From: Labyrinthula sp. Ha
Lineage: Eukaryota; Sar; Bigyra; Labyrinthulida; Labyrinthulaceae
NCBI GenBank assembly: GCA_015227615.1
Contig: JAALGZ010000008.1
Span: 806,001-870,000 of the forward strand
Reading direction: 5' to 3'
Length of the DNA: 64,000 bases
Each line of letters begins with the position of its first letter. Within the stretch, counting starts at the first letter, position 1. Positions 1-64,000 of this stretch are shown in pieces. A model generated the notes under the pieces. That model made no database searches, was not told where the DNA came from, and saw only the letters and a list, made by a program, of their open reading frames with translations. Position numbers and translations under genes: made by a program.

Positions 1-443
1 AAGCGCTTCCCTTAGATTTAGCTGTCGTGAGAATGCTTGAATTTTGCTTATACTCATAGTAGTTTCTTTGTTTCCAAATACTTCGTTTTCTTACACATTC
101 TTATGTTTAGAACCCTTCTTCTAAGAATCCAAGAACAAGTCTTTTCTCCTCAGACTATGTCTTTTCAAACTTCCAAGACATAGTGACGTGGCAGTAGGTA
201 GAAAATTGCACCGAAAACATTGTATCTGTTGCTTCTTGGGAGCTAGACGTTAAGTAGAATTGCAACAAGAAACACTTGCCCGTTAAAAATTGTCAGTTTC
301 AAAAGAAGAAAATTTCGATTTTCGAATTATTTGCTTATATTTTTCGCGCAAAGAAAAAGCTATAAGATATCTACAACGCTGTAGAAGAAGTATTATCCTG
401 AAGAATACAAAGCTATAGCTGCAGAGAGAGGTTTTGGCAGGAA
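1..443. other. Upstream region of the KH-domain gene
   Basis: AT-rich non-coding sequence before the first gene. It contains neither of the two start-proximal motifs seen elsewhere (GCATTACC, GGCTAGCC). I see no gene here. It presumably holds the promoter and 5' leader of the KH gene. Confidence 0.5.
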
Positions 444-2597
444 ATGAGATTGAAGGAGCTCTTTATGGGAACAGATAATTCAAAGGAAAAAAAGCTGGAT
501 TCTGCTTCAGACGAAGTTCAGGTTGAAAATGTCCCCGGAAATATGGATAATAGTGCAGCAAAGAATCAAGAAGTGCACTCTAAAGTTAAAGAGAGCATTG
601 CTAATTCTGAAGAGAAAAAGATAAAAAATAAAACATCTGGAAATATTTCAGGATATATTGATGAGCCTAGCACCACCCAAGCCAAGACATTACCAGCTGC
701 AGAAGAAGGCTCTTCAGAAAAAACAGAAGATGAGCCTGGAAACTCAACTTCAGAGGACTGCTCTAAAATTAAACTTGGCAAACAAATCACAGATATTGTT
801 GCCGATGTAATAAAGGAAAATTGCTTGGAAGAGATGTTGCCTAGTTTGGAAAAATCAGACAACTCCAGTTCGAACCTATGCTCTTCAAATACCTCTAGTT
901 TGACCAAACCTCTTAAGGCTGTCAAGCAATCTCCCTTGGTTTCGTCTAACCCTATGAATAAAGACATGGATGAGTCAGCTGTGAGCCACAAGGATGGTGA
1001 GGACGTGAAAGAAAGAAAGCTTGGTCGAAGAAGATACAGTGCAGAAGCCTTGAAATACTACAAGCAAAACATGCACACTTACAATACCCACCAAAAGGAA
1101 ACGAACGAATCCATGGATTACCTAAGAGAAGGGACATCAACTATGTCCTATGCTTCCAAGGTTAAGTATAGCTATAATCCGAGACGGAAGAATTCTTATA
1201 ATGAAGCTATGGAGGAGGACCTTAGGCCACAGAGGGACAAATTGCTGAGAAAACAGGTCGCATTCGCTGTTGATGAAACCGTCTGTGGCTTGGTAATTGG
1301 CAAAGGTGGGGTTAACGTTAAAAAATTAGAAAAAATGCTGGGTGTCGAGATTATTGTTAATGCAAAGAAGGATGAAAATGCAACTAAGAGAATTGTTACA
1401 ATCCTTGGAACTAATCCTGCAGCCATTCAAAGGGCCAGAGATGAACTAGATTTTCAGCAGGTTTTTATTCCAGTCCTCGGTCCATATCAAATGCGATTAG
1501 TTGCAAAAGCAAGCCAAGATAAGTTCCAGAAATGGCGAGTTGAAAGTGGGTGTACAAGGGTAGAGTTTGAGCACACACTTGATGATTATGACCCTCAGAA
1601 ACACTCTAACATAACTCACCATGATGCAGTAGAAATGTTAGATATTGGATATTCTACAAGGCAAAAGATACAGCTTAAGAAGCAGGAAGCTACAAATAAT
1701 CATAACGGTTTCTTAAGGCTGGTGGGAACCAAAGAAGCAGTAAAGAAAGGACAAATCTTTATTGAGAATGAGTTGGACAGAGCGAACAAAATTGGAATGT
1801 TTGATCCCAAAACCAAGAAGGAGGAAGTAGAAAACACAAACTTCAGTGTAATGAATATGGACACAAATTATTCAAGAAATGCTCATTTTAAATCACAAAA
1901 TCGTGGAATTGGGTATGGAGTCCCTCATCAAGGGATGGCATATGAGCCTCACCATGTGTACGAACAAAAGAAATATAATTTAACTAATGGACAACCCTAC
2001 GCAAATAATACAACAGGCACAGTGGTATATCAGTTATGGAAGCAACAACAAGAGCTCCAACAGCTTGCTAATGATAACAGGGCCAACCTGGCAAACTTGA
2101 ATATGAATCTTCAACCGCAGGCACAAAGGATGAGTACTCCCTATCAAAGTTACGTAGATTCGCAGAAAATAAATGGAAAATATGCTCAAGGATATCCCGC
2201 AGCGCATCAGTTTACTGGCCTGAGAAGGAATAGTGTGCAGTCGGTACCATCTGTCTATGATCACTACAATACCTATTACGGTCAATCAACATCCCAAAGT
2301 ACTGGGACAACATATGCAGCAAAGGCTAGTCATACTGCAAATGCAACGGGAGGGTACAGCCATCCTCAAGTCGGGCAGAATTATCAATATAGCGGCAATG
2401 GTAGAGGTAGATTCAGAGTAGTTGGACAGAATCCACAAGAAGCAAGAAATCCTCAAGCACACCCTTCAACACTACTCGTCAGTGATTTCGAACCTGTGGC
2501 CGTTTCCGAACCCAATAAAAATCTCGATGATATGCTTCTAGAAGGAAAAATGTCGGTAGACGAATATGCAATTAAACTCGCAAAAGCTGACAACTAA
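444..2597 (+). CDS. Tandem-KH RNA-binding protein, fragile-X-like arrangement
   Basis: Intronless, 717 aa; a second ATG lies seven codons in and could also be the start. A canonical KH domain spans about residues 271-336, with the RNA-binding GxxG loop as GKGG at 286-289. It runs straight into a second KH-like fold (about 338-447) whose loop is degenerate (AKASQD) and which carries an insertion before the segment LRLVGTKEAVKKG. FMR1-family proteins have the same spacing and a similar VGTK segment, so I read this as distantly FMRP-like; that is inference. The N-terminal 200 residues are acidic, Ser-rich and probably disordered. RRRYSAEALK (195-204) resembles an eIF4E-binding motif but lacks its final hydrophobic residue. 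The C-terminal part is rich in Asn, Gln and Tyr with a short GRGR, typical of RNP granule proteins. Likely cytoplasmic mRNA regulation. Confidence 0.75.
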   Translation: MRLKELFMGTDNSKEKKLDSASDEVQVENVPGNMDNSAAKNQEVHSKVKESIANSEEKKIKNKTSGNISGYIDEPSTTQAKTLPAAEEGSSEKTEDEPGNSTSEDCSKIKLGKQITDIVADVIKENCLEEMLPSLEKSDNSSSNLCSSNTSSLTKPLKAVKQSPLVSSNPMNKDMDESAVSHKDGEDVKERKLGRRRYSAEALKYYKQNMHTYNTHQKETNESMDYLREGTSTMSYASKVKYSYNPRRKNSYNEAMEEDLRPQRDKLLRKQVAFAVDETVCGLVIGKGGVNVKKLEKMLGVEIIVNAKKDENATKRIVTILGTNPAAIQRARDELDFQQVFIPVLGPYQMRLVAKASQDKFQKWRVESGCTRVEFEHTLDDYDPQKHSNITHHDAVEMLDIGYSTRQKIQLKKQEATNNHNGFLRLVGTKEAVKKGQIFIENELDRANKIGMFDPKTKKEEVENTNFSVMNMDTNYSRNAHFKSQNRGIGYGVPHQGMAYEPHHVYEQKKYNLTNGQPYANNTTGTVVYQLWKQQQELQQLANDNRANLANLNMNLQPQAQRMSTPYQSYVDSQKINGKYAQGYPAAHQFTGLRRNSVQSVPSVYDHYNTYYGQSTSQSTGTTYAAKASHTANATGGYSHPQVGQNYQYSGNGRGRFRVVGQNPQEARNPQAHPSTLLVSDFEPVAVSEPNKNLDDMLLEGKMSVDEYAIKLAKADN

Positions 2598-2760
2598 GCA
2601 TAAGAGTTGGTAGGCGTTTGTTTTGCACTGTTGAAATATGAAATGTGTAAAATAATACTTTATTACGTGAAATAGTTGCGATAGTTAAATACGTGGGTTG
2701 TCATATTAGGTAACATTCGGTGTTATAGTTTGTTAGTTGTTATATAGGTGAAATAAACAT

Positions 2761-3420
2761 TTAGCCTGTCTTTCTTCTTTTGCTTGGTTGGTCTTCCTCG
2801 TCATCGGATTCATCAGTTTCATTCAGCTCCTCATCAGAGTTGAACCAGATATCTTTCGTATCCTTCTTTGCAGTTTGTCCTTCCTTCTGCTTCTTTTCTC
2901 TAAGGATTTGAACCTTTGCCAAACGCTGCCCGTATTTATTCCCAAAAATATTCTTCAGAGATTTCTTACCTGATGCGCATCCTAAACAACCGGTAATATC
3001 ACTTTTAATAATTAGTTTTTCACCTTCCTCATCTTCTTCTACATCAAGCTTGTTCCTCGGGACTCTACAAATTGAGACAGTTCCAAAGGGGAAGTTGCGA
3101 GGATCAATGACCAAAGTGGAACATAATTTCTCGTAACCCTGCTTCTTCCATTTTGCAATAAGATCTTTATCGGCATATTTTTGTCGCAAGCAGTATTCGT
3201 AAACATGTCGACTTATCCGCTTGTACTTGTAGAACATATCGTATACATAACGTGTTTTTTGCCAGTTCAGTTGATGAATAGCCCACAGACTTTCAGATTT
3301 AGATATTCCCTCATGCGAATCATTAGTTCGCTCAGTTTGCTCGCGCTCAAGTGCTTCCAGCGTCGTTTGTATGTATTCGAAACCTGGCGGAGCTTTCGCT
3401 CGTTTCCCAAATCTTGGCAT
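2761..3420 (-). CDS. BUD31: BUD31/G10-family splicing factor, divergent
   Basis: 219 aa. BUD31 (G10) is a core component of activated spliceosomes. The N-terminal half matches the family throughout: PPGFEYIQTTLEALE, a KSRY-like KTRYVYDMFYKYKRISR, DLIAKWKKQGYEKLC, FGTVSICRVPR and the terminal GCASG. Family members are usually about 145-155 aa and end near GCASGD. This one continues for about 75 residues with a Lys-rich then acidic tail ending in a KRRK cluster, possibly a nuclear signal. Aligned to the usual nine zinc-binding cysteines, only four remain (the LC, IC and two GC positions); five are replaced by Ser, Val, Thr and similar residues. The gene converges on the KH gene with 163 bp between stop codons. 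A GCATTACC box in sense orientation lies 10 nt before the ATG. Family assignment is firm; retained zinc binding is doubtful. Confidence 0.9.
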   Translation of the reverse strand: MPRFGKRAKAPPGFEYIQTTLEALEREQTERTNDSHEGISKSESLWAIHQLNWQKTRYVYDMFYKYKRISRHVYEYCLRQKYADKDLIAKWKKQGYEKLCSTLVIDPRNFPFGTVSICRVPRNKLDVEEDEEGEKLIIKSDITGCLGCASGKKSLKNIFGNKYGQRLAKVQILREKKQKEGQTAKKDTKDIWFNSDEELNETDESDDEEDQPSKRRKTG

Positions 3421-3430
3421 TTATTTCTAT

Positions 3431-3438
3431 GGTAATGC
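3431..3438 (-). promoter_or_regulatory. GCATTACC box before BUD31
   Basis: On the gene strand it reads TTGCATTACCATAG, 10 nt upstream of the BUD31 ATG. The same octamer in sense orientation lies close before three other genes in this window, so it may be an initiator-like core promoter element. This is inference from recurrence only. Confidence 0.5.
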
Positions 3439-6400
3439 AACACTGCTTACTTTGACATCCTTCTGTATCGTTCTGCAGTTATTATAGCAGTTGACTAGTT
3501 TGGACATTATATCATTATGAAATATATAACTTAATCGTTAACTTGGAATTTTGATAAAAAAAACTTCAAGGAAGTAACAAAAGTCGGAAGGTACAGATTT
3601 AGTAAGGTCCCTAGTCATTAAAAGGGTTTATGAAGACTCGAACGAGCTGAATAGTATCCTTAAATCAGTTAAAAGTTTGTGATATATTTTGCGTAAAAAA
3701 TTACATATGTTAATCTAAATAGCTTCTTTCTCAGGAATTGCTAATAATTTCTTCATAAAAGCAGCAATTTCTTTGCAAAGGGGTAGGTAGCTTCGGTTTT
3801 GCCGCTGAGGCTGTGAATGTAATTATTTGAGGCAAAGCCGAGGGAAATAAAAACAGATGAGGCTGTAATCGCAGCAGCTGCCCAGAGAAGACAGAAACTT
3901 CTGGTAAAATGATGTATTATAATTATTTATTCGCTTATCTCACTAGTTTCTCATAGAATCTTAGAACATGATTACTTCACTTTGACTGGGACACGACCTT
4001 GAACGGAATAGTCTTTTTTGTGGCTCAGGCCAAACGGTCTTTTTTATAAAAAACAGCCATAAACTACTTGTTAGGAAATATTTTTTTCTTTCCATTTAGT
4101 ATATCGTGCTACTTTGGACATTTGAAAGTAGAACGGAGCCGATGACACTCGAATCCGGAAAAAGCAATTCCCTCCTCTGCTGAATTCAGAAGAATGAGCA
4201 TAAGGTTGCAATAGTCAGAACATGTGAGAACCCATTTCTATACATTACCCCCGATAATTAGGAGGAAGTGAAAAAAAATATTTTTAGCTAACTTTGATAA
4301 ATAATTTTCAAGAACCTAGCTCTGTCATGATTCTATGCTAGTCCTTGCACTAAGCACTTGAGCCTATTCTTAATAACGTTCTGACTGCTCAAATGCTATA
4401 TTTTCCTTTTAAAACAAAAATGCTATAAAACTAAACTAATGCTTATTAAATATGGCTTACCCCTGTTAAAACATTTTGAGAATACATACGCTGTTCTTAT
4501 TCCCGATACACATATTGGAGATAGAAGGTTGCAACCCCTAGGAGAATAACTTCCCTCTAAGAAGATTTAACAGGTGTAAACAATATTGCGCACAAATTCC
4601 TTAGTGCCACATAGAGCAATCTATCAAATCTAGTTTAACTTAATAAAAGCCTATTTTTGAAGTTGAATCGTTAGTTGATTGGACACTATGTAAGTGCCGC
4701 ATTATAGTAGTTAGATTGGTGTAATATTACGAACATCAATGGCAAATGACATTTATGGATATGTTCCTGTTCCAATTTAGTAAATAGTTAATACCTGTAA
4801 AAGTGTATTCACTCCATTATTTTACAATATTGGTTATCTGCTTAACGTGACAAAGTAAACTCGTTGGGTTAAGATTCTGTAAGTATTTGCAAGCTAGATA
4901 TGTGGAGGGTATGTGTGTGGTAAGATTTTATAACAAAAAGGATTATGAGAAGTTGTTTTGGTACTTAGATACTCTGTAGCAGTCATCTACTTAAAGAGCA
5001 TAATATTTTAGTTAGTTAGGTTTTGCATTGCCAAGTGACCATCATGTTTTACTCATATTTTTCTTAAGCTAAGATCTTGCATGGTTACCATCATCCAAAA
5101 AAAAACACCATATCATATTGTTAAAATACAGCATTAAACCTTCAAGAGCTGCTATTCAATAAGCAAGTATGATGCACCTTTAGTAGATGTGATATGCTTG
5201 ACAGCAAGCAATGTTACAAGTTAATTCATACCACAAAGCTAGTTAGGAAAGCATTAAATTTTGGAAAAAACTAAAGGCTGCTATAAAGACACTTAGATAA
5301 TAGTTGACAGTCTCAGCTTCAGCTCATTTGATTATCTCAATAGTGAAAAATCCAGAAAATATGTTATTTTTGTTCATGTGTAGCACAAATGAGAATTGTA
5401 CGTTTTATACAATTAGTATATTTTCCTTCCTTTTTGTTATGGAGAGTCCTTTTTCTCTTACAGTCATAGCAAGCTTCAACGAGAAACCTTCTGAGGTGAA
5501 AAATATATTTAAAAAAAGAAAAAAGCCTAGCTAACAATGTTTTAGATCTTATTGGATATCAGCATGCTCTACAATCTAACACAATTAAGCAGATTTAATA
5601 TCGCAGATGATTTGCTAGATAAAATTCGTAAGTTGTTCAAACCTTTCATAAGAATAGTTCAAGCATTCAGATCTCCTCATGTAAAAACTATTTCTGTAAT
5701 TTGAAGTTTCATAAATAGCTGGATAGAGTCTTTCATTATCTCTAGATATCCGTGCTAATAACTAATACTCCGCATTATACGAATCAGTGTCTACTACGGT
5801 CAAAGTCAAAAGCTATTTATGTAGCGGACATGTTTTCATGTACTTCTTGAAGTGAGTAAATTCCAAAACTTAACTACGAGAGTTTCAATCTCTACGGCCT
5901 GCAAATGTATAAAAATGTGAAAAACCGGGATATTAATAGCTTGTAACTGTTGGGTATGATGCACATCAACTCCAGGAGAATCATCTTTTAGAGATGGTGT
6001 GAAAGAAAGAAATCCAAGCTAAGAGTTTGCTCCTGGGTATATACGTCAAATAAAATTCAACATAATAGAAGTGTGTAACCCTATCAGCAATATAATAGTT
6101 TTTGTTTAGTAAAAAATTCAAAGGGTGTTTAGTGTAAGATGACTTCAAAAGTGAAAGTGCAATATGATTATTGAATAAGATGATAGTCAACGCCTGGCTA
6201 GATTTCCGTCAACCAAGTCGCCTTTAGGAAAATACATAAAAATACTTAATAAAATAAATATATTGTTTAGATAGTAATCTAAGTGTAAGTATACAGGAGG
6301 ATAGAAAGAAGTGGGGGTTTATCTTAATCAAAGTAGAAAAAAATACAGATCCAAGTTTACTATTGTGAAGCATCAAAGAGTAGTTATTGCACCATATACC

Positions 6401-6648
6401 TCCTACACTTCTAACAAAATACCCAAAGTAATCGTATTTTTCTATATTATATATAAAAAACTCTTTGAACTACAGAATAGTCGGCTCTCCTTTTTTGCAA
6501 CGATAATTCTTTAGTTCTATATTAATCCTCTTTACCTGTAACGTTAGGGATATAGAAGATCATTCCAGAAACCCAGAAGAATGGCCATAAGGCCCAATTC
6601 CATCATCGAAGCAAAACTAAAGTGTTCTAATCGAAGCAAATCATATAA
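3439..6648. other. AT-rich intergenic desert with one strong hairpin
   Basis: About 3.2 kb without a convincing gene; the short open frames are AT-rich and low-complexity. The one structured piece is an inverted repeat with arms at 3791-3803 and 3831-3843, which forms a 13-bp RNA stem if two G-U pairs are allowed. I see no tRNA or snRNA signature. Confidence 0.5.
3791..3843. other. Inverted repeat, potential RNA hairpin
   Basis: The left arm CTTCGGTTTTGCC pairs along its full length with GGCAAAGCCGAGG (13 pairs, two of them G-U), around a 27-nt loop. The patch is more GC-rich than its surroundings. It lies about 370 bp upstream of BUD31. It could be part of a non-coding RNA or a chance hairpin. 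Confidence 0.35.
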
Positions 6649-7692
6649 ATGAACAAGAAGCAACAGTACTATGGTAGACCATCTCGAGACACCAATTTTG
6701 GTTTGTATGAAAAAGATTTTGAAAGAAAAAAACTAAAATCCAATGAATTGCTCATAAAAGTTCTTCTTTCCGGAGTTTGTGGAACCGATTTCGAAGTTAT
6801 AGACGGGTATAAACCAGATTTTGTAGGTACACTTGGACACGAGTTTGTAGGAAAAATTATTGAACTCGGAAAAAATACTTCAAGATTTAAAATAGGGGAT
6901 AAAGTAGTAGCAGATATAAACATTTGGTGTAATGAGTGTAAAATGTGTACACTTAAAGGTGCATCAAGAAGAAATCATTGTTTTAATAGAAAAGTTCTTG
7001 GGTTACATAATATTTCGGAAGGAACATTTTCTGAGTTCATTAAGCTTCCTGAAAAAAATTGTATGTTGATAAACTCCATAGATGAAAAATATGCTGTCTT
7101 TTCTGAACCTCTTGCTGCTGGATGTAGAATTGTTGAACAAATGAAAGAAATGGGTTTTGATCCATCTGAGGCAGTTATAATAGGAGATGGAAACTTAGCA
7201 AAAATGATTTGTGCTGCTTTTTATTCGTCCTATGGAAAGAAATTAAGCATAATTGGGAAACATACGTCTAATTTGAACATTCTAAAAGATGCAGATTTGA
7301 TAAATCAAACATTTCTATTTAAGAATATTGAACAAGAAAATTTTGAGAATAGATTCCCAGTTGTGATTATTGCGACAAATAATTTAAGTGGATTAAAACT
7401 TGCAGTTGATATTGTTCAACCACTTGGAATGATTTTCTTGAAAACTACTTGTGCAGATTCTTCTGTTCAATCAGATGTGTTTAATCAAATGGTAGTTAAA
7501 GAGATTAAACTATTTGGTTCTCGATGTGGATCTTCAATTGACGCAGTCACTATTTTAAATAAAAAATCTAAAAATATTTTCAAAGTTTTAGATTCTATAA
7601 TAGAAAAAAGTGAAACATTTAGTTTAAGTGAAATAGATAAAGCATTAGATTATGCTAGAAAACACAAAACAAAAGTATTTATTAAACCTTAA
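6649..7692 (+). CDS. Zinc-dependent alcohol dehydrogenase-like protein (MDR superfamily)
   Basis: 347 aa, close to the usual family length. The GroES-like catalytic domain has GVCGTD with Cys44, the GHE motif (His64-Glu65) and Glu153 in SEPLAA, matching the catalytic zinc ligands. Four cysteines at 94, 97, 100 and 111 form the structural zinc loop. The Rossmann fold follows, with IGDGNLAKM (from about residue 178) in place of the common GxGxxG, so it should use NAD(H) or NADP(H); the substrate cannot be told. The gene is intronless and more AT-rich than most genes here. Its stop lies only 7 bp from that of the opposing membrane-protein gene. Its upstream region has neither of the two recurrent boxes. 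Its compact bacterial-like form leaves horizontal transfer open, but I have no direct evidence for it. Confidence 0.85.
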   Translation: MNKKQQYYGRPSRDTNFGLYEKDFERKKLKSNELLIKVLLSGVCGTDFEVIDGYKPDFVGTLGHEFVGKIIELGKNTSRFKIGDKVVADINIWCNECKMCTLKGASRRNHCFNRKVLGLHNISEGTFSEFIKLPEKNCMLINSIDEKYAVFSEPLAAGCRIVEQMKEMGFDPSEAVIIGDGNLAKMICAAFYSSYGKKLSIIGKHTSNLNILKDADLINQTFLFKNIEQENFENRFPVVIIATNNLSGLKLAVDIVQPLGMIFLKTTCADSSVQSDVFNQMVVKEIKLFGSRCGSSIDAVTILNKKSKNIFKVLDSIIEKSETFSLSEIDKALDYARKHKTKVFIKP

Positions 7693-7699
7693 TCAACTT

Positions 7700-8761
7700 C
7701 TACACAGATGCTAAACTATCTCTGCTTCTATATTTTTTTGAAAGTTGTGAACTTAACTTGTTTTGAATAAGCATTAGTTTTGAATTAGACGCTTCAGAAG
7801 AATCTGGAAGAGTTGCTGGAGCATCTTTTGAATCACCAAGAGAAAGACATTTTGTCTTATTAGGTAAGATAAACTTTCCATACACTAGAATTAAAGGAAT
7901 ACTATTCAAAGAAGGAACAAAACAATAAATTGAATAAAAAAGATAAACACCTCGATATTTTGTAAGATTTGGGTTTGCTATTATTGTTGTGTTTGTATAA
8001 ATCAATACAATAAAAAATAAAGTAACTTTTTTGTAAAACAATAATCTGGAATATAGCCGTTTAATAGAAGCACTTGAAGATTTTTTACGATAAAAAGATT
8101 GCAAACGTTTTATTTTATCAAGTAGATCGTTCATAACAGAGAGAATTCCATATCCAAGAACATTTGAGTTGACAAAGTAAGTTAAGAGCATGTATATAAG
8201 TGCTTGGTGAATATTTATTTTTACGTAGAACACAAGATAGAAGAATATTGAACTTGTGATGATTCCATAAAGAGGCATTAGAGAAAGAATGATGTGATAC
8301 TTTTTTTGTGCGGAACTCAGCTGTTGTGCAAATCCAACAAGTTGATACACAACTGGGATGAACTGATAATGGACATTGTAAAGAAAATGAACAGCAATGT
8401 ACCAAATTACGAAGTCGATCCGTCCATATTGAGAGTCTAACGCTTGTTTCAGAGAAAGCCCGTTAATCCCATAAAATAAACTTCCAGAAAGACCGATTAG
8501 GTTGTAGATCAAGGTTAATGTTGTGGCTTTGACTATTATTTTCTCAGGTCCGCTTTTTCTCCCGAAAACAGTAGAGAAGGCAACATTTTTTAGCTTTGTG
8601 TATTTGATGAAGATAACAAGAAAAGCAATTAGAGAAATTATATTTTGAATAATATAGACTGCTTGGATTCCTGTTGAGAAAGGTTTGTAGAACTCAAAGA
8701 GATTTGAGTCACAGTTTTCTGAATTGTTTGTGGATAGTAGTGGTAAGTTAAGTTCACACAT
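7700..8761 (-). CDS. Seven-helix membrane protein, unknown family
   Basis: 353 aa with seven clear hydrophobic helices at about 32-53, 78-99, 114-136, 155-179, 187-209, 241-262 and 271-298. A short Asn- and Cys-containing N-terminus precedes them, and a hydrophilic Ser/Lys-rich tail of about 50 residues follows. A basic loop (RKKSSSASIKRLYSR, about 225-239) lies between helices 5 and 6. The topology resembles a serpentine receptor with an extracellular N-terminus, but I recognise no receptor motif and no transporter signature. The gene is AT-rich like its convergent neighbour, the alcohol dehydrogenase. A lineage-specific seven-helix receptor is possible; so is any other polytopic protein. 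Confidence 0.65.
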   Translation of the reverse strand: MCELNLPLLSTNNSENCDSNLFEFYKPFSTGIQAVYIIQNIISLIAFLVIFIKYTKLKNVAFSTVFGRKSGPEKIIVKATTLTLIYNLIGLSGSLFYGINGLSLKQALDSQYGRIDFVIWYIAVHFLYNVHYQFIPVVYQLVGFAQQLSSAQKKYHIILSLMPLYGIITSSIFFYLVFYVKINIHQALIYMLLTYFVNSNVLGYGILSVMNDLLDKIKRLQSFYRKKSSSASIKRLYSRLLFYKKVTLFFIVLIYTNTTIIANPNLTKYRGVYLFYSIYCFVPSLNSIPLILVYGKFILPNKTKCLSLGDSKDAPATLPDSSEASNSKLMLIQNKLSSQLSKKYRSRDSLASV

Positions 8762-10276
8762 ATTTCAGTAAGACGGTCTTTTTTTAATTCAATTGTTTGC
8801 AATAGATTCTTGACGAGTTCTATTTTCTGTTTTTAGTTTTTTGCTACTTTTTTATCTTTTTTCCATTGTTTTTAGTAAATCGACAATCGTAACTCGTAAT
8901 TGAGCTGTATAACAATATGGCATTTCTGTCTTCCAGGGACATGCTCCAATAACTATCGAGATTAGAATTGATACTTTATCAGATTCAAGTTGAAAAGAAT
9001 GATTCCAAGTCTTGATATTGTGGGGTCTCGATATAATTTAGTTGAATAATGTAGAGATTTATTCAGAATATTGAGGTATAATCCTTTCTGTCCTAGGAGA
9101 CGGATTCATCTAAAAGAATACTGCATCCTTGCATTAAATCGTTGTTTATTGGCTTGTTACATTTGTTTTTAGATCATAAAAGAATAGATGAATGATAAGT
9201 AACACATACTGCACGGATATATGATAGGCTGGTTGAGATTGAGCTCTCAACTCTTAATCTAAAGAAATATAAGACATAAGCGATGTGTATAGCAAGTGCT
9301 CAAACATATTTTTAGAAAGCTACAATCAATCATTACATATACCCTACGTTCTACCTCCCTTTTTTGGTGCATTGCATCAACGATGTGCCTTGCATCACTT
9401 CTTGCCTCATTTGCAAAAGAACAATGAACCAAATTTGAAGAATGAGCTCAGCTAGTGCTGTTATTTTCTTGCCATCAAATTTCTGTATTGCAACAACAGA
9501 ATTCCTTCCAAATGAAGCAAGCGTACTGAAGCTGGTTTCAATGTCTAGAGAGTTAGGTTAATTTGGTGCCAACTCACTTGCCAGTTAGTATTTTTCTATT
9601 TGAAGGCTGGTAGGCGACTTCCCGATGACTCTTGTCATATTCTTTCTCAGCTTCATTATATGTTTTCTCAGTTAAGCTGTTACACTCTTGCCTTGTTTTT
9701 GACCCAGACAGATTATAAGCAAATTCAGAACATGGACTCGAACGAGGATAAGCCTTATGTAGAAGAAAACCGTTCTAATATGGGCAACTATTTGACCTTG
9801 TGCAAAGGATTCTAAACCCAAAACAAACCCCTTCCCAACCCAACCAGTAGAGTAAGAAAGTTTTTGTCTAATGTTTACTTGTTGTAGCTTCTGGTAGTCA
9901 ATAGGAATATGGCAGTAATGGAATGGTCTGCCAGACGGAGATTACATTACCGTTGCACGTATACACTTCTTCTAGGTTTCAGCATGTACATGAATTCTAT
10001 ATCAAATTGGATTTTAGAGCTCGCCTTCTTAATCTTTTAGGGTTTCTTTGGCTGTTTGGAGTGAATATACATTTACATTCGCGGTTCTAGCTCTAGTTTT
10101 GAAAATTCTAATGAGACTCCGAGACTGTGTCCGTATATAATGCGTACCTAGTCGGGTAATCTGACAAACTTGTTGACTGCCCTTTGTAAACGAGCCTGTT
10201 TGGTTTAAGGCGTTAAGTAGCTACCAGTTTTGTCATATCGATAGTTATTGTTTAAAGCAAACCCTGGATTTAATTT

Positions 10277-10296
10277 CTACAATTTTAAAATTGTAG
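10277..10296. repeat. 20-bp perfect palindrome
   Basis: CTACAATTTTAAAATTGTAG reads identically on both strands. No gene is nearby. It may simply reflect AT-rich sequence. Confidence 0.4.
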
Positions 10297-13200
10297 TCTC
10301 TTGATAGCTCATTTCTAAGGTATCGATGTTACATATTTATAATCATTACCACTGTAGGGGTTTTGCTCTCGATGAGAACTTGGTTCAATATTAGTAATGC
10401 GAAGACAAGAATGACCTTGTCGATAGTTTTTTCACTACAGCAGATTGATACTAATGGGTAACCACTAGGTTTTCTTATGAAGAAAGGTTGTGATGAATAA
10501 ACAGGATGTTTAGAAGGTGTAGAAAATTAATTTAGAAGACCCGCATTTGCCAGTACTCACAAGACTCATGTAAGACCAAGAACCGGAAAGCAGCGACCAA
10601 AGATAATACCCATAGAATAGTGCTAGACACTGTGCTAAAGAGTTGAAAACCACAGGATATAGATTGAGTTGCATGTCCTGCAATATACTACGTGATGCTG
10701 CATTCGGAAAGATAACTCTTAGAAACCTAAAACATAAGACTAATCTTAACTCGATAAGAACTTCCGCTGTTAAGTCTTGAAACTACACACATCAATCTCA
10801 ACATTATTTAATAATTCATGAATTTTATGTCGAGGAAACTCATTTCATTCGAGTTCTTAGGACATTGGTGACCGAAACAATCCCACATTGCCTTTAAAAG
10901 CTGGTGAAAACCTAGACCTTAGAGATCGAAGCAGAAAGAGACTATAAACTTGCCCTCCCTCAGATGAGAGAATAGCATGAAGTAAACACCAAGTAAGACC
11001 AAACTAACATCATTCAACTTTTAAAATAACTCACTGGCTAAAAACCAGAATTTTTTAAGCCTTGGAATCACTAATAACAATCAGAACATGTTCCCATTTT
11101 CCTCCAGATTTCCCATCTGGATACAGGTTATTTGTATTAATTAGTTCAACCTCGTTCAATCTTATCAATGGGCTCACAAGAATCTTCATATAACACATCT
11201 TCGATATCTTCATTTCGCATCTTTCACAGATTCTGCAATGCAACTACTAGGTTACAGCCAAGAATCATTATTTTATCTTTTTGTAGACAGGTTTTGCCAT
11301 AATACTAGACTAAATAGTTTGTTGAATAACTACCCCTGGAACCACGTTCCTCTTTAGATTCACCCCTGAGGATGGGAGAAACCACTTTGGGGTCATGCAA
11401 TTGGAGTAGCGAACAAACATTTAAAAGTCACAAGTTGGTACTGGGCTATCTCACAAATACAAATTTACTGTTGATCTGGTGCCTTGTTGTTAGTTTGTTT
11501 GTACTTTTTTATTTTCTAATAATTCTTGGCAATATGCTTATTGCAACTAACCAATACTCTACAGGACATTATTATTAGAATTTTTTAAAAAATTTCTTTC
11601 AGTGTTACCTTCATTGTTTGGTCAGAGTATGATTTTCAATTCCATGTTCTACCAGAATCAATTTTTGCACAGTGGATTACAAAAAGTAGAGCTGTACCCC
11701 AGTTTGTTCTTTCTTAGTTATATTTTATTAAATTGTTTTTTCAAACGAAACTATACTCTATAGCTTTATTCTGTTTCTTTCTACGAGGTTACCAACTGTT
11801 TTCCCAATTGCACAGAGTCTATATCTAGAAAATCTGTAGGGAGTAGTCCGCATACAATAATCCATAGACTACATACATATCATCTTGAACCTATTTTGGA
11901 GAAACTTAAGCACATATTCGACATGAGAGTAAACTGTCATTCCTGGCTTAGATTAAGTTGAAGTAAAAATTAAACTAAAGAATCTAACATTTGATTATTC
12001 AAGAAACAAAGATAACTATCACTTAATGCTATGATTCTCCACCTCCGATCTTTCAAGCCTTTCTCCAGTTAGGGGTGAAAATCAGGAGTCTGCGTACAAC
12101 TTCTTAGCCAAATTTTGCTCGGTGACCCGTGTTGAATATTTGCCAGTCTATAGAGAATAAGAAATCTTGTATTAAATATTCCACTTTATTCTACGTCATT
12201 ACTCTGGATGGGTTAAGACCTTGTTTATCTTACCAAAACAACCAAAGATGCGTTGCACGAGGTGTTCCATTGAAACATTCCAGAAAATTGTGGGATTTAC
12301 TGGAATAGCTCCAGGAAGTGGTCAGTAAGAATACTAATTAAATATACAGAAAAAGGTTGCAAATATTGTAATTTATGGCATATTCCTGAGATCAGAATAA
12401 TAATTTTTAATAGAGGTATCTATTTTTTCTAAAATCCAACTTAATAGATATCTCAATCGCATATTCTAGTGTTCAACCTATAGCGAATAGGTATGCGCCT
12501 TTCTATATATTAATACCCTTACCTGCGGAATTTTAGGTGTTTAAATTCTTCGTAAAGCGCATTTTATCCTTGAATTCCATGGTTAGCACTTGCGATGCTA
12601 GTACAACTTTTTACAGATAATTTACCATTATTAAGAGAGCTAACATTGTAGGTGAAAGATTGGATATCTAAGTCTGTTTAAATTGTGGTGCTATTTTGAT
12701 ATCACTTCAACTTAATTTTAGATTTGCAATAATATCTTTCAAACTCAGAAAATATACCTAGACTGTACATGCCCTGACTCTTTTCTAGCTAATGGCTACG
12801 GATATATTATTCATTATTTTTCTTAACTGTATGAAAGCAATTAAAGGATAAATAGCAAGTTAAAAATTTTCCAAGTTTGGTTGTACACTTGTATTCTTCC
12901 CTAAGTAATTTATTATGTTGAAAAAATGTTACCAAAACACCACAGCTAATACAATGAAATTGTCTCACTGGAGTGGAACACGTTCAGAATTCAGTCAGAA
13001 TGAATTTCAGATATAACCAGTAGCGTTAGGGCTTAAGTAAATAATCCATACCGCTAACATTTTGATATAGCTTTACAAACTGTTAACGTTTTACTGCACT
13101 GCAGATTTAACACGACTGTATCTACCAACTGTTCCCTTTGTTATTTAAAAAACACTGAGAAGAATAGAGTCAAGCCTTCTTAAGACCATACTTTACTATG

Positions 13201-16188
13201 GAACTAGGACAACAGACCGTTCGCATGTTTTAGCGTGTCTTGCAAGTTAAAGATTTTGAACAAAAGTTTTTACTTAAAATAAGATTTGTAGCTTCAAGAC
13301 ATACAACTTAGCACAATACTGTATGTCAACTATACAGAAAGTGTGAAACCAAGTTTGAGTAGATCATAATTCGATCCGTCCAGATAGAGAAATCGCCCAC
13401 CTTTTGTGTTCAACTACACTTCTAAGAATGATATTTTGGTAAAATTATTGTTGTATAATTTATTTCATGAAAAAGAAGACGTGGTTTAGCAGAAATTAAT
13501 CGTCAATCAGTCCACAGCCCATGTTTCACCCAGAAACGCTACCACTACTTTTCCAGTACTTTTCAGATTCAGACTAATGAAGCATTGGTTAATATCATCG
13601 CGTGAAAGCACGTTCATGAAGCACAAGGCGAGAACTTTTTTACCTTGTGAGGTTAATATTACCAATTTAATATCTCTGTATTCGGTATAATTTAACGCAG
13701 TACTAGAGACCGGGCTAGCTCAAAATCTTCAATGGGAAGGGTGGATTTATTAAAAAGTAGCAGATAACCCCAGCAAAAATCTCATTTATTTAAACCATAA
13801 TTCTTCATTTACTGTGAGTTTAGATAAATGTCCCGAAATGGTACATCTATTTTGCTTTGTTTCAGAAAACCAAGAATCAAACATCATTTAGTCAATTAAT
13901 AATAGTTTACATTCAACACGCATGAAATAGAATTAATTGCCTAGCTAGAATCTATGAGAATAAAAGGGCTTTTCATACCAATCAGTGGTCAATAACATTT
14001 CATGAACTGCTACAAATATTAGGTAGTTTTGAGGTGTTGATTTATGTTGTTTAGTCAATTCCTCTACTCAAAGATATGATACTAGGAGAAAAACATAGTT
14101 TAGTCTAAACTTCGAAGGGAAAGTCCTCATCATATAAAGGTGACTATGCAGATTTAAGATGTGAATCTAATAAATTTAATCAGCTTAACCATTTTGCCCT
14201 GATTTAAAGTAGATTTATTTTTAAAATCTAATCAGATATAAGTAGCTAGGTCTTCTAAAAGCGAGACCCACTTCAAGAATAAGAGCCCACCAGGTAATTT
14301 AATTAGTTGGCTACAAATAAATCCTTGAAAATCTATATGTGTTGATTATGAAAGTATTTTAAAATTTTCATAAGCAGCTTAAAATAATCACTAGAACGAC
14401 CATTCATTTAGTGTTTAGATCATACCACCATCTTACCAATGAGAAATACTTCATTAAACAAACCCTTTCTTCAACCAAGTAAACTTCCAGGGCTGGGAAT
14501 TCATTATTCTGTTTGGGAAAATCAATGCTGGTAGAGCAATTTGAAATTGGGCATTGTTTTCAACCAGTTGAAGCTCCAGTACCATAAAAGTATGGATGAT
14601 GTAGTACTATCTGAAGAATACACTTTGGTAAAAAAGGAACAAATTGACGGTACTAGAGGCTATATGGTGGTAAACTAACGAAAAACTTTGGGCTTAATAT
14701 AAATATGAATAATTTACCATTCTATAATGAAACAAAGAAGTAAAACGAAAATTTTATTAAGCACTTCCAATTTAATGGAGTAGAAGGATTGTATAGTTAA
14801 AATAGATCCATACACTAGATGTATCTGAAGAAATATTCTTTACTAAGTCTTCTTTATTTTTATAAAGTGAATAATCTATCTAATGTCCAGATATATGTCT
14901 CCTCTCTATTCATCTGCCAACCAAGACGTAAAGTGAGCAAAAACCAATTTGGCCTGTAATTATCACGAGTTTTCTCTAGTCAATTCTATAGATACTTGAG
15001 TTCCATGCTCTGGTTCTTCCTTGTCTGGTATTCATCTTCCCTACGCGGTGGTTGTCGAAATCTAGAAATCACTCCATTTGTAAGATGTATTACGCAAATC
15101 CATATCTCCTAAATTTCCTGAGAGGGTTGTATTGTGTAAGCAACAGAAGAGAAAGTACTGAGATGCACTTGAGATAAAAGTGAATCCTCTTTTATTTTAA
15201 ATTCTAGTTCATGTATTTTCTTTTTTTTTATTTGTTTTAGCTATTTGTTTTCTAATAATTTTTGTTCTCTATTGTTTTGTGTTCTCCAATTCAGAGTAAT
15301 TAACTCGAAATTTTGCAAAGCTGGAATCAGATGTGCCTCAAAATAAATTTCCTTGTTTAACCAATTAATGAACCATATAACATGGTGATACAACATCCAC
15401 CACATATAGCTGCACGGCTAGTGACTCTTTTCAAAATAACTTTTACCAACTATAAAGAGGTATTTTTCAGAATTCATTCATGCTAAGCTCAAATATTTAC
15501 TACCTTAACGCAGAAAACTTTGGTATAGAAATTGGCAGGAGCTAATAGAGTTACTGCCCTGGTGTTGGTATTTTTGACCACTAATTGGCATATTACAGTG
15601 TCGGACTAACATGAATTTTGAATTGAGCCTAAAGAGAAAGGGGTTCTTACTATCGGGGCAATAAAAGTAGAGGCATTTAAGCGCTTTTGAGATAATTGCA
15701 ACATGTTCTGCACAATCAAGGTGATTTATCCCACTGGCCAAGAGCTGCAAAAAAGTAACGACAATTCTTCAAGATAGTATTTATGGTGAGTTTTTTTCAA
15801 TTGAAAGTTTAACGTTTATATATATTTGTAGTCAGGTAGTTTGTTAGAATGACCATTGTTCATAGTGGAGCTATGCATTTGATTCACCGCAGACAACAGT
15901 TCTTGTGCTTATTAGTGATGTAAACTGCAGTACTTCCTTATATGCATTCTTTTAGTAGTCTACCTTCGAACACTAATTTTTACTAACCTGTGAAACATCT
16001 TCGTTTCAAAAAGAAACTGTCACCTGATCTAATATATAAAAAAAAAGAGATGATATGTAGTTTTCCATTCATTTTAAGAGATGGTTCTGTGGAGATCTGC
16101 TGTAATACTTTCCCTTTTCTCTTGAAAGCAAAACCTAGAGCTCATGGAAACACTCTAAATTAACTAATTATGTAGACATGAAAAAATT

Positions 16189-16486
16189 TGCTGTGTGAGT
16201 CTACATTCAGAGCTCATTCAAGTTTTGATGAGTTTTTCATCTGAATGAGTCCCGTTAACACATGAATAAGGAATTGACAGAGGATTGCTGAGGAAATGAT
16301 TAAGGATTTTTGAAGTGTTTTTTTTAGGAATAGAGAATCCTGAAGGATTTCCTAATTGAAAAATTTGAGCTCTATCACTGAGTTTTTGAGAATTCTCAAA
16401 AACCCCGAAAATATGCTTAGAGATAGTTCTTGTTTGATTATCCTCATTTTACCAATGAGGAATTTTCCTCATTTGACACCTCTAGG
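16189..16486. repeat. Degenerate copy of the TGCAGAGTGAG repeat family
   Basis: It begins with TGTGTGAGTCTACATTCAG and ends with CCTCATTTGACACCT, resembling the ends of the clearer copy at 16608-16968. The interior has the same short words (AATGAGGA, CTCAAAAA). The ends are too diverged to place exactly. Confidence 0.35.
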
Positions 16487-16607
16487 TATTATATTTTCCC
16501 TCTACTCCCTGAAAAGATGTGTATCAAACAGTTTTATTCTCTGAGTATAAGAAACTGGATTAAAGTTGTCTTTCAGCGGATTAGTGAAGGAATGAAATCT
16601 AGGTAGG

Positions 16608-16968
16608 GGTGCAGAGTGAGGAAAAATCCTCATTGATAAATTAGGGATCATCACACCGAAAATCACTCAAACTATATTGTTAGAGTTCTCAAAGATATTT
16701 AAAATCAGAGTTGAATTTTAATTTCTTCAATTAGGAAATTATTGAGGGCCCTCAATCTCAGAAAAAATTTATCAAAAATCCTGAGTCAATTGCTCAACAG
16801 TTTCTTCAATCAACTTCTCTATGAACAACTCATTCTTCGCTCAGAACTATAAATTAAGTTCCTTATTTCTCATTGAATGTACTCTCGAGACTGACTAAGA
16901 TTTACTGAGCTATTAGGAAAATTTTTCACAAGCCTAAACTAGTTCTCAATGAGAACTCACTCTGCACC
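16608..16968. mobile_element. Short non-autonomous inverted-repeat element (MITE-like)
   Basis: A 361-bp unit whose ends are exact inverted repeats: GGTGCAGAGTGAG at 16608-16620 and CTCACTCTGCACC at 16956-16968. TA dinucleotides lie within a few bases outside both ends, as expected after Tc1/mariner-type insertion. There is no coding capacity. Related but more decayed sequence lies at 47050-47275 and 50804-51087, both preceding or following genes by a few hundred bp or more. No transposase source is visible in the window. Confidence 0.55.
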
Positions 16969-17396
16969 TTAAATTTCCAGATAGGTATCTGTGACCAACC
17001 CTAGAGCCAAAATCTCTAGTATTGGTCAGTATAAGAAGCTAAGTGTGAAGTTTTGGTATTTGAGCCTTCTTTTTCATCATTCACTCTCAGGGTTCAACCT
17101 TAGAGTCGTGTATATGGGCCGCTGCCATTAAGATTTACTTGAAAACTTGTCTAAAAAAACAAAACAAGTAAATACATTCTACATGCTGCTCTCAAGAACC
17201 TTAACAAAACTACCAGAACTCTTATTTAAGTTTTTATTCCTTTTCTTTGGTTTATATAATACTTGGAGTGTCCAATAAGGCTTAAACCATAAAATATGGT
17301 TACAGAACACAACAACCAATCATTATCAAACTCTATTTTCATTGGTTAGATATCATGCCGCGAATCTTGAAATCCCGACTCAAAGATAATACGCTG

Positions 17397-17404
17397 GGCT
17401 AGCC
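17397..17404 (+). promoter_or_regulatory. GGCTAGCC box before the opine dehydrogenase
   Basis: Palindromic octamer 49 nt upstream of the opine dehydrogenase ATG. The only other copies I found (28120-28127 and 28181-28188) lie 12 and 24 nt before two other start codons. A promoter or operator role is inferred from position. Confidence 0.45.
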
Positions 17405-17453
17405 GTTTACAAATCACAATTAACAGAAATAGAAATCGGAATATAGAAAAAGA

Positions 17454-18710
17454 ATGTTCATCACAATAATCGGCGGCGGAAACTCTACCCCTATTTTTGC
17501 AACGCAATGCAAGCTAGCAGGACATACTGTTGCCATTCTTACGCGCCGACCAAGTGATTGGGCTGTGGACAACGTAGTTGGCTTTAGAAATGAAGATCAG
17601 AGTTACTTGGGTGGGCAGGAAAAATTTAATGCAAAGATTGACTTGATTACCTCGAAATATGAGGATTGCATTCCGCAAAGTGATTTGATATTCATTTCTG
17701 GTGTTCCAATTCACTATAACGAGGAGATTTTGCTGAAGATGAAACCTTTCTTCAAAAGCAACAGAGCATCCCCAGTATACATTGGATCTATTTGTTCATA
17801 TGGAGGGTTCAATTGGATTACCACCAAAGTATTAGGAAAAGGAAACTATTTTGTTTTTGGTACACAGCAAATTCCTTGGACTTGTGGAACCATCAAGTAC
17901 GGCCATGAAGCAGTTGTTTTTGGACAGAAGGCGAATCTGCGCATTTGTACTGAGGTTGTAGGATCTTCGTCAAATAAAATGAAATACCAGGAGAAAACTC
18001 TTTTGTCAGCTTTAAAGGATATTTTGCAAATGGAGAATATATTCAAGACAAGTTTTATAGTGGGAACCCTTTGGCCGAACAATCCTTCAGTACATCCTCC
18101 AATTTTATATGGATTATTCAAGGATTGGGATAAGAATAATAAAAAGGCTAAGTTTTTGTTTGGAACAGATGAAGCACCAGAGTATATCTATAAAGACCTT
18201 ACCAAGCAAAGTGCGGACAACATTGAAACACTAAATTTAGAAGTTAGAAGAATAATAGAAAAGATTCCTAGTGATATCCTTCTTGATGATGTTGAAGGAT
18301 GTGATTATATGAACAGTTTGGTATATGCATATGGTTCCGAGGGAGTTAAAGATCAGAGCACAGTTCAAAATGCTATTCGCACAACAACGGCGTATTTGAA
18401 ACACAAGAATCCATACATATTTCTCGATGAAGAAACTGAAGGGAGAAAGTGGGTAATTCCAAATGTAAAGCACAAGTTCTTCACTACGGATGTTTCATAC
18501 GGTCTATGTACGTATAAGGACATTGCTTTGATGAGTGGGATTGAGGTGGAAACGCCGTTGATAGATGAAATAATTTATTGGAATCAGAAATTGATAGATA
18601 AAGAGTACATGGTCGATGGCCAATTAATTGGAAAAGATATCGGGGAATGCATCTTACCGAGCCAATTTGGTTTAACCAAAGAATCATTAGGCCAAGGTCT
18701 TAGAGGATAG
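17454..18710 (+). CDS. Opine (octopine/nopaline-type) dehydrogenase
   Basis: 418 aa, intronless, typical length for the family. The N-terminus FITIIGGGNSTPIFA is the family's Rossmann dinucleotide-binding loop. NPSVHPP (residues 210-216) contains the histidine (His214) that is catalytic in characterised octopine dehydrogenases. The C-terminal half is the helical substrate domain. Such enzymes reductively condense an amino acid with a 2-oxo acid using NAD(P)H; in marine invertebrates they re-oxidise NADH when oxygen is low. The amino acid used here cannot be told. It is probably cytosolic, since no targeting sequence is visible. It converges on a small membrane-protein gene 74 bp away. Confidence 0.85.
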   Translation: MFITIIGGGNSTPIFATQCKLAGHTVAILTRRPSDWAVDNVVGFRNEDQSYLGGQEKFNAKIDLITSKYEDCIPQSDLIFISGVPIHYNEEILLKMKPFFKSNRASPVYIGSICSYGGFNWITTKVLGKGNYFVFGTQQIPWTCGTIKYGHEAVVFGQKANLRICTEVVGSSSNKMKYQEKTLLSALKDILQMENIFKTSFIVGTLWPNNPSVHPPILYGLFKDWDKNNKKAKFLFGTDEAPEYIYKDLTKQSADNIETLNLEVRRIIEKIPSDILLDDVEGCDYMNSLVYAYGSEGVKDQSTVQNAIRTTTAYLKHKNPYIFLDEETEGRKWVIPNVKHKFFTTDVSYGLCTYKDIALMSGIEVETPLIDEIIYWNQKLIDKEYMVDGQLIGKDIGECILPSQFGLTKESLGQGLRG

Positions 18711-18784
18711 AAAACGTGTCGTAAAGATAGGAATTTGGGAATTAGTAAAAGAATAACATGTTGAAGGATAGGCTCTATCACGCT

Positions 18785-19273
18785 TCAAGTGCACCTATAG
18801 AGCAGCTGACCTACTCTAAAAAAACCATAAATAGCAGCAAGAAACAACGCAGCAACAGCTTTATTAATATTGCTTCCAGTAGTCGTCAATCCCCTCTTTC
18901 CTGTCCAAGCTCCTATAATGCTCGCAAAGGAGTTTCCGTAGACTAAGAGTTTGACGGCAAAGGTGAAAGAACGAAGTTCCTTTTCTGTGAGTTTAGCTTC
19001 AGCTATCCCGAGGTTTCCAGAAATACATAGAGATAGCATTGAGTTCAATAGTGCTTCTAGGTGCGCCATCCTCCAAGAACGCTCTGTGCCTGGGATTTGT
19101 TTTGCCAACCTCAAGTCTGAAACTGAAGGTTGTTCTTTGCCCCATTTGGCACCATGTTCTCTCAAAACTGCAAAAGTATAGGGAATTCCACTTAATCCCG
19201 CCAAAAAGAGTCCGTGGAGGGAAGTCTTCAGAACACTTCTCTTCGCTTTGTATATTTGCTCTTTCGTACTCAT
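18785..19273 (-). CDS. Four-helix membrane protein, hydroxylaminobenzene-mutase/styrene-oxide-isomerase-like
   Basis: 162 aa from the ATG at 19273 (MSTKEQIYKAKR); the frame stays open a little upstream but without another ATG. Four hydrophobic segments are visible at about 17-36, 70-92, 103-122 and 134-156. The sequence RMAHLEALLNSML between helices 1 and 2 resembles the R-x-AH-xE-x-x-LN signature of small bacterial four-helix isomerases (HabA and styrene-oxide isomerase). Those enzymes use a paired haem or rearrange small aromatic substrates, but activity here is only inferred. An inverted repeat (AATGCACC, 5-nt loop, GGTGCATT) lies 38-59 bp upstream. The stop is UGA. The neighbour is the convergent opine dehydrogenase; no functional link is evident. 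Confidence 0.5.
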   Translation of the reverse strand: MSTKEQIYKAKRSVLKTSLHGLFLAGLSGIPYTFAVLREHGAKWGKEQPSVSDLRLAKQIPGTERSWRMAHLEALLNSMLSLCISGNLGIAEAKLTEKELRSFTFAVKLLVYGNSFASIIGAWTGKRGLTTTGSNINKAVAALFLAAIYGFFRVGQLLYRCT

Positions 19274-19311
19274 TCCTCTCGTTTGTATCTTGTAAGAAAA
19301 GGTAGGTAATA

Positions 19312-19332
19312 AATGCACCTCGACGGTGCATT
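19312..19332. promoter_or_regulatory. Inverted repeat in the promoter of the four-helix protein gene
   Basis: AATGCACC and GGTGCATT are perfect inverted arms around TCGAC. The right arm overlaps a GCATTACC box on the + strand (19328-19335), facing away from the small membrane-protein gene. Could be a protein-binding site or the start of a rightward transcript into the GC-richer patch at 19360-19560. Confidence 0.35.
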
Positions 19333-22005
19333 ACCATATAGTAGTCTTTTTGAATTCAAATTTCTTCCCTCATCTCGGGACGAGCTTAGGCTATCGAGAC
19401 AATAATCTTTCGCAAGGAATCTCGTAAGCAAACAATCCCTGTCAAGGAATGTGGGTTCAAAGCGGGAGGCAGGAAGTGTTTCGGGAAAGCCTCAACCCTT
19501 GGGGGAAAACGAGGCTCGAATTATATTCCAGGACTAAACAGTCACTACTTCAGTCTGTCCAAGGTAATACAAGAAAACGACGAGTGTAAGATAATGGAAA
19601 AGTAGTATGCTTTAGCGGCTTGGAAGCTGCAACTTACGGCTTCATTGCAAGTCTAGTTTAGTTAAATTTTATGAAGCCCTGTCTTGCGAACACTAGTTGG
19701 TCTGAGTGTCCATGAGTTCATAATTCGGTACCACATCCGGTGTTGGCAGTCTTCTTCGACTTTTTTGTGGCTTCTTGCATATGTTTTCTTTGAAAAAGTG
19801 TTGATGTTGCAGAAAAGTTGCACCTTGCATAAAATATTGTTTCTTTATAGAATTATGAAAGAGATGGATTATAAACTTAGAATTAAGAAAGTCTAGAAAC
19901 TATGTATTCTACTTTAGATGAGAATAAATAAAACAAAATCACTCTAATAGCCAATAGGGTGATCTAGTGAGATTCATTTCTCGTAGAGTTGCTAAAACCT
20001 ATTAATACATAGGTCAGTTCCCACCGTAAGGTACATAGCTACAAGCCAAGGTTGAAACCGCTTGGAGAGTTTGGAAAAGATTACGAATGGTAAAAAACTC
20101 AGCATATTGTAATTTAATCAAAGAATACCTATTGATTGCTTTTTTCAGAAAAACTGTTTTCCTTGTCATCTATTAAAGGAATAAGGACCGCCTCATCAAT
20201 ACACAATATAGCCCTTCTTGCCAGATAGAAGCTGAGGTTAGTTTGAAACCCACTTAAGAAACAATCTACAGTAAGTTCTTAAAGTGAAACTTACTTGAAA
20301 GCAAAAAGTAACAGGAAATCAGCATAACAAAACTTCACTTTTCGTATTCCCGTTGTTGCGACCCTACTCCACAAAAATCTCAAATTTGCTACTTGGGCTA
20401 ACGTGTCCTGAATCGAGGTTAGCTAAGACAAAAGATTTACCCAACAAGATGTTTTCAGAAACTTAATAGGTATTAAGATATACATTTGTAATGAATATAA
20501 ACATAAGCAACTGAGATTTTCCCTACTTTTGTGCTCGATAAGAAATTTAAAAGCAACATATTAGTCGCAAACCTGTCAGTTAAAGAAAGCAAAAAATAAA
20601 ATGATCCGAAGTTACATCTATATTCCTGCTTAAATGTTCATCATCTTCTCAGATAGGGCTACATGTTTTCTTTGTGCCAAGATCATTATATCCTAATTTG
20701 TTCAAGAAACGAGGAGGAAGGGAATATATATAAGTAGTGATTCTAAATTCTTCTGAACAAGCTCACAGAGCTATAGTTAGTACTTCTTTAATCAAAGTTT
20801 TACATATATATTTCCCTAGTATAGTGTTTTGCTCCTGCAAGGTGTGTTAATATCTAGCTTTATAGTAACTTAAGCTCTACCGAAACAAAAGCACAGTAAG
20901 ACACAACAATTGAAAATGCCGCATAGGCGCAAATGACCTGATCTGAGTGATGTTCTCAAATGGTGCCCATTAAATATATACGTGAGGCATTAGTATGTAC
21001 TAGTACTGATTAGAAATACTAAGTTTGCACAGATAAAAGCATATACTAAAGGATTTGCTATTGAATTAGAGCTTAGAAAGGAATTAATTACTGATACTAA
21101 CTCCTCCAATGAAGGAGCTACTCAGAGGTTGGAATCCAGCTCGGAATTACAAGAATAGCATAACGGACCCACAGCACTCTCGTGCATCGTGTGGGACTTG
21201 AGTCTATCTAATCAAGCAACTAGTACATTTTACTGCTTCTCCTATCTCCTGGAACTTAGCTCAAGATGAGTAGGATACTTTACTTAATTAAGTCTCATTC
21301 ATATAGCTGATGCAGGCTACTTAGTTTCGATATTATATCTTCAACTGTGATATTGACTTGTCTTGGCTATATAAAAGGCACCTGTAATCAGCTAAGTATC
21401 TTACTGTTTTCTATAGCTATTGTTGGTTTTTACTTGCTTAACCTAGTTACTCTCAGTACCATTTTGACTACCTTACCAATACTTTTTACTGACCTTAATT
21501 TAGTTAGTTTGGTCTGAAATGGTTTAATCTTAGCGAATGCAGAGCTCACGGTATATTAGTCGATTATAGGAAACTCTGGTTGTTATTGAATAGCGCAATA
21601 TTGTTTTTTTATTTCTGAATACAACTTTGGGCCAGTTTATTGCCGAACTATCAATTTATACTATGCATATGTCAAGTATCATGTATCCACTGGGACTCAA
21701 GTAGCCTCTCATATCCACTATGTTGAAAGTCTTAGCTACCCATACCTCAAAGGAACAACAGGCCAGAGCTTACAGCCTTGCATATTAAGTATACATGGCC
21801 TGGAATAGCATTGAGGCAGCAGCTGCATCACTAGCATAGCTTCACACCTTCATAGCTTTGCAGGAAAACGGCAAAGTTGCGTAGTTATTTCTGATCATGT
21901 GAAAGAATCACTCGTAGTCCTCTATGGAGCTATTGAGTAGAGTATAATAAGGAAACGGATAACTAGAGCTACGGTTTGAGCATATATAGTCTTATCAAGA
22001 AAGCC
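19333..22005. other. Intergenic region with a GC-richer, hairpin-prone patch
   Basis: No gene seen. The first 200-250 bp (about 19360-19560) are distinctly richer in G and C than the rest and include GCCTC...GAGGC and related small inverted pairs. I tested it by eye against RNase P RNA, SRP RNA, U-snRNA and tRNA hallmarks and none fits. The remainder, to 22.0 kb, is AT-rich and featureless. Confidence 0.4.
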
Positions 22006-22272
22006 TCAGAGCTTTGTGAATATATTTTCTTCGTTTTCGTATGGATGGAATCCTTGAAAATTTTCAACTATTTTGCCAAAGGGGTCATGTGGCTCTGTGG
22101 CAAGCAGGTCAGGTTTCATATTACTTTTCATTGCCATTCTGTCTTTTAAACTACGAAAAGTCATATCAACATTATCCCCCCCCCGCAAATCAACTCTTAT
22201 CTGCTCTGATGGAACCAAAATTACGTTTTGATTTAGTGCTTTCTGTGAACGCTTATTCTGTTTCAGGATCAT
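22006..22272 (-). CDS. Possible small protein, unknown
   Basis: 88 codons from the ATG at 22272, ending in UGA. The composition looks more protein-like than other short frames in the deserts: polar and charged, with IRVDLRGGDNVDMTFRSLKD and a C-terminal NFQGFHPYENEENIF. No domain is recognised. Sequence just upstream stays open and contains possible 3' splice sites, so it may be the last exon of a gene with tiny introns. It stands alone in an AT-rich region. It could equally be a chance frame. Confidence 0.35.
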   Translation of the reverse strand: MILKQNKRSQKALNQNVILVPSEQIRVDLRGGDNVDMTFRSLKDRMAMKSNMKPDLLATEPHDPFGKIVENFQGFHPYENEENIFTKL

Positions 22273-24096
22273 TTCGGGGGGTTTCAATCCAGTCCTAGCT
22301 TATTTTAATATAATCCTATATCTTGAGCACAGGAGAGCAGTCAGAAGACCAAAGCATAAGAAAGAAACTAGAGCATCCTGCAAAACTCTATGAAAAGTAA
22401 TAGCTGAGAATTCTGGAGATGTAAGATATTTCTTGAAAATGTTTCTCTATTTAAGAAAATAGATTTTGAACAGCTGGAGTGTACATTATGTCGATAGATT
22501 CACGTCAACAGCTGAAGAACAAGGAATTTTTTAGTTTAAAGTCTTAATCAAAGTTGCAAAGAAAACAAATCTAGTATACCAGAAAATTTGATGATGATGC
22601 AGTTCTCATTTTACTAAGAGAATATGATAAAATTAAATGATAAGAGTCCAACAGTATAAATACCCTTGAATAAAGTCAAAGAAATGTCTTACGAAATAAT
22701 AACATGGGTTGAAGATCTTGGTGTCATCTTATTATTATCTAGATCTCCTGATATCGTCTTAAGATTTTTTTTGTTTTATTCTTGTTGAGAATATTGTATT
22801 ATGTCTTTGAAAATATTATTTATATATTAAAGTCTGGTTGGTACTCTGACTTGTATTTAAGTACTAGAAGTACTTAAGTCAGAATACCCTATATACCAAC
22901 CTACTGAAGCTGCCTAACTCAGCACATAACTCTTAACAATTTTAATTGCGCAGATTTGTATCATCCCACGAAGAGTAGCAGATATCATTAAACAGTAGGG
23001 AGTATATAGAATGTAAACCAATTGAGTATAGATGAACAATCTATTTAATAGACTCTCAGGCAACCTTATTACCATAGTTTTGGGCACTAGATTATCCGGT
23101 CTGTTTTAAGGTTGCACATAGTTTGAACAGTTAATTACTCTATTTAGAAGTTCCAAAAATTGTACAACTTCATCATTATATTACAATTTTCACCATTGGG
23201 AACGTTTGTTTAATTTCGAAGCTTTCTTGGATTAGGTTATCACCTTTTACTTTGCTTCACTTATTTTATTATTGAATTATATACATTTTCATGCCCCAAG
23301 TCGTTGCTTTTTTCTAGGAATAATGAAATGATAGTCGCTTTTAGTTTAGCTAGAAGCTTACAGTAATCTTAGAAAAGCATTGGCTTAATTCAATTTTCTA
23401 CAGATGAGCAATTTATACAAAATACTCTATGGGTTTGCAGGAGATCAATCACTTCTATAGAATCTTATAGAACCAAAGTTTCTGCATAAGTTTGTTTGCA
23501 GATTGCTCATCAGGTGTTTCAACCTAACCAGACATGCTTGGGCCCATATATCCACTTGCATTCTCACAGTGTAAATTAGATTCCTGTACCCAACTCGTAA
23601 CTTACCATTATGTTGTTATAGGTTAAAAAGCACTAAGAAAAAATTTAAGAAGTGAAAACATAACAAAAGGTTAGAATTGCGTGTACCGCATAGCAAGAAC
23701 AAAATTCTGTTTAACAGTTAGAGATCGTGAAAAATTGAGATTCTAACACAGTTTCTTTGCCGAAGATTTTTTCAGGAAGGAAGGCTAACAAGACCCAAAT
23801 TTTGGCATAAGAACAAAAACTGAAATCTAAAAAATATAGAAGCTGCATACAACGAAATATAAGAGTTATTTCTACAAATTCTATTCATTATCGCGTCGCT
23901 GAGTAATGTGCCTTACCAAGCATTAACCAGTTTTAGCTTGAGGAAATTTAAAGATGACGTTAACTATTGCACTTCATGGGTTCTCGAAAAGAAACTGATA
24001 CGATCCAAGAAAAGGTGCTAAGTTGCAGAAAGAAAATAAAATAAATCGTACAGCAATATGAAAAAACATTGAAATGCCGAGCTTGGGATGGCGTTA
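22273..24096. other. Intergenic region with a 66-bp foldback
   Basis: No gene. The notable element is the near-perfect inverted repeat at 22836-22901; the rest is AT-rich without recognisable features. Confidence 0.5.
22836..22901. repeat. Foldback sequence, near-perfect 66-bp hairpin
   Basis: Three nested inverted pairs share one centre: GGTTGGTA with TACCAACC at the ends, GGTACTCTGACTT with AAGTCAGAATACC (12 of 13), and TTAAGTACT with AGTACTTAA around a 3-nt loop. Short bulges separate them. It could be a decayed foldback transposon, a cruciform, or a small-RNA precursor. Confidence 0.5.
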
Positions 24097-24798
24097 TTAA
24101 ACCCCTTCTACGAAAGCCAGCATTGATACTTCATCTTTGTTGAAATAAGTTGCGAGCTCAGTGCGCAGCTTCATAAAATCATGTCGTGATAAATGGAGCT
24201 GGAGCCTGTGTGCGATGAGCATTATAACAAGAAAAAAGATCCATATGAAAAGTGAGCAAATAGTATACTGCTGGTCGCCATTTATCCACAGCGGCACCGT
24301 CAAGACTGTTAGCAAGAAAGGGAAGAGAAGTGGAGCTAAACTGAAAGGTATAATACCTCTGATAATTTCTACCTTTAATATCCCAGGATCTGGTCCTGGA
24401 ATACCCTCACTTCGAAAAATAGACAAGTTTAGGCACTTAGAGTCCTTCCTCACTGGGCCCTTTGAACGCGTAACCTTTAGTCTTACGGACAACTGCTCCC
24501 ATGAAACTGATAAGACTTGAAATTTAAGTATTTCTTCCTCTTTTTTCCATAGACCAAAACGCCGTTCCCCCAGATGCACCTTGAACACCTGAAAATCATC
24601 TTCTTGATTGGAGTAAACGTTGTTTTGGTCCCGTTCTCCACAAGCAAGCAAAGGGAGAAAGCGATCGAATTCGTTCAATCTTCTCCAAGCGTTTGAGATA
24701 TTGTGAACAGGTATAAAAACTTGTTGATACCTGAACCCAAGAACAATAGTTGGTACTTCGATCTCCTTCTGTTGGCGATGAGCCCCAGATTTTCTCAT
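24097..24798 (-). CDS. SRPBCC/START-like protein with C-terminal membrane hairpin
   Basis: The start is taken at the ATG at 24798, giving 233 aa; the frame is open further upstream, but that part overlaps the end of the PF20 gene and looks non-coding. FIPVHNISNAWRRLNEFDRF fits the beginning of SRPBCC (Bet v 1/START-like) lipid-binding domains, where a strand and helix pattern reads vW..l.dfdrf. Following strand-like segments (FQVFKVHLGERRFGLW, KFQVLSVSWEQLSVRLKV) are compatible with the sheet. Two strong hydrophobic helices then follow (about residues 147-170 and 179-198), so the domain is probably membrane-anchored, ending in a short hydrophilic tail. Family assignment is tentative. The gene lies 112 bp downstream of PF20 in the same direction. 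Confidence 0.5.
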   Translation of the reverse strand: MRKSGAHRQQKEIEVPTIVLGFRYQQVFIPVHNISNAWRRLNEFDRFLPLLACGERDQNNVYSNQEDDFQVFKVHLGERRFGLWKKEEEILKFQVLSVSWEQLSVRLKVTRSKGPVRKDSKCLNLSIFRSEGIPGPDPGILKVEIIRGIIPFSLAPLLFPFLLTVLTVPLWINGDQQYTICSLFIWIFFLVIMLIAHRLQLHLSRHDFMKLRTELATYFNKDEVSMLAFVEGV

Positions 24799-24910
24799 TG
24801 TATTTCCTTCTCGCTGGGACAAGGCAAATTTCTGTCGATGCCCGGGAACTATTAATGTAGAGTGGTAAACCAAAATATTCTTAGAAAACGCTGCAGTATA
24901 ACGAGAGGGC

Positions 24911-26896
24911 CTAAGACACTGTTTCTTCAGGTTTCTTTCGGCTTGACTGCTGAAGAATTTCCACTTTTCCACCACTCGTACAACATAGTAGTTCATTCTT
25001 CTCTTTTAAGAATTGAACGTGCTCTACTGGCTCCGCTGCAGGTTGGGCATATTTCAATAAAGGCAAACCCTTTATCAACATGTTCTCCCCCAGAAACCCA
25101 AAGCAAGTTTGAAAAATTTTTATTGATCCTGAATTATCTCCTGCAGCTAAACAACTTCCATCTGAAGAGAAAGAAAGTTTGTTTATCCTGCATCTTGCAT
25201 ATGTTCTGTTGTTGTTGTTTTTAGAGCTAACAAACTCTGCTATTTTACTAACTTTTCTGACATCCCAGAAAATAATTGTTCCATCGGAGTCTCCAGATGC
25301 GACTAAGCAGTTATATCTTGGATGGAAAAGCGAATCATTTACACCAGCTGTATGGCCAAATAATGTCACTTCGCAATGACCACTCCGTGCATCCCATAAA
25401 GAAATAGTCTTATCAGCGCTGGAAGAGAGAATAACGTTATCATTCTCATTTGAGAAAAGGACACTATTAACAGCGTCCAAGTGGTCTCTAAATGCAACTC
25501 GCTGCTTATACACCCTAGTATCATACAGCTTTATTACGCCATCAATGGTGCCGCAGAGTAGCTTTACACTCATGTGACAAAAATTCACACACCAAACCCC
25601 GTGATGGGATGCTTTGAATGATACCTCTGGCGTTAGATGCATGTTTTGCTTTTGCACACATCTGAAGTTAACAGGAGAAAGATCCCAGATTTTAATGTTG
25701 CCGTCTCCTCCTGATGCTGCAATCTTATTTTCCGTTTCTGAGACAACAGCAGATGATATCCAGGTTTCTTGTGCGCTTTCAAGTTTTGCAATTGCTTTTC
25801 CTTCTGGCATTGACCAAAAACCCAAGTCACCTGTTTCGGTTCCAGTCAACAATAAAGACTGCTGTGAACTTTCCTTTATATATACCGCGGATATAGATGG
25901 TGTTGTAAGAAATTTAGTTGTAGGCATGAGGTTACTGTATTTTTGTTCGTAAATATCGTTCAACGAGCTCTGGTCGACTCCATTTGCTTTATAGCACGAT
26001 GTCGTACGGGAATGAGAATGTTCAAAACAACCAGAACCCCAAGTAAATGAAACTTTAGTAGCCTTCCTAGAAGGGGAAGATGAAACTATATTTTGAAGAA
26101 GTCCTTCTTTCTTATCTGCTTCAGGTGGTGCAACACTTTCCAATGAAAGTCTTTCACGTAATAGGGAAACTTCTTTTCTGAATCTGTCTCTCTGAATTCT
26201 CATTAATGTTTTTTCTTTCAGCATGAGGTCATATTTTTTTCTCAACGTTTTCATCACAGGTTCGTACTGCTCGCAATGCCGCTTAACTCTTCCAAGATTA
26301 GTAATGACCTTAACCTTCTCCTGTTGTATTCTTGATAAATGTCTCTTTAAACTTTTCTTGTCAGCTATAAGCTTTTCAAACGAATTCTGAATTTCTTGAT
26401 ACACATTTTCCTTCTTTTCTGATTCTTCTTTTAAGTAAGCAATTTCCGTGATTAACTGTGAATTCAATTTTAAGTCCTCAGAAAAACTCGAGCAAGCTTT
26501 GAGTGCTCTTTTCAACTGTGGTGAAAACCAGTTCTTCCTGTTAAAATCTGCGGCCTCTGCATCAAATGCACTCAGAGATTTATCAAAACTCATCTTTGCA
26601 AAGAATTCTCGTATAAACTCAAAGACTTGAAATCGTTCAAGCTCCGCCTGAGTCAAGTTTGGAAGAGTTTCAAGATCGCATGCCATGGATTTAAAGTCAG
26701 TAATATCAGGAACGGCTTCTTCCTGTTTCTTGACTTTGTTCGCTTCTTGGACCTTGGTCGTGCAAGTCTCCTGGTTTTGGGAATGCTCAGAAGTGTCATC
26801 CATCCCTAAACTTCCTGTTTCCGGAAGTTTTTCATAATCAAACCCATCATCTGACTCAGACAAGAAATCAGCTTCCAAATTTTCTTTTCTCTCCAT
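24911..26896 (-). CDS. SPAG16: PF20/SPAG16 axonemal central-apparatus WD-repeat protein
   Basis: 661 aa from the ATG at 26896 (MERKENLEADFLSES). The acidic N-terminus is followed by a helical region and a coiled coil (about 140-260) containing RVKRHCEQYEPVMKTLRKKY and LMLKEKTLMRIQRDRFRKEV, which closely match the diagnostic PF20/SPAG16 segment. At least five to six WD40 repeats form the C-terminal half; SSADKTISLWDARSGHCE matches PF20 repeat by repeat, with GHTAGVNDSLFHP after it. PF20 is a central-pair (C2 bridge) protein needed for flagellar motility, so this organism should build 9+2 cilia at some stage. ATG16 has a similar coiled-coil plus WD40 layout but not these motifs. The gene has no visible intron. 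It starts 71 bp after the stop of the upstream four-exon gene, in the same direction. Confidence 0.85.
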   Translation of the reverse strand: MERKENLEADFLSESDDGFDYEKLPETGSLGMDDTSEHSQNQETCTTKVQEANKVKKQEEAVPDITDFKSMACDLETLPNLTQAELERFQVFEFIREFFAKMSFDKSLSAFDAEAADFNRKNWFSPQLKRALKACSSFSEDLKLNSQLITEIAYLKEESEKKENVYQEIQNSFEKLIADKKSLKRHLSRIQQEKVKVITNLGRVKRHCEQYEPVMKTLRKKYDLMLKEKTLMRIQRDRFRKEVSLLRERLSLESVAPPEADKKEGLLQNIVSSSPSRKATKVSFTWGSGCFEHSHSRTTSCYKANGVDQSSLNDIYEQKYSNLMPTTKFLTTPSISAVYIKESSQQSLLLTGTETGDLGFWSMPEGKAIAKLESAQETWISSAVVSETENKIAASGGDGNIKIWDLSPVNFRCVQKQNMHLTPEVSFKASHHGVWCVNFCHMSVKLLCGTIDGVIKLYDTRVYKQRVAFRDHLDAVNSVLFSNENDNVILSSSADKTISLWDARSGHCEVTLFGHTAGVNDSLFHPRYNCLVASGDSDGTIIFWDVRKVSKIAEFVSSKNNNNRTYARCRINKLSFSSDGSCLAAGDNSGSIKIFQTCFGFLGENMLIKGLPLLKYAQPAAEPVEHVQFLKEKNELLCCTSGGKVEILQQSSRKKPEETVS

Positions 26897-26967
26897 TCTA
26901 TATAATTTTTTAAACGGACATGTCGTACACAAAGAGACCCCATAAATTGCCACAAGTACACAAAGCT

Positions 26968-28107
26968 TCATGAAAGAGAATCAAGTGATGTATAATAAGC
27001 ATTCTCCTTCTTTCGCCTTAAACTCTGCCCAAAATAATAAGCAAAGCAGTATAGAATTGCATCAACTGTCCACAGAGAGTCAGAAACTAATGTCAGCTTC
27101 CATGAGAGTTCATCATTCCTCAGGTAGCTAATAGCTGCATCTAGAAAACTTCCAAGAAGGAAGAGCCAATCTCCCCATCCAGAAAAATCTAAGACATAAG
27201 GATCTAAAGAGAATAATCTTCTTTTAAATTTAACCTGGTTTGATTCCAAAGCATCATTCAGAGTTGTTCTCGACGTATACCACCCCAAAATACCAGCAAT
27301 AGCATCAACAACAAATAAATGACTAGCTAAAGAATATAAAAATATGCCAGGAAAATACTAAACTTATCAATGAGATCATACCATTCGAAATCTGGATTAT
27401 ATTTATCCATAAAAGCAAGAAATAAATAGAACAAAGATCCAATAAAAAAAATTTGGGCAACTAACTTGTCATAATCAAACTCAAAAAAAGTTCGCCAAAA
27501 ATCATGGTGCGCATCAAGCTGCTCTTGTTTAAACGATGATTGGTGAGATATATCTTTTTGGACTCTTTTTATCCTATTTTCAGCCCTAAGAATTATAAGA
27601 AACATAAGTTTTACCAGTTTCCCATAAAGTCAGAAATCGGATTAAGGATAAAAAAAACGGCAGCAAAAATATTCATAATATCAACCCAATCCTCATCAAG
27701 GTTGCAAGGTGACATCACTTCATCCACTTGGCCTTCAGCTTTCTTGCAGTTTATGTTGTTTAACATAGTAATGTCCACGGAGATGTAACAAACGTTTCCA
27801 AGGAGAAAAAGATAATTTGAATAAAGAGCCCATCGAGAATTAACTCCACATGAAACAAAGCATCGCTTAGTTTTTTGGATAATCTGCAGATTTATATGGA
27901 AGAACAATATACTCGTCTCTTGTACTTTGAAATGTTAGAAAAATCTTCTTTGAATAGTGGTTCAGGCACTAGAGTATCTGGATTTATTTGATACTGGTCT
28001 GTTTCCGATGATTCGCTTAAGCGAATACTTTCAAAAATATCACCATTCTTTTCCTTGGACTGCTTGTTGAAATTTATGTTTATCTTTTTCTTTTCCTTCA
28101 TCAACAT
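26968..28107 (-). CDS. Four-exon polytopic membrane protein with tiny introns
   Basis: Exons: 28107-27913, 27883-27615, 27585-27359 and 27326-26968. The introns (27884-27912, 27586-27614, 27327-27358) are 29, 29 and 32 nt, begin GTAT or GTAA and end in AG after a T-rich tract; removing them keeps one frame to a UGA stop. The product is about 349 aa. A hydrophilic N-terminus of about 65 residues precedes several hydrophobic helices. Recurring segments such as NYLFLLGNVCYISVD, GDWLFLLGSFLDAAI and SLWTVDAILYCFAYYFG suggest internal repeats of a two-helix unit, somewhat like the YrhK domain; function unknown. It is divergent from the small + strand gene at 28213, sharing a 105-bp promoter with two GGCTAGCC boxes, one of them 12 nt before this ATG. 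Confidence 0.75.
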
Positions 28108-28119
28108 TCAGAAGCCATC

Positions 28120-28127
28120 GGCTAGCC
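28120..28127 (-). promoter_or_regulatory. GGCTAGCC box, leftward gene
   Basis: Palindromic octamer 12 nt upstream of the ATG at 28107, within the 105-bp divergent promoter. The same octamer serves the rightward gene and the opine dehydrogenase. Confidence 0.45.
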
Positions 28128-28176
28128 AGTTAAGGTTTTCATCTTATCCAATAAGCGGAAAAGCAATAAATGTAAC

Positions 28177-28192
28177 TAATGGCTAGCCATTA
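28177..28192. promoter_or_regulatory. 16-bp perfect palindrome containing GGCTAGCC
   Basis: TAATGGCTAGCCATTA is a perfect palindrome and lies 20 nt upstream of the ATG at 28213. Its core is the same octamer as at 28120 and 17397. A binding site for a dimeric factor or an initiator is likely; proof would need transcript starts. Confidence 0.5.
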
Positions 28193-28212
28193 CATCTGGT
28201 TAACGACAAACG

Positions 28213-28647
28213 ATGGAGAAAAGACAAATCATAGCAAAACATCGAAAGGCGAAAAAGAAAGATTCTGAATACCATCAGAAAACTTATGACAAAATAAAAG
28301 ATGCATTTCCTAATAAAATTTATTCCCCAGAAGACGACAAAGATTTCTACGTATAAAGCGTTCCTCTATCATTTCTAGGGACGGAGTCAAGAAACTTATA
28401 TAGAAGAGTGCCAAAAGCAAATCAAACTGATGGCTGAACTAGGTAAGATTTAATATCTCAGTGACATTCTTTTAGGAAAAATTGCTAAGGAAAAAAATAT
28501 TTCAATGAAAGATTTACTTTTTGAGACTTATGGAAAGGAGAACATCCCTGACTTCGATGAAAAGAGTATTTCTTCAATTGTTTTCTTAGCTTAGATCCAA
28601 CCGAGGAAGATTTAGAAAAATTATCAAAGATTCTTCTTCAAGATTAA
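28213..28647 (+). CDS. Small four-exon protein, unknown
   Basis: No uninterrupted frame shows this gene; it appears only when short introns are removed. Exons: 28213-28350, 28379-28442, 28476-28565 and 28595-28647. Introns of 28, 33 and 29 nt start GTATAAAG, GTAAGATT and GTATTTCT and end TTCTAG, TTTTAG and GCTTAG. For intron 3 the second of two nearby AGs must be used, because the first would give an immediate stop. The product is about 114 aa: a very basic start (EKRQIIAKHRKAKKKD), then charged helical sequence ending NPTEEDLEKLSKILLQD. No family recognised. Its stop lies 10 bp from the stop of the convergent BolA gene; it is divergent from the four-exon membrane-protein gene. Confidence 0.7.
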
Positions 28648-28657
28648 ACTCATTAAA

Positions 28658-28933
28658 TTACTGTAATCTAGAATATTGTTTTACAGTCTTTGCTTTTATT
28701 GTAACAGCATGGATCAACTCCTTGTCTTCCAGCTCTTCTTTCAGTATTTCATGTACCATTTTGTGTCTCTTCAGCAAAGGAACCTTCCCGAACTTGTCTG
28801 ATACAACTATTATTTCAAATTTTGCCCCACAGGAAACTCCTGGAGGGGTTTCATTGATTAATTCGAGATAGTGCAAATCCTCCCCAAAGTAATCTTGAAT
28901 TTTTCTTGTCAATGTGTTTTCGAGATCTTCCAT
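28658..28933 (-). CDS. BOLA2: BolA-family protein, BOLA2 type
   Basis: 91 aa from the ATG at 28933 (MEDLENTLTRKI); the frame stays open a little upstream, but that part is LTR sequence. GVSCGAKFEIIVVSDKFGKVP, LLKRHKMVHEILKEEL and LIHAVTIKAKTVKQY reproduce the BolA fold signature, including the conserved RH and IHA. The Cys in the CGAKF position, with no mitochondrial presequence, fits the cytosolic BOLA2/Fra2 class. That class binds a [2Fe-2S] cluster with monothiol glutaredoxins in iron sensing and Fe-S delivery. A sense-oriented GCATTACC box ends 9 nt before the ATG. The 3' LTR of a tandem retroelement lies only 55 bp upstream in the same orientation, so the native promoter may be cut short or replaced. 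Confidence 0.85.
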   Translation of the reverse strand: MEDLENTLTRKIQDYFGEDLHYLELINETPPGVSCGAKFEIIVVSDKFGKVPLLKRHKMVHEILKEELEDKELIHAVTIKAKTVKQYSRLQ

Positions 28934-28942
28934 GCTAACTGT

Positions 28943-28950
28943 GGTAATGC
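28943..28950 (-). promoter_or_regulatory. GCATTACC box before BolA
   Basis: Gene-strand TGGCATTACCACAG, 9 nt upstream of the BolA ATG; the same element as before BUD31. It lies between the ATG and the retroelement insertion point, so it was not separated from the gene. Confidence 0.5.
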
Positions 28951-28984
28951 CATACTGAGTTATCAGAATAAAAATTACAAGAAC

Positions 28985-28988
28985 AAAT
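28985..28988. repeat. Target-site duplication AAAT, left
   Basis: AAAT precedes the leftmost LTR and is repeated at 43610-43613 after the rightmost LTR. A 4-5 bp duplication is usual for LTR element integration. It shows that the whole tandem array occupies one insertion site. Confidence 0.65.
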
Positions 28989-29129
28989 TGATCAGATCCC
29001 ACGAATACTCCTATAAATACTTTGTCAATTGCAATGAGACGTTCTTCGTATGTTTCGTGTTAAGTGTTAACGACTAGTCAAAACTATACATTACTTATAA
29101 ACCTTATAACAATAACGGCTAAACCATCA
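28989..29129 (-). repeat. LTR 1 (3' LTR of the left unit)
   Basis: 141 bp, TG...CA ends, differing at about one base from the other two copies. A purine-rich tract (on the element strand GAAAAAGAGGAA) abuts its inner edge, as expected for second-strand priming beside a 3' LTR. It is unusually short for a Ty3/gypsy LTR. Confidence 0.9.
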
Positions 29130-29299
29130 TTCCTCTTTTTCATAGATAAACTTCCTATAATTAGTTATGAGCTCAAGTCCAACAGAAAACCATCGGTAGC
29201 GTAGATTACATGATCGTGAAAACAGATCTAAATATTGTTTCCCAGGCAATAAAGTTTCTGCTAATTCATAAATTTCTACCGGCTTCTGGCTTTGAGACA

Positions 29300-32060
29300 A
29301 TCACTTCGATAAAATTACATCGTTGGGACGACCTAACAATAAATCGGGATGATTCCCTTTGGTAGCTAAGATACACTTCTCGGTTGCGTGGCGAAAAATG
29401 TGTCCATTTCCCACAGCCAACTTATCGTTTTTGGTCGTTTTGACCCACGTGATCAGGTTCCGAAACTTGAACCCTTGTTCTTGTAGCCATCGTTTCGATA
29501 ATTCCATTTTTGCGTTTACGGTCCATAGGAGGACTACTCCATGCTTGATGAGCTGACCGATATGTATCGATAATATATCCTGGTCAGAGAGAGTGTTGTA
29601 AGAAACGCTTGCACCGCGAGTAGGAGCATCAGACAAATAATTCCAGGGAGGGTCAATATGTAAAAGGTCAAATGTTCCAAAAGAATCCAATAACAAACTT
29701 ATTGCAGAAGGTTCTGAAAGATCCAACTTAATCTGTACACTTTGGGGCGGTGGAATAATAACGTCAAGCGAAGTAAAAGGTGTGAATAAATCTGAATCAG
29801 TTGAGATCACAAAGTGATTTGAACCACGTCCTGATGTTCTAAATTGTTCACCATCTAAATCCAATAAGACATAGTCTTCTGAGGTTGACCATATACTCAA
29901 ATTATTCGCGTAAAAATCCTTCAACGCCTCTACTATATCATATTCATGTTTTTGAGCGAATTTGAAAAAGTTCGATTTGACTTTGCGTTCATTGATAAGT
30001 GCCACTAACTCTTTTTCTAAAATTTTCCTTTCTAACTGCGGTTCATTTAAAACAGGTATTATGTCCCCGGGATTGCAATATTTATTGAATGTAAAATAGT
30101 CGATGTAGCTCTCTATGTTGTCAAGTCGTCTAAAGAAGGGTATAACCACTTTGTGTCGCTCCATTGGAGTTAGCCCGAACCTCCACTGATTCAGACTTCG
30201 CCGCAAAATAAGTTCTTCCGAAGTAATGTTGTGCTGCCGGATGTAAAATGTATCAAAAACGTCTCGATTCATCCTCCCTATTTTATAAACGTCAACGAAG
30301 AGCCCATGGTATTCTGAAACTGCCTGCTTAAAAACCAGTTTTTGTAATTGATTATGAAGCTGTTGCGGGTTTTTTCCTGGTAGAAGGTTTAACTCTCTGA
30401 TTTTCATATGGTTCCCGAAGCCATATTTCATTGCCGCACATCTCAGGACTTCCTTTTCTTCGGGAAGCCAACCAGGTGAAGATGTCGGAACGGCTTGTAC
30501 AGAGACACCTATATGTCCAACACGAGCATCAGGCTTTGAATTTATATCTTCCCACATTTGCTTGGCCGATTTTTTATGCTTGCCCCTATATTCCAAAATA
30601 AAGTCTTCACTCAAGCTGGGCAAATCTTCACACATCGTTCTCCACGGTTCCCATGTGGGCTCATCGTAGCCCAGCCACTTCGTTAAAACTATAACTTCCT
30701 TCTTATCTGTTATTGACAGTTTGGAGAAATATTCGACTTCTAATGGAGGTTGATTAGCGAGGAACAAATCGACAATCTCTTGTGTCGGTTCAAACGTATT
30801 GTCTTCGTATGGCCATAGTCGGGCTGCGTGAGAAATTTGACGTTTGCCCAACAAATCTTCTATTTGGTAAACATTCGAGCTTATTATTTTGATAATACGG
30901 TAGGGTCCAACAAACAGTGGGAGATGTCTGACCTGCGATGCTTTTGTTCCAGATTTCGAAAGCAGTATCCAGTCGCCCGGGCTGTATTGTATTACAGGAC
31001 CCCTGAGCTTGTCATTGTATCTCTTGTTTCTCCTCAGCCTTATTTCCATCGTCGTGTTGTATGCTACCGTCAGTCTCTCATGCATCAGTTTTCTAACTTC
31101 ATGGAAATTTGATTCAATAGAAGTCCTATTCCTTTTCGTTAATTTATTTGAAAGAGCGGAGGCAAGGCCAGATATGTTTTCCAACAGGGTGTTTGAACTA
31201 GTGGGGGGAGCATTCATGAAAAGTTGATTAGGGGTAAAATTCGCTTTTGATCTAGAAGGGTAATTGTTGAGAGAGTCCATGATCGTCCCTACTAGTTTGT
31301 GCACTTCGGTTACATTCAATCTAAACTGCGAACACAGCGTCCTGATTATTCTGACGATCTTGGCATTTGTGACTTCTACAACTCCATTTGTCCACGGACT
31401 AAATTTGATACTAAAATATCGTTTGAAATGGTAAACTTCAGATAAGGTTTGTAAAAGTTTGCCTGCGAAATAGGATGCGTTGTCTGTGACTAAAGTAAAG
31501 TTGTTCTCAAACTGAAAGTTCCCCAGAAACTCTATAAGTGCCAAAGCCATGTTTTCTGCATCTTCTTTCTCGACTACCTTCATAAACACCTTTCTGGTTG
31601 CATTATCAACCAACACTATTATTTTGCAGCTATTGTTCACAGATAGAAAGTCGGCATGTATCATCTCCCGCGGTCTTTTGGACATCAAAGTTAGGTGCAG
31701 CGGTCTTCGAATAAGTTGGGGTTGGTTGCTGGTGCAATGCAGACATTTGTCTCTAAAGTTTTGTATCATCCTTTTCAAACTACAATCTTTGGGCGTGTCA
31801 AAAGTAAACGATTTTTTCAAAAGGTCTTCTTCTTGTTTCGTAGATACATGGTTTTGTGAGATGTGATTAGAGATAATAAGTCTTGAGATGAAATCGGCGT
31901 TCCAGGGTATCCATATTTTCGAGTGTTTGGTAATTAATTCCTTTACCTTGTCTTCGAGATGTTCATTTTGTAATTTTAAAAGTTCATCGTCCGACGGTTT
32001 TTTGAAGTTATGTTTATACCAGGGGGGATAAGAAGGAGATTCTGTTCTTGTTGTATACAT
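29300..32060 (-). CDS. Retroelement integrase-chromodomain-SANT-MT-A70 fusion, left unit
   Basis: A single open stretch of about 919 codons. Integrase zinc-binding His and Cys pairs come first (about residues 66-109), then the catalytic D136, D193 and E229 with the classical 35-residue spacing. A chromodomain follows at about 441-494 (KWLGYDEPTWEP). A SANT/Myb-like domain lies at about 529-576 (WLPEEKEVLRCAAMKYGFGN). A region of about 200 residues is unassigned. An MT-A70 domain begins near 795, with HIDPPWNYLSD holding the catalytic DPPW at 803-806 (29643-29654) and LLWTVNA further on. MT-A70 enzymes methylate adenine N6 in RNA or DNA. I know of no standard Ty3/gypsy element with this addition. 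Confidence 0.85.
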
Positions 32061-33900
32061 CGTTGGTGCTTTCGGGATTGTCCAGATTTATCTCCGTCTT
32101 CAGCGCGACCATATAGCAGCTAAACATTACCATATCCATTTCACTATTCTTTTCCTTGACGATTTCTTCGGCATACCTATTTCCCCAACGCGACAAGATG
32201 TCTGCAGCCACGTTCTCCCCGGGGATATGCCTGACAACCATGTCAACTTGCTGGAACTGGTAGCCCCATCTTGACATCCTGCTAATCTGGGACTGCTTCG
32301 TGCTACTTTCCGGCGTCAAGACGTACTACAGATTTTTGTGGTCGGTAAAAACAGTAATCGTAGATGCCTGTCCAAATAATAACCATGGGATCCTTTTAAA
32401 TGAGAACCAGATGGGGTACATCTCCTTCGATGAGATATGCCAGTTAAGTTGTCCTTTTTGCAATTTACCACTAAAGAAAAACACTGGAGAATGAATTTGG
32501 CTTCTTATTGGAGTGTTGTCGTCCAAGAGTTCAGGGTTGCAGTTTCCGCAGTGAGTAACCATGAGGCCCCAATACTGATCTGAAGCGTCGGCAAATAAAC
32601 ATATCGGTTTTTCTGGTTCGTAGTTCCTCAGTCTTCTTTTGGAGGCCTTATTCAAAATGTCTAGAAATTGGGACCACTTAACTTCAGCTTCCGCTGTCCA
32701 TAACACAGGCTCGTTTTCTTTCTTCAACTGGGCCTTAGGTTTCTTTAAATGAACAAGATTCGCGAAGTAGTCACGATACTCCGTAAGGTGTTCCACTACT
32801 GGTTATAGCCAATTTGCTAGGTGCAGAGCTTGGGCCAACTGATGGCAATAGTAGGGTTTCTTCATGTCTAAAATCTTGTCAAAATATTTGCTGCTAAAGT
32901 TCCATCCTCTGTGGCTGATATTCCTACCACACCACTCCACCTCCCTTTGTAGGGGGAAACATTTATCAATGTTGAGCCGTAGAGTAAGTGAAATAAAGCG
33001 TTCTAAAAACTCGGATAAGTTCTCCAGATATTTTTGAAAAGTAGATGAGTATATGACAATGTCGTCGATCCAACAAATTGCACCTTCATCTTTCCTCATG
33101 AATTTACTGCCTAGAACTTTTGTCTGCATTCGTTCCTGCAATAGCTTGGGCGTGTTTACCCAGCCCATAGGACTTCCGACCATTTCGTGCGCGCCGATCG
33201 GAGTAATGATCGTGAAGTAGTGCATTGATTCCTCGTGAACCGGCATATAGTCAAAGCCGCTGAGGATGTCAAACACTCCGTAATATGATGAACCCATTGG
33301 TACGAAGACTTGTTGCTCGAGGTTTGGCATTGTGAGAGGTGTTTTGATGGTGACTCTGTTCAAGGGTTTCATATTCGTGACCATGCGATACTTTTCCGAG
33401 CCTTTCTTTGGAACTAGAAAGGTTTGGCATCCGTGCTTCGGGTTCCTGCTCCTCCGAATAAGGTTGCGCTTTTCCATACTCTCCAACTTAGCTCTGAGGT
33501 ATCCAAGCATTGTAGGTCCATAGTTTCTCGAGGGGTCGACAGGGAAAACAGCATCCGGAATAACATGGCAAAATATTGGCTCCAACTTCGACATCCTGGC
33601 TGGAGACTCTTTATCGCCGAATGCTTCATACCTCTTCAACAAAACGTTTTTGAGAGAGACAATATCTTCTTCATCGTAATCGCCAACGAGGTCTTTTATC
33701 TTTGTTTCAATCTTCAGCTTGATTCGCTCTTCTTCTTTTGTATCGTTTCTTTGTGAGTTTTCCCCGTAGCCAATTTCTTCAGCCTCGAACTCATCTGGCT
33801 GCTCGTCTGCTTCAAAAATAACCGGTCTTCTGTAATCGTGAGTACGCCGCTGCAGATCCCCTTCGTTAAACACCACTTTGAAAATAAATAAATCCATATT
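32050..33900 (-). CDS. Retroelement reverse transcriptase and RNase H region, left unit
   Basis: Recognisable reverse-transcriptase motifs include QTFLVPKKGSEKYRMVTNMK, the first catalytic Asp in GVFDILSGFD, and CWIDDIVIYS with the paired catalytic aspartates (a YxDD variant with Ile-Asp-Asp). RNase H sequence follows: PICLFADASDQYWG and the VFTDHKNL motif, then HIPGENVAADILSRW, typical of Ty3/gypsy elements. Coordinates are approximate limits of the recognisable domains. Confidence 0.85.
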
Positions 33901-33949
33901 TTGCTGTGAACATTTGTTATCGACATTAGATAAATAAGTAGGACCTGAA

Positions 33950-36228
33950 GCGCAAACACTTCAGTGTTGTTGTTGGTTGTTCAGGTGCTGGAGGATATTT
34001 GGCTCGGTCAGGGGGCTTCCTTGATCATCGTGTTGAATGTGTTGGGTTGGGGAAGCATGCTGAACTTGGTTTACATGTGTGCTAGCGTTCATGATATTAG
34101 AGGGTTGTCCAGGGTAAACTGCAGAAGCATACAGAGCTTGATCAGGAGTAGCCTTGAGAGTATATAAGTCTTCGAACCGAATTAGAACCCATTGCCACTC
34201 AGGTGAGTCCACAAGAGCGATCTTCAGTCTAGGGAGTTCGTTTTCTTTGCCATCGTTGTACTTGACTTTTAAAGGAATCAAGCCAGTGTGGGTGACTCTT
34301 ATTTTCTGTTCATTAGGTAATACGACGTATCGCTCTTTTCTCATGGGATATACGGTGTGACACAAATGAGAGTGTTGTTGGAAACCTCCAACTGTGGCAG
34401 TAGCGCCACTGTCAAGACAACCTTTAACAGGCTGCCAAGACCCCATAGGCACAAATATAAATATCTGTGCCTTTTCTTGATTAAGAACCTGTCCATTGAT
34501 GCCTTCAAATCTTCTAACTACGACGTCTCTTGCTCTGTTCGGGTCCCTTTGGTTCTGTTGGTATCTCTGCATATCACCTTGGGGGGCTTGTTGTAGATGT
34601 TGATTAAAAGTGGGAGCCGAGTTGTTGTTTGTGGGATAATTTCTTCTTCCTCCTGACCCAGACGAGACTTGTGGCATGTTTCTGTTATTTGCTGCTCTTA
34701 AAAATAGCGGTGGCAAACCGTTTGCCTTCCTCATTTCGTTGACGGGGCATTCTCTTTGATAATGTCCAGGTTTTGCACAAATCCTGCAGTTCTTATCATA
34801 TGCTAGTGCTGCAAGGACGTATTGCGGCGTTTGTTGGTAGGGTGAAGTCGCTTGTTGAAAGTTTTGGTAAGTTTGTACCTGAGGGAGATATTGTTGATTA
34901 GCATTTATGCTCATATTGTTCATATTCGGGATGTTTGAGTTGTAAGTTTGGTGCGATTGGTCGTACTGTATAGTCGGCGGGGGTGCGAAATGTTGTTGGG
35001 GAGATTGGTAAGTTGTTGGTGGTTGTATGCAAGGTGTTGGTGAGAATGGATATACCGTGTGGTGAGTTGTAGGCTGCTGAACTTTCATCACTTCTTGCAT
35101 CTTAATATCGTCTTCCTGCTCGTGCATCGCCCACTGCTTTAGCTTTAGAAGCTGCTCCAATAGTTCAAGTCCAGGCTTCTTATTCTCCTCCATCTTCTGC
35201 AAGTGCTCATATTGATCTTTATCGAGCAGTTTCTTCCGGGCTGACCTAACGAGTTTATGCAGCTGGTTGTACTCGTCAGTGTCAATTTCGAATCTAGCAG
35301 GGAGCTTTGATATCGCGATTTTTAGAACTTATTTTTCTATTCTTTTGTCTTTCATCTCCTTTAAAGTGACAAGTCTTTTTATTCCATTTATAAAGTGTTT
35401 CACTTGAACTCTATACGGTTTGTCCTCGGGCCATTTAAGTTGATTTCTCAAAATACGAATATTCATCTCACGTTTTTCATCGTCATACTCAGCTACTATC
35501 TGCTCTAACACCTCCTTAATGTCTTTATCAGTTTTAGCATCATACACGTCGCTGAGTTCTCTTATGACTTTGCCGTCTATGTAGTGTTGGATGGAGATAT
35601 TGCTGGATTGATGTGCGTAGGAGTGGGTGAAACTTATGACGTCTTCAGCTGAAAGGGTTTTTAAAAAAGGAGGGTTTGGCGCACTTTGAATAAAAAAGGT
35701 ATTGTTTGGGGGACTGCTAGTTGGTGTTGGGACGTTTGCTTTGCTCTTGTTGCTCGTGTTTGTCCCTACGGACTCGTTTTCTTCTTCGTATTCTTGCATT
35801 TCTGTATTTTAAATCTTCGATTTCTTAATGACGTGTTCTGATGAAAATGTAAGCTTTTTGATAAGACTATCTTTTCTTCTTGGTTTCTTTCTGCTTAAAG
35901 ACCAATTTAAGTTGTATTCTCTATTGCTTGCTCTGAGAGGTGTATCTGTAAAGCCCTTTGAATACCTAGGCGAGTTTGAATGTGTAGTTTCAAGATTTGA
36001 TTCAGCTGCTTTGGGAGTAACAGCTAAAAGCTCTTCTCGAAAACTAAGATAAGATTTAGTGTCCTTTGAGTAAGAAGGTTCGCTTAAAGTTTTAGAAACT
36101 TTACGCGGACGCATATATAATAAGGTTTCTTCAGCAGCTTGATCTACTAAATGCTTTCCGCTTTTTGATATCTTAAACTTCGGTATCTTGTAAAGTGTCA
36201 ATGTAGAATCTTTCTCTTGTTCGAACAA
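33950..36228 (-). CDS. Retroelement Gag, zinc knuckle and protease region, left unit
   Basis: Gag-like sequence comes first, then a Gln/Pro/Asn-rich stretch. A classical nucleocapsid knuckle CRICAKPGHYQREC (CX2CX4HX4C) follows, then an aspartic protease with CLDSGATATVGG, the DSGA active-site form. The coding starts almost directly at the LTR edge. Coordinates are approximate domain limits. Confidence 0.8.
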
Positions 36229-36369
36229 TGATCAGATCCCACGAATACTCCTATAAATACTTTGTCAATTGCAATGAGACGTTCTTCATATGTTTCGTGT
36301 TAAGTGTTAACGACTAGTCAAAACTATACATTACTTATAAACCTTATAACAATAACGGCTAAACCATCA
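36229..36369 (-). repeat. LTR 2 (shared middle LTR)
   Basis: 141 bp, TG...CA, serving as 5' LTR of the left unit and 3' LTR of the right unit. No extra target duplication lies inside the array, so the tandem arose by recombination or joint integration, not by two separate insertions. Confidence 0.9.
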
Positions 36370-36539
36370 TTCCTCTTTTTCATAGATAAACTTCCTATAA
36401 TTAGTTATGAGCTCAAGTCCAACAGAAAACCATCGGTAGCGTAGATTACATGATCGTGAAAACAGATCTAAATATTGTTTCCCAGGCAATAAAGTTTCTG
36501 CTAATTCATAAATTTCTACCGGCTTCTGGCTTTGAGACA

Positions 36540-39300
36540 ATCACTTCGATAAAATTACATCGTTGGGACGACCTAACAATAAATCGGGATGATTCCCTTT
36601 GGTAGCTAAGATACACTTCTCGGTTGCGTGGCGAAAAATGTGTCCATTTCCCACAGCCAACTTATCGTTTTTGGTCGTTTTGACCCACGTGATCAGGTTC
36701 CGAAACTTGAACCCTTGTTCTTGTAGCCATCGTTTCGATAATTCCATTTTTGCGTTTACGGTCCATAGGAGGACTACTCCATGCTTGATGAGCTGACCGA
36801 TATGTATCGATAATATATCCTGGTCAGAGAGAGTGTTGTAAGAAACGCTTGCACCGCGAGTAGGAGCATCAGACAAATAATTCCAGGGAGGGTCAATATG
36901 TAAAAGGTCAAATGTTCCAAAAGAATCCAATAACAAACTTATTGCAGAAGGTTCTGAAAGATCCAACTTAATCTGTACACTTTGGGGCGGTGGAATAATA
37001 ACGTCAAGCGAAGTAAAAGGTGTGAATAAATCTGAATCAGTTGAGATCACAAAGTGATTTGAACCACGTCCTGATGTTCTAAATTGTTCACCATCTAAAT
37101 CCAATAAGACATAGTCTTCTGAGGTTGACCATATACTCAAATTATTCGCGTAAAAATCCTTCAACGCCTCTACTATATCATATTCATGTTTTTGAGCGAA
37201 TTTGAAAAAGTTCGATTTGACTTTGCGTTCATTGATAAGTGCCACTAACTCTTTTTCTAAAATTTTCCTTTCTAACTGCGGTTCATTTAAAACAGGTATT
37301 ATGTCCCCGGGATTGCAATATTTATTGAATGTAAAATAGTCGATGTAGCTCTCTATGTTGTCAAGTCGTCTAAAGAAGGGTATAACCACTTTGTGTCGCT
37401 CCATTGGAGTTAGCCCGAACCTCCACTGATTCAGACTTCGCCGCAAAATAAGTTCTTCGGAAGTAATGTTGTGCTGCCGGATGTAAAATGTATCAAAAAC
37501 GTCTCGATTCATCCTCCCTATTTTATAAACGTCAACGAAGAGCCCATGGTATTCTGAAACTGCCTGCTTAAAAACCAGTTTTTGTAATTGATTATGAAGC
37601 TGTTGCGGGTTTTTTCCTGGTAGAAGGTTTAACTCTCTGATTTTCTTATGGTTCCCGAAGCCATATTTCATTGCCGCACATCTCAGGACTTCCTTTTCTT
37701 CGGGAAGCCAACCAGGTGAAGATGTCGGAACGGCTTGTACAGAGACACCTATATGTCCAACACGAGCATCAGGCTTTGAATTTATATCTTCCCACATTTG
37801 CTTGGCCGATTTCTTATGCTTGCCCCTATATTCCAAAATAAAGTCTTCACTCAAGCTGGGCAAATCTTCACACATCGTTCTCCACGGTTCCCATGTGGGC
37901 TCATCGTAGCCCAGCCACTTCGTTAAAACTATAACTTCCTTCTTATCTGTTATTGACAGTTTGGAGAAATATTCGACTTCTAATGGAGGTTGATTAGCGA
38001 GGAACAAATCGACAATCTCTTGTGTCGGTTCAAACGTATTGTCTTCGTATGGCCATAGTCGGGCTGCGTGAGAAATTTGACGTTTGCCCAACAAATCTTC
38101 TATTTGGTAAACATTCGAGCTTATTATTTTGATAATACGGTAGGGTCCAACAAACAGTGGGAGATGTCTGACCTGCGATGCTTTTGTTCCAGATTTCGAA
38201 AGCAGTATCCAGTCGCCCGGGCTGTATTGTATTACAGGACCCCTGAGCTTGTCATTGTATCTCTTGTTTCTCCTCAGCCTTATTTCCATCGTCGTGTTGT
38301 ATGCTACCGTCAGTCTCTCATGCATCAGTTTTCTAACTTCATGGAAATTTGATTCAATAGAAGTCCTATTCCTTTTCGTTAATTTATTTGAAAGAGCGGA
38401 GGCAAGGCCAGATATGTTTTCCAACAGGGTGTTTGAACTAGTGGGGGGAGCATTCATGAAAAGTTGATTAGGGGTAAAATTCGCTTTTGATCTAGAAGGG
38501 TAATTGTTGAGAGAGTCCATGATCGTCCCTACTAGTTTGTGCACTTCGGTTACATTCAATCTAAACTGCGAACACAGCGTCCTGATTATTCTGACGATCT
38601 TGGCATTTGTGACTTCTACAACTCCATTTGTCCACGGACTAAATTTGATACTAAAATATCGTTTGAAATGGTAAACTTCAGATAAGGTTTGTAAAAGTTT
38701 GCCTGCGAAATAGGATGCGTTGTCTGTGACTAAAGTAAAGTTGTTCTCAAACTGAAAGTTCCCCAGAAACTCTATAAGTGCCAAAGCCATGTTTTCTGCA
38801 TCTTCTTTCTCGACTACCTTCATAAACACCTTTCTGGTTGCATTATCAACCAACACTATTATTTTGCAGCTATTGTTCACAGATAGAAAGTCGGCATGTA
38901 TCATCTCCCGCGGTCTTTTGGACATCAAAGTTAGGTGCAGCGGTCTTCGAATAAGTTGGGGTTGGTTGCTGGTGCAATGCAGACATTTGTCTCTAAAGTT
39001 TTGTATCATCCTTTTCAAACTACAATCTTTGGGCGTGTCAAAAGTAAACGATTTTTTCAAAAGGTCTTCTTCTTGTTTCGTAGATACATGGTTTTGTGAG
39101 ATGTGATTAGAGATAATAAGTCTTGAGATGAAATCGGCGTTCCAGGGTATCCATATTTTCGAGTGTTTGGTAATTAATTCCTTTACCTTGTCTTCGAGAT
39201 GTTCATTTTGTAATTTTAAAAGTTCATCGTCCGACGGTTTTTTGAAGTTATGTTTATACCAGGGGGGATAAGAAGGAGATTCTGTTCTTGTTGTATACAT
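36540..39300 (-). CDS. Retroelement integrase-chromodomain-SANT-MT-A70 fusion, right unit
   Basis: Identical in layout to the left copy; one residue difference noted, in the SANT-like domain (GNHK here, GNHM in the left copy). The integrase triad, chromodomain and DPPW motif (36883-36894) are all unchanged. That the fused methyltransferase is the same in both units shows the fusion belongs to the element and is not a chance junction with host DNA. Confidence 0.85.
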
Positions 39301-41140
39301 CGTTGGTGCTTTCGGGATTGTCCAGATTTATCTCCGTCTTCAGCGCGACCATATAGCAGCTAAACATTACCATATCCATTTCACTATTCTTTTCCTTGAC
39401 GATTTCTTCGGCATACCTATTTCCCCAACGCGACAAGATGTCTGCAGCCACGTTCTCCCCGGGGATATGCCTGACAACCATGTCAACTTGCTGGAACTGG
39501 TAGCCCCATCTTGACATCCTGCTAATCTGGGACTGCTTCGTGCTACTTTCCGGCGTCAAGACGTACTACAGATTTTTGTGGTCGGTAAAAACAGTAATCG
39601 TAGATGCCTGTCCAAATAATAACCATGGGATCCTTTTAAATGAGAACCAGATGGGGTACATCTCCTTCGATGAGATATGCCAGTTAAGTTGTCCTTTTTG
39701 CAATTTACCACTAAAGAAAAACACTGGAGAATGAATTTGGCTTCTTATTGGAGTGTTGTCGTCCAAGAGTTCAGGGTTGCAGTTTCCGCAGTGAGTAACC
39801 ATGAGGCCCCAATACTGATCTGAAGCGTCGGCAAATAAACATATCGGTTTTTCTGGTTCGTAGTTCCTCAGTCTTCTTTTGGAGGCCTTATTCAAAATGT
39901 CTAGAAATTGGGACCACTTAACTTCAGCTTCCGCTGTCCATAACACAGGCTCGTTTTCTTTCTTCAACTGGGCCTTAGGTTTCTTTAAATGAACAAGATT
40001 CGCGAAGTAGTCACGATACTCCGTAAGGTGTTCCACTACTGGTTATAGCCAATTTGCTAGGTGCAGAGCTTGGGCCAACTGATGGCAATAGTAGGGTTTC
40101 TTCATGTCTAAAATCTTGTCAAAATATTTGCTGCTAAAGTTCCATCCTCTGTGGCTGATATTCCTACCACACCACTCCACCTCCCTTTGTAGGGGGAAAC
40201 ATTTATCAATGTTGAGCCGTAGAGTAAGTGAAATAAAGCGTTCTAAAAACTCGGATAAGTTCTCCAGATATTTTTGAAAAGTAGATGAGTATATGACAAT
40301 GTCGTCGATCCAACAAATTGCACCTTCATCTTTCCTCATGAATTTACTGCCTAGAACTTTTGTCTGCATTCGTTCCTGCAATAGCTTGGGCGTGTTTACC
40401 CAGCCCATAGGACTTCCGACCATTTCGTGCGCGCCGATCGGAGTAATGATCGTGAAGTAGTGCATTGATTCCTCGTGAACCGGCATATAGTCAAAGCCGC
40501 TGAGGATGTCAAACACTCCGTAATATGATGAACCCATTGGTACGAAGACTTGTTGCTCGAGGTTTGGCATTGTGAGAGGTGTTTTGATGGTGACTCTGTT
40601 CAAGGGTTTCATATTCGTGACCATGCGATACTTTTCCGAGCCTTTCTTTGGAACTAGAAAGGTTTGGCATCCGTGCTTCGGGTTCCTGCTCCTCCGAATA
40701 AGGTTGCGCTTTTCCATACTCTCCAACTTAGCTCTGAGGTATCCAAGCATTGTAGGTCCATAGTTTCTCGAGGGGTCGACAGGGAAAACAGCATCCGGAA
40801 TAACATGGCAAAATATTGGCTCCAACTTCGACATCCTGGCTGGAGACTCTTTATCGCCGAATGCTTCATACCTCTTCAACAAAACGTTTTTGAGAGAGAC
40901 AATATCTTCTTCATCGTAATCGCCAACGAGGTCTTTTATCTTTGTTTCAATCTTCAGCTTGATTCGCTCTTCTTCTTTTGTATCGTTTCTTTGTGAGTTT
41001 TCCCCGTAGCCAATTTCTTCAGCCTCGAACTCATCTGGCTGCTCGTCTGCTTCAAAAATAACCGGTCTTCTGTAATCGTGAGTACGCCGCTGCAGATCCC
41101 CTTCGTTAAACACCACTTTGAAAATAAATAAATCCATATT
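39290..41140 (-). CDS. Retroelement reverse transcriptase and RNase H region, right unit
   Basis: Same reverse-transcriptase and RNase H motifs as in the left unit, with no difference noted in the translated domains. Limits are approximate. Confidence 0.85.
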
Positions 41141-41189
41141 TTGCTGTGAACATTTGTTATCGACATTAGATAAATAAGTAGGACCTGAA

Positions 41190-43468
41190 GCGCAAACACT
41201 TCAGTGTTGTTGTTGGTTGTTCAGGTGCTGGAGGATATTTGGCTCGGTCAGGGGGCTTCCTTGATCATCGTGTTGAATGTGTTGGGTTGGGGAAGCATGC
41301 TGAACTTGGTTTACATGTGTGCTAGCGTTCATGATATTAGAGGGTTGTCCAGGGTAAACTGCAGAAGCATACAGAGCTTGATCAGGAGTAGCCTTGAGAG
41401 TATATAAGTCTTCGAACCGAATTAGAACCCATTGCCACTCAGGTGAGTCCACAAGAGCGATCTTCAGTCTAGGGAGTTCGTTTTCTTTGCCATCGTTGTA
41501 CTTGACTTTTAAAGGAATCAAGCCAGTGTGGGTGACTCTTATTTTCTGTTCATTAGGTAATACGACGTATCGCTCTTTTCTCATGGGATATACGGTGTGA
41601 CACAAATGAGAGTGTTGTTGGAAACCTCCAACTGTGGCAGTAGCGCCACTGTCAAGACAACCTTTAACAGGCTGCCAAGACCCCATAGGCACAAATATAA
41701 ATATCTGTGCCTTTTCTTGATTAAGAACCTGTCCATTGATGCCTTCAAATCTTCTAACTACGACGTCTCTTGCTCTGTTCGGGTCCCTTTGGTTCTGTTG
41801 GTATCTCTGCATATCACCTTGGGGGGCTTGTTGTAGATGTTGATTAAAAGTGGGAGCCGAGTTGTTGTTTGTGGGATAATTTCTTCTTCCTCCTGACCCA
41901 GACGAGACTTGTGGCATGTTTCTGTTATTTGCTGCTCTTAAAAATAGCGGTGGCAAACCGTTTGCCTTCCTCATTTCGTTGACGGGGCATTCCCTTTGAT
42001 AATGTCCAGGTTTTGCACAAATCCTGCAGTTCTTATCATATGCTGGTGCTGCAAGGACGTATTGCGGCGTTTGTTGGTAGGGTGAAGTCGCTTGTTGAAA
42101 GTTTTGGTAAGTTTGTACCTGAGGGAGATATTGTTGATTAGCATTTATGCTCATATTGTTCATATTCGGGATGTTTGAGTTGTAAGTTTGGTGCGATTGG
42201 TCGTACTGTATAGTCGGCGGGGGTGCGAAATGTTGTTGGGGAGATTGGTAAGTTGTTGGTGGTTGTATGCAAGGTGTTGGTGAGAATGGATATACCGTGT
42301 GGTGAGTTGTAGGCTGCTGAACTTTCATCACTTCTTGCATCTTAATATCGTCTTCCTGCTCGTGCATCGCCCACTGCTTTAGCTTTAGAAGCTGCTCCAA
42401 TAGTTCAAGTCCAGGCTTCTTATTCTCCTCCATCTTCTGCAAGTGCTCATATTGATCTTTATCGAGCAGTTTCTTCTGGGCTGACCTAACGAGTTTATGC
42501 AGCTGGTTGTACTCGTCAGTGTCAATTTCGAATCTAGCAGGGAGCTTTGATATCGCGATTTTTAGAACTTATTTTTCTATTCTTTTGTCTTTCATCTCCT
42601 TTAAAGTGACAAGTCTTTTTATTCCATTTATAAAGTGTTTCACTTGAACTCTATACGGTTTGTCCTCGGGCCATTTAAGTTGATTTCTCAAAATACGAAT
42701 ATTCATCTCACGTTTTTCATCGTCATACTCAGCTACTATCTGCTCTAACACCTCCTTAATGTCTTTATCAGTTTTAGCATCATACACGTCGCTGAGTTCT
42801 CTTATGACTTTGCCGTCTATGTAGTGTTGGATGGAGATATTGCTGGATTGATGTGCGTAGGAGTGGGTGAAACTTATGACGTCTTCAGCTGAAAGGGTTT
42901 TTAAAAAAGGAGGGTTTGGCGCACTTTGAATAAAAAAGGTATTGTTTGGGGGACTGCTAGTTGGTGTTGGGACGTTTGCTTTGCTCTTGTTGCTCGTGTT
43001 TGTCCCTACGGACTCGTTTTCTTCTTCGTATTCTTGCATTTCTGTATTTTAAATCTTCGATTTCTTAATGACGTGTTCTGATGAAAATGTAAGCTTTTTG
43101 ATAAGACTATCTTTTCTTCTTGGTTTCTTTCTGCTTAAAGACCAATTTAAGTTGTATTCTCTATTGCTTGCTCTGAGAGGTGTATCTGTAAAGCCCTTTG
43201 AATACCTAGGCGAGTTTGAATGTGTAGTTTCAAGATTTGATTCAGCTGCTTTGGGAGTAACAGCTAAAAGCTCTTCTCGAAAACTAAGATAAGATTTAGT
43301 GTCCTTTGAGTAAGAAGGTTCGCTTAAAGTTTTAGAAACTTTACGCGGACGCAAATATAATAAGGTTTCTTCAGCAGCTTGATCTACTAAATGCTTTCCG
43401 CTTTTTGATATCTTAAACTTCGGTATCTTGTAAAGTGTCAATGTAGAATCTTTCTCTTGTTCGAACAA
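41190..43468 (-). CDS. Retroelement Gag, zinc knuckle and protease region, right unit
   Basis: Same CCHC knuckle and DSGA protease motif as the left unit. Two residue differences noted in the Gag part. Limits are approximate. Confidence 0.8.
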
Positions 43469-43609
43469 TGATCAGATCCCACGAATACTCCTATAAATAC
43501 TTTGTCAATTGCAATGAGACGTTCTTCATATGTTTCGTGTTAAGTGTTAACGACTAGTCAAAACTATACATTACTTATAAACCTTATAACAATAACGGCT
43601 AAACCATCA
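43469..43609 (-). repeat. LTR 3 (5' LTR of the right unit)
   Basis: 141 bp with TG...CA ends, appearing identical to LTR 2. Just inside the element is the perfect palindrome TTGTTCGAACAA where a tRNA primer site would normally lie. Flanked outside by AAAT (43610-43613), the partner of the duplication at 28985-28988. Confidence 0.9.
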
Positions 43610-43734
43610 AAATGAAGAGTCAAACCGAAAAAAATTGGTTAAAAATCGAGTTCTAGCACTTCAAACATGTAAATACTTGAAGATGAACAAATATTTCACA
43701 CATTTATATGTTAAAGTCTAGTGGGGTGGATAAA

Positions 43735-44814
43735 TCATGAACGATGCCAAACTGAAATACTCTTCAAACCTCGTGTCACGGTCCAATCTAGATTGATTTT
43801 TCCAAGTATACTAGCGCACTTAGACAACTCTGAGGACATATCATTTGCGTCTCCAGCTGGACCATTTTGTCCAGCAAACATACCTAATTGTGCAAATAAA
43901 TTGCCATTATGAAGCGCAGGCAGTTGAACTTCAAGTCTACTTCTCCTGCACCTTAATGAGTTTAGTTGGATGAAGAAAAAAAGATGTATAAGAGTTGTTC
44001 TATCTTCATTTCCGCTTTTACGTATATATATGGAAATCTCTTCGTTTACACAATCTTTTTTCAACAAGGAAAAAACAAAGTGCCTTAAAATATTTCTTTC
44101 AGTTTCCTCTCCGAATGTGACCCCCAAAGAAAATCTTTTTATATGATTTAGTAGGTTGGTTCTAAACGCTTCGTGTAATCTAATTATGGTAGATCTATCA
44201 GAAAAACTCTCTTCTAAATGTAAATATGTAAGTTTTCTAAATCCTGGGAGAGGGAGTTTTTTACTGAGTGTCCAAGCTGAGTGCAAAGCTACAGATTCAA
44301 GTTTGATTTGTTTGAGGCTTTTGGTTTTATTTGATTTGAACAACTCTAAGAAGGCACTTTGAATTAAATCTGTTTGACCATTCGTGCTGAACCTAACTAG
44401 ATCTAGACACTCAAGTTTTTTTAGGTTTTCTACGCCAGAAAATAGCTCATCTATTTCTTCTTCTCCTAACGCTTGGGCTTCAAATTTGCACAAGCTTAGA
44501 TGTGTGCACTCAGGTTTATACAACTGAACCAATCGAAACAAAAAGGAGAAGTCTTGAGGAATATTTTGTGGTGAGATAAGAACTTTTTCACATTTTACGC
44601 TTTCTAAATAGGTTTTGAGAACTGTAGCTTGACTCTCTACCAGTGGAGTACGAAATCTATCGAAATTTATCTCCTCAATTTTGGTTGTACCAAAAGTCCC
44701 TAACTGAGAGTGAAAGAGAGTTAACAAATCTTTTTGGTTATCCTTTTTGGTAACTGGTCGAATCATGAGTTTGTTTGAGTGTATAGACACGGTTGCTTTA
44801 ATCGGGTTGATCAT
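43735..44814 (-). CDS. Unknown protein, possibly leucine-rich repeat
   Basis: 359 aa, intronless. The middle part has spaced leucine patterns such as CTHLSLCKFEAQALGEEEI, LKKLECLDLVRFSTN, LKQIKLESVALHSAW and FRKLTYLHLEESFS. These recur at about 30-60 residues and resemble degenerate ribonuclease-inhibitor-type leucine-rich repeats, but I cannot assign a known family. There is no signal peptide or membrane helix. It is divergent from the aldehyde dehydrogenase gene with 160 bp between start codons. A sense GCATTACC box lies 58 nt before its ATG. Before the retroelements arrived it would have been next to BolA, in the same direction. Confidence 0.55.
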   Translation of the reverse strand: MINPIKATVSIHSNKLMIRPVTKKDNQKDLLTLFHSQLGTFGTTKIEEINFDRFRTPLVESQATVLKTYLESVKCEKVLISPQNIPQDFSFLFRLVQLYKPECTHLSLCKFEAQALGEEEIDELFSGVENLKKLECLDLVRFSTNGQTDLIQSAFLELFKSNKTKSLKQIKLESVALHSAWTLSKKLPLPGFRKLTYLHLEESFSDRSTIIRLHEAFRTNLLNHIKRFSLGVTFGEETERNILRHFVFSLLKKDCVNEEISIYIRKSGNEDRTTLIHLFFFIQLNSLRCRRSRLEVQLPALHNGNLFAQLGMFAGQNGPAGDANDMSSELSKCASILGKINLDWTVTRGLKSISVWHRS

Positions 44815-44872
44815 GCTTTCTTATGTTTTGTAATATGTACGTTTCGTCTTAAATCTTAACTCACGATGCTGT

Positions 44873-44880
44873 GGTAATGC
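44873..44880 (-). promoter_or_regulatory. GCATTACC box, leucine-rich-like gene
   Basis: Gene-strand TTGCATTACCACAG, 58 nt upstream of the ATG at 44814. Only 36 bp separates it from the oppositely oriented box of the aldehyde dehydrogenase, so each divergent gene has its own box in its own sense. Confidence 0.5.
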
Positions 44881-44916
44881 AATTTCGTGTTATACATAAG
44901 ACTAAACCACAAGATG

Positions 44917-44924
44917 GCATTACC
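44917..44924 (+). promoter_or_regulatory. GCATTACC box, aldehyde dehydrogenase gene
   Basis: TGGCATTACCATAA on the + strand, 50 nt upstream of the ATG at 44975. Same core and flanks as the boxes before BolA and BUD31. Confidence 0.5.
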
Positions 44925-44974
44925 ATAAGAATTAATATAAAATTTCAGTGTCAAGCCACCCTATTGAAGAAAAA

Positions 44975-46558
44975 ATGATTAGTATAGCTAGAAACCTGCG
45001 CAAGCTTAAATTTTCCACTTCCACAGCTTTAAAACCCTTTTATCCAAATATAATATCCAATACGCCAATTGAACAAACAAGTTCAACACAACTAATCGAT
45101 GTATTAAACCCTGCAACCACTTCTGTCCTCACAACCATCCCAAATTCCACTCAAGAAGACGTATCTAAGGCAATAGACTCTGCTCATGAGGCATTTGAAT
45201 CGACAATTTGGCGATTGAATCCAACTCTTCGTGCTCAAGTTCTTTCAGACACAGCTGCAATTCTTTCGAAACCAGAAGTGCTTTCCAAAATCACAATGAT
45301 CGAATCCCTCCAAACTGGAAGAGCCATCAAAGAACTTAACGCTCAGCTAGGAAGAGTTCCTGAATGGTTTACATATCACGCATCACTGCTCCGAACTCAT
45401 GAAGGAACTGTTCCACCTTTTGCCGGATCAGCTGCAACTCCAGACGGCGGATTTCTCAATTTCGTTGAACGAGTTCCTTTGGGCCCTGTGGCCCAAATTA
45501 CCCCTTGGAATCACCCTGTTTTAATAGCCGTTAAGAAATTAGCTCCTGCTTTGGCTGCAGGAAATACCATTGTGTTTAAACCCTCTGAATTAGCTCCAGC
45601 AAGTGCAAATTTGATCATGGAAGTGATGATTGAAGCTGGATTGCCTGCTGGAGTTGTGAATTTGATACATGGAGCCGGGGCAGTGTCTGGAAAAGCGTTG
45701 GTGAAGGATCCAAGGATGAAGTTGGTTGATTTGACGGGAGGCACAGAAACTGGGAAGCAAGTTGGAAAAGTAGTTGGAGGCAACTTAAGTAGATATGTGG
45801 CTGAATTGGGTGGAAAAGCGCCTATGGTAATTTTTGATGATGTCGATGTAGGCAAAGCTGCGAATTACGCAGCATTTGGGTCAATGATAGCGACTGGTCA
45901 AACTTGTATTATGTCCTCGCGTTTAATTGTTCATGAAAATATTTTTGATGAGTTTGTTGAGAAGCTTAAGGTAAAGTATGAGAAAATAAAACTTGGAAAT
46001 CCGCAAGATGAGTCTACACAGATGGGTCCTGTTATTTCCAAACCTCAGTTGGAAAGAGTAAAGAAGTTTGTAGAGCTTGCAAGGGAAGAAGGATGTGAGG
46101 TAATAACCGGTGGAGAAGAGGTTGATTTAGGTGGCGACTTTTCTAAGGGATATTTTTATAAGCCTACTTTGATCCGTGTACAAGGTCATGAGAGAGTAGC
46201 GCAAGAAGAAGTCTTTGGCCCTGTTGTTGTGGTATATAGTTTTGGTGGCAAAGATGACGAGGCTGATGCAGTAAAAAAAGCTAATGATTCAGAATATGGT
46301 TTGGCAGCAAGCGTATTTTGTAAGGATGGTCAGAAAGCATTAAGAGTAGCAAGACAGTTTAATGTAGGTATTGCTTGGGTTAATGATCATCATAAAAATG
46401 ATCCGAGCAGTCCCTGGGGAGGAATGGGAGCTAGTGGATTAGGTAGAGAGAATGGAAAGGAGGCATTCTTGCAGTACTCTCAAACAAGGAGCGTTGTAAT
46501 GAATCTGCAGAAAGGAGATTTTGACTGGTTTGAGCAGAAAGATGCGCGGTATGGCTAA
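44975..46558 (+). CDS. NAD(P)-dependent aldehyde dehydrogenase (betaine/aminoaldehyde-like)
   Basis: 527 aa from the first in-frame ATG at 44975; the frame is open upstream without an ATG. The N-terminus MISIARNLRKLKFSTSTALK is basic, hydroxylated and free of acidic residues, as in a mitochondrial presequence. Family hallmarks are complete: PWNHP with Asn179, the cofactor segment GNTIVFKPSE, the general base Glu277 in ELGGK, and the nucleophile Cys311 in GQTC. PWGG near the C-terminus is also usual. The sequence resembles the ALDH9/betaine-aldehyde group more than class 1/2 enzymes, but the substrate is inferred only. Oxidation of aminoaldehydes for osmolyte or amino-acid metabolism is plausible. 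Divergent from the leucine-rich-like gene. Confidence 0.85.
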   Translation: MISIARNLRKLKFSTSTALKPFYPNIISNTPIEQTSSTQLIDVLNPATTSVLTTIPNSTQEDVSKAIDSAHEAFESTIWRLNPTLRAQVLSDTAAILSKPEVLSKITMIESLQTGRAIKELNAQLGRVPEWFTYHASLLRTHEGTVPPFAGSAATPDGGFLNFVERVPLGPVAQITPWNHPVLIAVKKLAPALAAGNTIVFKPSELAPASANLIMEVMIEAGLPAGVVNLIHGAGAVSGKALVKDPRMKLVDLTGGTETGKQVGKVVGGNLSRYVAELGGKAPMVIFDDVDVGKAANYAAFGSMIATGQTCIMSSRLIVHENIFDEFVEKLKVKYEKIKLGNPQDESTQMGPVISKPQLERVKKFVELAREEGCEVITGGEEVDLGGDFSKGYFYKPTLIRVQGHERVAQEEVFGPVVVVYSFGGKDDEADAVKKANDSEYGLAASVFCKDGQKALRVARQFNVGIAWVNDHHKNDPSSPWGGMGASGLGRENGKEAFLQYSQTRSVVMNLQKGDFDWFEQKDARYG

Positions 46559-47049
46559 GACGCATTTTCGGTAGACAGTAACTTCGTTTTGAAATCTTGA
46601 AGATTAGGTCTAATCTATTAGTAGCAAGTAGAGTAATCTGTTACCGCTGAATAAAATCTTAAAACTAAAGCTCATATTCTACATATCTGTAAATTTATTC
46701 TTTTGTCACAGCTTTCGTAGCTTAAGTTCAAATTTGAAGATAAAGCTAGTAATGTCATAAATTCAGCAGTATTTGGGTGCAGGTTAAATGCTAACATTTT
46801 AACAAACATCTCCGAGGCGCCGACCAAGGCAAAAAAGAAAATGCTATTATTCATGACGATTTTAAGAAAATACGGAAGCAACTACCAACTGGGACAATAA
46901 TCAAAGAAATAAAATTAATCTGTGATCAATGACTTGGGTTACTCCCATACTAAATTTTGTCGTGAATAATGAAAACTTGGCTTTTACCATGGTTAGAGCT
47001 TCAAATTTCAGATTTAGAAGACTGTATTATTAAAGATTGGAGGATGGTC

Positions 47050-47275
47050 AAAATCAAACCCATTATGACTCACAGGAACCATTCTGAGTTTTCAAAAACC
47101 TTATAGCTCACTCATGAAACTCAATTTTCTCAAGCCATTTTGATTTACTTTCTCACTCAAAAATCCTTAATCAGTTCCTCATTCCACACTCAAGATATTG
47201 TGAAATTTACCTCCATCACTAGGAAAATTCCCCAGAACTCTCAATGAGGCTACAATGAGAACCCACTCTGCACCT
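47050..47275. repeat. Truncated copy of the MITE-like family
   Basis: The right end CCCACTCTGCACCT and the preceding CTCAATGAGG...CAATGAGAA match the right end of the element at 16608-16968, and the interior shares TCAAAAATCCTTAATCAG-type words. The left inverted end is missing or too decayed to see. Confidence 0.45.
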
Positions 47276-50200
47276 CTGACTATGGCTGTCATTTTCTTAA
47301 TGGAATATTGTAAACCAAGCAAAAAATTTCTTTGAGCTCGTGTTTCTCTCTAATTATACTATCCACAATGATCATTTGGTCACACAGTGAACTCACAACA
47401 AGGACTTTTATAGATATGCCGTTGGACCCAGTGTCGATAGTCCTAGATTAGGAGTCCTACCTGGGACATGAAACTTTTTCAGAACAACTTTCTCCTTTAT
47501 CTTTTACAATGCTTTCGTATCCCATAAATCATGAATCTAAACCTTGCGCATGAGTATTGGCAGGCTAAAAAAGAGAGTAAGATATTTTGATTGAATGCAT
47601 GATCAGGACTACTGTTGTTCCATAACTAGAATTCTAAGGTGCATAAAAAAATAGTCATTTCCTGTTTAAAAGAACTAAACCCTATGTGAACATGATAAAC
47701 TACTTTCATCAAAGCGCTAGTGCTTTTGACGAAGGTAAATTTCGTGTTTCTGGCTTCATGATATCATGTTTCTTGGAAACAGTACTTTTGGTATTAGTAT
47801 TTAGAGCTCATTGAGTTCCGATTTGAAATTATGAGTCATGGAACATATCTTAAAAAGTTCTGTTCTTGAGCAATAATGAAAGCAAATCCACTTATTTTTC
47901 AAAGGTTTCCTATGGATATTAAGAAACTTCAGCTTCCTAGATGTCATTAATGAGAAAAAACTCAAGCAAATTAGGTAGTTACCAAAAATCCTACTTTTTA
48001 GATTTGTATAGGAATAGTTTCTCCAAAGTAATTCTTAAAAAAACAAATTGCATAGTTAGATAAGAATCTGAGAGAAAGAACCTATGCCTCGAAAATTGTG
48101 GCATTGTACACTGAAAAGTTTCCTCATTGGATAATAGCCGTGTTAGCCTCTCTATTGATTGTGTTACCGAGTTTCAGAACAACGTGGGTGTTAAAAGTCT
48201 TAAAACGAAAATGGGATTAAATGAAAATCATTTGAAATATAGAAGGAGTATTTAATAAAACTTTTTTTGATCAATCGGGGGCATTCCTATCAATATATAA
48301 ACCATCCATAGCCAGGCTTATACTTCCCGTCAAAATATAGCGCATATAAATCAGAGCCTCTATTTACCGTAAGATGCTTTCATCGTGTTTGAAATTATCC
48401 AGTGTTTTCTTAGTGCAGGTTTTGTAGGAACAGGGGTAATAGAATTTGCATGGTATTTTATTTCTCATTATAGCCAGGGCTCAAACCTGTTGAGTGATCC
48501 TACTTCCTCAGCACTAAGTCATACCCCTACAGAGTTTTCTATGACTGTACTAGTCATGGAGGGTGTCCATTGATCTGAATAAGATGTTTCAATAGATATC
48601 ATACTGCTGAATAGCTGAATTGTCATGATATTATTCTTTATTTTAAGTAAGTTTATTAGCTTGCTGTATTTGTCTTAGACTACATGAATCCAATTATGCA
48701 GCTACTGCTACTTAAGACAAAGGTCTGATAAAGAATTACTTGAGGTTATTCAATCACAAGTATGATATCCTCCCCAAACGATGAATATCTTGCAATCTCA
48801 TTTAGGTCACTCTTACATATAACCTTGCCCATCGTGATATTGTGACCAGTTGATTAATTCCGCCTTTTAGTGATTAACACGTGAGCTACAAATCCCTACA
48901 AGCTGTAGGAAGCTTAGAATAGAGTCTAAATCAACGTGAAACTTGATATTGAATGCCGAGATAGTACTGTTATGCTTAACTTAAGAGCTTTTATTTTGAA
49001 AAATAAAACGAATTTCAGATTTTGATTACGGGTTATCTTCCGGAGTTTTTTTCATTACTGTCATCATTATGAAACTTCAGCATCTCTTAGATTAATTTTG
49101 TTTCCCCTTTTGAAATACGCAATTCTTAGGTTATCTGTAGCTAAAGTACATCTGCTTAACAAAATTTTAATACTTTCTAGATATAGAGGCTCATGACTTG
49201 AATTTCTGAATGCATGAGAAACTTACTTAATATAAGCTTACTATTGCCAACTGATGGTAAAATTTTATGTGGTTATGTTCAAGAAATACTGAGTGAGATT
49301 TGTGACGGTGGAATATACATGCTTTGACTAGTTGTATGTTCTAATATGCTTACTGATCAACTATGTCGTATGTTTCGGGGGACCCAAGTACTAGACGATT
49401 TGAGAAAGGGATACTAAGCTATTTTCAAAGCAAGTATTTCTCTAACAACAAAGGTTGGGTGAGCATTTGCAGTAGCCAATCAAATCTAGTATTTTCTATT
49501 CAATACTTAGGTTGAGACTAAAATAATAACCATTATCTTAAATTTTTAGAAAGCAGTGTTCTTTGCTGTTTTATAATGATCTTATTCAACTTCAATAGAA
49601 AAGGATTTCGCAATCCTTTTGTTTACATAAGTAGACTATCATTAGGCTCTCAGTCAAGTTATAACACGTGCTCTGAGATGGCACGATCGGTGAATAGTAT
49701 GTTCAGACTAGATAAATGGAAAAATGTTTACCTCTTTTAAAGAAACGTGAAAAGCCTAAAATTGTTGCACTCTCCATTTTTCAAAACTAGTCCAGCCATC
49801 TCTTTATTTCATCATATCTATTCCTTATATTTAGATCACATAGTAGGAATCAAACTCATCAATCTAATTTCCAAGCAGTTAAAGGATAGGGAGATTAGAG
49901 TTTTCGGGAATGAATCTAAGCTTACGTAAGGTTACATTGAGATTATTCACAGTTTACTGGAGAATTAGAAATGATAAATATTCTCTTCCACTCCAAGGCC
50001 TCATACACATTGAAGTATATTTTAGTAAGCTATCCGTATTATGGGAGACTATATCTGGTAAGAATTAAAACAAGATTGTCATCAGCTAACTTTTTCTTGT
50101 CGTTGATAAGATCATTAGCTCAAAAATAGCACTAAATTTGCAATAGAATGTGAAATGGAAGAAAGTTCATCTCTTTTCATAAGTTTGGAATCTCTATTAA

Positions 50201-50803
50201 GGTATTTTGGAGAAACCATGACCATAGAAGTGCAATAGAAGAATTTAAGCGGTTAATCTCAATGAAAGCACTTGATTTGAGCACTAAGACATGAGCTTTT
50301 ATCAGGTGAAATAGGAAAATACTTTTCTACATATGTGATGGATTCTATGTACTGTGAACGTACAAGATCTAGTATTGAGATCAATACATCATCTAAAATT
50401 ATTTTACATTTGACTAGAAAGTTCCTAATGCCAAGAAAGAGGTGACAGAAAAGGTCATTCCAAACTTAAATATTTAGAAAAAATCTTTGATTTAAACTTT
50501 AAGTAGATGCGCAGAACAGCAGAGAACAAAATATGTCATGTTTTTAATATTAAAGAAATAGCCCTTCATTGACAAACAAATGACTGATTTTCATGAATGC
50601 AACTGCTGGAAACTAACTATAAGTGCTTCGTTAAATGCTGCTTTAATTATATTTACATATTCATTTTATACGGTGAATGTCTCAAGCAAACTATATAACT
50701 CTTGCATTTTCTGAATTAGATAAAAGTTCATGTTGCTTTCTTGCATGCATGGTACTATAACATATCGTGGCGCAATATTATACTGAACTCCAACATGAGA
50801 TGC

Positions 50804-51087
50804 AGCACTCCAGAGTGAGGAAAGTAGCTTACTTAGGTATTAAAAATCTTTAAGAAAAAATCATTTAAAGTTAATTATTAAAGTCTTGAGGATCCGCAAA
50901 ACTCAGCCAGGAAACTCAAAATCCTCACTCTATTTCTGAATGAATTCTTGAATAAGTTTCTCAGTTATTTCCTCAATACGTTCCTTATTTATTTCTCTCT
51001 TAATTTGATATTGAAACTCGCTCAGTTAATAGAAAGATTTCTAATTAACCCTAATGAGCTCTTAATGAGGACTCGCACTATATCCCT
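50804..51087. repeat. Diverged copy of the MITE-like family
   Basis: Left end AGCACTCCAGAGTGAGG; right end TTAATGAGGACTCGCACTAT then ATCCCTA. Interior words such as GTTCCTTATTTATTTCTC and CTCAGTTAATAG match the copy at 16608-16968. The inverted ends have drifted apart. It lies about 300 bp before the Spc25-like gene. Confidence 0.45.
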
Positions 51088-51385
51088 AAAGAGAGGTATG
51101 CTTCTCAGCAAAGTAAATTAGGTAAAATCGTTTATTAAAGGTCTTTTGTTATAGTTCATTTTGTATTTCCCCCAAAAAAGTCTTGATTTAGTTGGAAGGC
51201 TTTGATGGTATCACACTCGCTAGCATAAAGGGAGCAGCCTTCTGTATAGTTTTTATTTTTTCATAGTTTGTTTGTATTGGAACAATTACGTTAGGCTTAC
51301 GTTAAAATTTCAAGTTTTGGGCAATTAAGAAATTAGAGTGAAATAAAACACCTAGACAGAAAATAGAACGAGAAAATCTCTACGA

Positions 51386-52219
51386 ATGAGTGTCAAGTAT
51401 AATCGCATGGAAATGAGCGAATTGCGCTCACCTACGAGTCAAGTCTCTAATTTATGGTCTGAACCTGAGGAAGAACCTTTCTATGAAGGAAACGGAGTGT
51501 CAGTGAGTTGTAACAAACGTCCCTCCCGACGAGATTACATGGACTCAGATGAAGAAGCCCAAATGTCAGTCATAGAATACGAAGAGAAAGTTTCAAATTC
51601 AGCGAATATAGGCGAAGAATTAGAAGAAATTTTAATAAAAGCTAGAGATCAGTTTCAGCAGTATAGAGATGAAGCTGATCTGGAACTATTGGAGAGAAAA
51701 GAGAGGATTAAGTTTCTTGAGAAGCAAATACACCAAGATAAAAAAGAAGTTGAAAAGTACCAAGAAGAATTTTCAATAATTGATAAAGAGGAGAAAATAT
51801 CGAGAGAGAATCTGTTGAAATGTAGTAAACTTCTTCAAGTATATCAGGAAAGTGTTGTTTCTCAAGGTCAGGCTGAACAGAGTGAAAATGTAGATCCTAA
51901 AAGAATAATAGAAAATATATTGAAAGAAGTTAAATCAAGGATGGGGAATATTTTGCAAGAAGATAGGTCATTAGAAGATTTTCTTGGTTTGACAGTCAGA
52001 AAGCGGGAAGATGAGATGGAACTTATTTTTAACAACGACAGCACAAGAAAAATCTGCACAATATCTTGCACAAGTACAGTTGATGCTAAGTTTAAAGTGA
52101 AACCAAAAAGCTTTGAAAATGTGTTACCTGAAGAATATAGAAAAGAGATAACTTGTGGAGAAAGGGAGTTAATAAACGTTGTAACTGGAATATGCAGGTC
52201 TCTAAGTATTGCTGCCTGA
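51386..52219 (+). CDS. SPC25: Probable kinetochore protein Spc25
   Basis: 277 aa, UGA stop, intronless. A Ser- and acid-rich N-terminus of about 75 residues is followed by a coiled coil (about 76-165) and then a small globular domain (about 190-277). That domain opens with LEDFLGLTVRKREDEMELIFNN, close to the Spc25 pattern where LGL-x-I-R is followed by a hydrophobic strand and F-x-N. It closes with a helix (INVVTGICRSLSIAA) like the family's final helix. Spc25 pairs with Spc24 to anchor the Ndc80 complex at the inner kinetochore. The domain order and length fit, but the sequence is divergent, and Spc24 or another coiled-coil protein remains possible. It is convergent with the zinc-finger gene, 83 bp away. 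Confidence 0.55.
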   Translation: MSVKYNRMEMSELRSPTSQVSNLWSEPEEEPFYEGNGVSVSCNKRPSRRDYMDSDEEAQMSVIEYEEKVSNSANIGEELEEILIKARDQFQQYRDEADLELLERKERIKFLEKQIHQDKKEVEKYQEEFSIIDKEEKISRENLLKCSKLLQVYQESVVSQGQAEQSENVDPKRIIENILKEVKSRMGNILQEDRSLEDFLGLTVRKREDEMELIFNNDSTRKICTISCTSTVDAKFKVKPKSFENVLPEEYRKEITCGERELINVVTGICRSLSIAA

Positions 52220-52302
52220 AAATACTATACACCTTTGCAAGAAATAGTGTACTCTAATCCTTTAGTATAGATATCGTTTTTTTTCTTAGAATAGTTTCCT
52301 CT

Positions 52303-53649
52303 TCAGATCATATTTTCTTCTTCCTCATCCTCCTCAGCTACATTAACTTGAGGATCTCGGACAGGTGATTCTTTAGCGCTCTTATCAACCTCAATAACAT
52401 CGACAATCTGATACTCTCTCCAGCTAAAATCAGATACAAGTTCTTTACTAACTTCAAGTGTTTCTTCTGTCACATTCTCGTATACGACAGTATGTCCAAT
52501 GCCCTCTAAATAGTCTCTAATCTCACCAACCCACCATCCACAATCTTTTTCAAAGCTATTATACACTCTTACCTTTGAACCTACATCACCAAGAGTGAAG
52601 GAAAGTCTTGCGCCTACCTTTTCTTCTAGCCCAACAACTCCTTTCTCTGACACAAGAAAAGGTGGGGTGTTGACATTTTTTTCGACAAGAACCCCTTCGT
52701 TAATCCTGCGAGCACATATTCCGCAAACACTCCATGGGCAGCTTGTACAACATAGGAACCAAACTTCGGAACTTGAAACTTCACATCCTTTGCTGCAATG
52801 TCTTTCTTTATTAACAGATGGAGCCTTTTCTAATAAGATATGACCCTGAGGACAACGCTCAGCAATAGATAAACCTTTTCTCAGCACGTAAAGCTTCAGT
52901 CTCTTCGACTGCTTTCCCAAAGCTCCATCTTGCAGAAGCTCTTCTCCATTCGCTTTTACAACAACATCGCCATATGCTGGAACATTCCTACTCTCATTTG
53001 TCAACAGCTCCTCGTTTAAATCAACACTGGCCCAAAGAACCCGATACCCAATATGATCCTTGAAAACTCCTACACATCCACCCCAACAACTCAGTTCTAT
53101 TTCTATTGGATGAAAAATACGGCAGAACTCCAGAAAGCTCCATCCAGATTCTACACCTTGAAAATTTTCCTTCTTAAATAAAACAGAAATATTTTCTATT
53201 TTTTTATTAACAGCCAGGTTTCTTGAAAGAGAAATAACGCGTCGTTTTTTATTTGGAAGAACGGCTAAAAAAGAATTAGGTATGGTAGGAGGGATTGGGA
53301 AAGAATGGGACATGTATATGGCTGACTCTGGGGCTGTAGCTTGAATAGCAGAGAGTGTGGGATATTTGAAAGACTGAATGGGTGGTTCTGTAGAGGTAGT
53401 GGGGATCATTTCAGATAACTTTGGAATTGTAGGCATTTTGATGTTTTGGAGGTTCATGTTGAGATTATGTTTTTGAGACTGCAGAAATGATGAGGCGCGG
53501 GATATAAAGGCTGGTTGTGATGATTGAGTTTTAAGGTGTTCAGAAGAGTGACTGCTATGGTTCATAATAGTAGAAGGAGTATCTAGGTAATAATCCGTGT
53601 ATTCATCCTCATCTACAAGTTTTTCTTTCTGCTTATCTTTCTCTTCCAT
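52303..53649 (-). CDS. Zinc-finger protein with PDZ-like and C-terminal Tudor/Agenet-like regions
   Basis: 448 aa. The first 130 residues are Ser/Thr/Pro-rich and probably disordered. Residues about 165-260 include AYGDVVVKANGEELLQDG, resembling the GDxIxxVNG loop of PDZ domains. A cysteine-rich finger follows at 266-312 (CPQGH, then C285, C289, CC at 300-301, C304, C309 and C312), in the style of the DC1/ZZ-like fingers common in protist proteins. After it, ARLSFTLGDVGSKVRVYNSF and GWWVGEIRDYLEGIGHTVVYE look like a Tudor or Agenet barrel, and the very C-terminus is acidic. The combination suggests an adaptor or chromatin-reading protein; no specific role can be claimed. The upstream region holds GGGCTATATGGCCC instead of the two recurrent boxes. 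Confidence 0.55.
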   Translation of the reverse strand: MEEKDKQKEKLVDEDEYTDYYLDTPSTIMNHSSHSSEHLKTQSSQPAFISRASSFLQSQKHNLNMNLQNIKMPTIPKLSEMIPTTSTEPPIQSFKYPTLSAIQATAPESAIYMSHSFPIPPTIPNSFLAVLPNKKRRVISLSRNLAVNKKIENISVLFKKENFQGVESGWSFLEFCRIFHPIEIELSCWGGCVGVFKDHIGYRVLWASVDLNEELLTNESRNVPAYGDVVVKANGEELLQDGALGKQSKRLKLYVLRKGLSIAERCPQGHILLEKAPSVNKERHCSKGCEVSSSEVWFLCCTSCPWSVCGICARRINEGVLVEKNVNTPPFLVSEKGVVGLEEKVGARLSFTLGDVGSKVRVYNSFEKDCGWWVGEIRDYLEGIGHTVVYENVTEETLEVSKELVSDFSWREYQIVDVIEVDKSAKESPVRDPQVNVAEEDEEEENMI

Positions 53650-53904
53650 AGTGTTTAATCTTTCACGTATAGTGGGCCATATAGCCCAGGTCTAATACAG
53701 TGTATACACATGTGCATGAACAAAGATTTTTACTCGGTTTGAAAATGAATACAATAAACTTGCATTGCTCAGCTTAACTTACACATGAACTGTTCATTTA
53801 CACTTTTTTCATCACTCTCTCTTTAACCAGTTTAAACTATAACTAACAAAAACAGTAAAGCATAATATACCCAAAGAGATAATAATTCAATAAAGCAATA
53901 CACA

Positions 53905-54588
53905 ATGGGAAACTTGGTCTCCACTTACAAATATTTTTTTTCTCCTGGAGAGGCCGTACCCATGGGAAAAGGAACAAACTTACATGATGATGCTAAAGTT
54001 GCAAATGCCCTTATCCACGTCGTTCCGACAGACGGCCCCTTTGATAAAGCAAATCCCGATCACCCTGATGTGAAAGTTAGTAACTTTTGGAAGGATCAAA
54101 CTGTGATTATTCACCTATTAAGAAGATTTGGATGACCTTTGTGCCGCGCAGCGGCATTGGAGATAAGCAGCATTAAACCAATTCTCGACAAGCACAACGT
54201 GCGTCTTGTAGGGATCGGATTAGGATATAATTCGCTAGATGGGTTCGTTGAAGGAAACTATTGGAGAGGAAATGAATTGTATGTCGATGAAGAAAAAAGT
54301 TTATACAAGGCTTTGAAACTAGGTAATGGAAAATTGACGGATTTGTTTGATTCTCAAGTGAAAGAGAATAAGAAGAAAGCGGCTCATGTAGATGGAAATA
54401 TGAGTGGTGATGGAATGCAAATGGGGGGAACGTATGTGATTGAGAAAGGAGGAAAGATATTGTACGAGTTTCAGCAGAAGAAGTGGGGTGATCATCCAGA
54501 AGTTGAGGATTTGTTGAAGGCTTTGGGTATTGATCTAAAGGAACTTGAGAATCGACTAGAGACTCCAAAACCAGAGAAGAAAGAGTAA
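53905..54588 (+). CDS. SELENOU: Selenoprotein U / PRXL2 (prostamide synthase-like peroxiredoxin), UGA = selenocysteine
   Basis: 227 aa when the UGA at 54133-54135 is read as selenocysteine; the frame then runs on to UAA at 54588. Sec77 falls exactly in the redox motif: RRFG-Sec-PLCR, a UxxC that is CxxC in cysteine homologues such as human PRXL2A. Flanking sequence matches the family on both sides: VIIHLLRRFG before, ISSIKPILDKHNVRLVGIG after, then NELYVDEEKSLYKALKLG and QMGGTYVIEKGGKILYEF. The thioredoxin-like fold suggests a thiol peroxidase or reductase. MGNLVS at the start fits N-myristoylation, hinting at membrane attachment. A SECIS-like hairpin begins 21 nt after the stop. Both halves being conserved in one frame argues strongly against a dead gene. 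Confidence 0.9.
54133..54135 (+). other. Selenocysteine codon UGA
   Basis: In-frame UGA at codon 77, at the resolving/peroxidatic position of the UxxC motif. Other genes here (the Spc25-like gene and two membrane-protein genes) end with UGA, so it is not a reassigned codon in general. Confidence 0.9.
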
Positions 54589-54609
54589 AAAGAAAAACAA
54601 AGAAACTTA

Positions 54610-54671
54610 TTTTGTTATATGATAGTTGAGTCATAAAGGTTGAAACCTTGATTCAAGTTGAGAAAACAAAA
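54610..54671 (+). ncRNA. SECIS element, form 2
   Basis: The structure meets each known requirement of a eukaryotic SECIS. Helix I pairs TTTTGTT (54610-54616) with AACAAAA (54665-54671). The non-canonical quartet is ATGA at 54619-54622 opposite TGAG at 54659-54662, giving the tandem G-A pairs. Helix II pairs TTGAGTCA (54626-54633) with TGATTCAA (54649-54656), one pair being G-U. The unpaired AA follows at about 54635-54636, 12 nt after the quartet. A small apical stem AGGTT/AACCT (54637-54641 with 54644-54648) then makes it form 2. Such an element recruits SBP2 and the Sec-specific elongation factor to recode the UGA. Confidence 0.88.
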
Positions 54672-54672
54672 G

Positions 54673-55235
54673 TTTTATAACACTTGCTGCAGTTTTAGAA
54701 TTTTAGTTTAAATAATTTAAGTTTCTCTTTCTTTTTCTCAAACAATGATTTGGACCCAAGTCTTTAGAATGAAGTTTTCAGTAAGAACAAAAGTTTATTG
54801 TGACAGTTTGTACAGAATATGTGCAGTCTACTGTCCCTGTAGTAGTGCATTGGTTCTGATTCATCTAACTCTTCTCCTTTCCCGACAAGTCTAGTCTAGA
54901 AGTTGTTTCTTATCCTGGTCTAATTCATCTCCTATTATGAAAAAACAATAAAGGTTCTCCTTCACTGGCTAAATTATCTGCCGATTAGTGTGAATTCGTA
55001 CATTCGGCTTACGAGAAATCTTGGGCATACACTTGTGTCAAATATGGCTTTTTTTTATCAAGTGTTTAGCGAAAGCGAAGCTTCGGATTCGTGTGAATAT
55101 ATCTCGTGATAGAAATAGAACAGGTCTCATAAAGACTAGCTAACCGTTTGTTAGGAAAGTCAGTAAACGAATAAAATCAACAAAGGCTTCCCAAGTGTTG
55201 AACTTTGTGGTTTTCATTCGAAAAGGAAAAGAAAT
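54673..55235. other. Intergenic, SelU 3' flank and upstream region of the next gene
   Basis: AT-rich, no gene. It presumably holds the SelU polyadenylation site and the promoter of the unknown gene at 55236; neither GCATTACC nor GGCTAGCC is present. Confidence 0.5.
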
Positions 55236-56291
55236 ATGAGTGTGATGCAGTCTGCTTTGGATGAAATGAAGGATCACGATGTTACGTTAGTGGTTCACTT
55301 AGAATGCAGTCTTAGTAATGACGACGGACATGTCTTAATCCTAGATTTATTACCAGGAAAGTCTGCGAAGCTATTTGGAGCAAATTGCCTAGCTCCAAGA
55401 CCTGCTAAAAAGAAAAGTGAGCCACCAAGTCTGTTACAACAGCTAATGGGCAACAGTACTCCTGCTGTTAGCTTCAAGCCAAGATCAGGTACCGTCTGTT
55501 TGAAACCAAATTCATTTTCTGGAATAACTTCTAAGTTGGATCATTTCTTGAAAGAAATCAAGAAGAAAAAAACGATAAGGAATGTTCAGGTTTGTTTTCT
55601 GAATGAAGACGCGCTAGAGAAGGTCCACGATGTATTTTGCTTGTTTAATTCCTGCTTTAAAGGCTATACTGTTCTGGTTTGCGGCGGATGTGTTTCTTGG
55701 AAGTTAAATTTCTACCATTTCCAGGCGATGGAGCTTTTTCTCGGTTTGAGCAAAGCAAAAGATATTTTCTTTTATGGGAGTTATTTACTCTTTAGCCTTG
55801 CAAATTCGCTTCAAATGACTGAAGATTACATCAAAGAAAGAATTAAGAAAATGCTGAGGTTAAGAAACTTGATAAAGTTTGGGAAAAGTCCACCACCTTA
55901 TCGCTTTGCAACTGTTAGGATTCAAGTATCTGTGTTTAAGGAATTTGGACCATCACTCTACTCTTTGCTTAGTTCCCTGAGTGAACACAGACACGGACTT
56001 GTTCAAAATTTTCTCAGCATTGATGGGATCAGTGCAAGACGTGTTCCAGAGGGAGTCACATGGGGAGTATGCAAGCTAATCTGTGCACTTTCTAGCCTCG
56101 AAAGTGTCAACCTTGATTTACAAACTGTTTGCTTAAATCGACGTCAAGCCCGGTTCTTGTGGCAGAAAGTATGGTTGACTGCACAGGATGCTAGAGAACA
56201 GGGCAAGCAAGCATATAGTACCTATAAGAGTTTCCACATATATCTTCAAATTGGGTCACCTGATAGAGATACTGATTATGCACATACTTAG
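55236..56291 (+). CDS. Unknown globular protein
   Basis: 351 aa, intronless, UAG stop. No recognised domain, signal peptide or membrane segment. It is rich in Leu, Lys and Cys, with a PAKKKSEPP linker near residue 56. Alternating hydrophobic patterns such as TIRNVQVCFLNEDALEKVHDVF and SSLESVNLDLQTVCLNRRQARFL suggest alpha/beta structure, perhaps degenerate leucine-rich repeats like the protein at 43735-44814, although I see no clear sequence similarity between the two. Continuous codons and balanced composition over 351 residues support a real gene. It lies 0.65 kb downstream of the SelU gene in the same direction. Confidence 0.55.
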   Translation: MSVMQSALDEMKDHDVTLVVHLECSLSNDDGHVLILDLLPGKSAKLFGANCLAPRPAKKKSEPPSLLQQLMGNSTPAVSFKPRSGTVCLKPNSFSGITSKLDHFLKEIKKKKTIRNVQVCFLNEDALEKVHDVFCLFNSCFKGYTVLVCGGCVSWKLNFYHFQAMELFLGLSKAKDIFFYGSYLLFSLANSLQMTEDYIKERIKKMLRLRNLIKFGKSPPPYRFATVRIQVSVFKEFGPSLYSLLSSLSEHRHGLVQNFLSIDGISARRVPEGVTWGVCKLICALSSLESVNLDLQTVCLNRRQARFLWQKVWLTAQDAREQGKQAYSTYKSFHIYLQIGSPDRDTDYAHT

Positions 56292-59200
56292 TTAGTGTTA
56301 GAGAAAAGGATTACAAGATAGAAGTTTCGATACTAGAAAGCAGAGCTCAGCTGGTTTGGGTAAAGAGGTTATGTTAGAAACCGGTGAGATTTAAATTCTG
56401 GTAAATATAGCCGGATATAGAAAACCCTTTAAAGAGAGAAAAGAATTTTATATTGGAGAACGCAACGAACTAGAAGCAAAGATCAGAGTTATAGCTTAGA
56501 TTCTCCAAACACATTCATTTGTTCTGATATTAAAGAGAGGAAATCAGAACAAGGTATCGATACGGATATTGAGGAAATGAATATTATTAAAATCTGCTGT
56601 TTTGCATACGTTTCTGCTTCGAACTTCGTTGAAGGGTGGATTTAGGCCTGAGGAAGCTAATGGGATGTAGATTAGGATATGTATCTCTTGAATGAAAAGT
56701 GTAGTTATTTGTTAGTTTTAATGTAAGATGAAGAACCAAAATACTAAGAAGTATATGTAATCTCTACCAAATATATAAAATAAATAGACAAATTCCAGGT
56801 AAAATACCCCTTGCTACTTATATCCTTCAGAAGCAGGGCTTGATATTCGATGTTGTCTTGTTTAATTATTTTTCATGATTTTGAATCGAATAACTTAAGT
56901 AGAAAGATATCTGTTCAAGAACTATGACTATTCGAAGTTTAATGATGGTACTCATCAAAGTAATGACAACCCTCTTGTATTATGGAAATGCGATAAATAA
57001 ATACTGTTCTACTCTCATAAAGCAACTAGGCGTAGAAGCACGTAATTAGAAATAAAACTTGTTGTTAAGGTCCTAACGCCGCATTGATGTTGGTGCACAA
57101 GAGAGTAAGAACTCCTGAAATCACTTCACGAATATATTAGAACATATACTTGTTCTTGCAAGAGTTGCTAGAGTTACATAACATTATTTTGTTCTTCTTT
57201 GGCTCACCATTTTAGAAATATTGCTTTCATAAATCAGGAAAAAGTATTGCTACATAAGAGACTTGACAGTAGTTTTTTGTCACTGAGGTAGCTGAGAACT
57301 TGAGTTCTTCAGTCGTAATTGAGAATGTATATCTACGAGGAGAAACGGAGGTAAAAATGTTAATTCGACGATGGAAATGGCAGCCGAGACAGACACAACT
57401 TTTTGTCCCCGGAGTGTATTTTAGTTGATTATTTCGTTCTGTTGTTAAATTCTCATTCATATATGCATGAACCCAGCCCGACTGCAGCGACATAATTGAA
57501 TCAAAATCTGAAACCGAGGAAATTGATCGCGTCTCGTAATAGCAGTTTACGGATGAGAACCCGTAAAGGGTGGTTTTTCAGTTGAGGCCTCGTTTGTTAG
57601 CAGAAGCGACTATTTAGATCGAGACTGGAAATCCATGGGACCAAGACACGTGCATTGCTTTAAGGTCTAGCAATATTTCAACTTGAACATCTACCCTCGT
57701 TTGATCTTATGTGTAGTTCCTAACTCTCTTGCGAATCTCCCCTCTCGGGCATTCCCATGGCAAATCTTTACATTTATAATTCTCCCATCAAGAAAAGGTT
57801 AGGCCAGTTTGCTCTGGTAACTAAAGGCTAAAAAGAAATAGATTATGACCTGGATGGTCTCGCTTACAAATCTAAAGTTTTCATTACGGCCTTTTCACTT
57901 GTTTTCGCAATGAGGCCCGCAATCTTTGTCATTATAGCACTTCTCCTTTAAGAATTGTTTCCTACAGGAACTTAGCATTCAGTCATTTTCCACCACTAGG
58001 TCATAATTACCATTTACGATTGAGTTCGATGTAAATTTCATTTGCCGAACGAGCCTGCCTCAGCATCCGAGTTGGTGCGAGAACATCGACACGATATATG
58101 TACAAGGCTTTACAGCGACGCATTAATCGGATTGATGTGGTGATGGATTGAGGCTACCCCAACACAACTTCCAAGAATAATGTCGTGACAATCTGGTAAC
58201 ATCTACCAAGATTTTAGAGATACTTTCTTCCTTCCAAAATCGGAATGTTCATACAATTTCCTTCATTACTGTGGTGACAGATCGGAATCAATTAGCCAAG
58301 TTAGGTTTCGAGTCAAATTCATACTCGCCCAATAAAACAAAATTTCGACGGAGTTCGAACAAAATGATGTCTTTTGATTTGTTTTCGGATGAATTATGAG
58401 ATCTGATTGGTTCAATTGGAATTTTTTAAGGATGAGTAATTAAATGGGAGTTCTACAGGATGAATGATCGAAAAAAATCTATGAATTTCTTACGAATAAA
58501 GTCGACTGCAATGCCGATATAATAGGATGCGTAGCTATAAAGTGTTTTAACGCAGGATTCAAGTAATGGTGCATTGGATTCTTCTAAATTCAAGGTAGGG
58601 CAATGACAGTGTAAAATGTTTACCTCGAATACTTGTCATATTGAAGACAATCAGAAACACATGGTCGTACTAGTTACAAAGATTTTGGGTTGCGTCTTCA
58701 TAGAATTCTAGAACACATTTCACAAACTTAATTTTAGGAAGAGAGAGAGCACGGGACTTTACCCTAGATACTCATGTTAACCATTTTCTTTGAGTAAGGC
58801 TTGAAGTCATTTGCTGTTACCTTCAAAGCAAAGAGTCTTTTAAATTCTTGTGCTAGACGATATAAAAAGAAGAAATGTTTAATGGCAACAAGTTGCAGAT
58901 TAATATTCTAGAATATCTCCAGTTAATTGCAGATAAAAACCATAAGGAAATAGGAAAGACGTGAATACATATGAAATGTATGGAACCAGATTTCTAGCTT
59001 GAACATACACCCAGCTATTTCCGCTATTTCAATACGCTCAGAAATCCTGTTTCATTTGATAAGCTTAAGCTTTCATGGTAATGCTAACCTATTTCGGATA
59101 AAGGACTGTCTGCTAATATTACCGTTTGAACGTTCTGATTTAACTACACCTACTTATTTCATTCAGACTGGCATCTTCAAAAGACATCAATGGGCTAACT

Positions 59201-62200
59201 TTTCAATGAGCGTAAATTTTATAATTATATCGAAAGTTCTCATCCCGAGTCGGGAGATAGTCTGGCGTCATTTCCGTTAAATGAAGTTTGCGTTTTATCA
59301 TTAACAATTATTTCCTATAGTTGCTAGTGTCGCCAATTGCAGGTGTAAATAGGTTTTATTAACGGCAGAGACCTTAATTAGCTGTCAGAAAAATTACTTT
59401 AAAATCCTTACTCTCTGTTGTAGCTAATATTACCGCGACTAATTCCCATTACGAATACTATGTGCAAGAGAAGTCAGCTATATGAGTGCGAAGATACATC
59501 CACAGAGTTAAAATAAAAGACATTCTAGCTTGGTAGTTTTCTAACGTATATCAAACTAACACCAAAAATAGGTAGCTGTTAGGCTTGCAAAATTGTATTA
59601 TCACTGGAGGTTCTACCTAAATGATCCTTGAATGCTGTCCCAGGAAAAATGATTTTGCTGGGTATTTTGAGAAGACATATGCCTCAATTGTTGCTATTTA
59701 TTCAATTCCTCTTAACAAATATCTTCTACAAATGAGCAACGTTAAAACCAATGCAAGCCACCAATGTCTAAACAGCCCCCCAGTAGCCTTGTGACAAGTT
59801 CCATCTATGACCATAGTTCTGTATTTTTGCGTGAAAGATTCTCTCCTAGTTGTTGTTGCAATTGACATTTCTACTCATCCTCTTCTGATTCACTTGATGT
59901 CATGGTGAATTTTATTTTATTTTTTCCACGCCGGAGTTTAATGAAAGAAGACACTAAAAACTAAACCCTACACCACCTTACATTATATCTCCAATGTTTA
60001 AGATTGGCATAGTTCAAAGACACATTCTTCTGTTTTTATTTAGATCCAGCCTGGAACTGTGTAGTGGGGTTTTGCTGGAGTTTAATTGGATATAAACATC
60101 CGCGAGAAGTTTTAAAGAGAGTGAAAAGTGTTCAATTCTATATTGGATATTTTCTCTCTCGATGGCCTCTTCGTGTCCTCTCTTGTGTCATTTTGGCATG
60201 TATATAAGACGTCATTTCTATTGTTCAATAAAGTAAAAGTGATTGATATGTAACTTTCTTTCTCTGGAACGTTATTTTGATCATACATTATCTCAGAATT
60301 TTTTGAACCCGATGTTATGTTACTGTGCTTTGAATTCTTTTCAGAAGACTTCTATAAATGATGTTAACCACTACGCTCTGTTTCATCCCACTAAGACCGT
60401 CGGTATACTACACTTACATACCTTTATATCTAAATTGTGTCCATAAATATTTGGCGATTTGTTTTCATTCGTAACACGTATTATAATGACATTAAAAGTT
60501 GCATTGACTAGATAGGATAAGTATGGTGTGGGGCTTTTGCATCCTCTACACAATTTTTTCCTGGTATTGAAGGTTTTAAGTCTACAGACATGCTTGTTGG
60601 TAAATTGTCCACCATGACACTCAATGAATCATAAACCCTTGTATAGTCTTAGTTTCGATACTATAATATTCTTTTCCCCTTGCTCGCCAATATTTTAAGA
60701 ATAGAAACTTTGTATTTTTTATTTTTTTTTCACCAACTCTTCGGCTTTATTAAATCTTTTTTGGGAGGGTGATAAATATCTCTTTAGTTATTTTGTGCTT
60801 AAATCAACAGGCCCGTGCTTCTGTCATTAAAACTTGAGTTGGTATATATTGTCGCTCTAGAAATGTATATCCGGGATGCTAATGTATTTAGTTCAAAACC
60901 AGAGACTACTACTGTAGACAATAGTTTGTTACTTCAAATCCTTTAAAGCTGATGAGAGCTTAATTATATTTTCTCTTAGTCAGCATTAAAAATAGTTTGA
61001 GTACCAGGTTATCATTTGATAATTTTCTGTCGTAATTCACACACTTTACCTCCCTCTGTAAGGATGTATGCTGTTTAGTTCATTCTTTCATGAGCTTATG
61101 GTAATCCTAGAATGTCGAATCTATGGAATGTATTTATGAAAGGATTAAATTTGCTTGGAAGGAATTTAAGAATCAGCAGTTGTATAGTAATCTTGTCATT
61201 TGTAATGTAGTTGTGCTTGGAAATATATTTGAAAAGTTAAATTTTAAGCAAACTTGGCGAATATAGGAACCAATTTAAATATATATGGACAAATTTTTTG
61301 ATAACTCAATTATTGAGAGTTTCCACCAGCACTACTTCTTAAATTTATTGCACGTTATTTGATATTTAATCTTCTAAGGTTTGTGCTTAAGAATGAGTAT
61401 AGTTTGTATTGCTGAGCTTATTTCTATTTAATTTGTAAACTTTGATACCTCCTAGTTTCTCATACAATTAGCAATGAATATATTTTCTAATCATTCTCCA
61501 AATCAATTTCCATAGATATACCTTTTCATTCAATTATCATTTCTAGACTCTGATCTTAGCATTCAGGAGTCGAGTAAACCTATTACTTTAAAGCATGGAA
61601 ACGTGCTACCAGACAAATTTTTTACAATGGGAACTAACATATGTTAATTAAAGAAGTAGTAGGTGCATTCATTTATTCTGACAATATCTTTTTCCATATG
61701 TTACATTCATGGTTCTATGGTATATGAAAGACATCGCATCCTTGGGTTAAAAATAAGTTCTAATTAATCAATTCTGCATTTTAGGGAATTAACCAATGCC
61801 TTAAACGGCTTTCACGCAATGTCATAAGTTTCTTCAATTTACCCTGGCTATTAATAATGGTACATAAATGTGAAAATAAAACTTTCTAACAATCAGGAAA
61901 CCAAACTAATACCAAATATGATACTCTAAATATTTATTTTCTATGAAGATTACACAAAATACTGCATCTAGGTTTCCAGCAAGAGTTAATGGTGCAGTTT
62001 TCATAATACAATGAATGCCAATATCTACAACTGTCTGCTGAAATACTTCACAGAGATTTTGGAGATGAATATAGAATGAGTTACTTCTAAAATCAAAAAT
62101 ATTAGATTCAACTATCGTGTATTGGCTACATTTATCTCAGGAGAAAGCTGATTATGGAAATATTAGTTTTCTTTTATCAACTTTTCAAGTTTTGCAGATT

Positions 62201-64000
62201 GTTCCTAAGGTTTTGGCATAGAAATTGATTATTTAAATCGAATTTAATTGGAAAGATTATGCAAACAACCGATTTTTCCATTTAGCGATATATTCCTGGA
62301 TACCTATAGGTAGGTATTTTTAAGATTCGTATTAAGTACTCTTATTGCAATACTGGAAGAAAACGGTATTCTGAAAATTTTTTCTTCGTTGTGATCAAGT
62401 AAATTATCAACCTGTTTATGATCAATCTCGTACACTGGCAAATATATTATATGATCCCGATACTGAAATTCAGTTCTACGGTATTTTGCTCCTTTAGTTG
62501 TAATCTAAATTTTTTGAAATCATTTTATGGGGTTGTTCAGGAGAAACTCCCATTATATATTATACCTTAAGAGTTGTTCTATTTCCAATTGAAAAGATTT
62601 GAGACTTTAACCCCACTTCAGTGAGCTTGGATATAAATATGTTTGATTATGAACGAAATAGGTTTTAATTTTATTTATGGATATAGTTTTCAGTCTAAAC
62701 TATTCTTTTCATCACAATACACGTAAGCAAAGAGGGATTCGGGGTTTTATATAAAAAAACTTAGTTAGTTTCATAAGAACCACTGTTCATTGAACATAAA
62801 TTGTATCAACCTTTGTGAATTTATTCTTTTTCATTTGAAAAAAGTTCTCTTATTCAAGAGCGAAAAAATAATATCACTTAAGTGCTTTAGCTGCTTCATG
62901 ATTTATTACAGATATCTCTGCATTGTTTTTGTGTACGATAGTAATCAATAACTTTGAACTCATCCATTACCCAATTTTCAAAAGATACTTAAAAGAAAAG
63001 AGGTATTTATTTCCAATGAAAATTTCTTACAGAGATTCTAACGTTCTCAGATACCTAGACTTATCTAGAATTCCAACCGTAGTTTTTTACATAAGTGGCA
63101 TATCGCGCATAATAAAATCAGGGATGGGTGTATGTACGATGGTAAAGAAGTGCACACTTCGACACATGGAGATATCGCACCACATGCGCTTTCCAGCTCT
63201 AAGTGATCTAAATCATGCCTAAATAAGTGCTATGAATCAGCCCATCTAGAATTTTAAGTAACCTGGTTGTAGATGGACTAGGAAATTTTCTGAAATCTTA
63301 ATACCTACTCCAATTATCTGATATAACTGTCAAACTCGGGAAAGCTTTCTGCAAACTATTGAGTAAGAGCAATAAGTCATTCTAGCCTTAAGTGCCATAA
63401 CCAACTAGAAACACACTCTTAAGTTAAGCTCGGTCTCTATCTTATTTCCCCTCATTAAAAAAATCAGAATAATTCTAACTAGTTAAGAAATTCTATACTA
63501 GCAGAAAATTAGAAACTGTGACACAACGATGGATTCAATTCTTAGTTTTTTTCATAAGCACACATTTCATTTAATATTCTTTCTGAATTTACACCCTAGT
63601 TGCAACAAACATGTGTTGTTAATAAGGATTCAGCTACCTTCCTGTGCTAAGTGTTTGGGTTAAAGACCAGAACTGAACTGACTTTGCAAACCTTAAATGT
63701 CTTTTATAAGACTAATTGCCATATAAGGAATGTTTGTTGCCTGGGTCTTATATATCCCTGTTATATATTTAAGGACCCGTCAAGAACCGATAGTCAAACT
63801 TTATAAGGTTGAGTTTTATGTAAACTTGATTTAATGAATGACGTCATATCAGCTTCCGATTGGGTTCGAAAACGGGGAAGTGAGATATGCGCAATGTTTC
63901 GTTGCGATACGTGGGTTGGATTCAATCGGACCCCCCGAGCCAGAAAGTCGACAGTAGTTGAAAATTTGATACCGAGAGCAAGAAACTTATCTCAAAGTTA
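56292..64000. other. 7.7-kb gene desert
   Basis: No convincing gene. Open frames of 67-99 codons (for example at 57.2, 59.0, 60.2 and 62.9 kb) show random composition and no motifs. About 57.5-58.4 kb is visibly richer in G and C than the flanks and could be a decayed gene or element. A GCATTACC box on the minus strand at 59077-59084 has no gene in front of it. The last 150 bp are again GC-richer and may lead into a gene beyond the window. Confidence 0.45.

Follow-up and report, generated by a model that had tools for sequence, protein, structure and literature searches.

A DNA stretch of 64,000 nucleotides from Labyrinthula sp. Ha (the window) raises the question of why an MT-A70 adenine-methyltransferase domain should be joined to the integrase of a retroelement. 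A sequence-only reading had placed an integrase, a chromodomain, a Myb-like region and an MT-A70 domain with DPPW in one frame. Pfam bears out this composition, but the frame is on the minus strand and a TGA interrupts the MT-A70 domain.

The window carries two tandem 7,240-bp units of a Ty3/gypsy-type LTR element on the minus strand, the reverse transcriptase being assigned to this type by Pfam matches; coordinates of parts of the units are all minus strand. Comparison of the window with itself reveals 141-bp LTRs with inverted ends TGAT...ATCA. The LTR at 36229..36369, which is both the 5′ LTR of unit A and the 3′ LTR of unit B, is identical to the 5′ LTR of unit B (43469..43609) and has one mismatch to the 3′ LTR of unit A (28989..29129). 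A 4-bp target-site duplication, AAAT, read from the flanks (28985..28988, partner 43610-43613), lies outside the whole tandem and is thus consistent with a single insertion event for both units. Over 28989-36369 the units show 8 mismatches, one of them within the LTR, and as a near-identical tandem copy unit B does not on its own lend independent support to the fusion. The window copies are broken by stops and one frame change.

The expected position of the tRNA primer site in unit A, immediately 3′ of the 5′ LTR, is occupied instead by the palindrome TTGTTCGAACAA (36217..36228). A purine-rich stretch (polypurine tract, 29130..29141, found by reading the sequence) adjoins the 3′ LTR and doubles as code for the final residues of the integrase-to-MT-A70 frame, whose terminal TGA is formed by the first three bases (minus strand) of the LTR. 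All 19 element loci among the 20 long loci read from the genome are bordered by repeats, the repeat of L025 being cut by the locus edge. The target duplication in L024 is 5 bp, and duplications outside the window were checked by eye only. Internally, unit A displays a gag/protease part (33961..35328) with a CCHC zinc knuckle (zf-CCHC, Pfam E 5.3e-4, slightly under the cut-off) and the motif LDSGAT, presumably of protease type. A reverse transcriptase (32803..33960; RVT_1, E 1.4e-14) and an RNase H (32326..32802; RT_RNaseH, E 9.7e-14) follow. In Pfam scans of the window and other loci the order is reverse transcriptase, RNase H, integrase, with the integrase not first.

The frame with integrase, chromodomain, p1-like domain and the start of MT-A70 occupies 29301..32060 in unit A (ORF and Pfam), and the limits proposed earlier, 29300-32060, were right. 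It comprises 919 amino acids counted from the ATG and is open over 29301-32087. The matching frame of unit B is at 36541..39300 (ORF and sequence comparison); the same domain order had been correctly noted there, though in a near-identical tandem copy. Matches to the integrase core (31395..31679, residues 128-222; rve, E 1.2e-5), the integrase p58 C-terminal domain (E 8.5e-6), the chromodomain (30609..30692; Chromo, E 0.0083, weak in this copy) and Myb (E 0.015) were found in the 919-residue frame. The suggested rve, Chromo and Myb profile checks thus gave matches, but in the window copy these and the p58 match are below the cut-offs. In P0001 the D,D35E spacing (HADF ... TDNA, 35 residues, E) can be read by eye. 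A chromodomain profile built from the family scores 70 bits on unit A, with the window row among its builders. Elsewhere, the chromodomain after the integrase passes the Pfam cut-off in L026, narrowly misses it in L018 and is weak in L012.

The MT-A70 profile (PF05063) that had been proposed as a check is found over its cut-off (E 5.7e-18), covering the first 110 of 172 positions. The TGA at 29301-29303 interrupts the domain in unit A and the remainder continues in frame to the LTR; in full, the AMT1/MTA1-type domain with DPPW spans 29172..29672 (profile search, E 2.9e-30). The domain in unit B, by profile search at 36412..36912, has the same TGA. One branch of the family has a protease-like domain between p1 and MT-A70. 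Neither a tyrosine recombinase, a Dam-type methylase nor a C5-cytosine methylase domain was matched in Pfam scans of the window and other copies.

The region between chromodomain and MT-A70 had been read as a SANT-like chromatin-targeting module, which did not hold. In unit A (30129..30485) it matches p1 (7f4l_E) with E 9.6e-11; in unit B a profile match at C132:843405-843719 (window 37405-37719) falls within 37369..37725, the span obtained by shifting the unit A limits by 7,240. In the structural-database comparison the window copy aligns with p1 residues 20-144 and L018 with residues 21-157, and another element copy reaches E 3.6e-18. The next molecules after p1 have E values of only 0.07 and 0.75, the latter with the window copy. 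Homology to p1 spans the homeobox-like domain and beyond, above that to other Myb proteins. A generic Myb/SANT domain was rejected, p1 being the sole strong structural-database match. The Myb-like region is therefore homologous to p1, which belongs to the DNA-adenine-methylating MTA1/AMT1 complex of Tetrahymena, and hence is a relative of a writer-complex subunit. A 2025 survey reports p1 exclusively together with AMT1 (PMC12695648).

For the MT-A70 domain, the closest characterized relative of the window copy and of the database protein P0005 is MTA1/AMT1, ahead of METTL3, METTL14, MTA9 and METTL4. The window region matches MTA1 with E 1.7e-37 and METTL3 with E 1.9e-22. AMT1 outscores METTL3 for all 23 element domains compared, by small margins for some, e.g. 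L018. The protein P0011 is closest to METTL3 in per cent identity (41%), yet scores lower with it than with MTA1. Tree tests do not reject element domains plus AMT1 as one clade (p-AU 0.343) or elements plus METTL3/14 without AMT1 (p-AU 0.277); a single clade of all element domains has p-AU 0.189, and the trees do not fix the exact branch between AMT1 and METTL3. An origin from METTL3 is therefore disfavoured by score and compatible with the tree test. Judged by their closest homologues, the two domains are relatives of two partner subunits of a eukaryotic 6mA writer, one catalytic and one DNA-binding. As AMT1 scores best in every case and the p1 homologue is tied to AMT1, the evidence favours DNA over RNA as substrate of the predicted methyltransferase.

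The active-site residues are unevenly conserved. DPPW is intact in 13 of 22 aligned rows, including the window, and altered to DPAW, DPPY, DPPG, NPPW, DAPW or DLPF in the other nine. The catalytic Asp is retained in 21 of 22 rows, the SAM-contact Arg in all 22 and Asp182 in 15. The SAM-contact Asn (MTA1 N370) is substituted in 16 of the 20 rows having a residue there, and is Leu in the window and P0005. These changes make catalysis uncertain, and a part like MTA9 or p2 was not recognized in the element.

The fusion is found far beyond this locus. Of the outcomes said earlier to refute the reading, a missing MT-A70 match or a fusion at this locus alone, neither was observed. Of 354 candidate MT-A70 matches in the genome 150 were scored, and 140 of these have p1, RNase H and/or a chromodomain upstream at the expected distance, against 0-2 in controls. 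Up to 150 matches each were scored among 309 p1, 379 RNase H and 275 chromodomain candidates; with candidates scored in part, the linkage counts are lower bounds. The family recurs at well over 100 loci. Those read among the ten unlinked MT-A70 matches are the host AMT1 and two short stretches with MT-A70 only, one of them L037. Conversely, 43 of 150 scored p1 matches have no listed MT-A70 downstream and 76 of 150 scored RNase H matches none at 2-6 kb. Elements without the writer module probably exist and explain part of these. Some of the unlinked p1 and RNase H matches also stem from the limits of the match lists.

The order reverse transcriptase, RNase H, integrase, chromodomain, p1, MT-A70 is present in 19 of 20 long loci, chosen non-randomly from the top of the 150 scored matches, and six have single open frames of 2278-2363 codons. 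The twentieth, L014, is the stand-alone host AMT1 (57% to Tetrahymena MTA1; PDB E 3.7e-73). The idea of a host gene adjoining the element was dismissed, L014 being the sole stand-alone MT-A70 among these loci and lacking element domains. Integrase and MT-A70 also occur together elsewhere: the same fusion is present in two proteins from databases, with 27-34% identity. One of these relatives, P0005, retains DPPW, matches p1 with E 7.7e-10 and has a better match to MTA1 (E 1.4e-50) than to METTL3 (E 5e-30). A chance fusion or a lone locus is rejected by these relatives, the long loci and the linkage counts.

Purifying selection acts on p1 and MT-A70 and is similar to that on the reverse transcriptase. 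Fifteen hand-chosen pairs were compared, four of which, including window-L027, were saturated in every domain. The dN/dS values are 0.05-0.27 in MT-A70 (10 pairs), 0-0.13 in p1 (8 pairs) and 0.04-0.10 in the reverse transcriptase (6 pairs); window-L023 and L024-L028 were usable in MT-A70 only and one pair solely in the integrase (0.29). Built from the same 14 rows, the polymerase tree and the p1 plus MT-A70 tree are identical in topology. Domains matching under 75% (60% for database proteins) were omitted per row, such that L024, L025 and L028 are represented by MT-A70 without p1 and L016 by RNase H and integrase without reverse transcriptase. P0011 has residues in 42% of the polymerase columns, and its position in the p1 plus MT-A70 tree is weakly supported (53/28). 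The module shares common descent with the polymerase, and the matching topologies point to one old capture.

The explanation judged slightly more likely than not is that a chromodomain Ty3/gypsy family has a Pol ending in a captured p1 and AMT1/MTA1 module that would methylate the element's own DNA; the homologies suggest that a 6mA writer may travel with mobile DNA as part of it. Translated within Gag-Pol, the module would travel with the integrase and the cDNA; p1 would hold double-stranded DNA, and MT-A70, either by itself or paired with a protein of the host or of an element that takes the place of MTA9/AMT6-7, would methylate ApT on new cDNA or at insertion. As AMT1-pathway 6mA is described as marking transcriptionally permissive chromatin (PMC12695648, PMC9852454), a pre-methylated copy would look like an active gene from the start and be less prone to silencing. 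The stricter proposal of a self-marking system, in which cDNA is ApT-methylated during or right after integration and copies are born carrying a heritable, host-maintained active-promoter mark, is put forward only tentatively; in it, copies with a catalytic domain and copies with an eroded motif might even serve as heterodimer partners for one another within a genome. The RNA half of the earlier suggestion, a writer of m6A in RNA or 6mA in DNA, fares less well than the DNA half. That the module methylates genomic RNA of the element, e.g. to guide its packaging or translation or to evade RNA silencing, is improbable: the METTL3/14 pair of MT-A70 enzymes does act on RNA, and the METTL3/14 tree grouping and the identity of P0011 agree with such a role, but every one of the 23 domains scores higher with AMT1, and p1 is tied to the DNA pathway in the survey's account (PMC12695648).

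It is rather unlikely that p1, MT-A70 and chromodomain serve as a targeting module, docking on the AMT1 complex of the host or on promoter chromatin with 6mA/H3K4me3 to steer integration there. Target-site selection by Ty3/gypsy elements usually sits behind the integrase/chromodomain, and the writer module lies directly behind both. The altered DPPW in 9 of 22 rows and the loss of the SAM-contact Asn in 16 of 20 speak for such a non-catalytic role, and the DPAW branch is still constrained despite its motif (MT-A70 dN/dS 0.08-0.19, five pairs). Because one member of an MT-A70 pair is catalytically dead (MTA9, METTL14), erosion of the motif does not preclude function. A mere dock, however, would need neither the DPPW of 13 rows and P0005 nor the catalytic Asp and SAM-contact Arg kept in 21 and 22 of 22. 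The decayed and almost identical window copies might suggest chance-transduced host pieces, an artificial join in the assembly or read-through across adjacent frames, but this is extremely improbable in view of the single frames of 2278-2363 codons, the linkage at 140 of 150 scored loci, the presence of the fusion in two other data sources, the purifying selection and the trees of the same topology.

Chromoviruses have LTRs, the order reverse transcriptase, RNase H, integrase, a chromodomain after the integrase and a short target duplication. The element shares all of these, but has a writer module after the chromodomain and a palindrome replacing the tRNA primer site. In Tetrahymena, AMT1/MTA1 works with MTA9, p1 and p2 (PMC9852454). 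The element has the p1-like and MTA1-like parts of this MTA1c/AMT1 complex, DPPW in many copies and a PxRG stretch after DPPW, but unlike the complex as described it fuses the parts into one polyprotein with chromodomain and integrase in cis (PMC9852454). It may be regarded as two subunits of a single enzyme complex that nature has joined into one chain.

Cytosine methylases have been reported in retroelements before (PMC5890265). KnitGypsy-Dnmt3 of Klebsormidium nitens and SymbioLINE-Dnmt and SymbioDIRS-Dnmt3 of Symbiodinium are likewise reported to have a captured eukaryotic DNA methyltransferase in or beside Pol, under purifying selection, and KnitGypsy-Dnmt3 also has Gypsy domain composition (PMC5890265). 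Their enzymes, however, belong to the cytosine DNMTs, which have no structural relationship to adenine methylases, whereas the Labyrinthula element has an AMT1-kind MT-A70 with p1. DIRS-type elements carrying Dam-like N6-adenine methylases are likewise retroelements equipped with a putative adenine methylase, but these have a tyrosine recombinase and a bacterial Dam-type enzyme, with p1 unmentioned in the source's description of them (PMC5890265), in contrast to DDE integrase, MT-A70 and p1 here. N4CMT of bdelloid rotifers similarly joins a chromodomain to a DNA amino-methyltransferase, but is described as a bacterially derived host gene making 4mC and marking transposons, and is not transposon-borne (PMC8885841). 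ParB-methylase accessory genes of algal DNA transposons resemble the element as a transposon-borne amino-methyltransferase with a DNA-binding domain (PMC12477816). The papers searched contain no description of a Ty3/gypsy-type family with an MT-A70 domain, in agreement with the earlier remark that no Ty3/gypsy element with an adenine methyltransferase is known to have been described. The 2025 survey of 231 eukaryotes portrays MT-A70 families as relatively static after early diversification, except for ciliate expansions (PMC12695648); a large, old, selected LTR family with AMT1-type and p1 domains would be a striking exception. With such a family, long reads could test whether mobile elements label the DNA of their own copies as active.

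Relatives were not found in one scan of viral contigs, and a protein search with the MT-A70 alignment gave 23 MT-A70 proteins of 182-482 amino acids, none shown to be an element. A METTL3-domain query found no METTL3 orthologue in the genome, where introns split genes; its best match is the host AMT1 (43%). A candidate for a second stand-alone p1 match is present on contig C100.

A 7,240-bp LTR element occurs in the window as two tandem copies (units A and B), and its 141-bp LTR is present three times, at 28989-29129, 36229-36369 and 43469-43609 (self-comparison). The units show 8 mismatches across 28989-36369, seven internal and one in the LTR. As AAAT is common to both outer flanks, the LTR-internal-LTR-internal-LTR tandem looks like a single insertion. 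The minus-strand order within a unit is gag-like frames, a CCHC knuckle (Pfam, slightly under cut-off), LDSGAT, which we take to be the protease motif, RT (Pfam E 1.4e-14), RNase H (9.7e-14), integrase (rve, 1.2e-5), chromodomain (0.0083), a Myb-like region (0.015) and MT-A70 (PF05063, 5.7e-18); the integrase, chromodomain and Myb-like values are under cut-off in the window copy. The part from integrase to MT-A70 lies in a different frame from RT/RNase H, the change falling between RNase H and integrase. It translates as a 919-aa frame in unit A (29301-32060) and a twin in unit B (36541-39300), both on the minus strand. These matches bear out the sequence-only reading, which placed integrase, chromodomain, Myb-like and MT-A70 domains in one frame, in the same order in the second, near-identical unit.

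Stops upstream of integrase, the frame change and a TGA at 29301-29303 that splits MT-A70 (the remainder is in frame as far as 29130) mark the window copies as decayed family members. The frame finally stops at a codon supplied by the opening three bases of the 3′ LTR (29127-29129), and its last residues are encoded by the polypurine tract. The window also holds an imperfect inverted self-match at 16286-16799 (alignment length 523, 65.8% identity).

Genome-wide (153 contigs, 50.84 Mb), the PF05063 profile yields 354 candidates; 150 of them were scored, and all of these pass the cut-off. Twenty loci of ~9.5 kb (L009-L028) were taken from the top of the match list and scanned with domain profiles built from element copies and database relatives. 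In 19 of them, RT, RNase H, integrase, chromodomain, a domain like p1 (a subunit of the Tetrahymena MTA1/AMT1 complex, a 6mA DNA writer) and MT-A70 are found on one strand in this order, some domains being partial (RT in L013, L015 and L016; p1 in L024, L025 and L028). The 20th, L014, holds a stand-alone gene. LTR-like direct repeats of 125-473 bp, 89.8-100% identical, flank all 19 element loci, that of L025 being cut by the locus edge. One pair is identical across 443 bases; such near-identical LTRs suggest recent insertions. Single open frames of 2,278-2,363 codons, stop to stop, are present in six of the 20 loci.

Linkage counts are lower bounds because at most 150 candidates were scored in each profile search. 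At least 100 of the 150 scored MT-A70 matches are preceded on their own strand by a p1 match at 0.3-2.5 kb, at least 70 by an RNase H match at 2-6 kb, and at least 113 by one or the other; downstream or opposite-strand controls give 0-2. A chromodomain lies 1.06-1.61 kb upstream in 27 of the remaining 37 (control 0), bringing the linked total to at least 140, and the other 10 include host AMT1. The fusion first read at one locus is thus a recurrent one. For 76 of the 150 scored RNase H matches, the 11 strongest among them, the MT-A70 matches listed include none 2-6 kb downstream, so elements without the p1-like and MT-A70 module probably coexist in the genome. EukProt proteins match the window and L018 proteins at 100% over the aligned stretch, and the fusion is also found in database proteins P0005 (source lgn, 34%) and P0011 (source ena, 27%).

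The SANT/Myb-like domain of the sequence-only reading persists as the sub-threshold Myb-like match, but its generic chromatin-targeting role gives way, since this region (~residues 526-644) matches p1 among solved structures at E 9.6e-11, with the next molecule at 0.75. Another element copy matches p1 residues 21-157 at 3.6e-18, followed by chain AMTP2, presumably p2, at 0.07; P0005 matches p1 at 7.7e-10. The window MT region matches MTA1 (1.7e-37), METTL3 (1.9e-22), METTL14 (near 1e-9) and MTA9 (7e-4), and that of P0005 matches MTA1 (1.4e-50), METTL3 (5e-30), METTL14 (2e-15), MTA9 (0.002) and 7cv6, which we assume to be METTL4 (0.089). In local alignment, all 23 element domains score higher with host AMT1 or Tetrahymena MTA1 than with METTL3, though in some rows by little (for L018, host AMT1 317, MTA1 285, METTL3 284). 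In the published Tetrahymena complex, MTA1 is catalytic, MTA9 an eroded partner, p1 the likely DNA holder and p2 a stabiliser (PMC9852454); a survey of 231 eukaryotes reports p1 and p2 exclusively together with AMT1 (PMC12695648). Taken together, these matches, scores and the published association show that two subunits of a single complex have their relatives encoded next to each other in the element, an arrangement not expected had a Myb domain and a methylase been captured at random.

The host AMT1 gene (P0035; C91:220293-221273, in L014) matches the MTA1 structure at 3.7e-73; L014 also holds a pantoate-ligase-like frame, recognised by eye. The two top-scoring p1 matches, C1:1284467 and candidate C100:135979, have no MT-A70 downstream among the matches listed. 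Searched with the METTL3 domain, the genome gave no METTL3 orthologue, the best match being host AMT1 at 43%, though intron-split genes may escape such a search. Over the domain, host AMT1 and Tetrahymena MTA1 share 57% identity, whereas the element domains share 28-49% with each of them, which argues for an old capture or a fast-evolving domain.

A tree built from 51 MT-A70 domains puts all 23 element rows on the side of AMT1 and METTL3/14, apart from METTL4 and 23 metagenomic rows (89/96, unstarred). Topology tests reject none of three groupings: elements as one clade (p-AU 0.189), elements plus AMT1 (0.343) or elements plus METTL3/14 without AMT1 (0.277). The window branch, L024/L028 and P0005 group together (96/96). 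For the same 14 rows, including database proteins P0009 and P0011, an RT+RNase H+integrase tree and a p1+MT tree have identical topology, a few rows lacking one domain and P0011 being weakly placed. The module was thus acquired before these lineages split and then inherited along with the polymerase. MT dS of L012 against L011, L013 and L016 is 0.15, 0.17 and 0.34, and nearly all other domains of these pairs are higher (mostly 0.3-1.2), a sign that template switching or conversion may have acted at the 3′ end.

Among chosen close copies with usable dS (Nei-Gojobori), dN/dS is 0.05-0.27 for MT (10 pairs), 0-0.13 for p1 (8) and 0.04-0.10 for RT (6). The window-L027 pair has saturated dS; its dN is 0.083 for MT, less than for RT (0.116) or integrase (0.144). 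The catalytic Asp is retained in 21 of 22 genome rows (Asn in L028). Thirteen rows keep an unaltered DPPW, and in the remaining nine the motif is DPAW (3), DPPY (2), DPPG, NPPW, DAPW or DLPF (1 each); P0005 has DPPW and P0011 DFPW. For the MTA1-type SAM contacts, Arg357 is found in 22/22, Asn360 in 20, Ser332 in 18 and Asp182 in 15; of the 20 rows that have a residue at the Asn370 position, just 4 keep the Asn (Leu in the window and P0005). Many lineages thus look able to catalyse, though sequence does not allow any of them to be called active, and the DPAW branch, at least, is conserved despite its altered motif.

How the protein is built, that it recurs and that it is conserved are direct observations. 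They are best explained, with somewhat better than even confidence, by a captured p1 plus AMT1/MTA1-type module that would act as the element's ApT-methylating 6mA writer. The sequence-only reading proposed a writer of m6A in RNA or 6mA in DNA; the 23/23 scores and p1 favour the DNA side, and an RNA-directed role is less likely. The module would be carried along with integrase and cDNA, p1 would hold double-stranded DNA, MT-A70 would methylate ApT, and the new copy would thereby gain the active-chromatin mark described for AMT1 species in the survey (PMC12695648). A bolder reading, in which the module serves the lineage as a self-marking system that gives each new copy a heritable active-promoter mark kept up by the host, is rather doubtful. 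The main rival, in which the module docks onto the host writer or its chromatin for target choice, gains from motifs eroded in some branches; we regard it as unlikely. The Asn370 count weighs somewhat against a writer and for targeting.

Retroelements carrying DNMTs and DIRS elements carrying Dam-like methylases are described in PMC5890265. Full-text searches covering largely open-access journal papers, judged by title and abstract opening, gave no report of MT-A70 or p1 in a Ty3/gypsy element, and on that basis the two-subunit capture is the new feature among methylase-bearing retroelements.

Two layouts are present. In the window branch, to which L023, L024, L027, L028 and what is visible of P0005 also belong, the stretch from p1 to MT-A70 showed no protease-like domain. 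In the other branch (L009-L013, L015-L022, L025, L026) the two are separated by a protease-like domain that bears a DSG motif and has weak Pfam support (L018 gag-asp_proteas 0.049, under cut-off); by eye, P0009 and P0011 have such a domain there too. This position, instead of upstream of RT, is unusual for a Ty3/gypsy polyprotein.

At or across the 5′ LTR junction, at the expected tRNA primer site, L009-L028 and the window display by eye perfect palindromes that differ by lineage: TTGTTCGAACAA in the window (36217-36228 and 43457-43468), L023, L027 and L028; AATATTGGATCCAATATT in L009 and relatives; TATTGAATTCAATA in the L018 group and L026; and TATTGATATCAATA in L025. L024 departs from this pattern. 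The palindromes might represent a self-complementary priming or dimerisation site.
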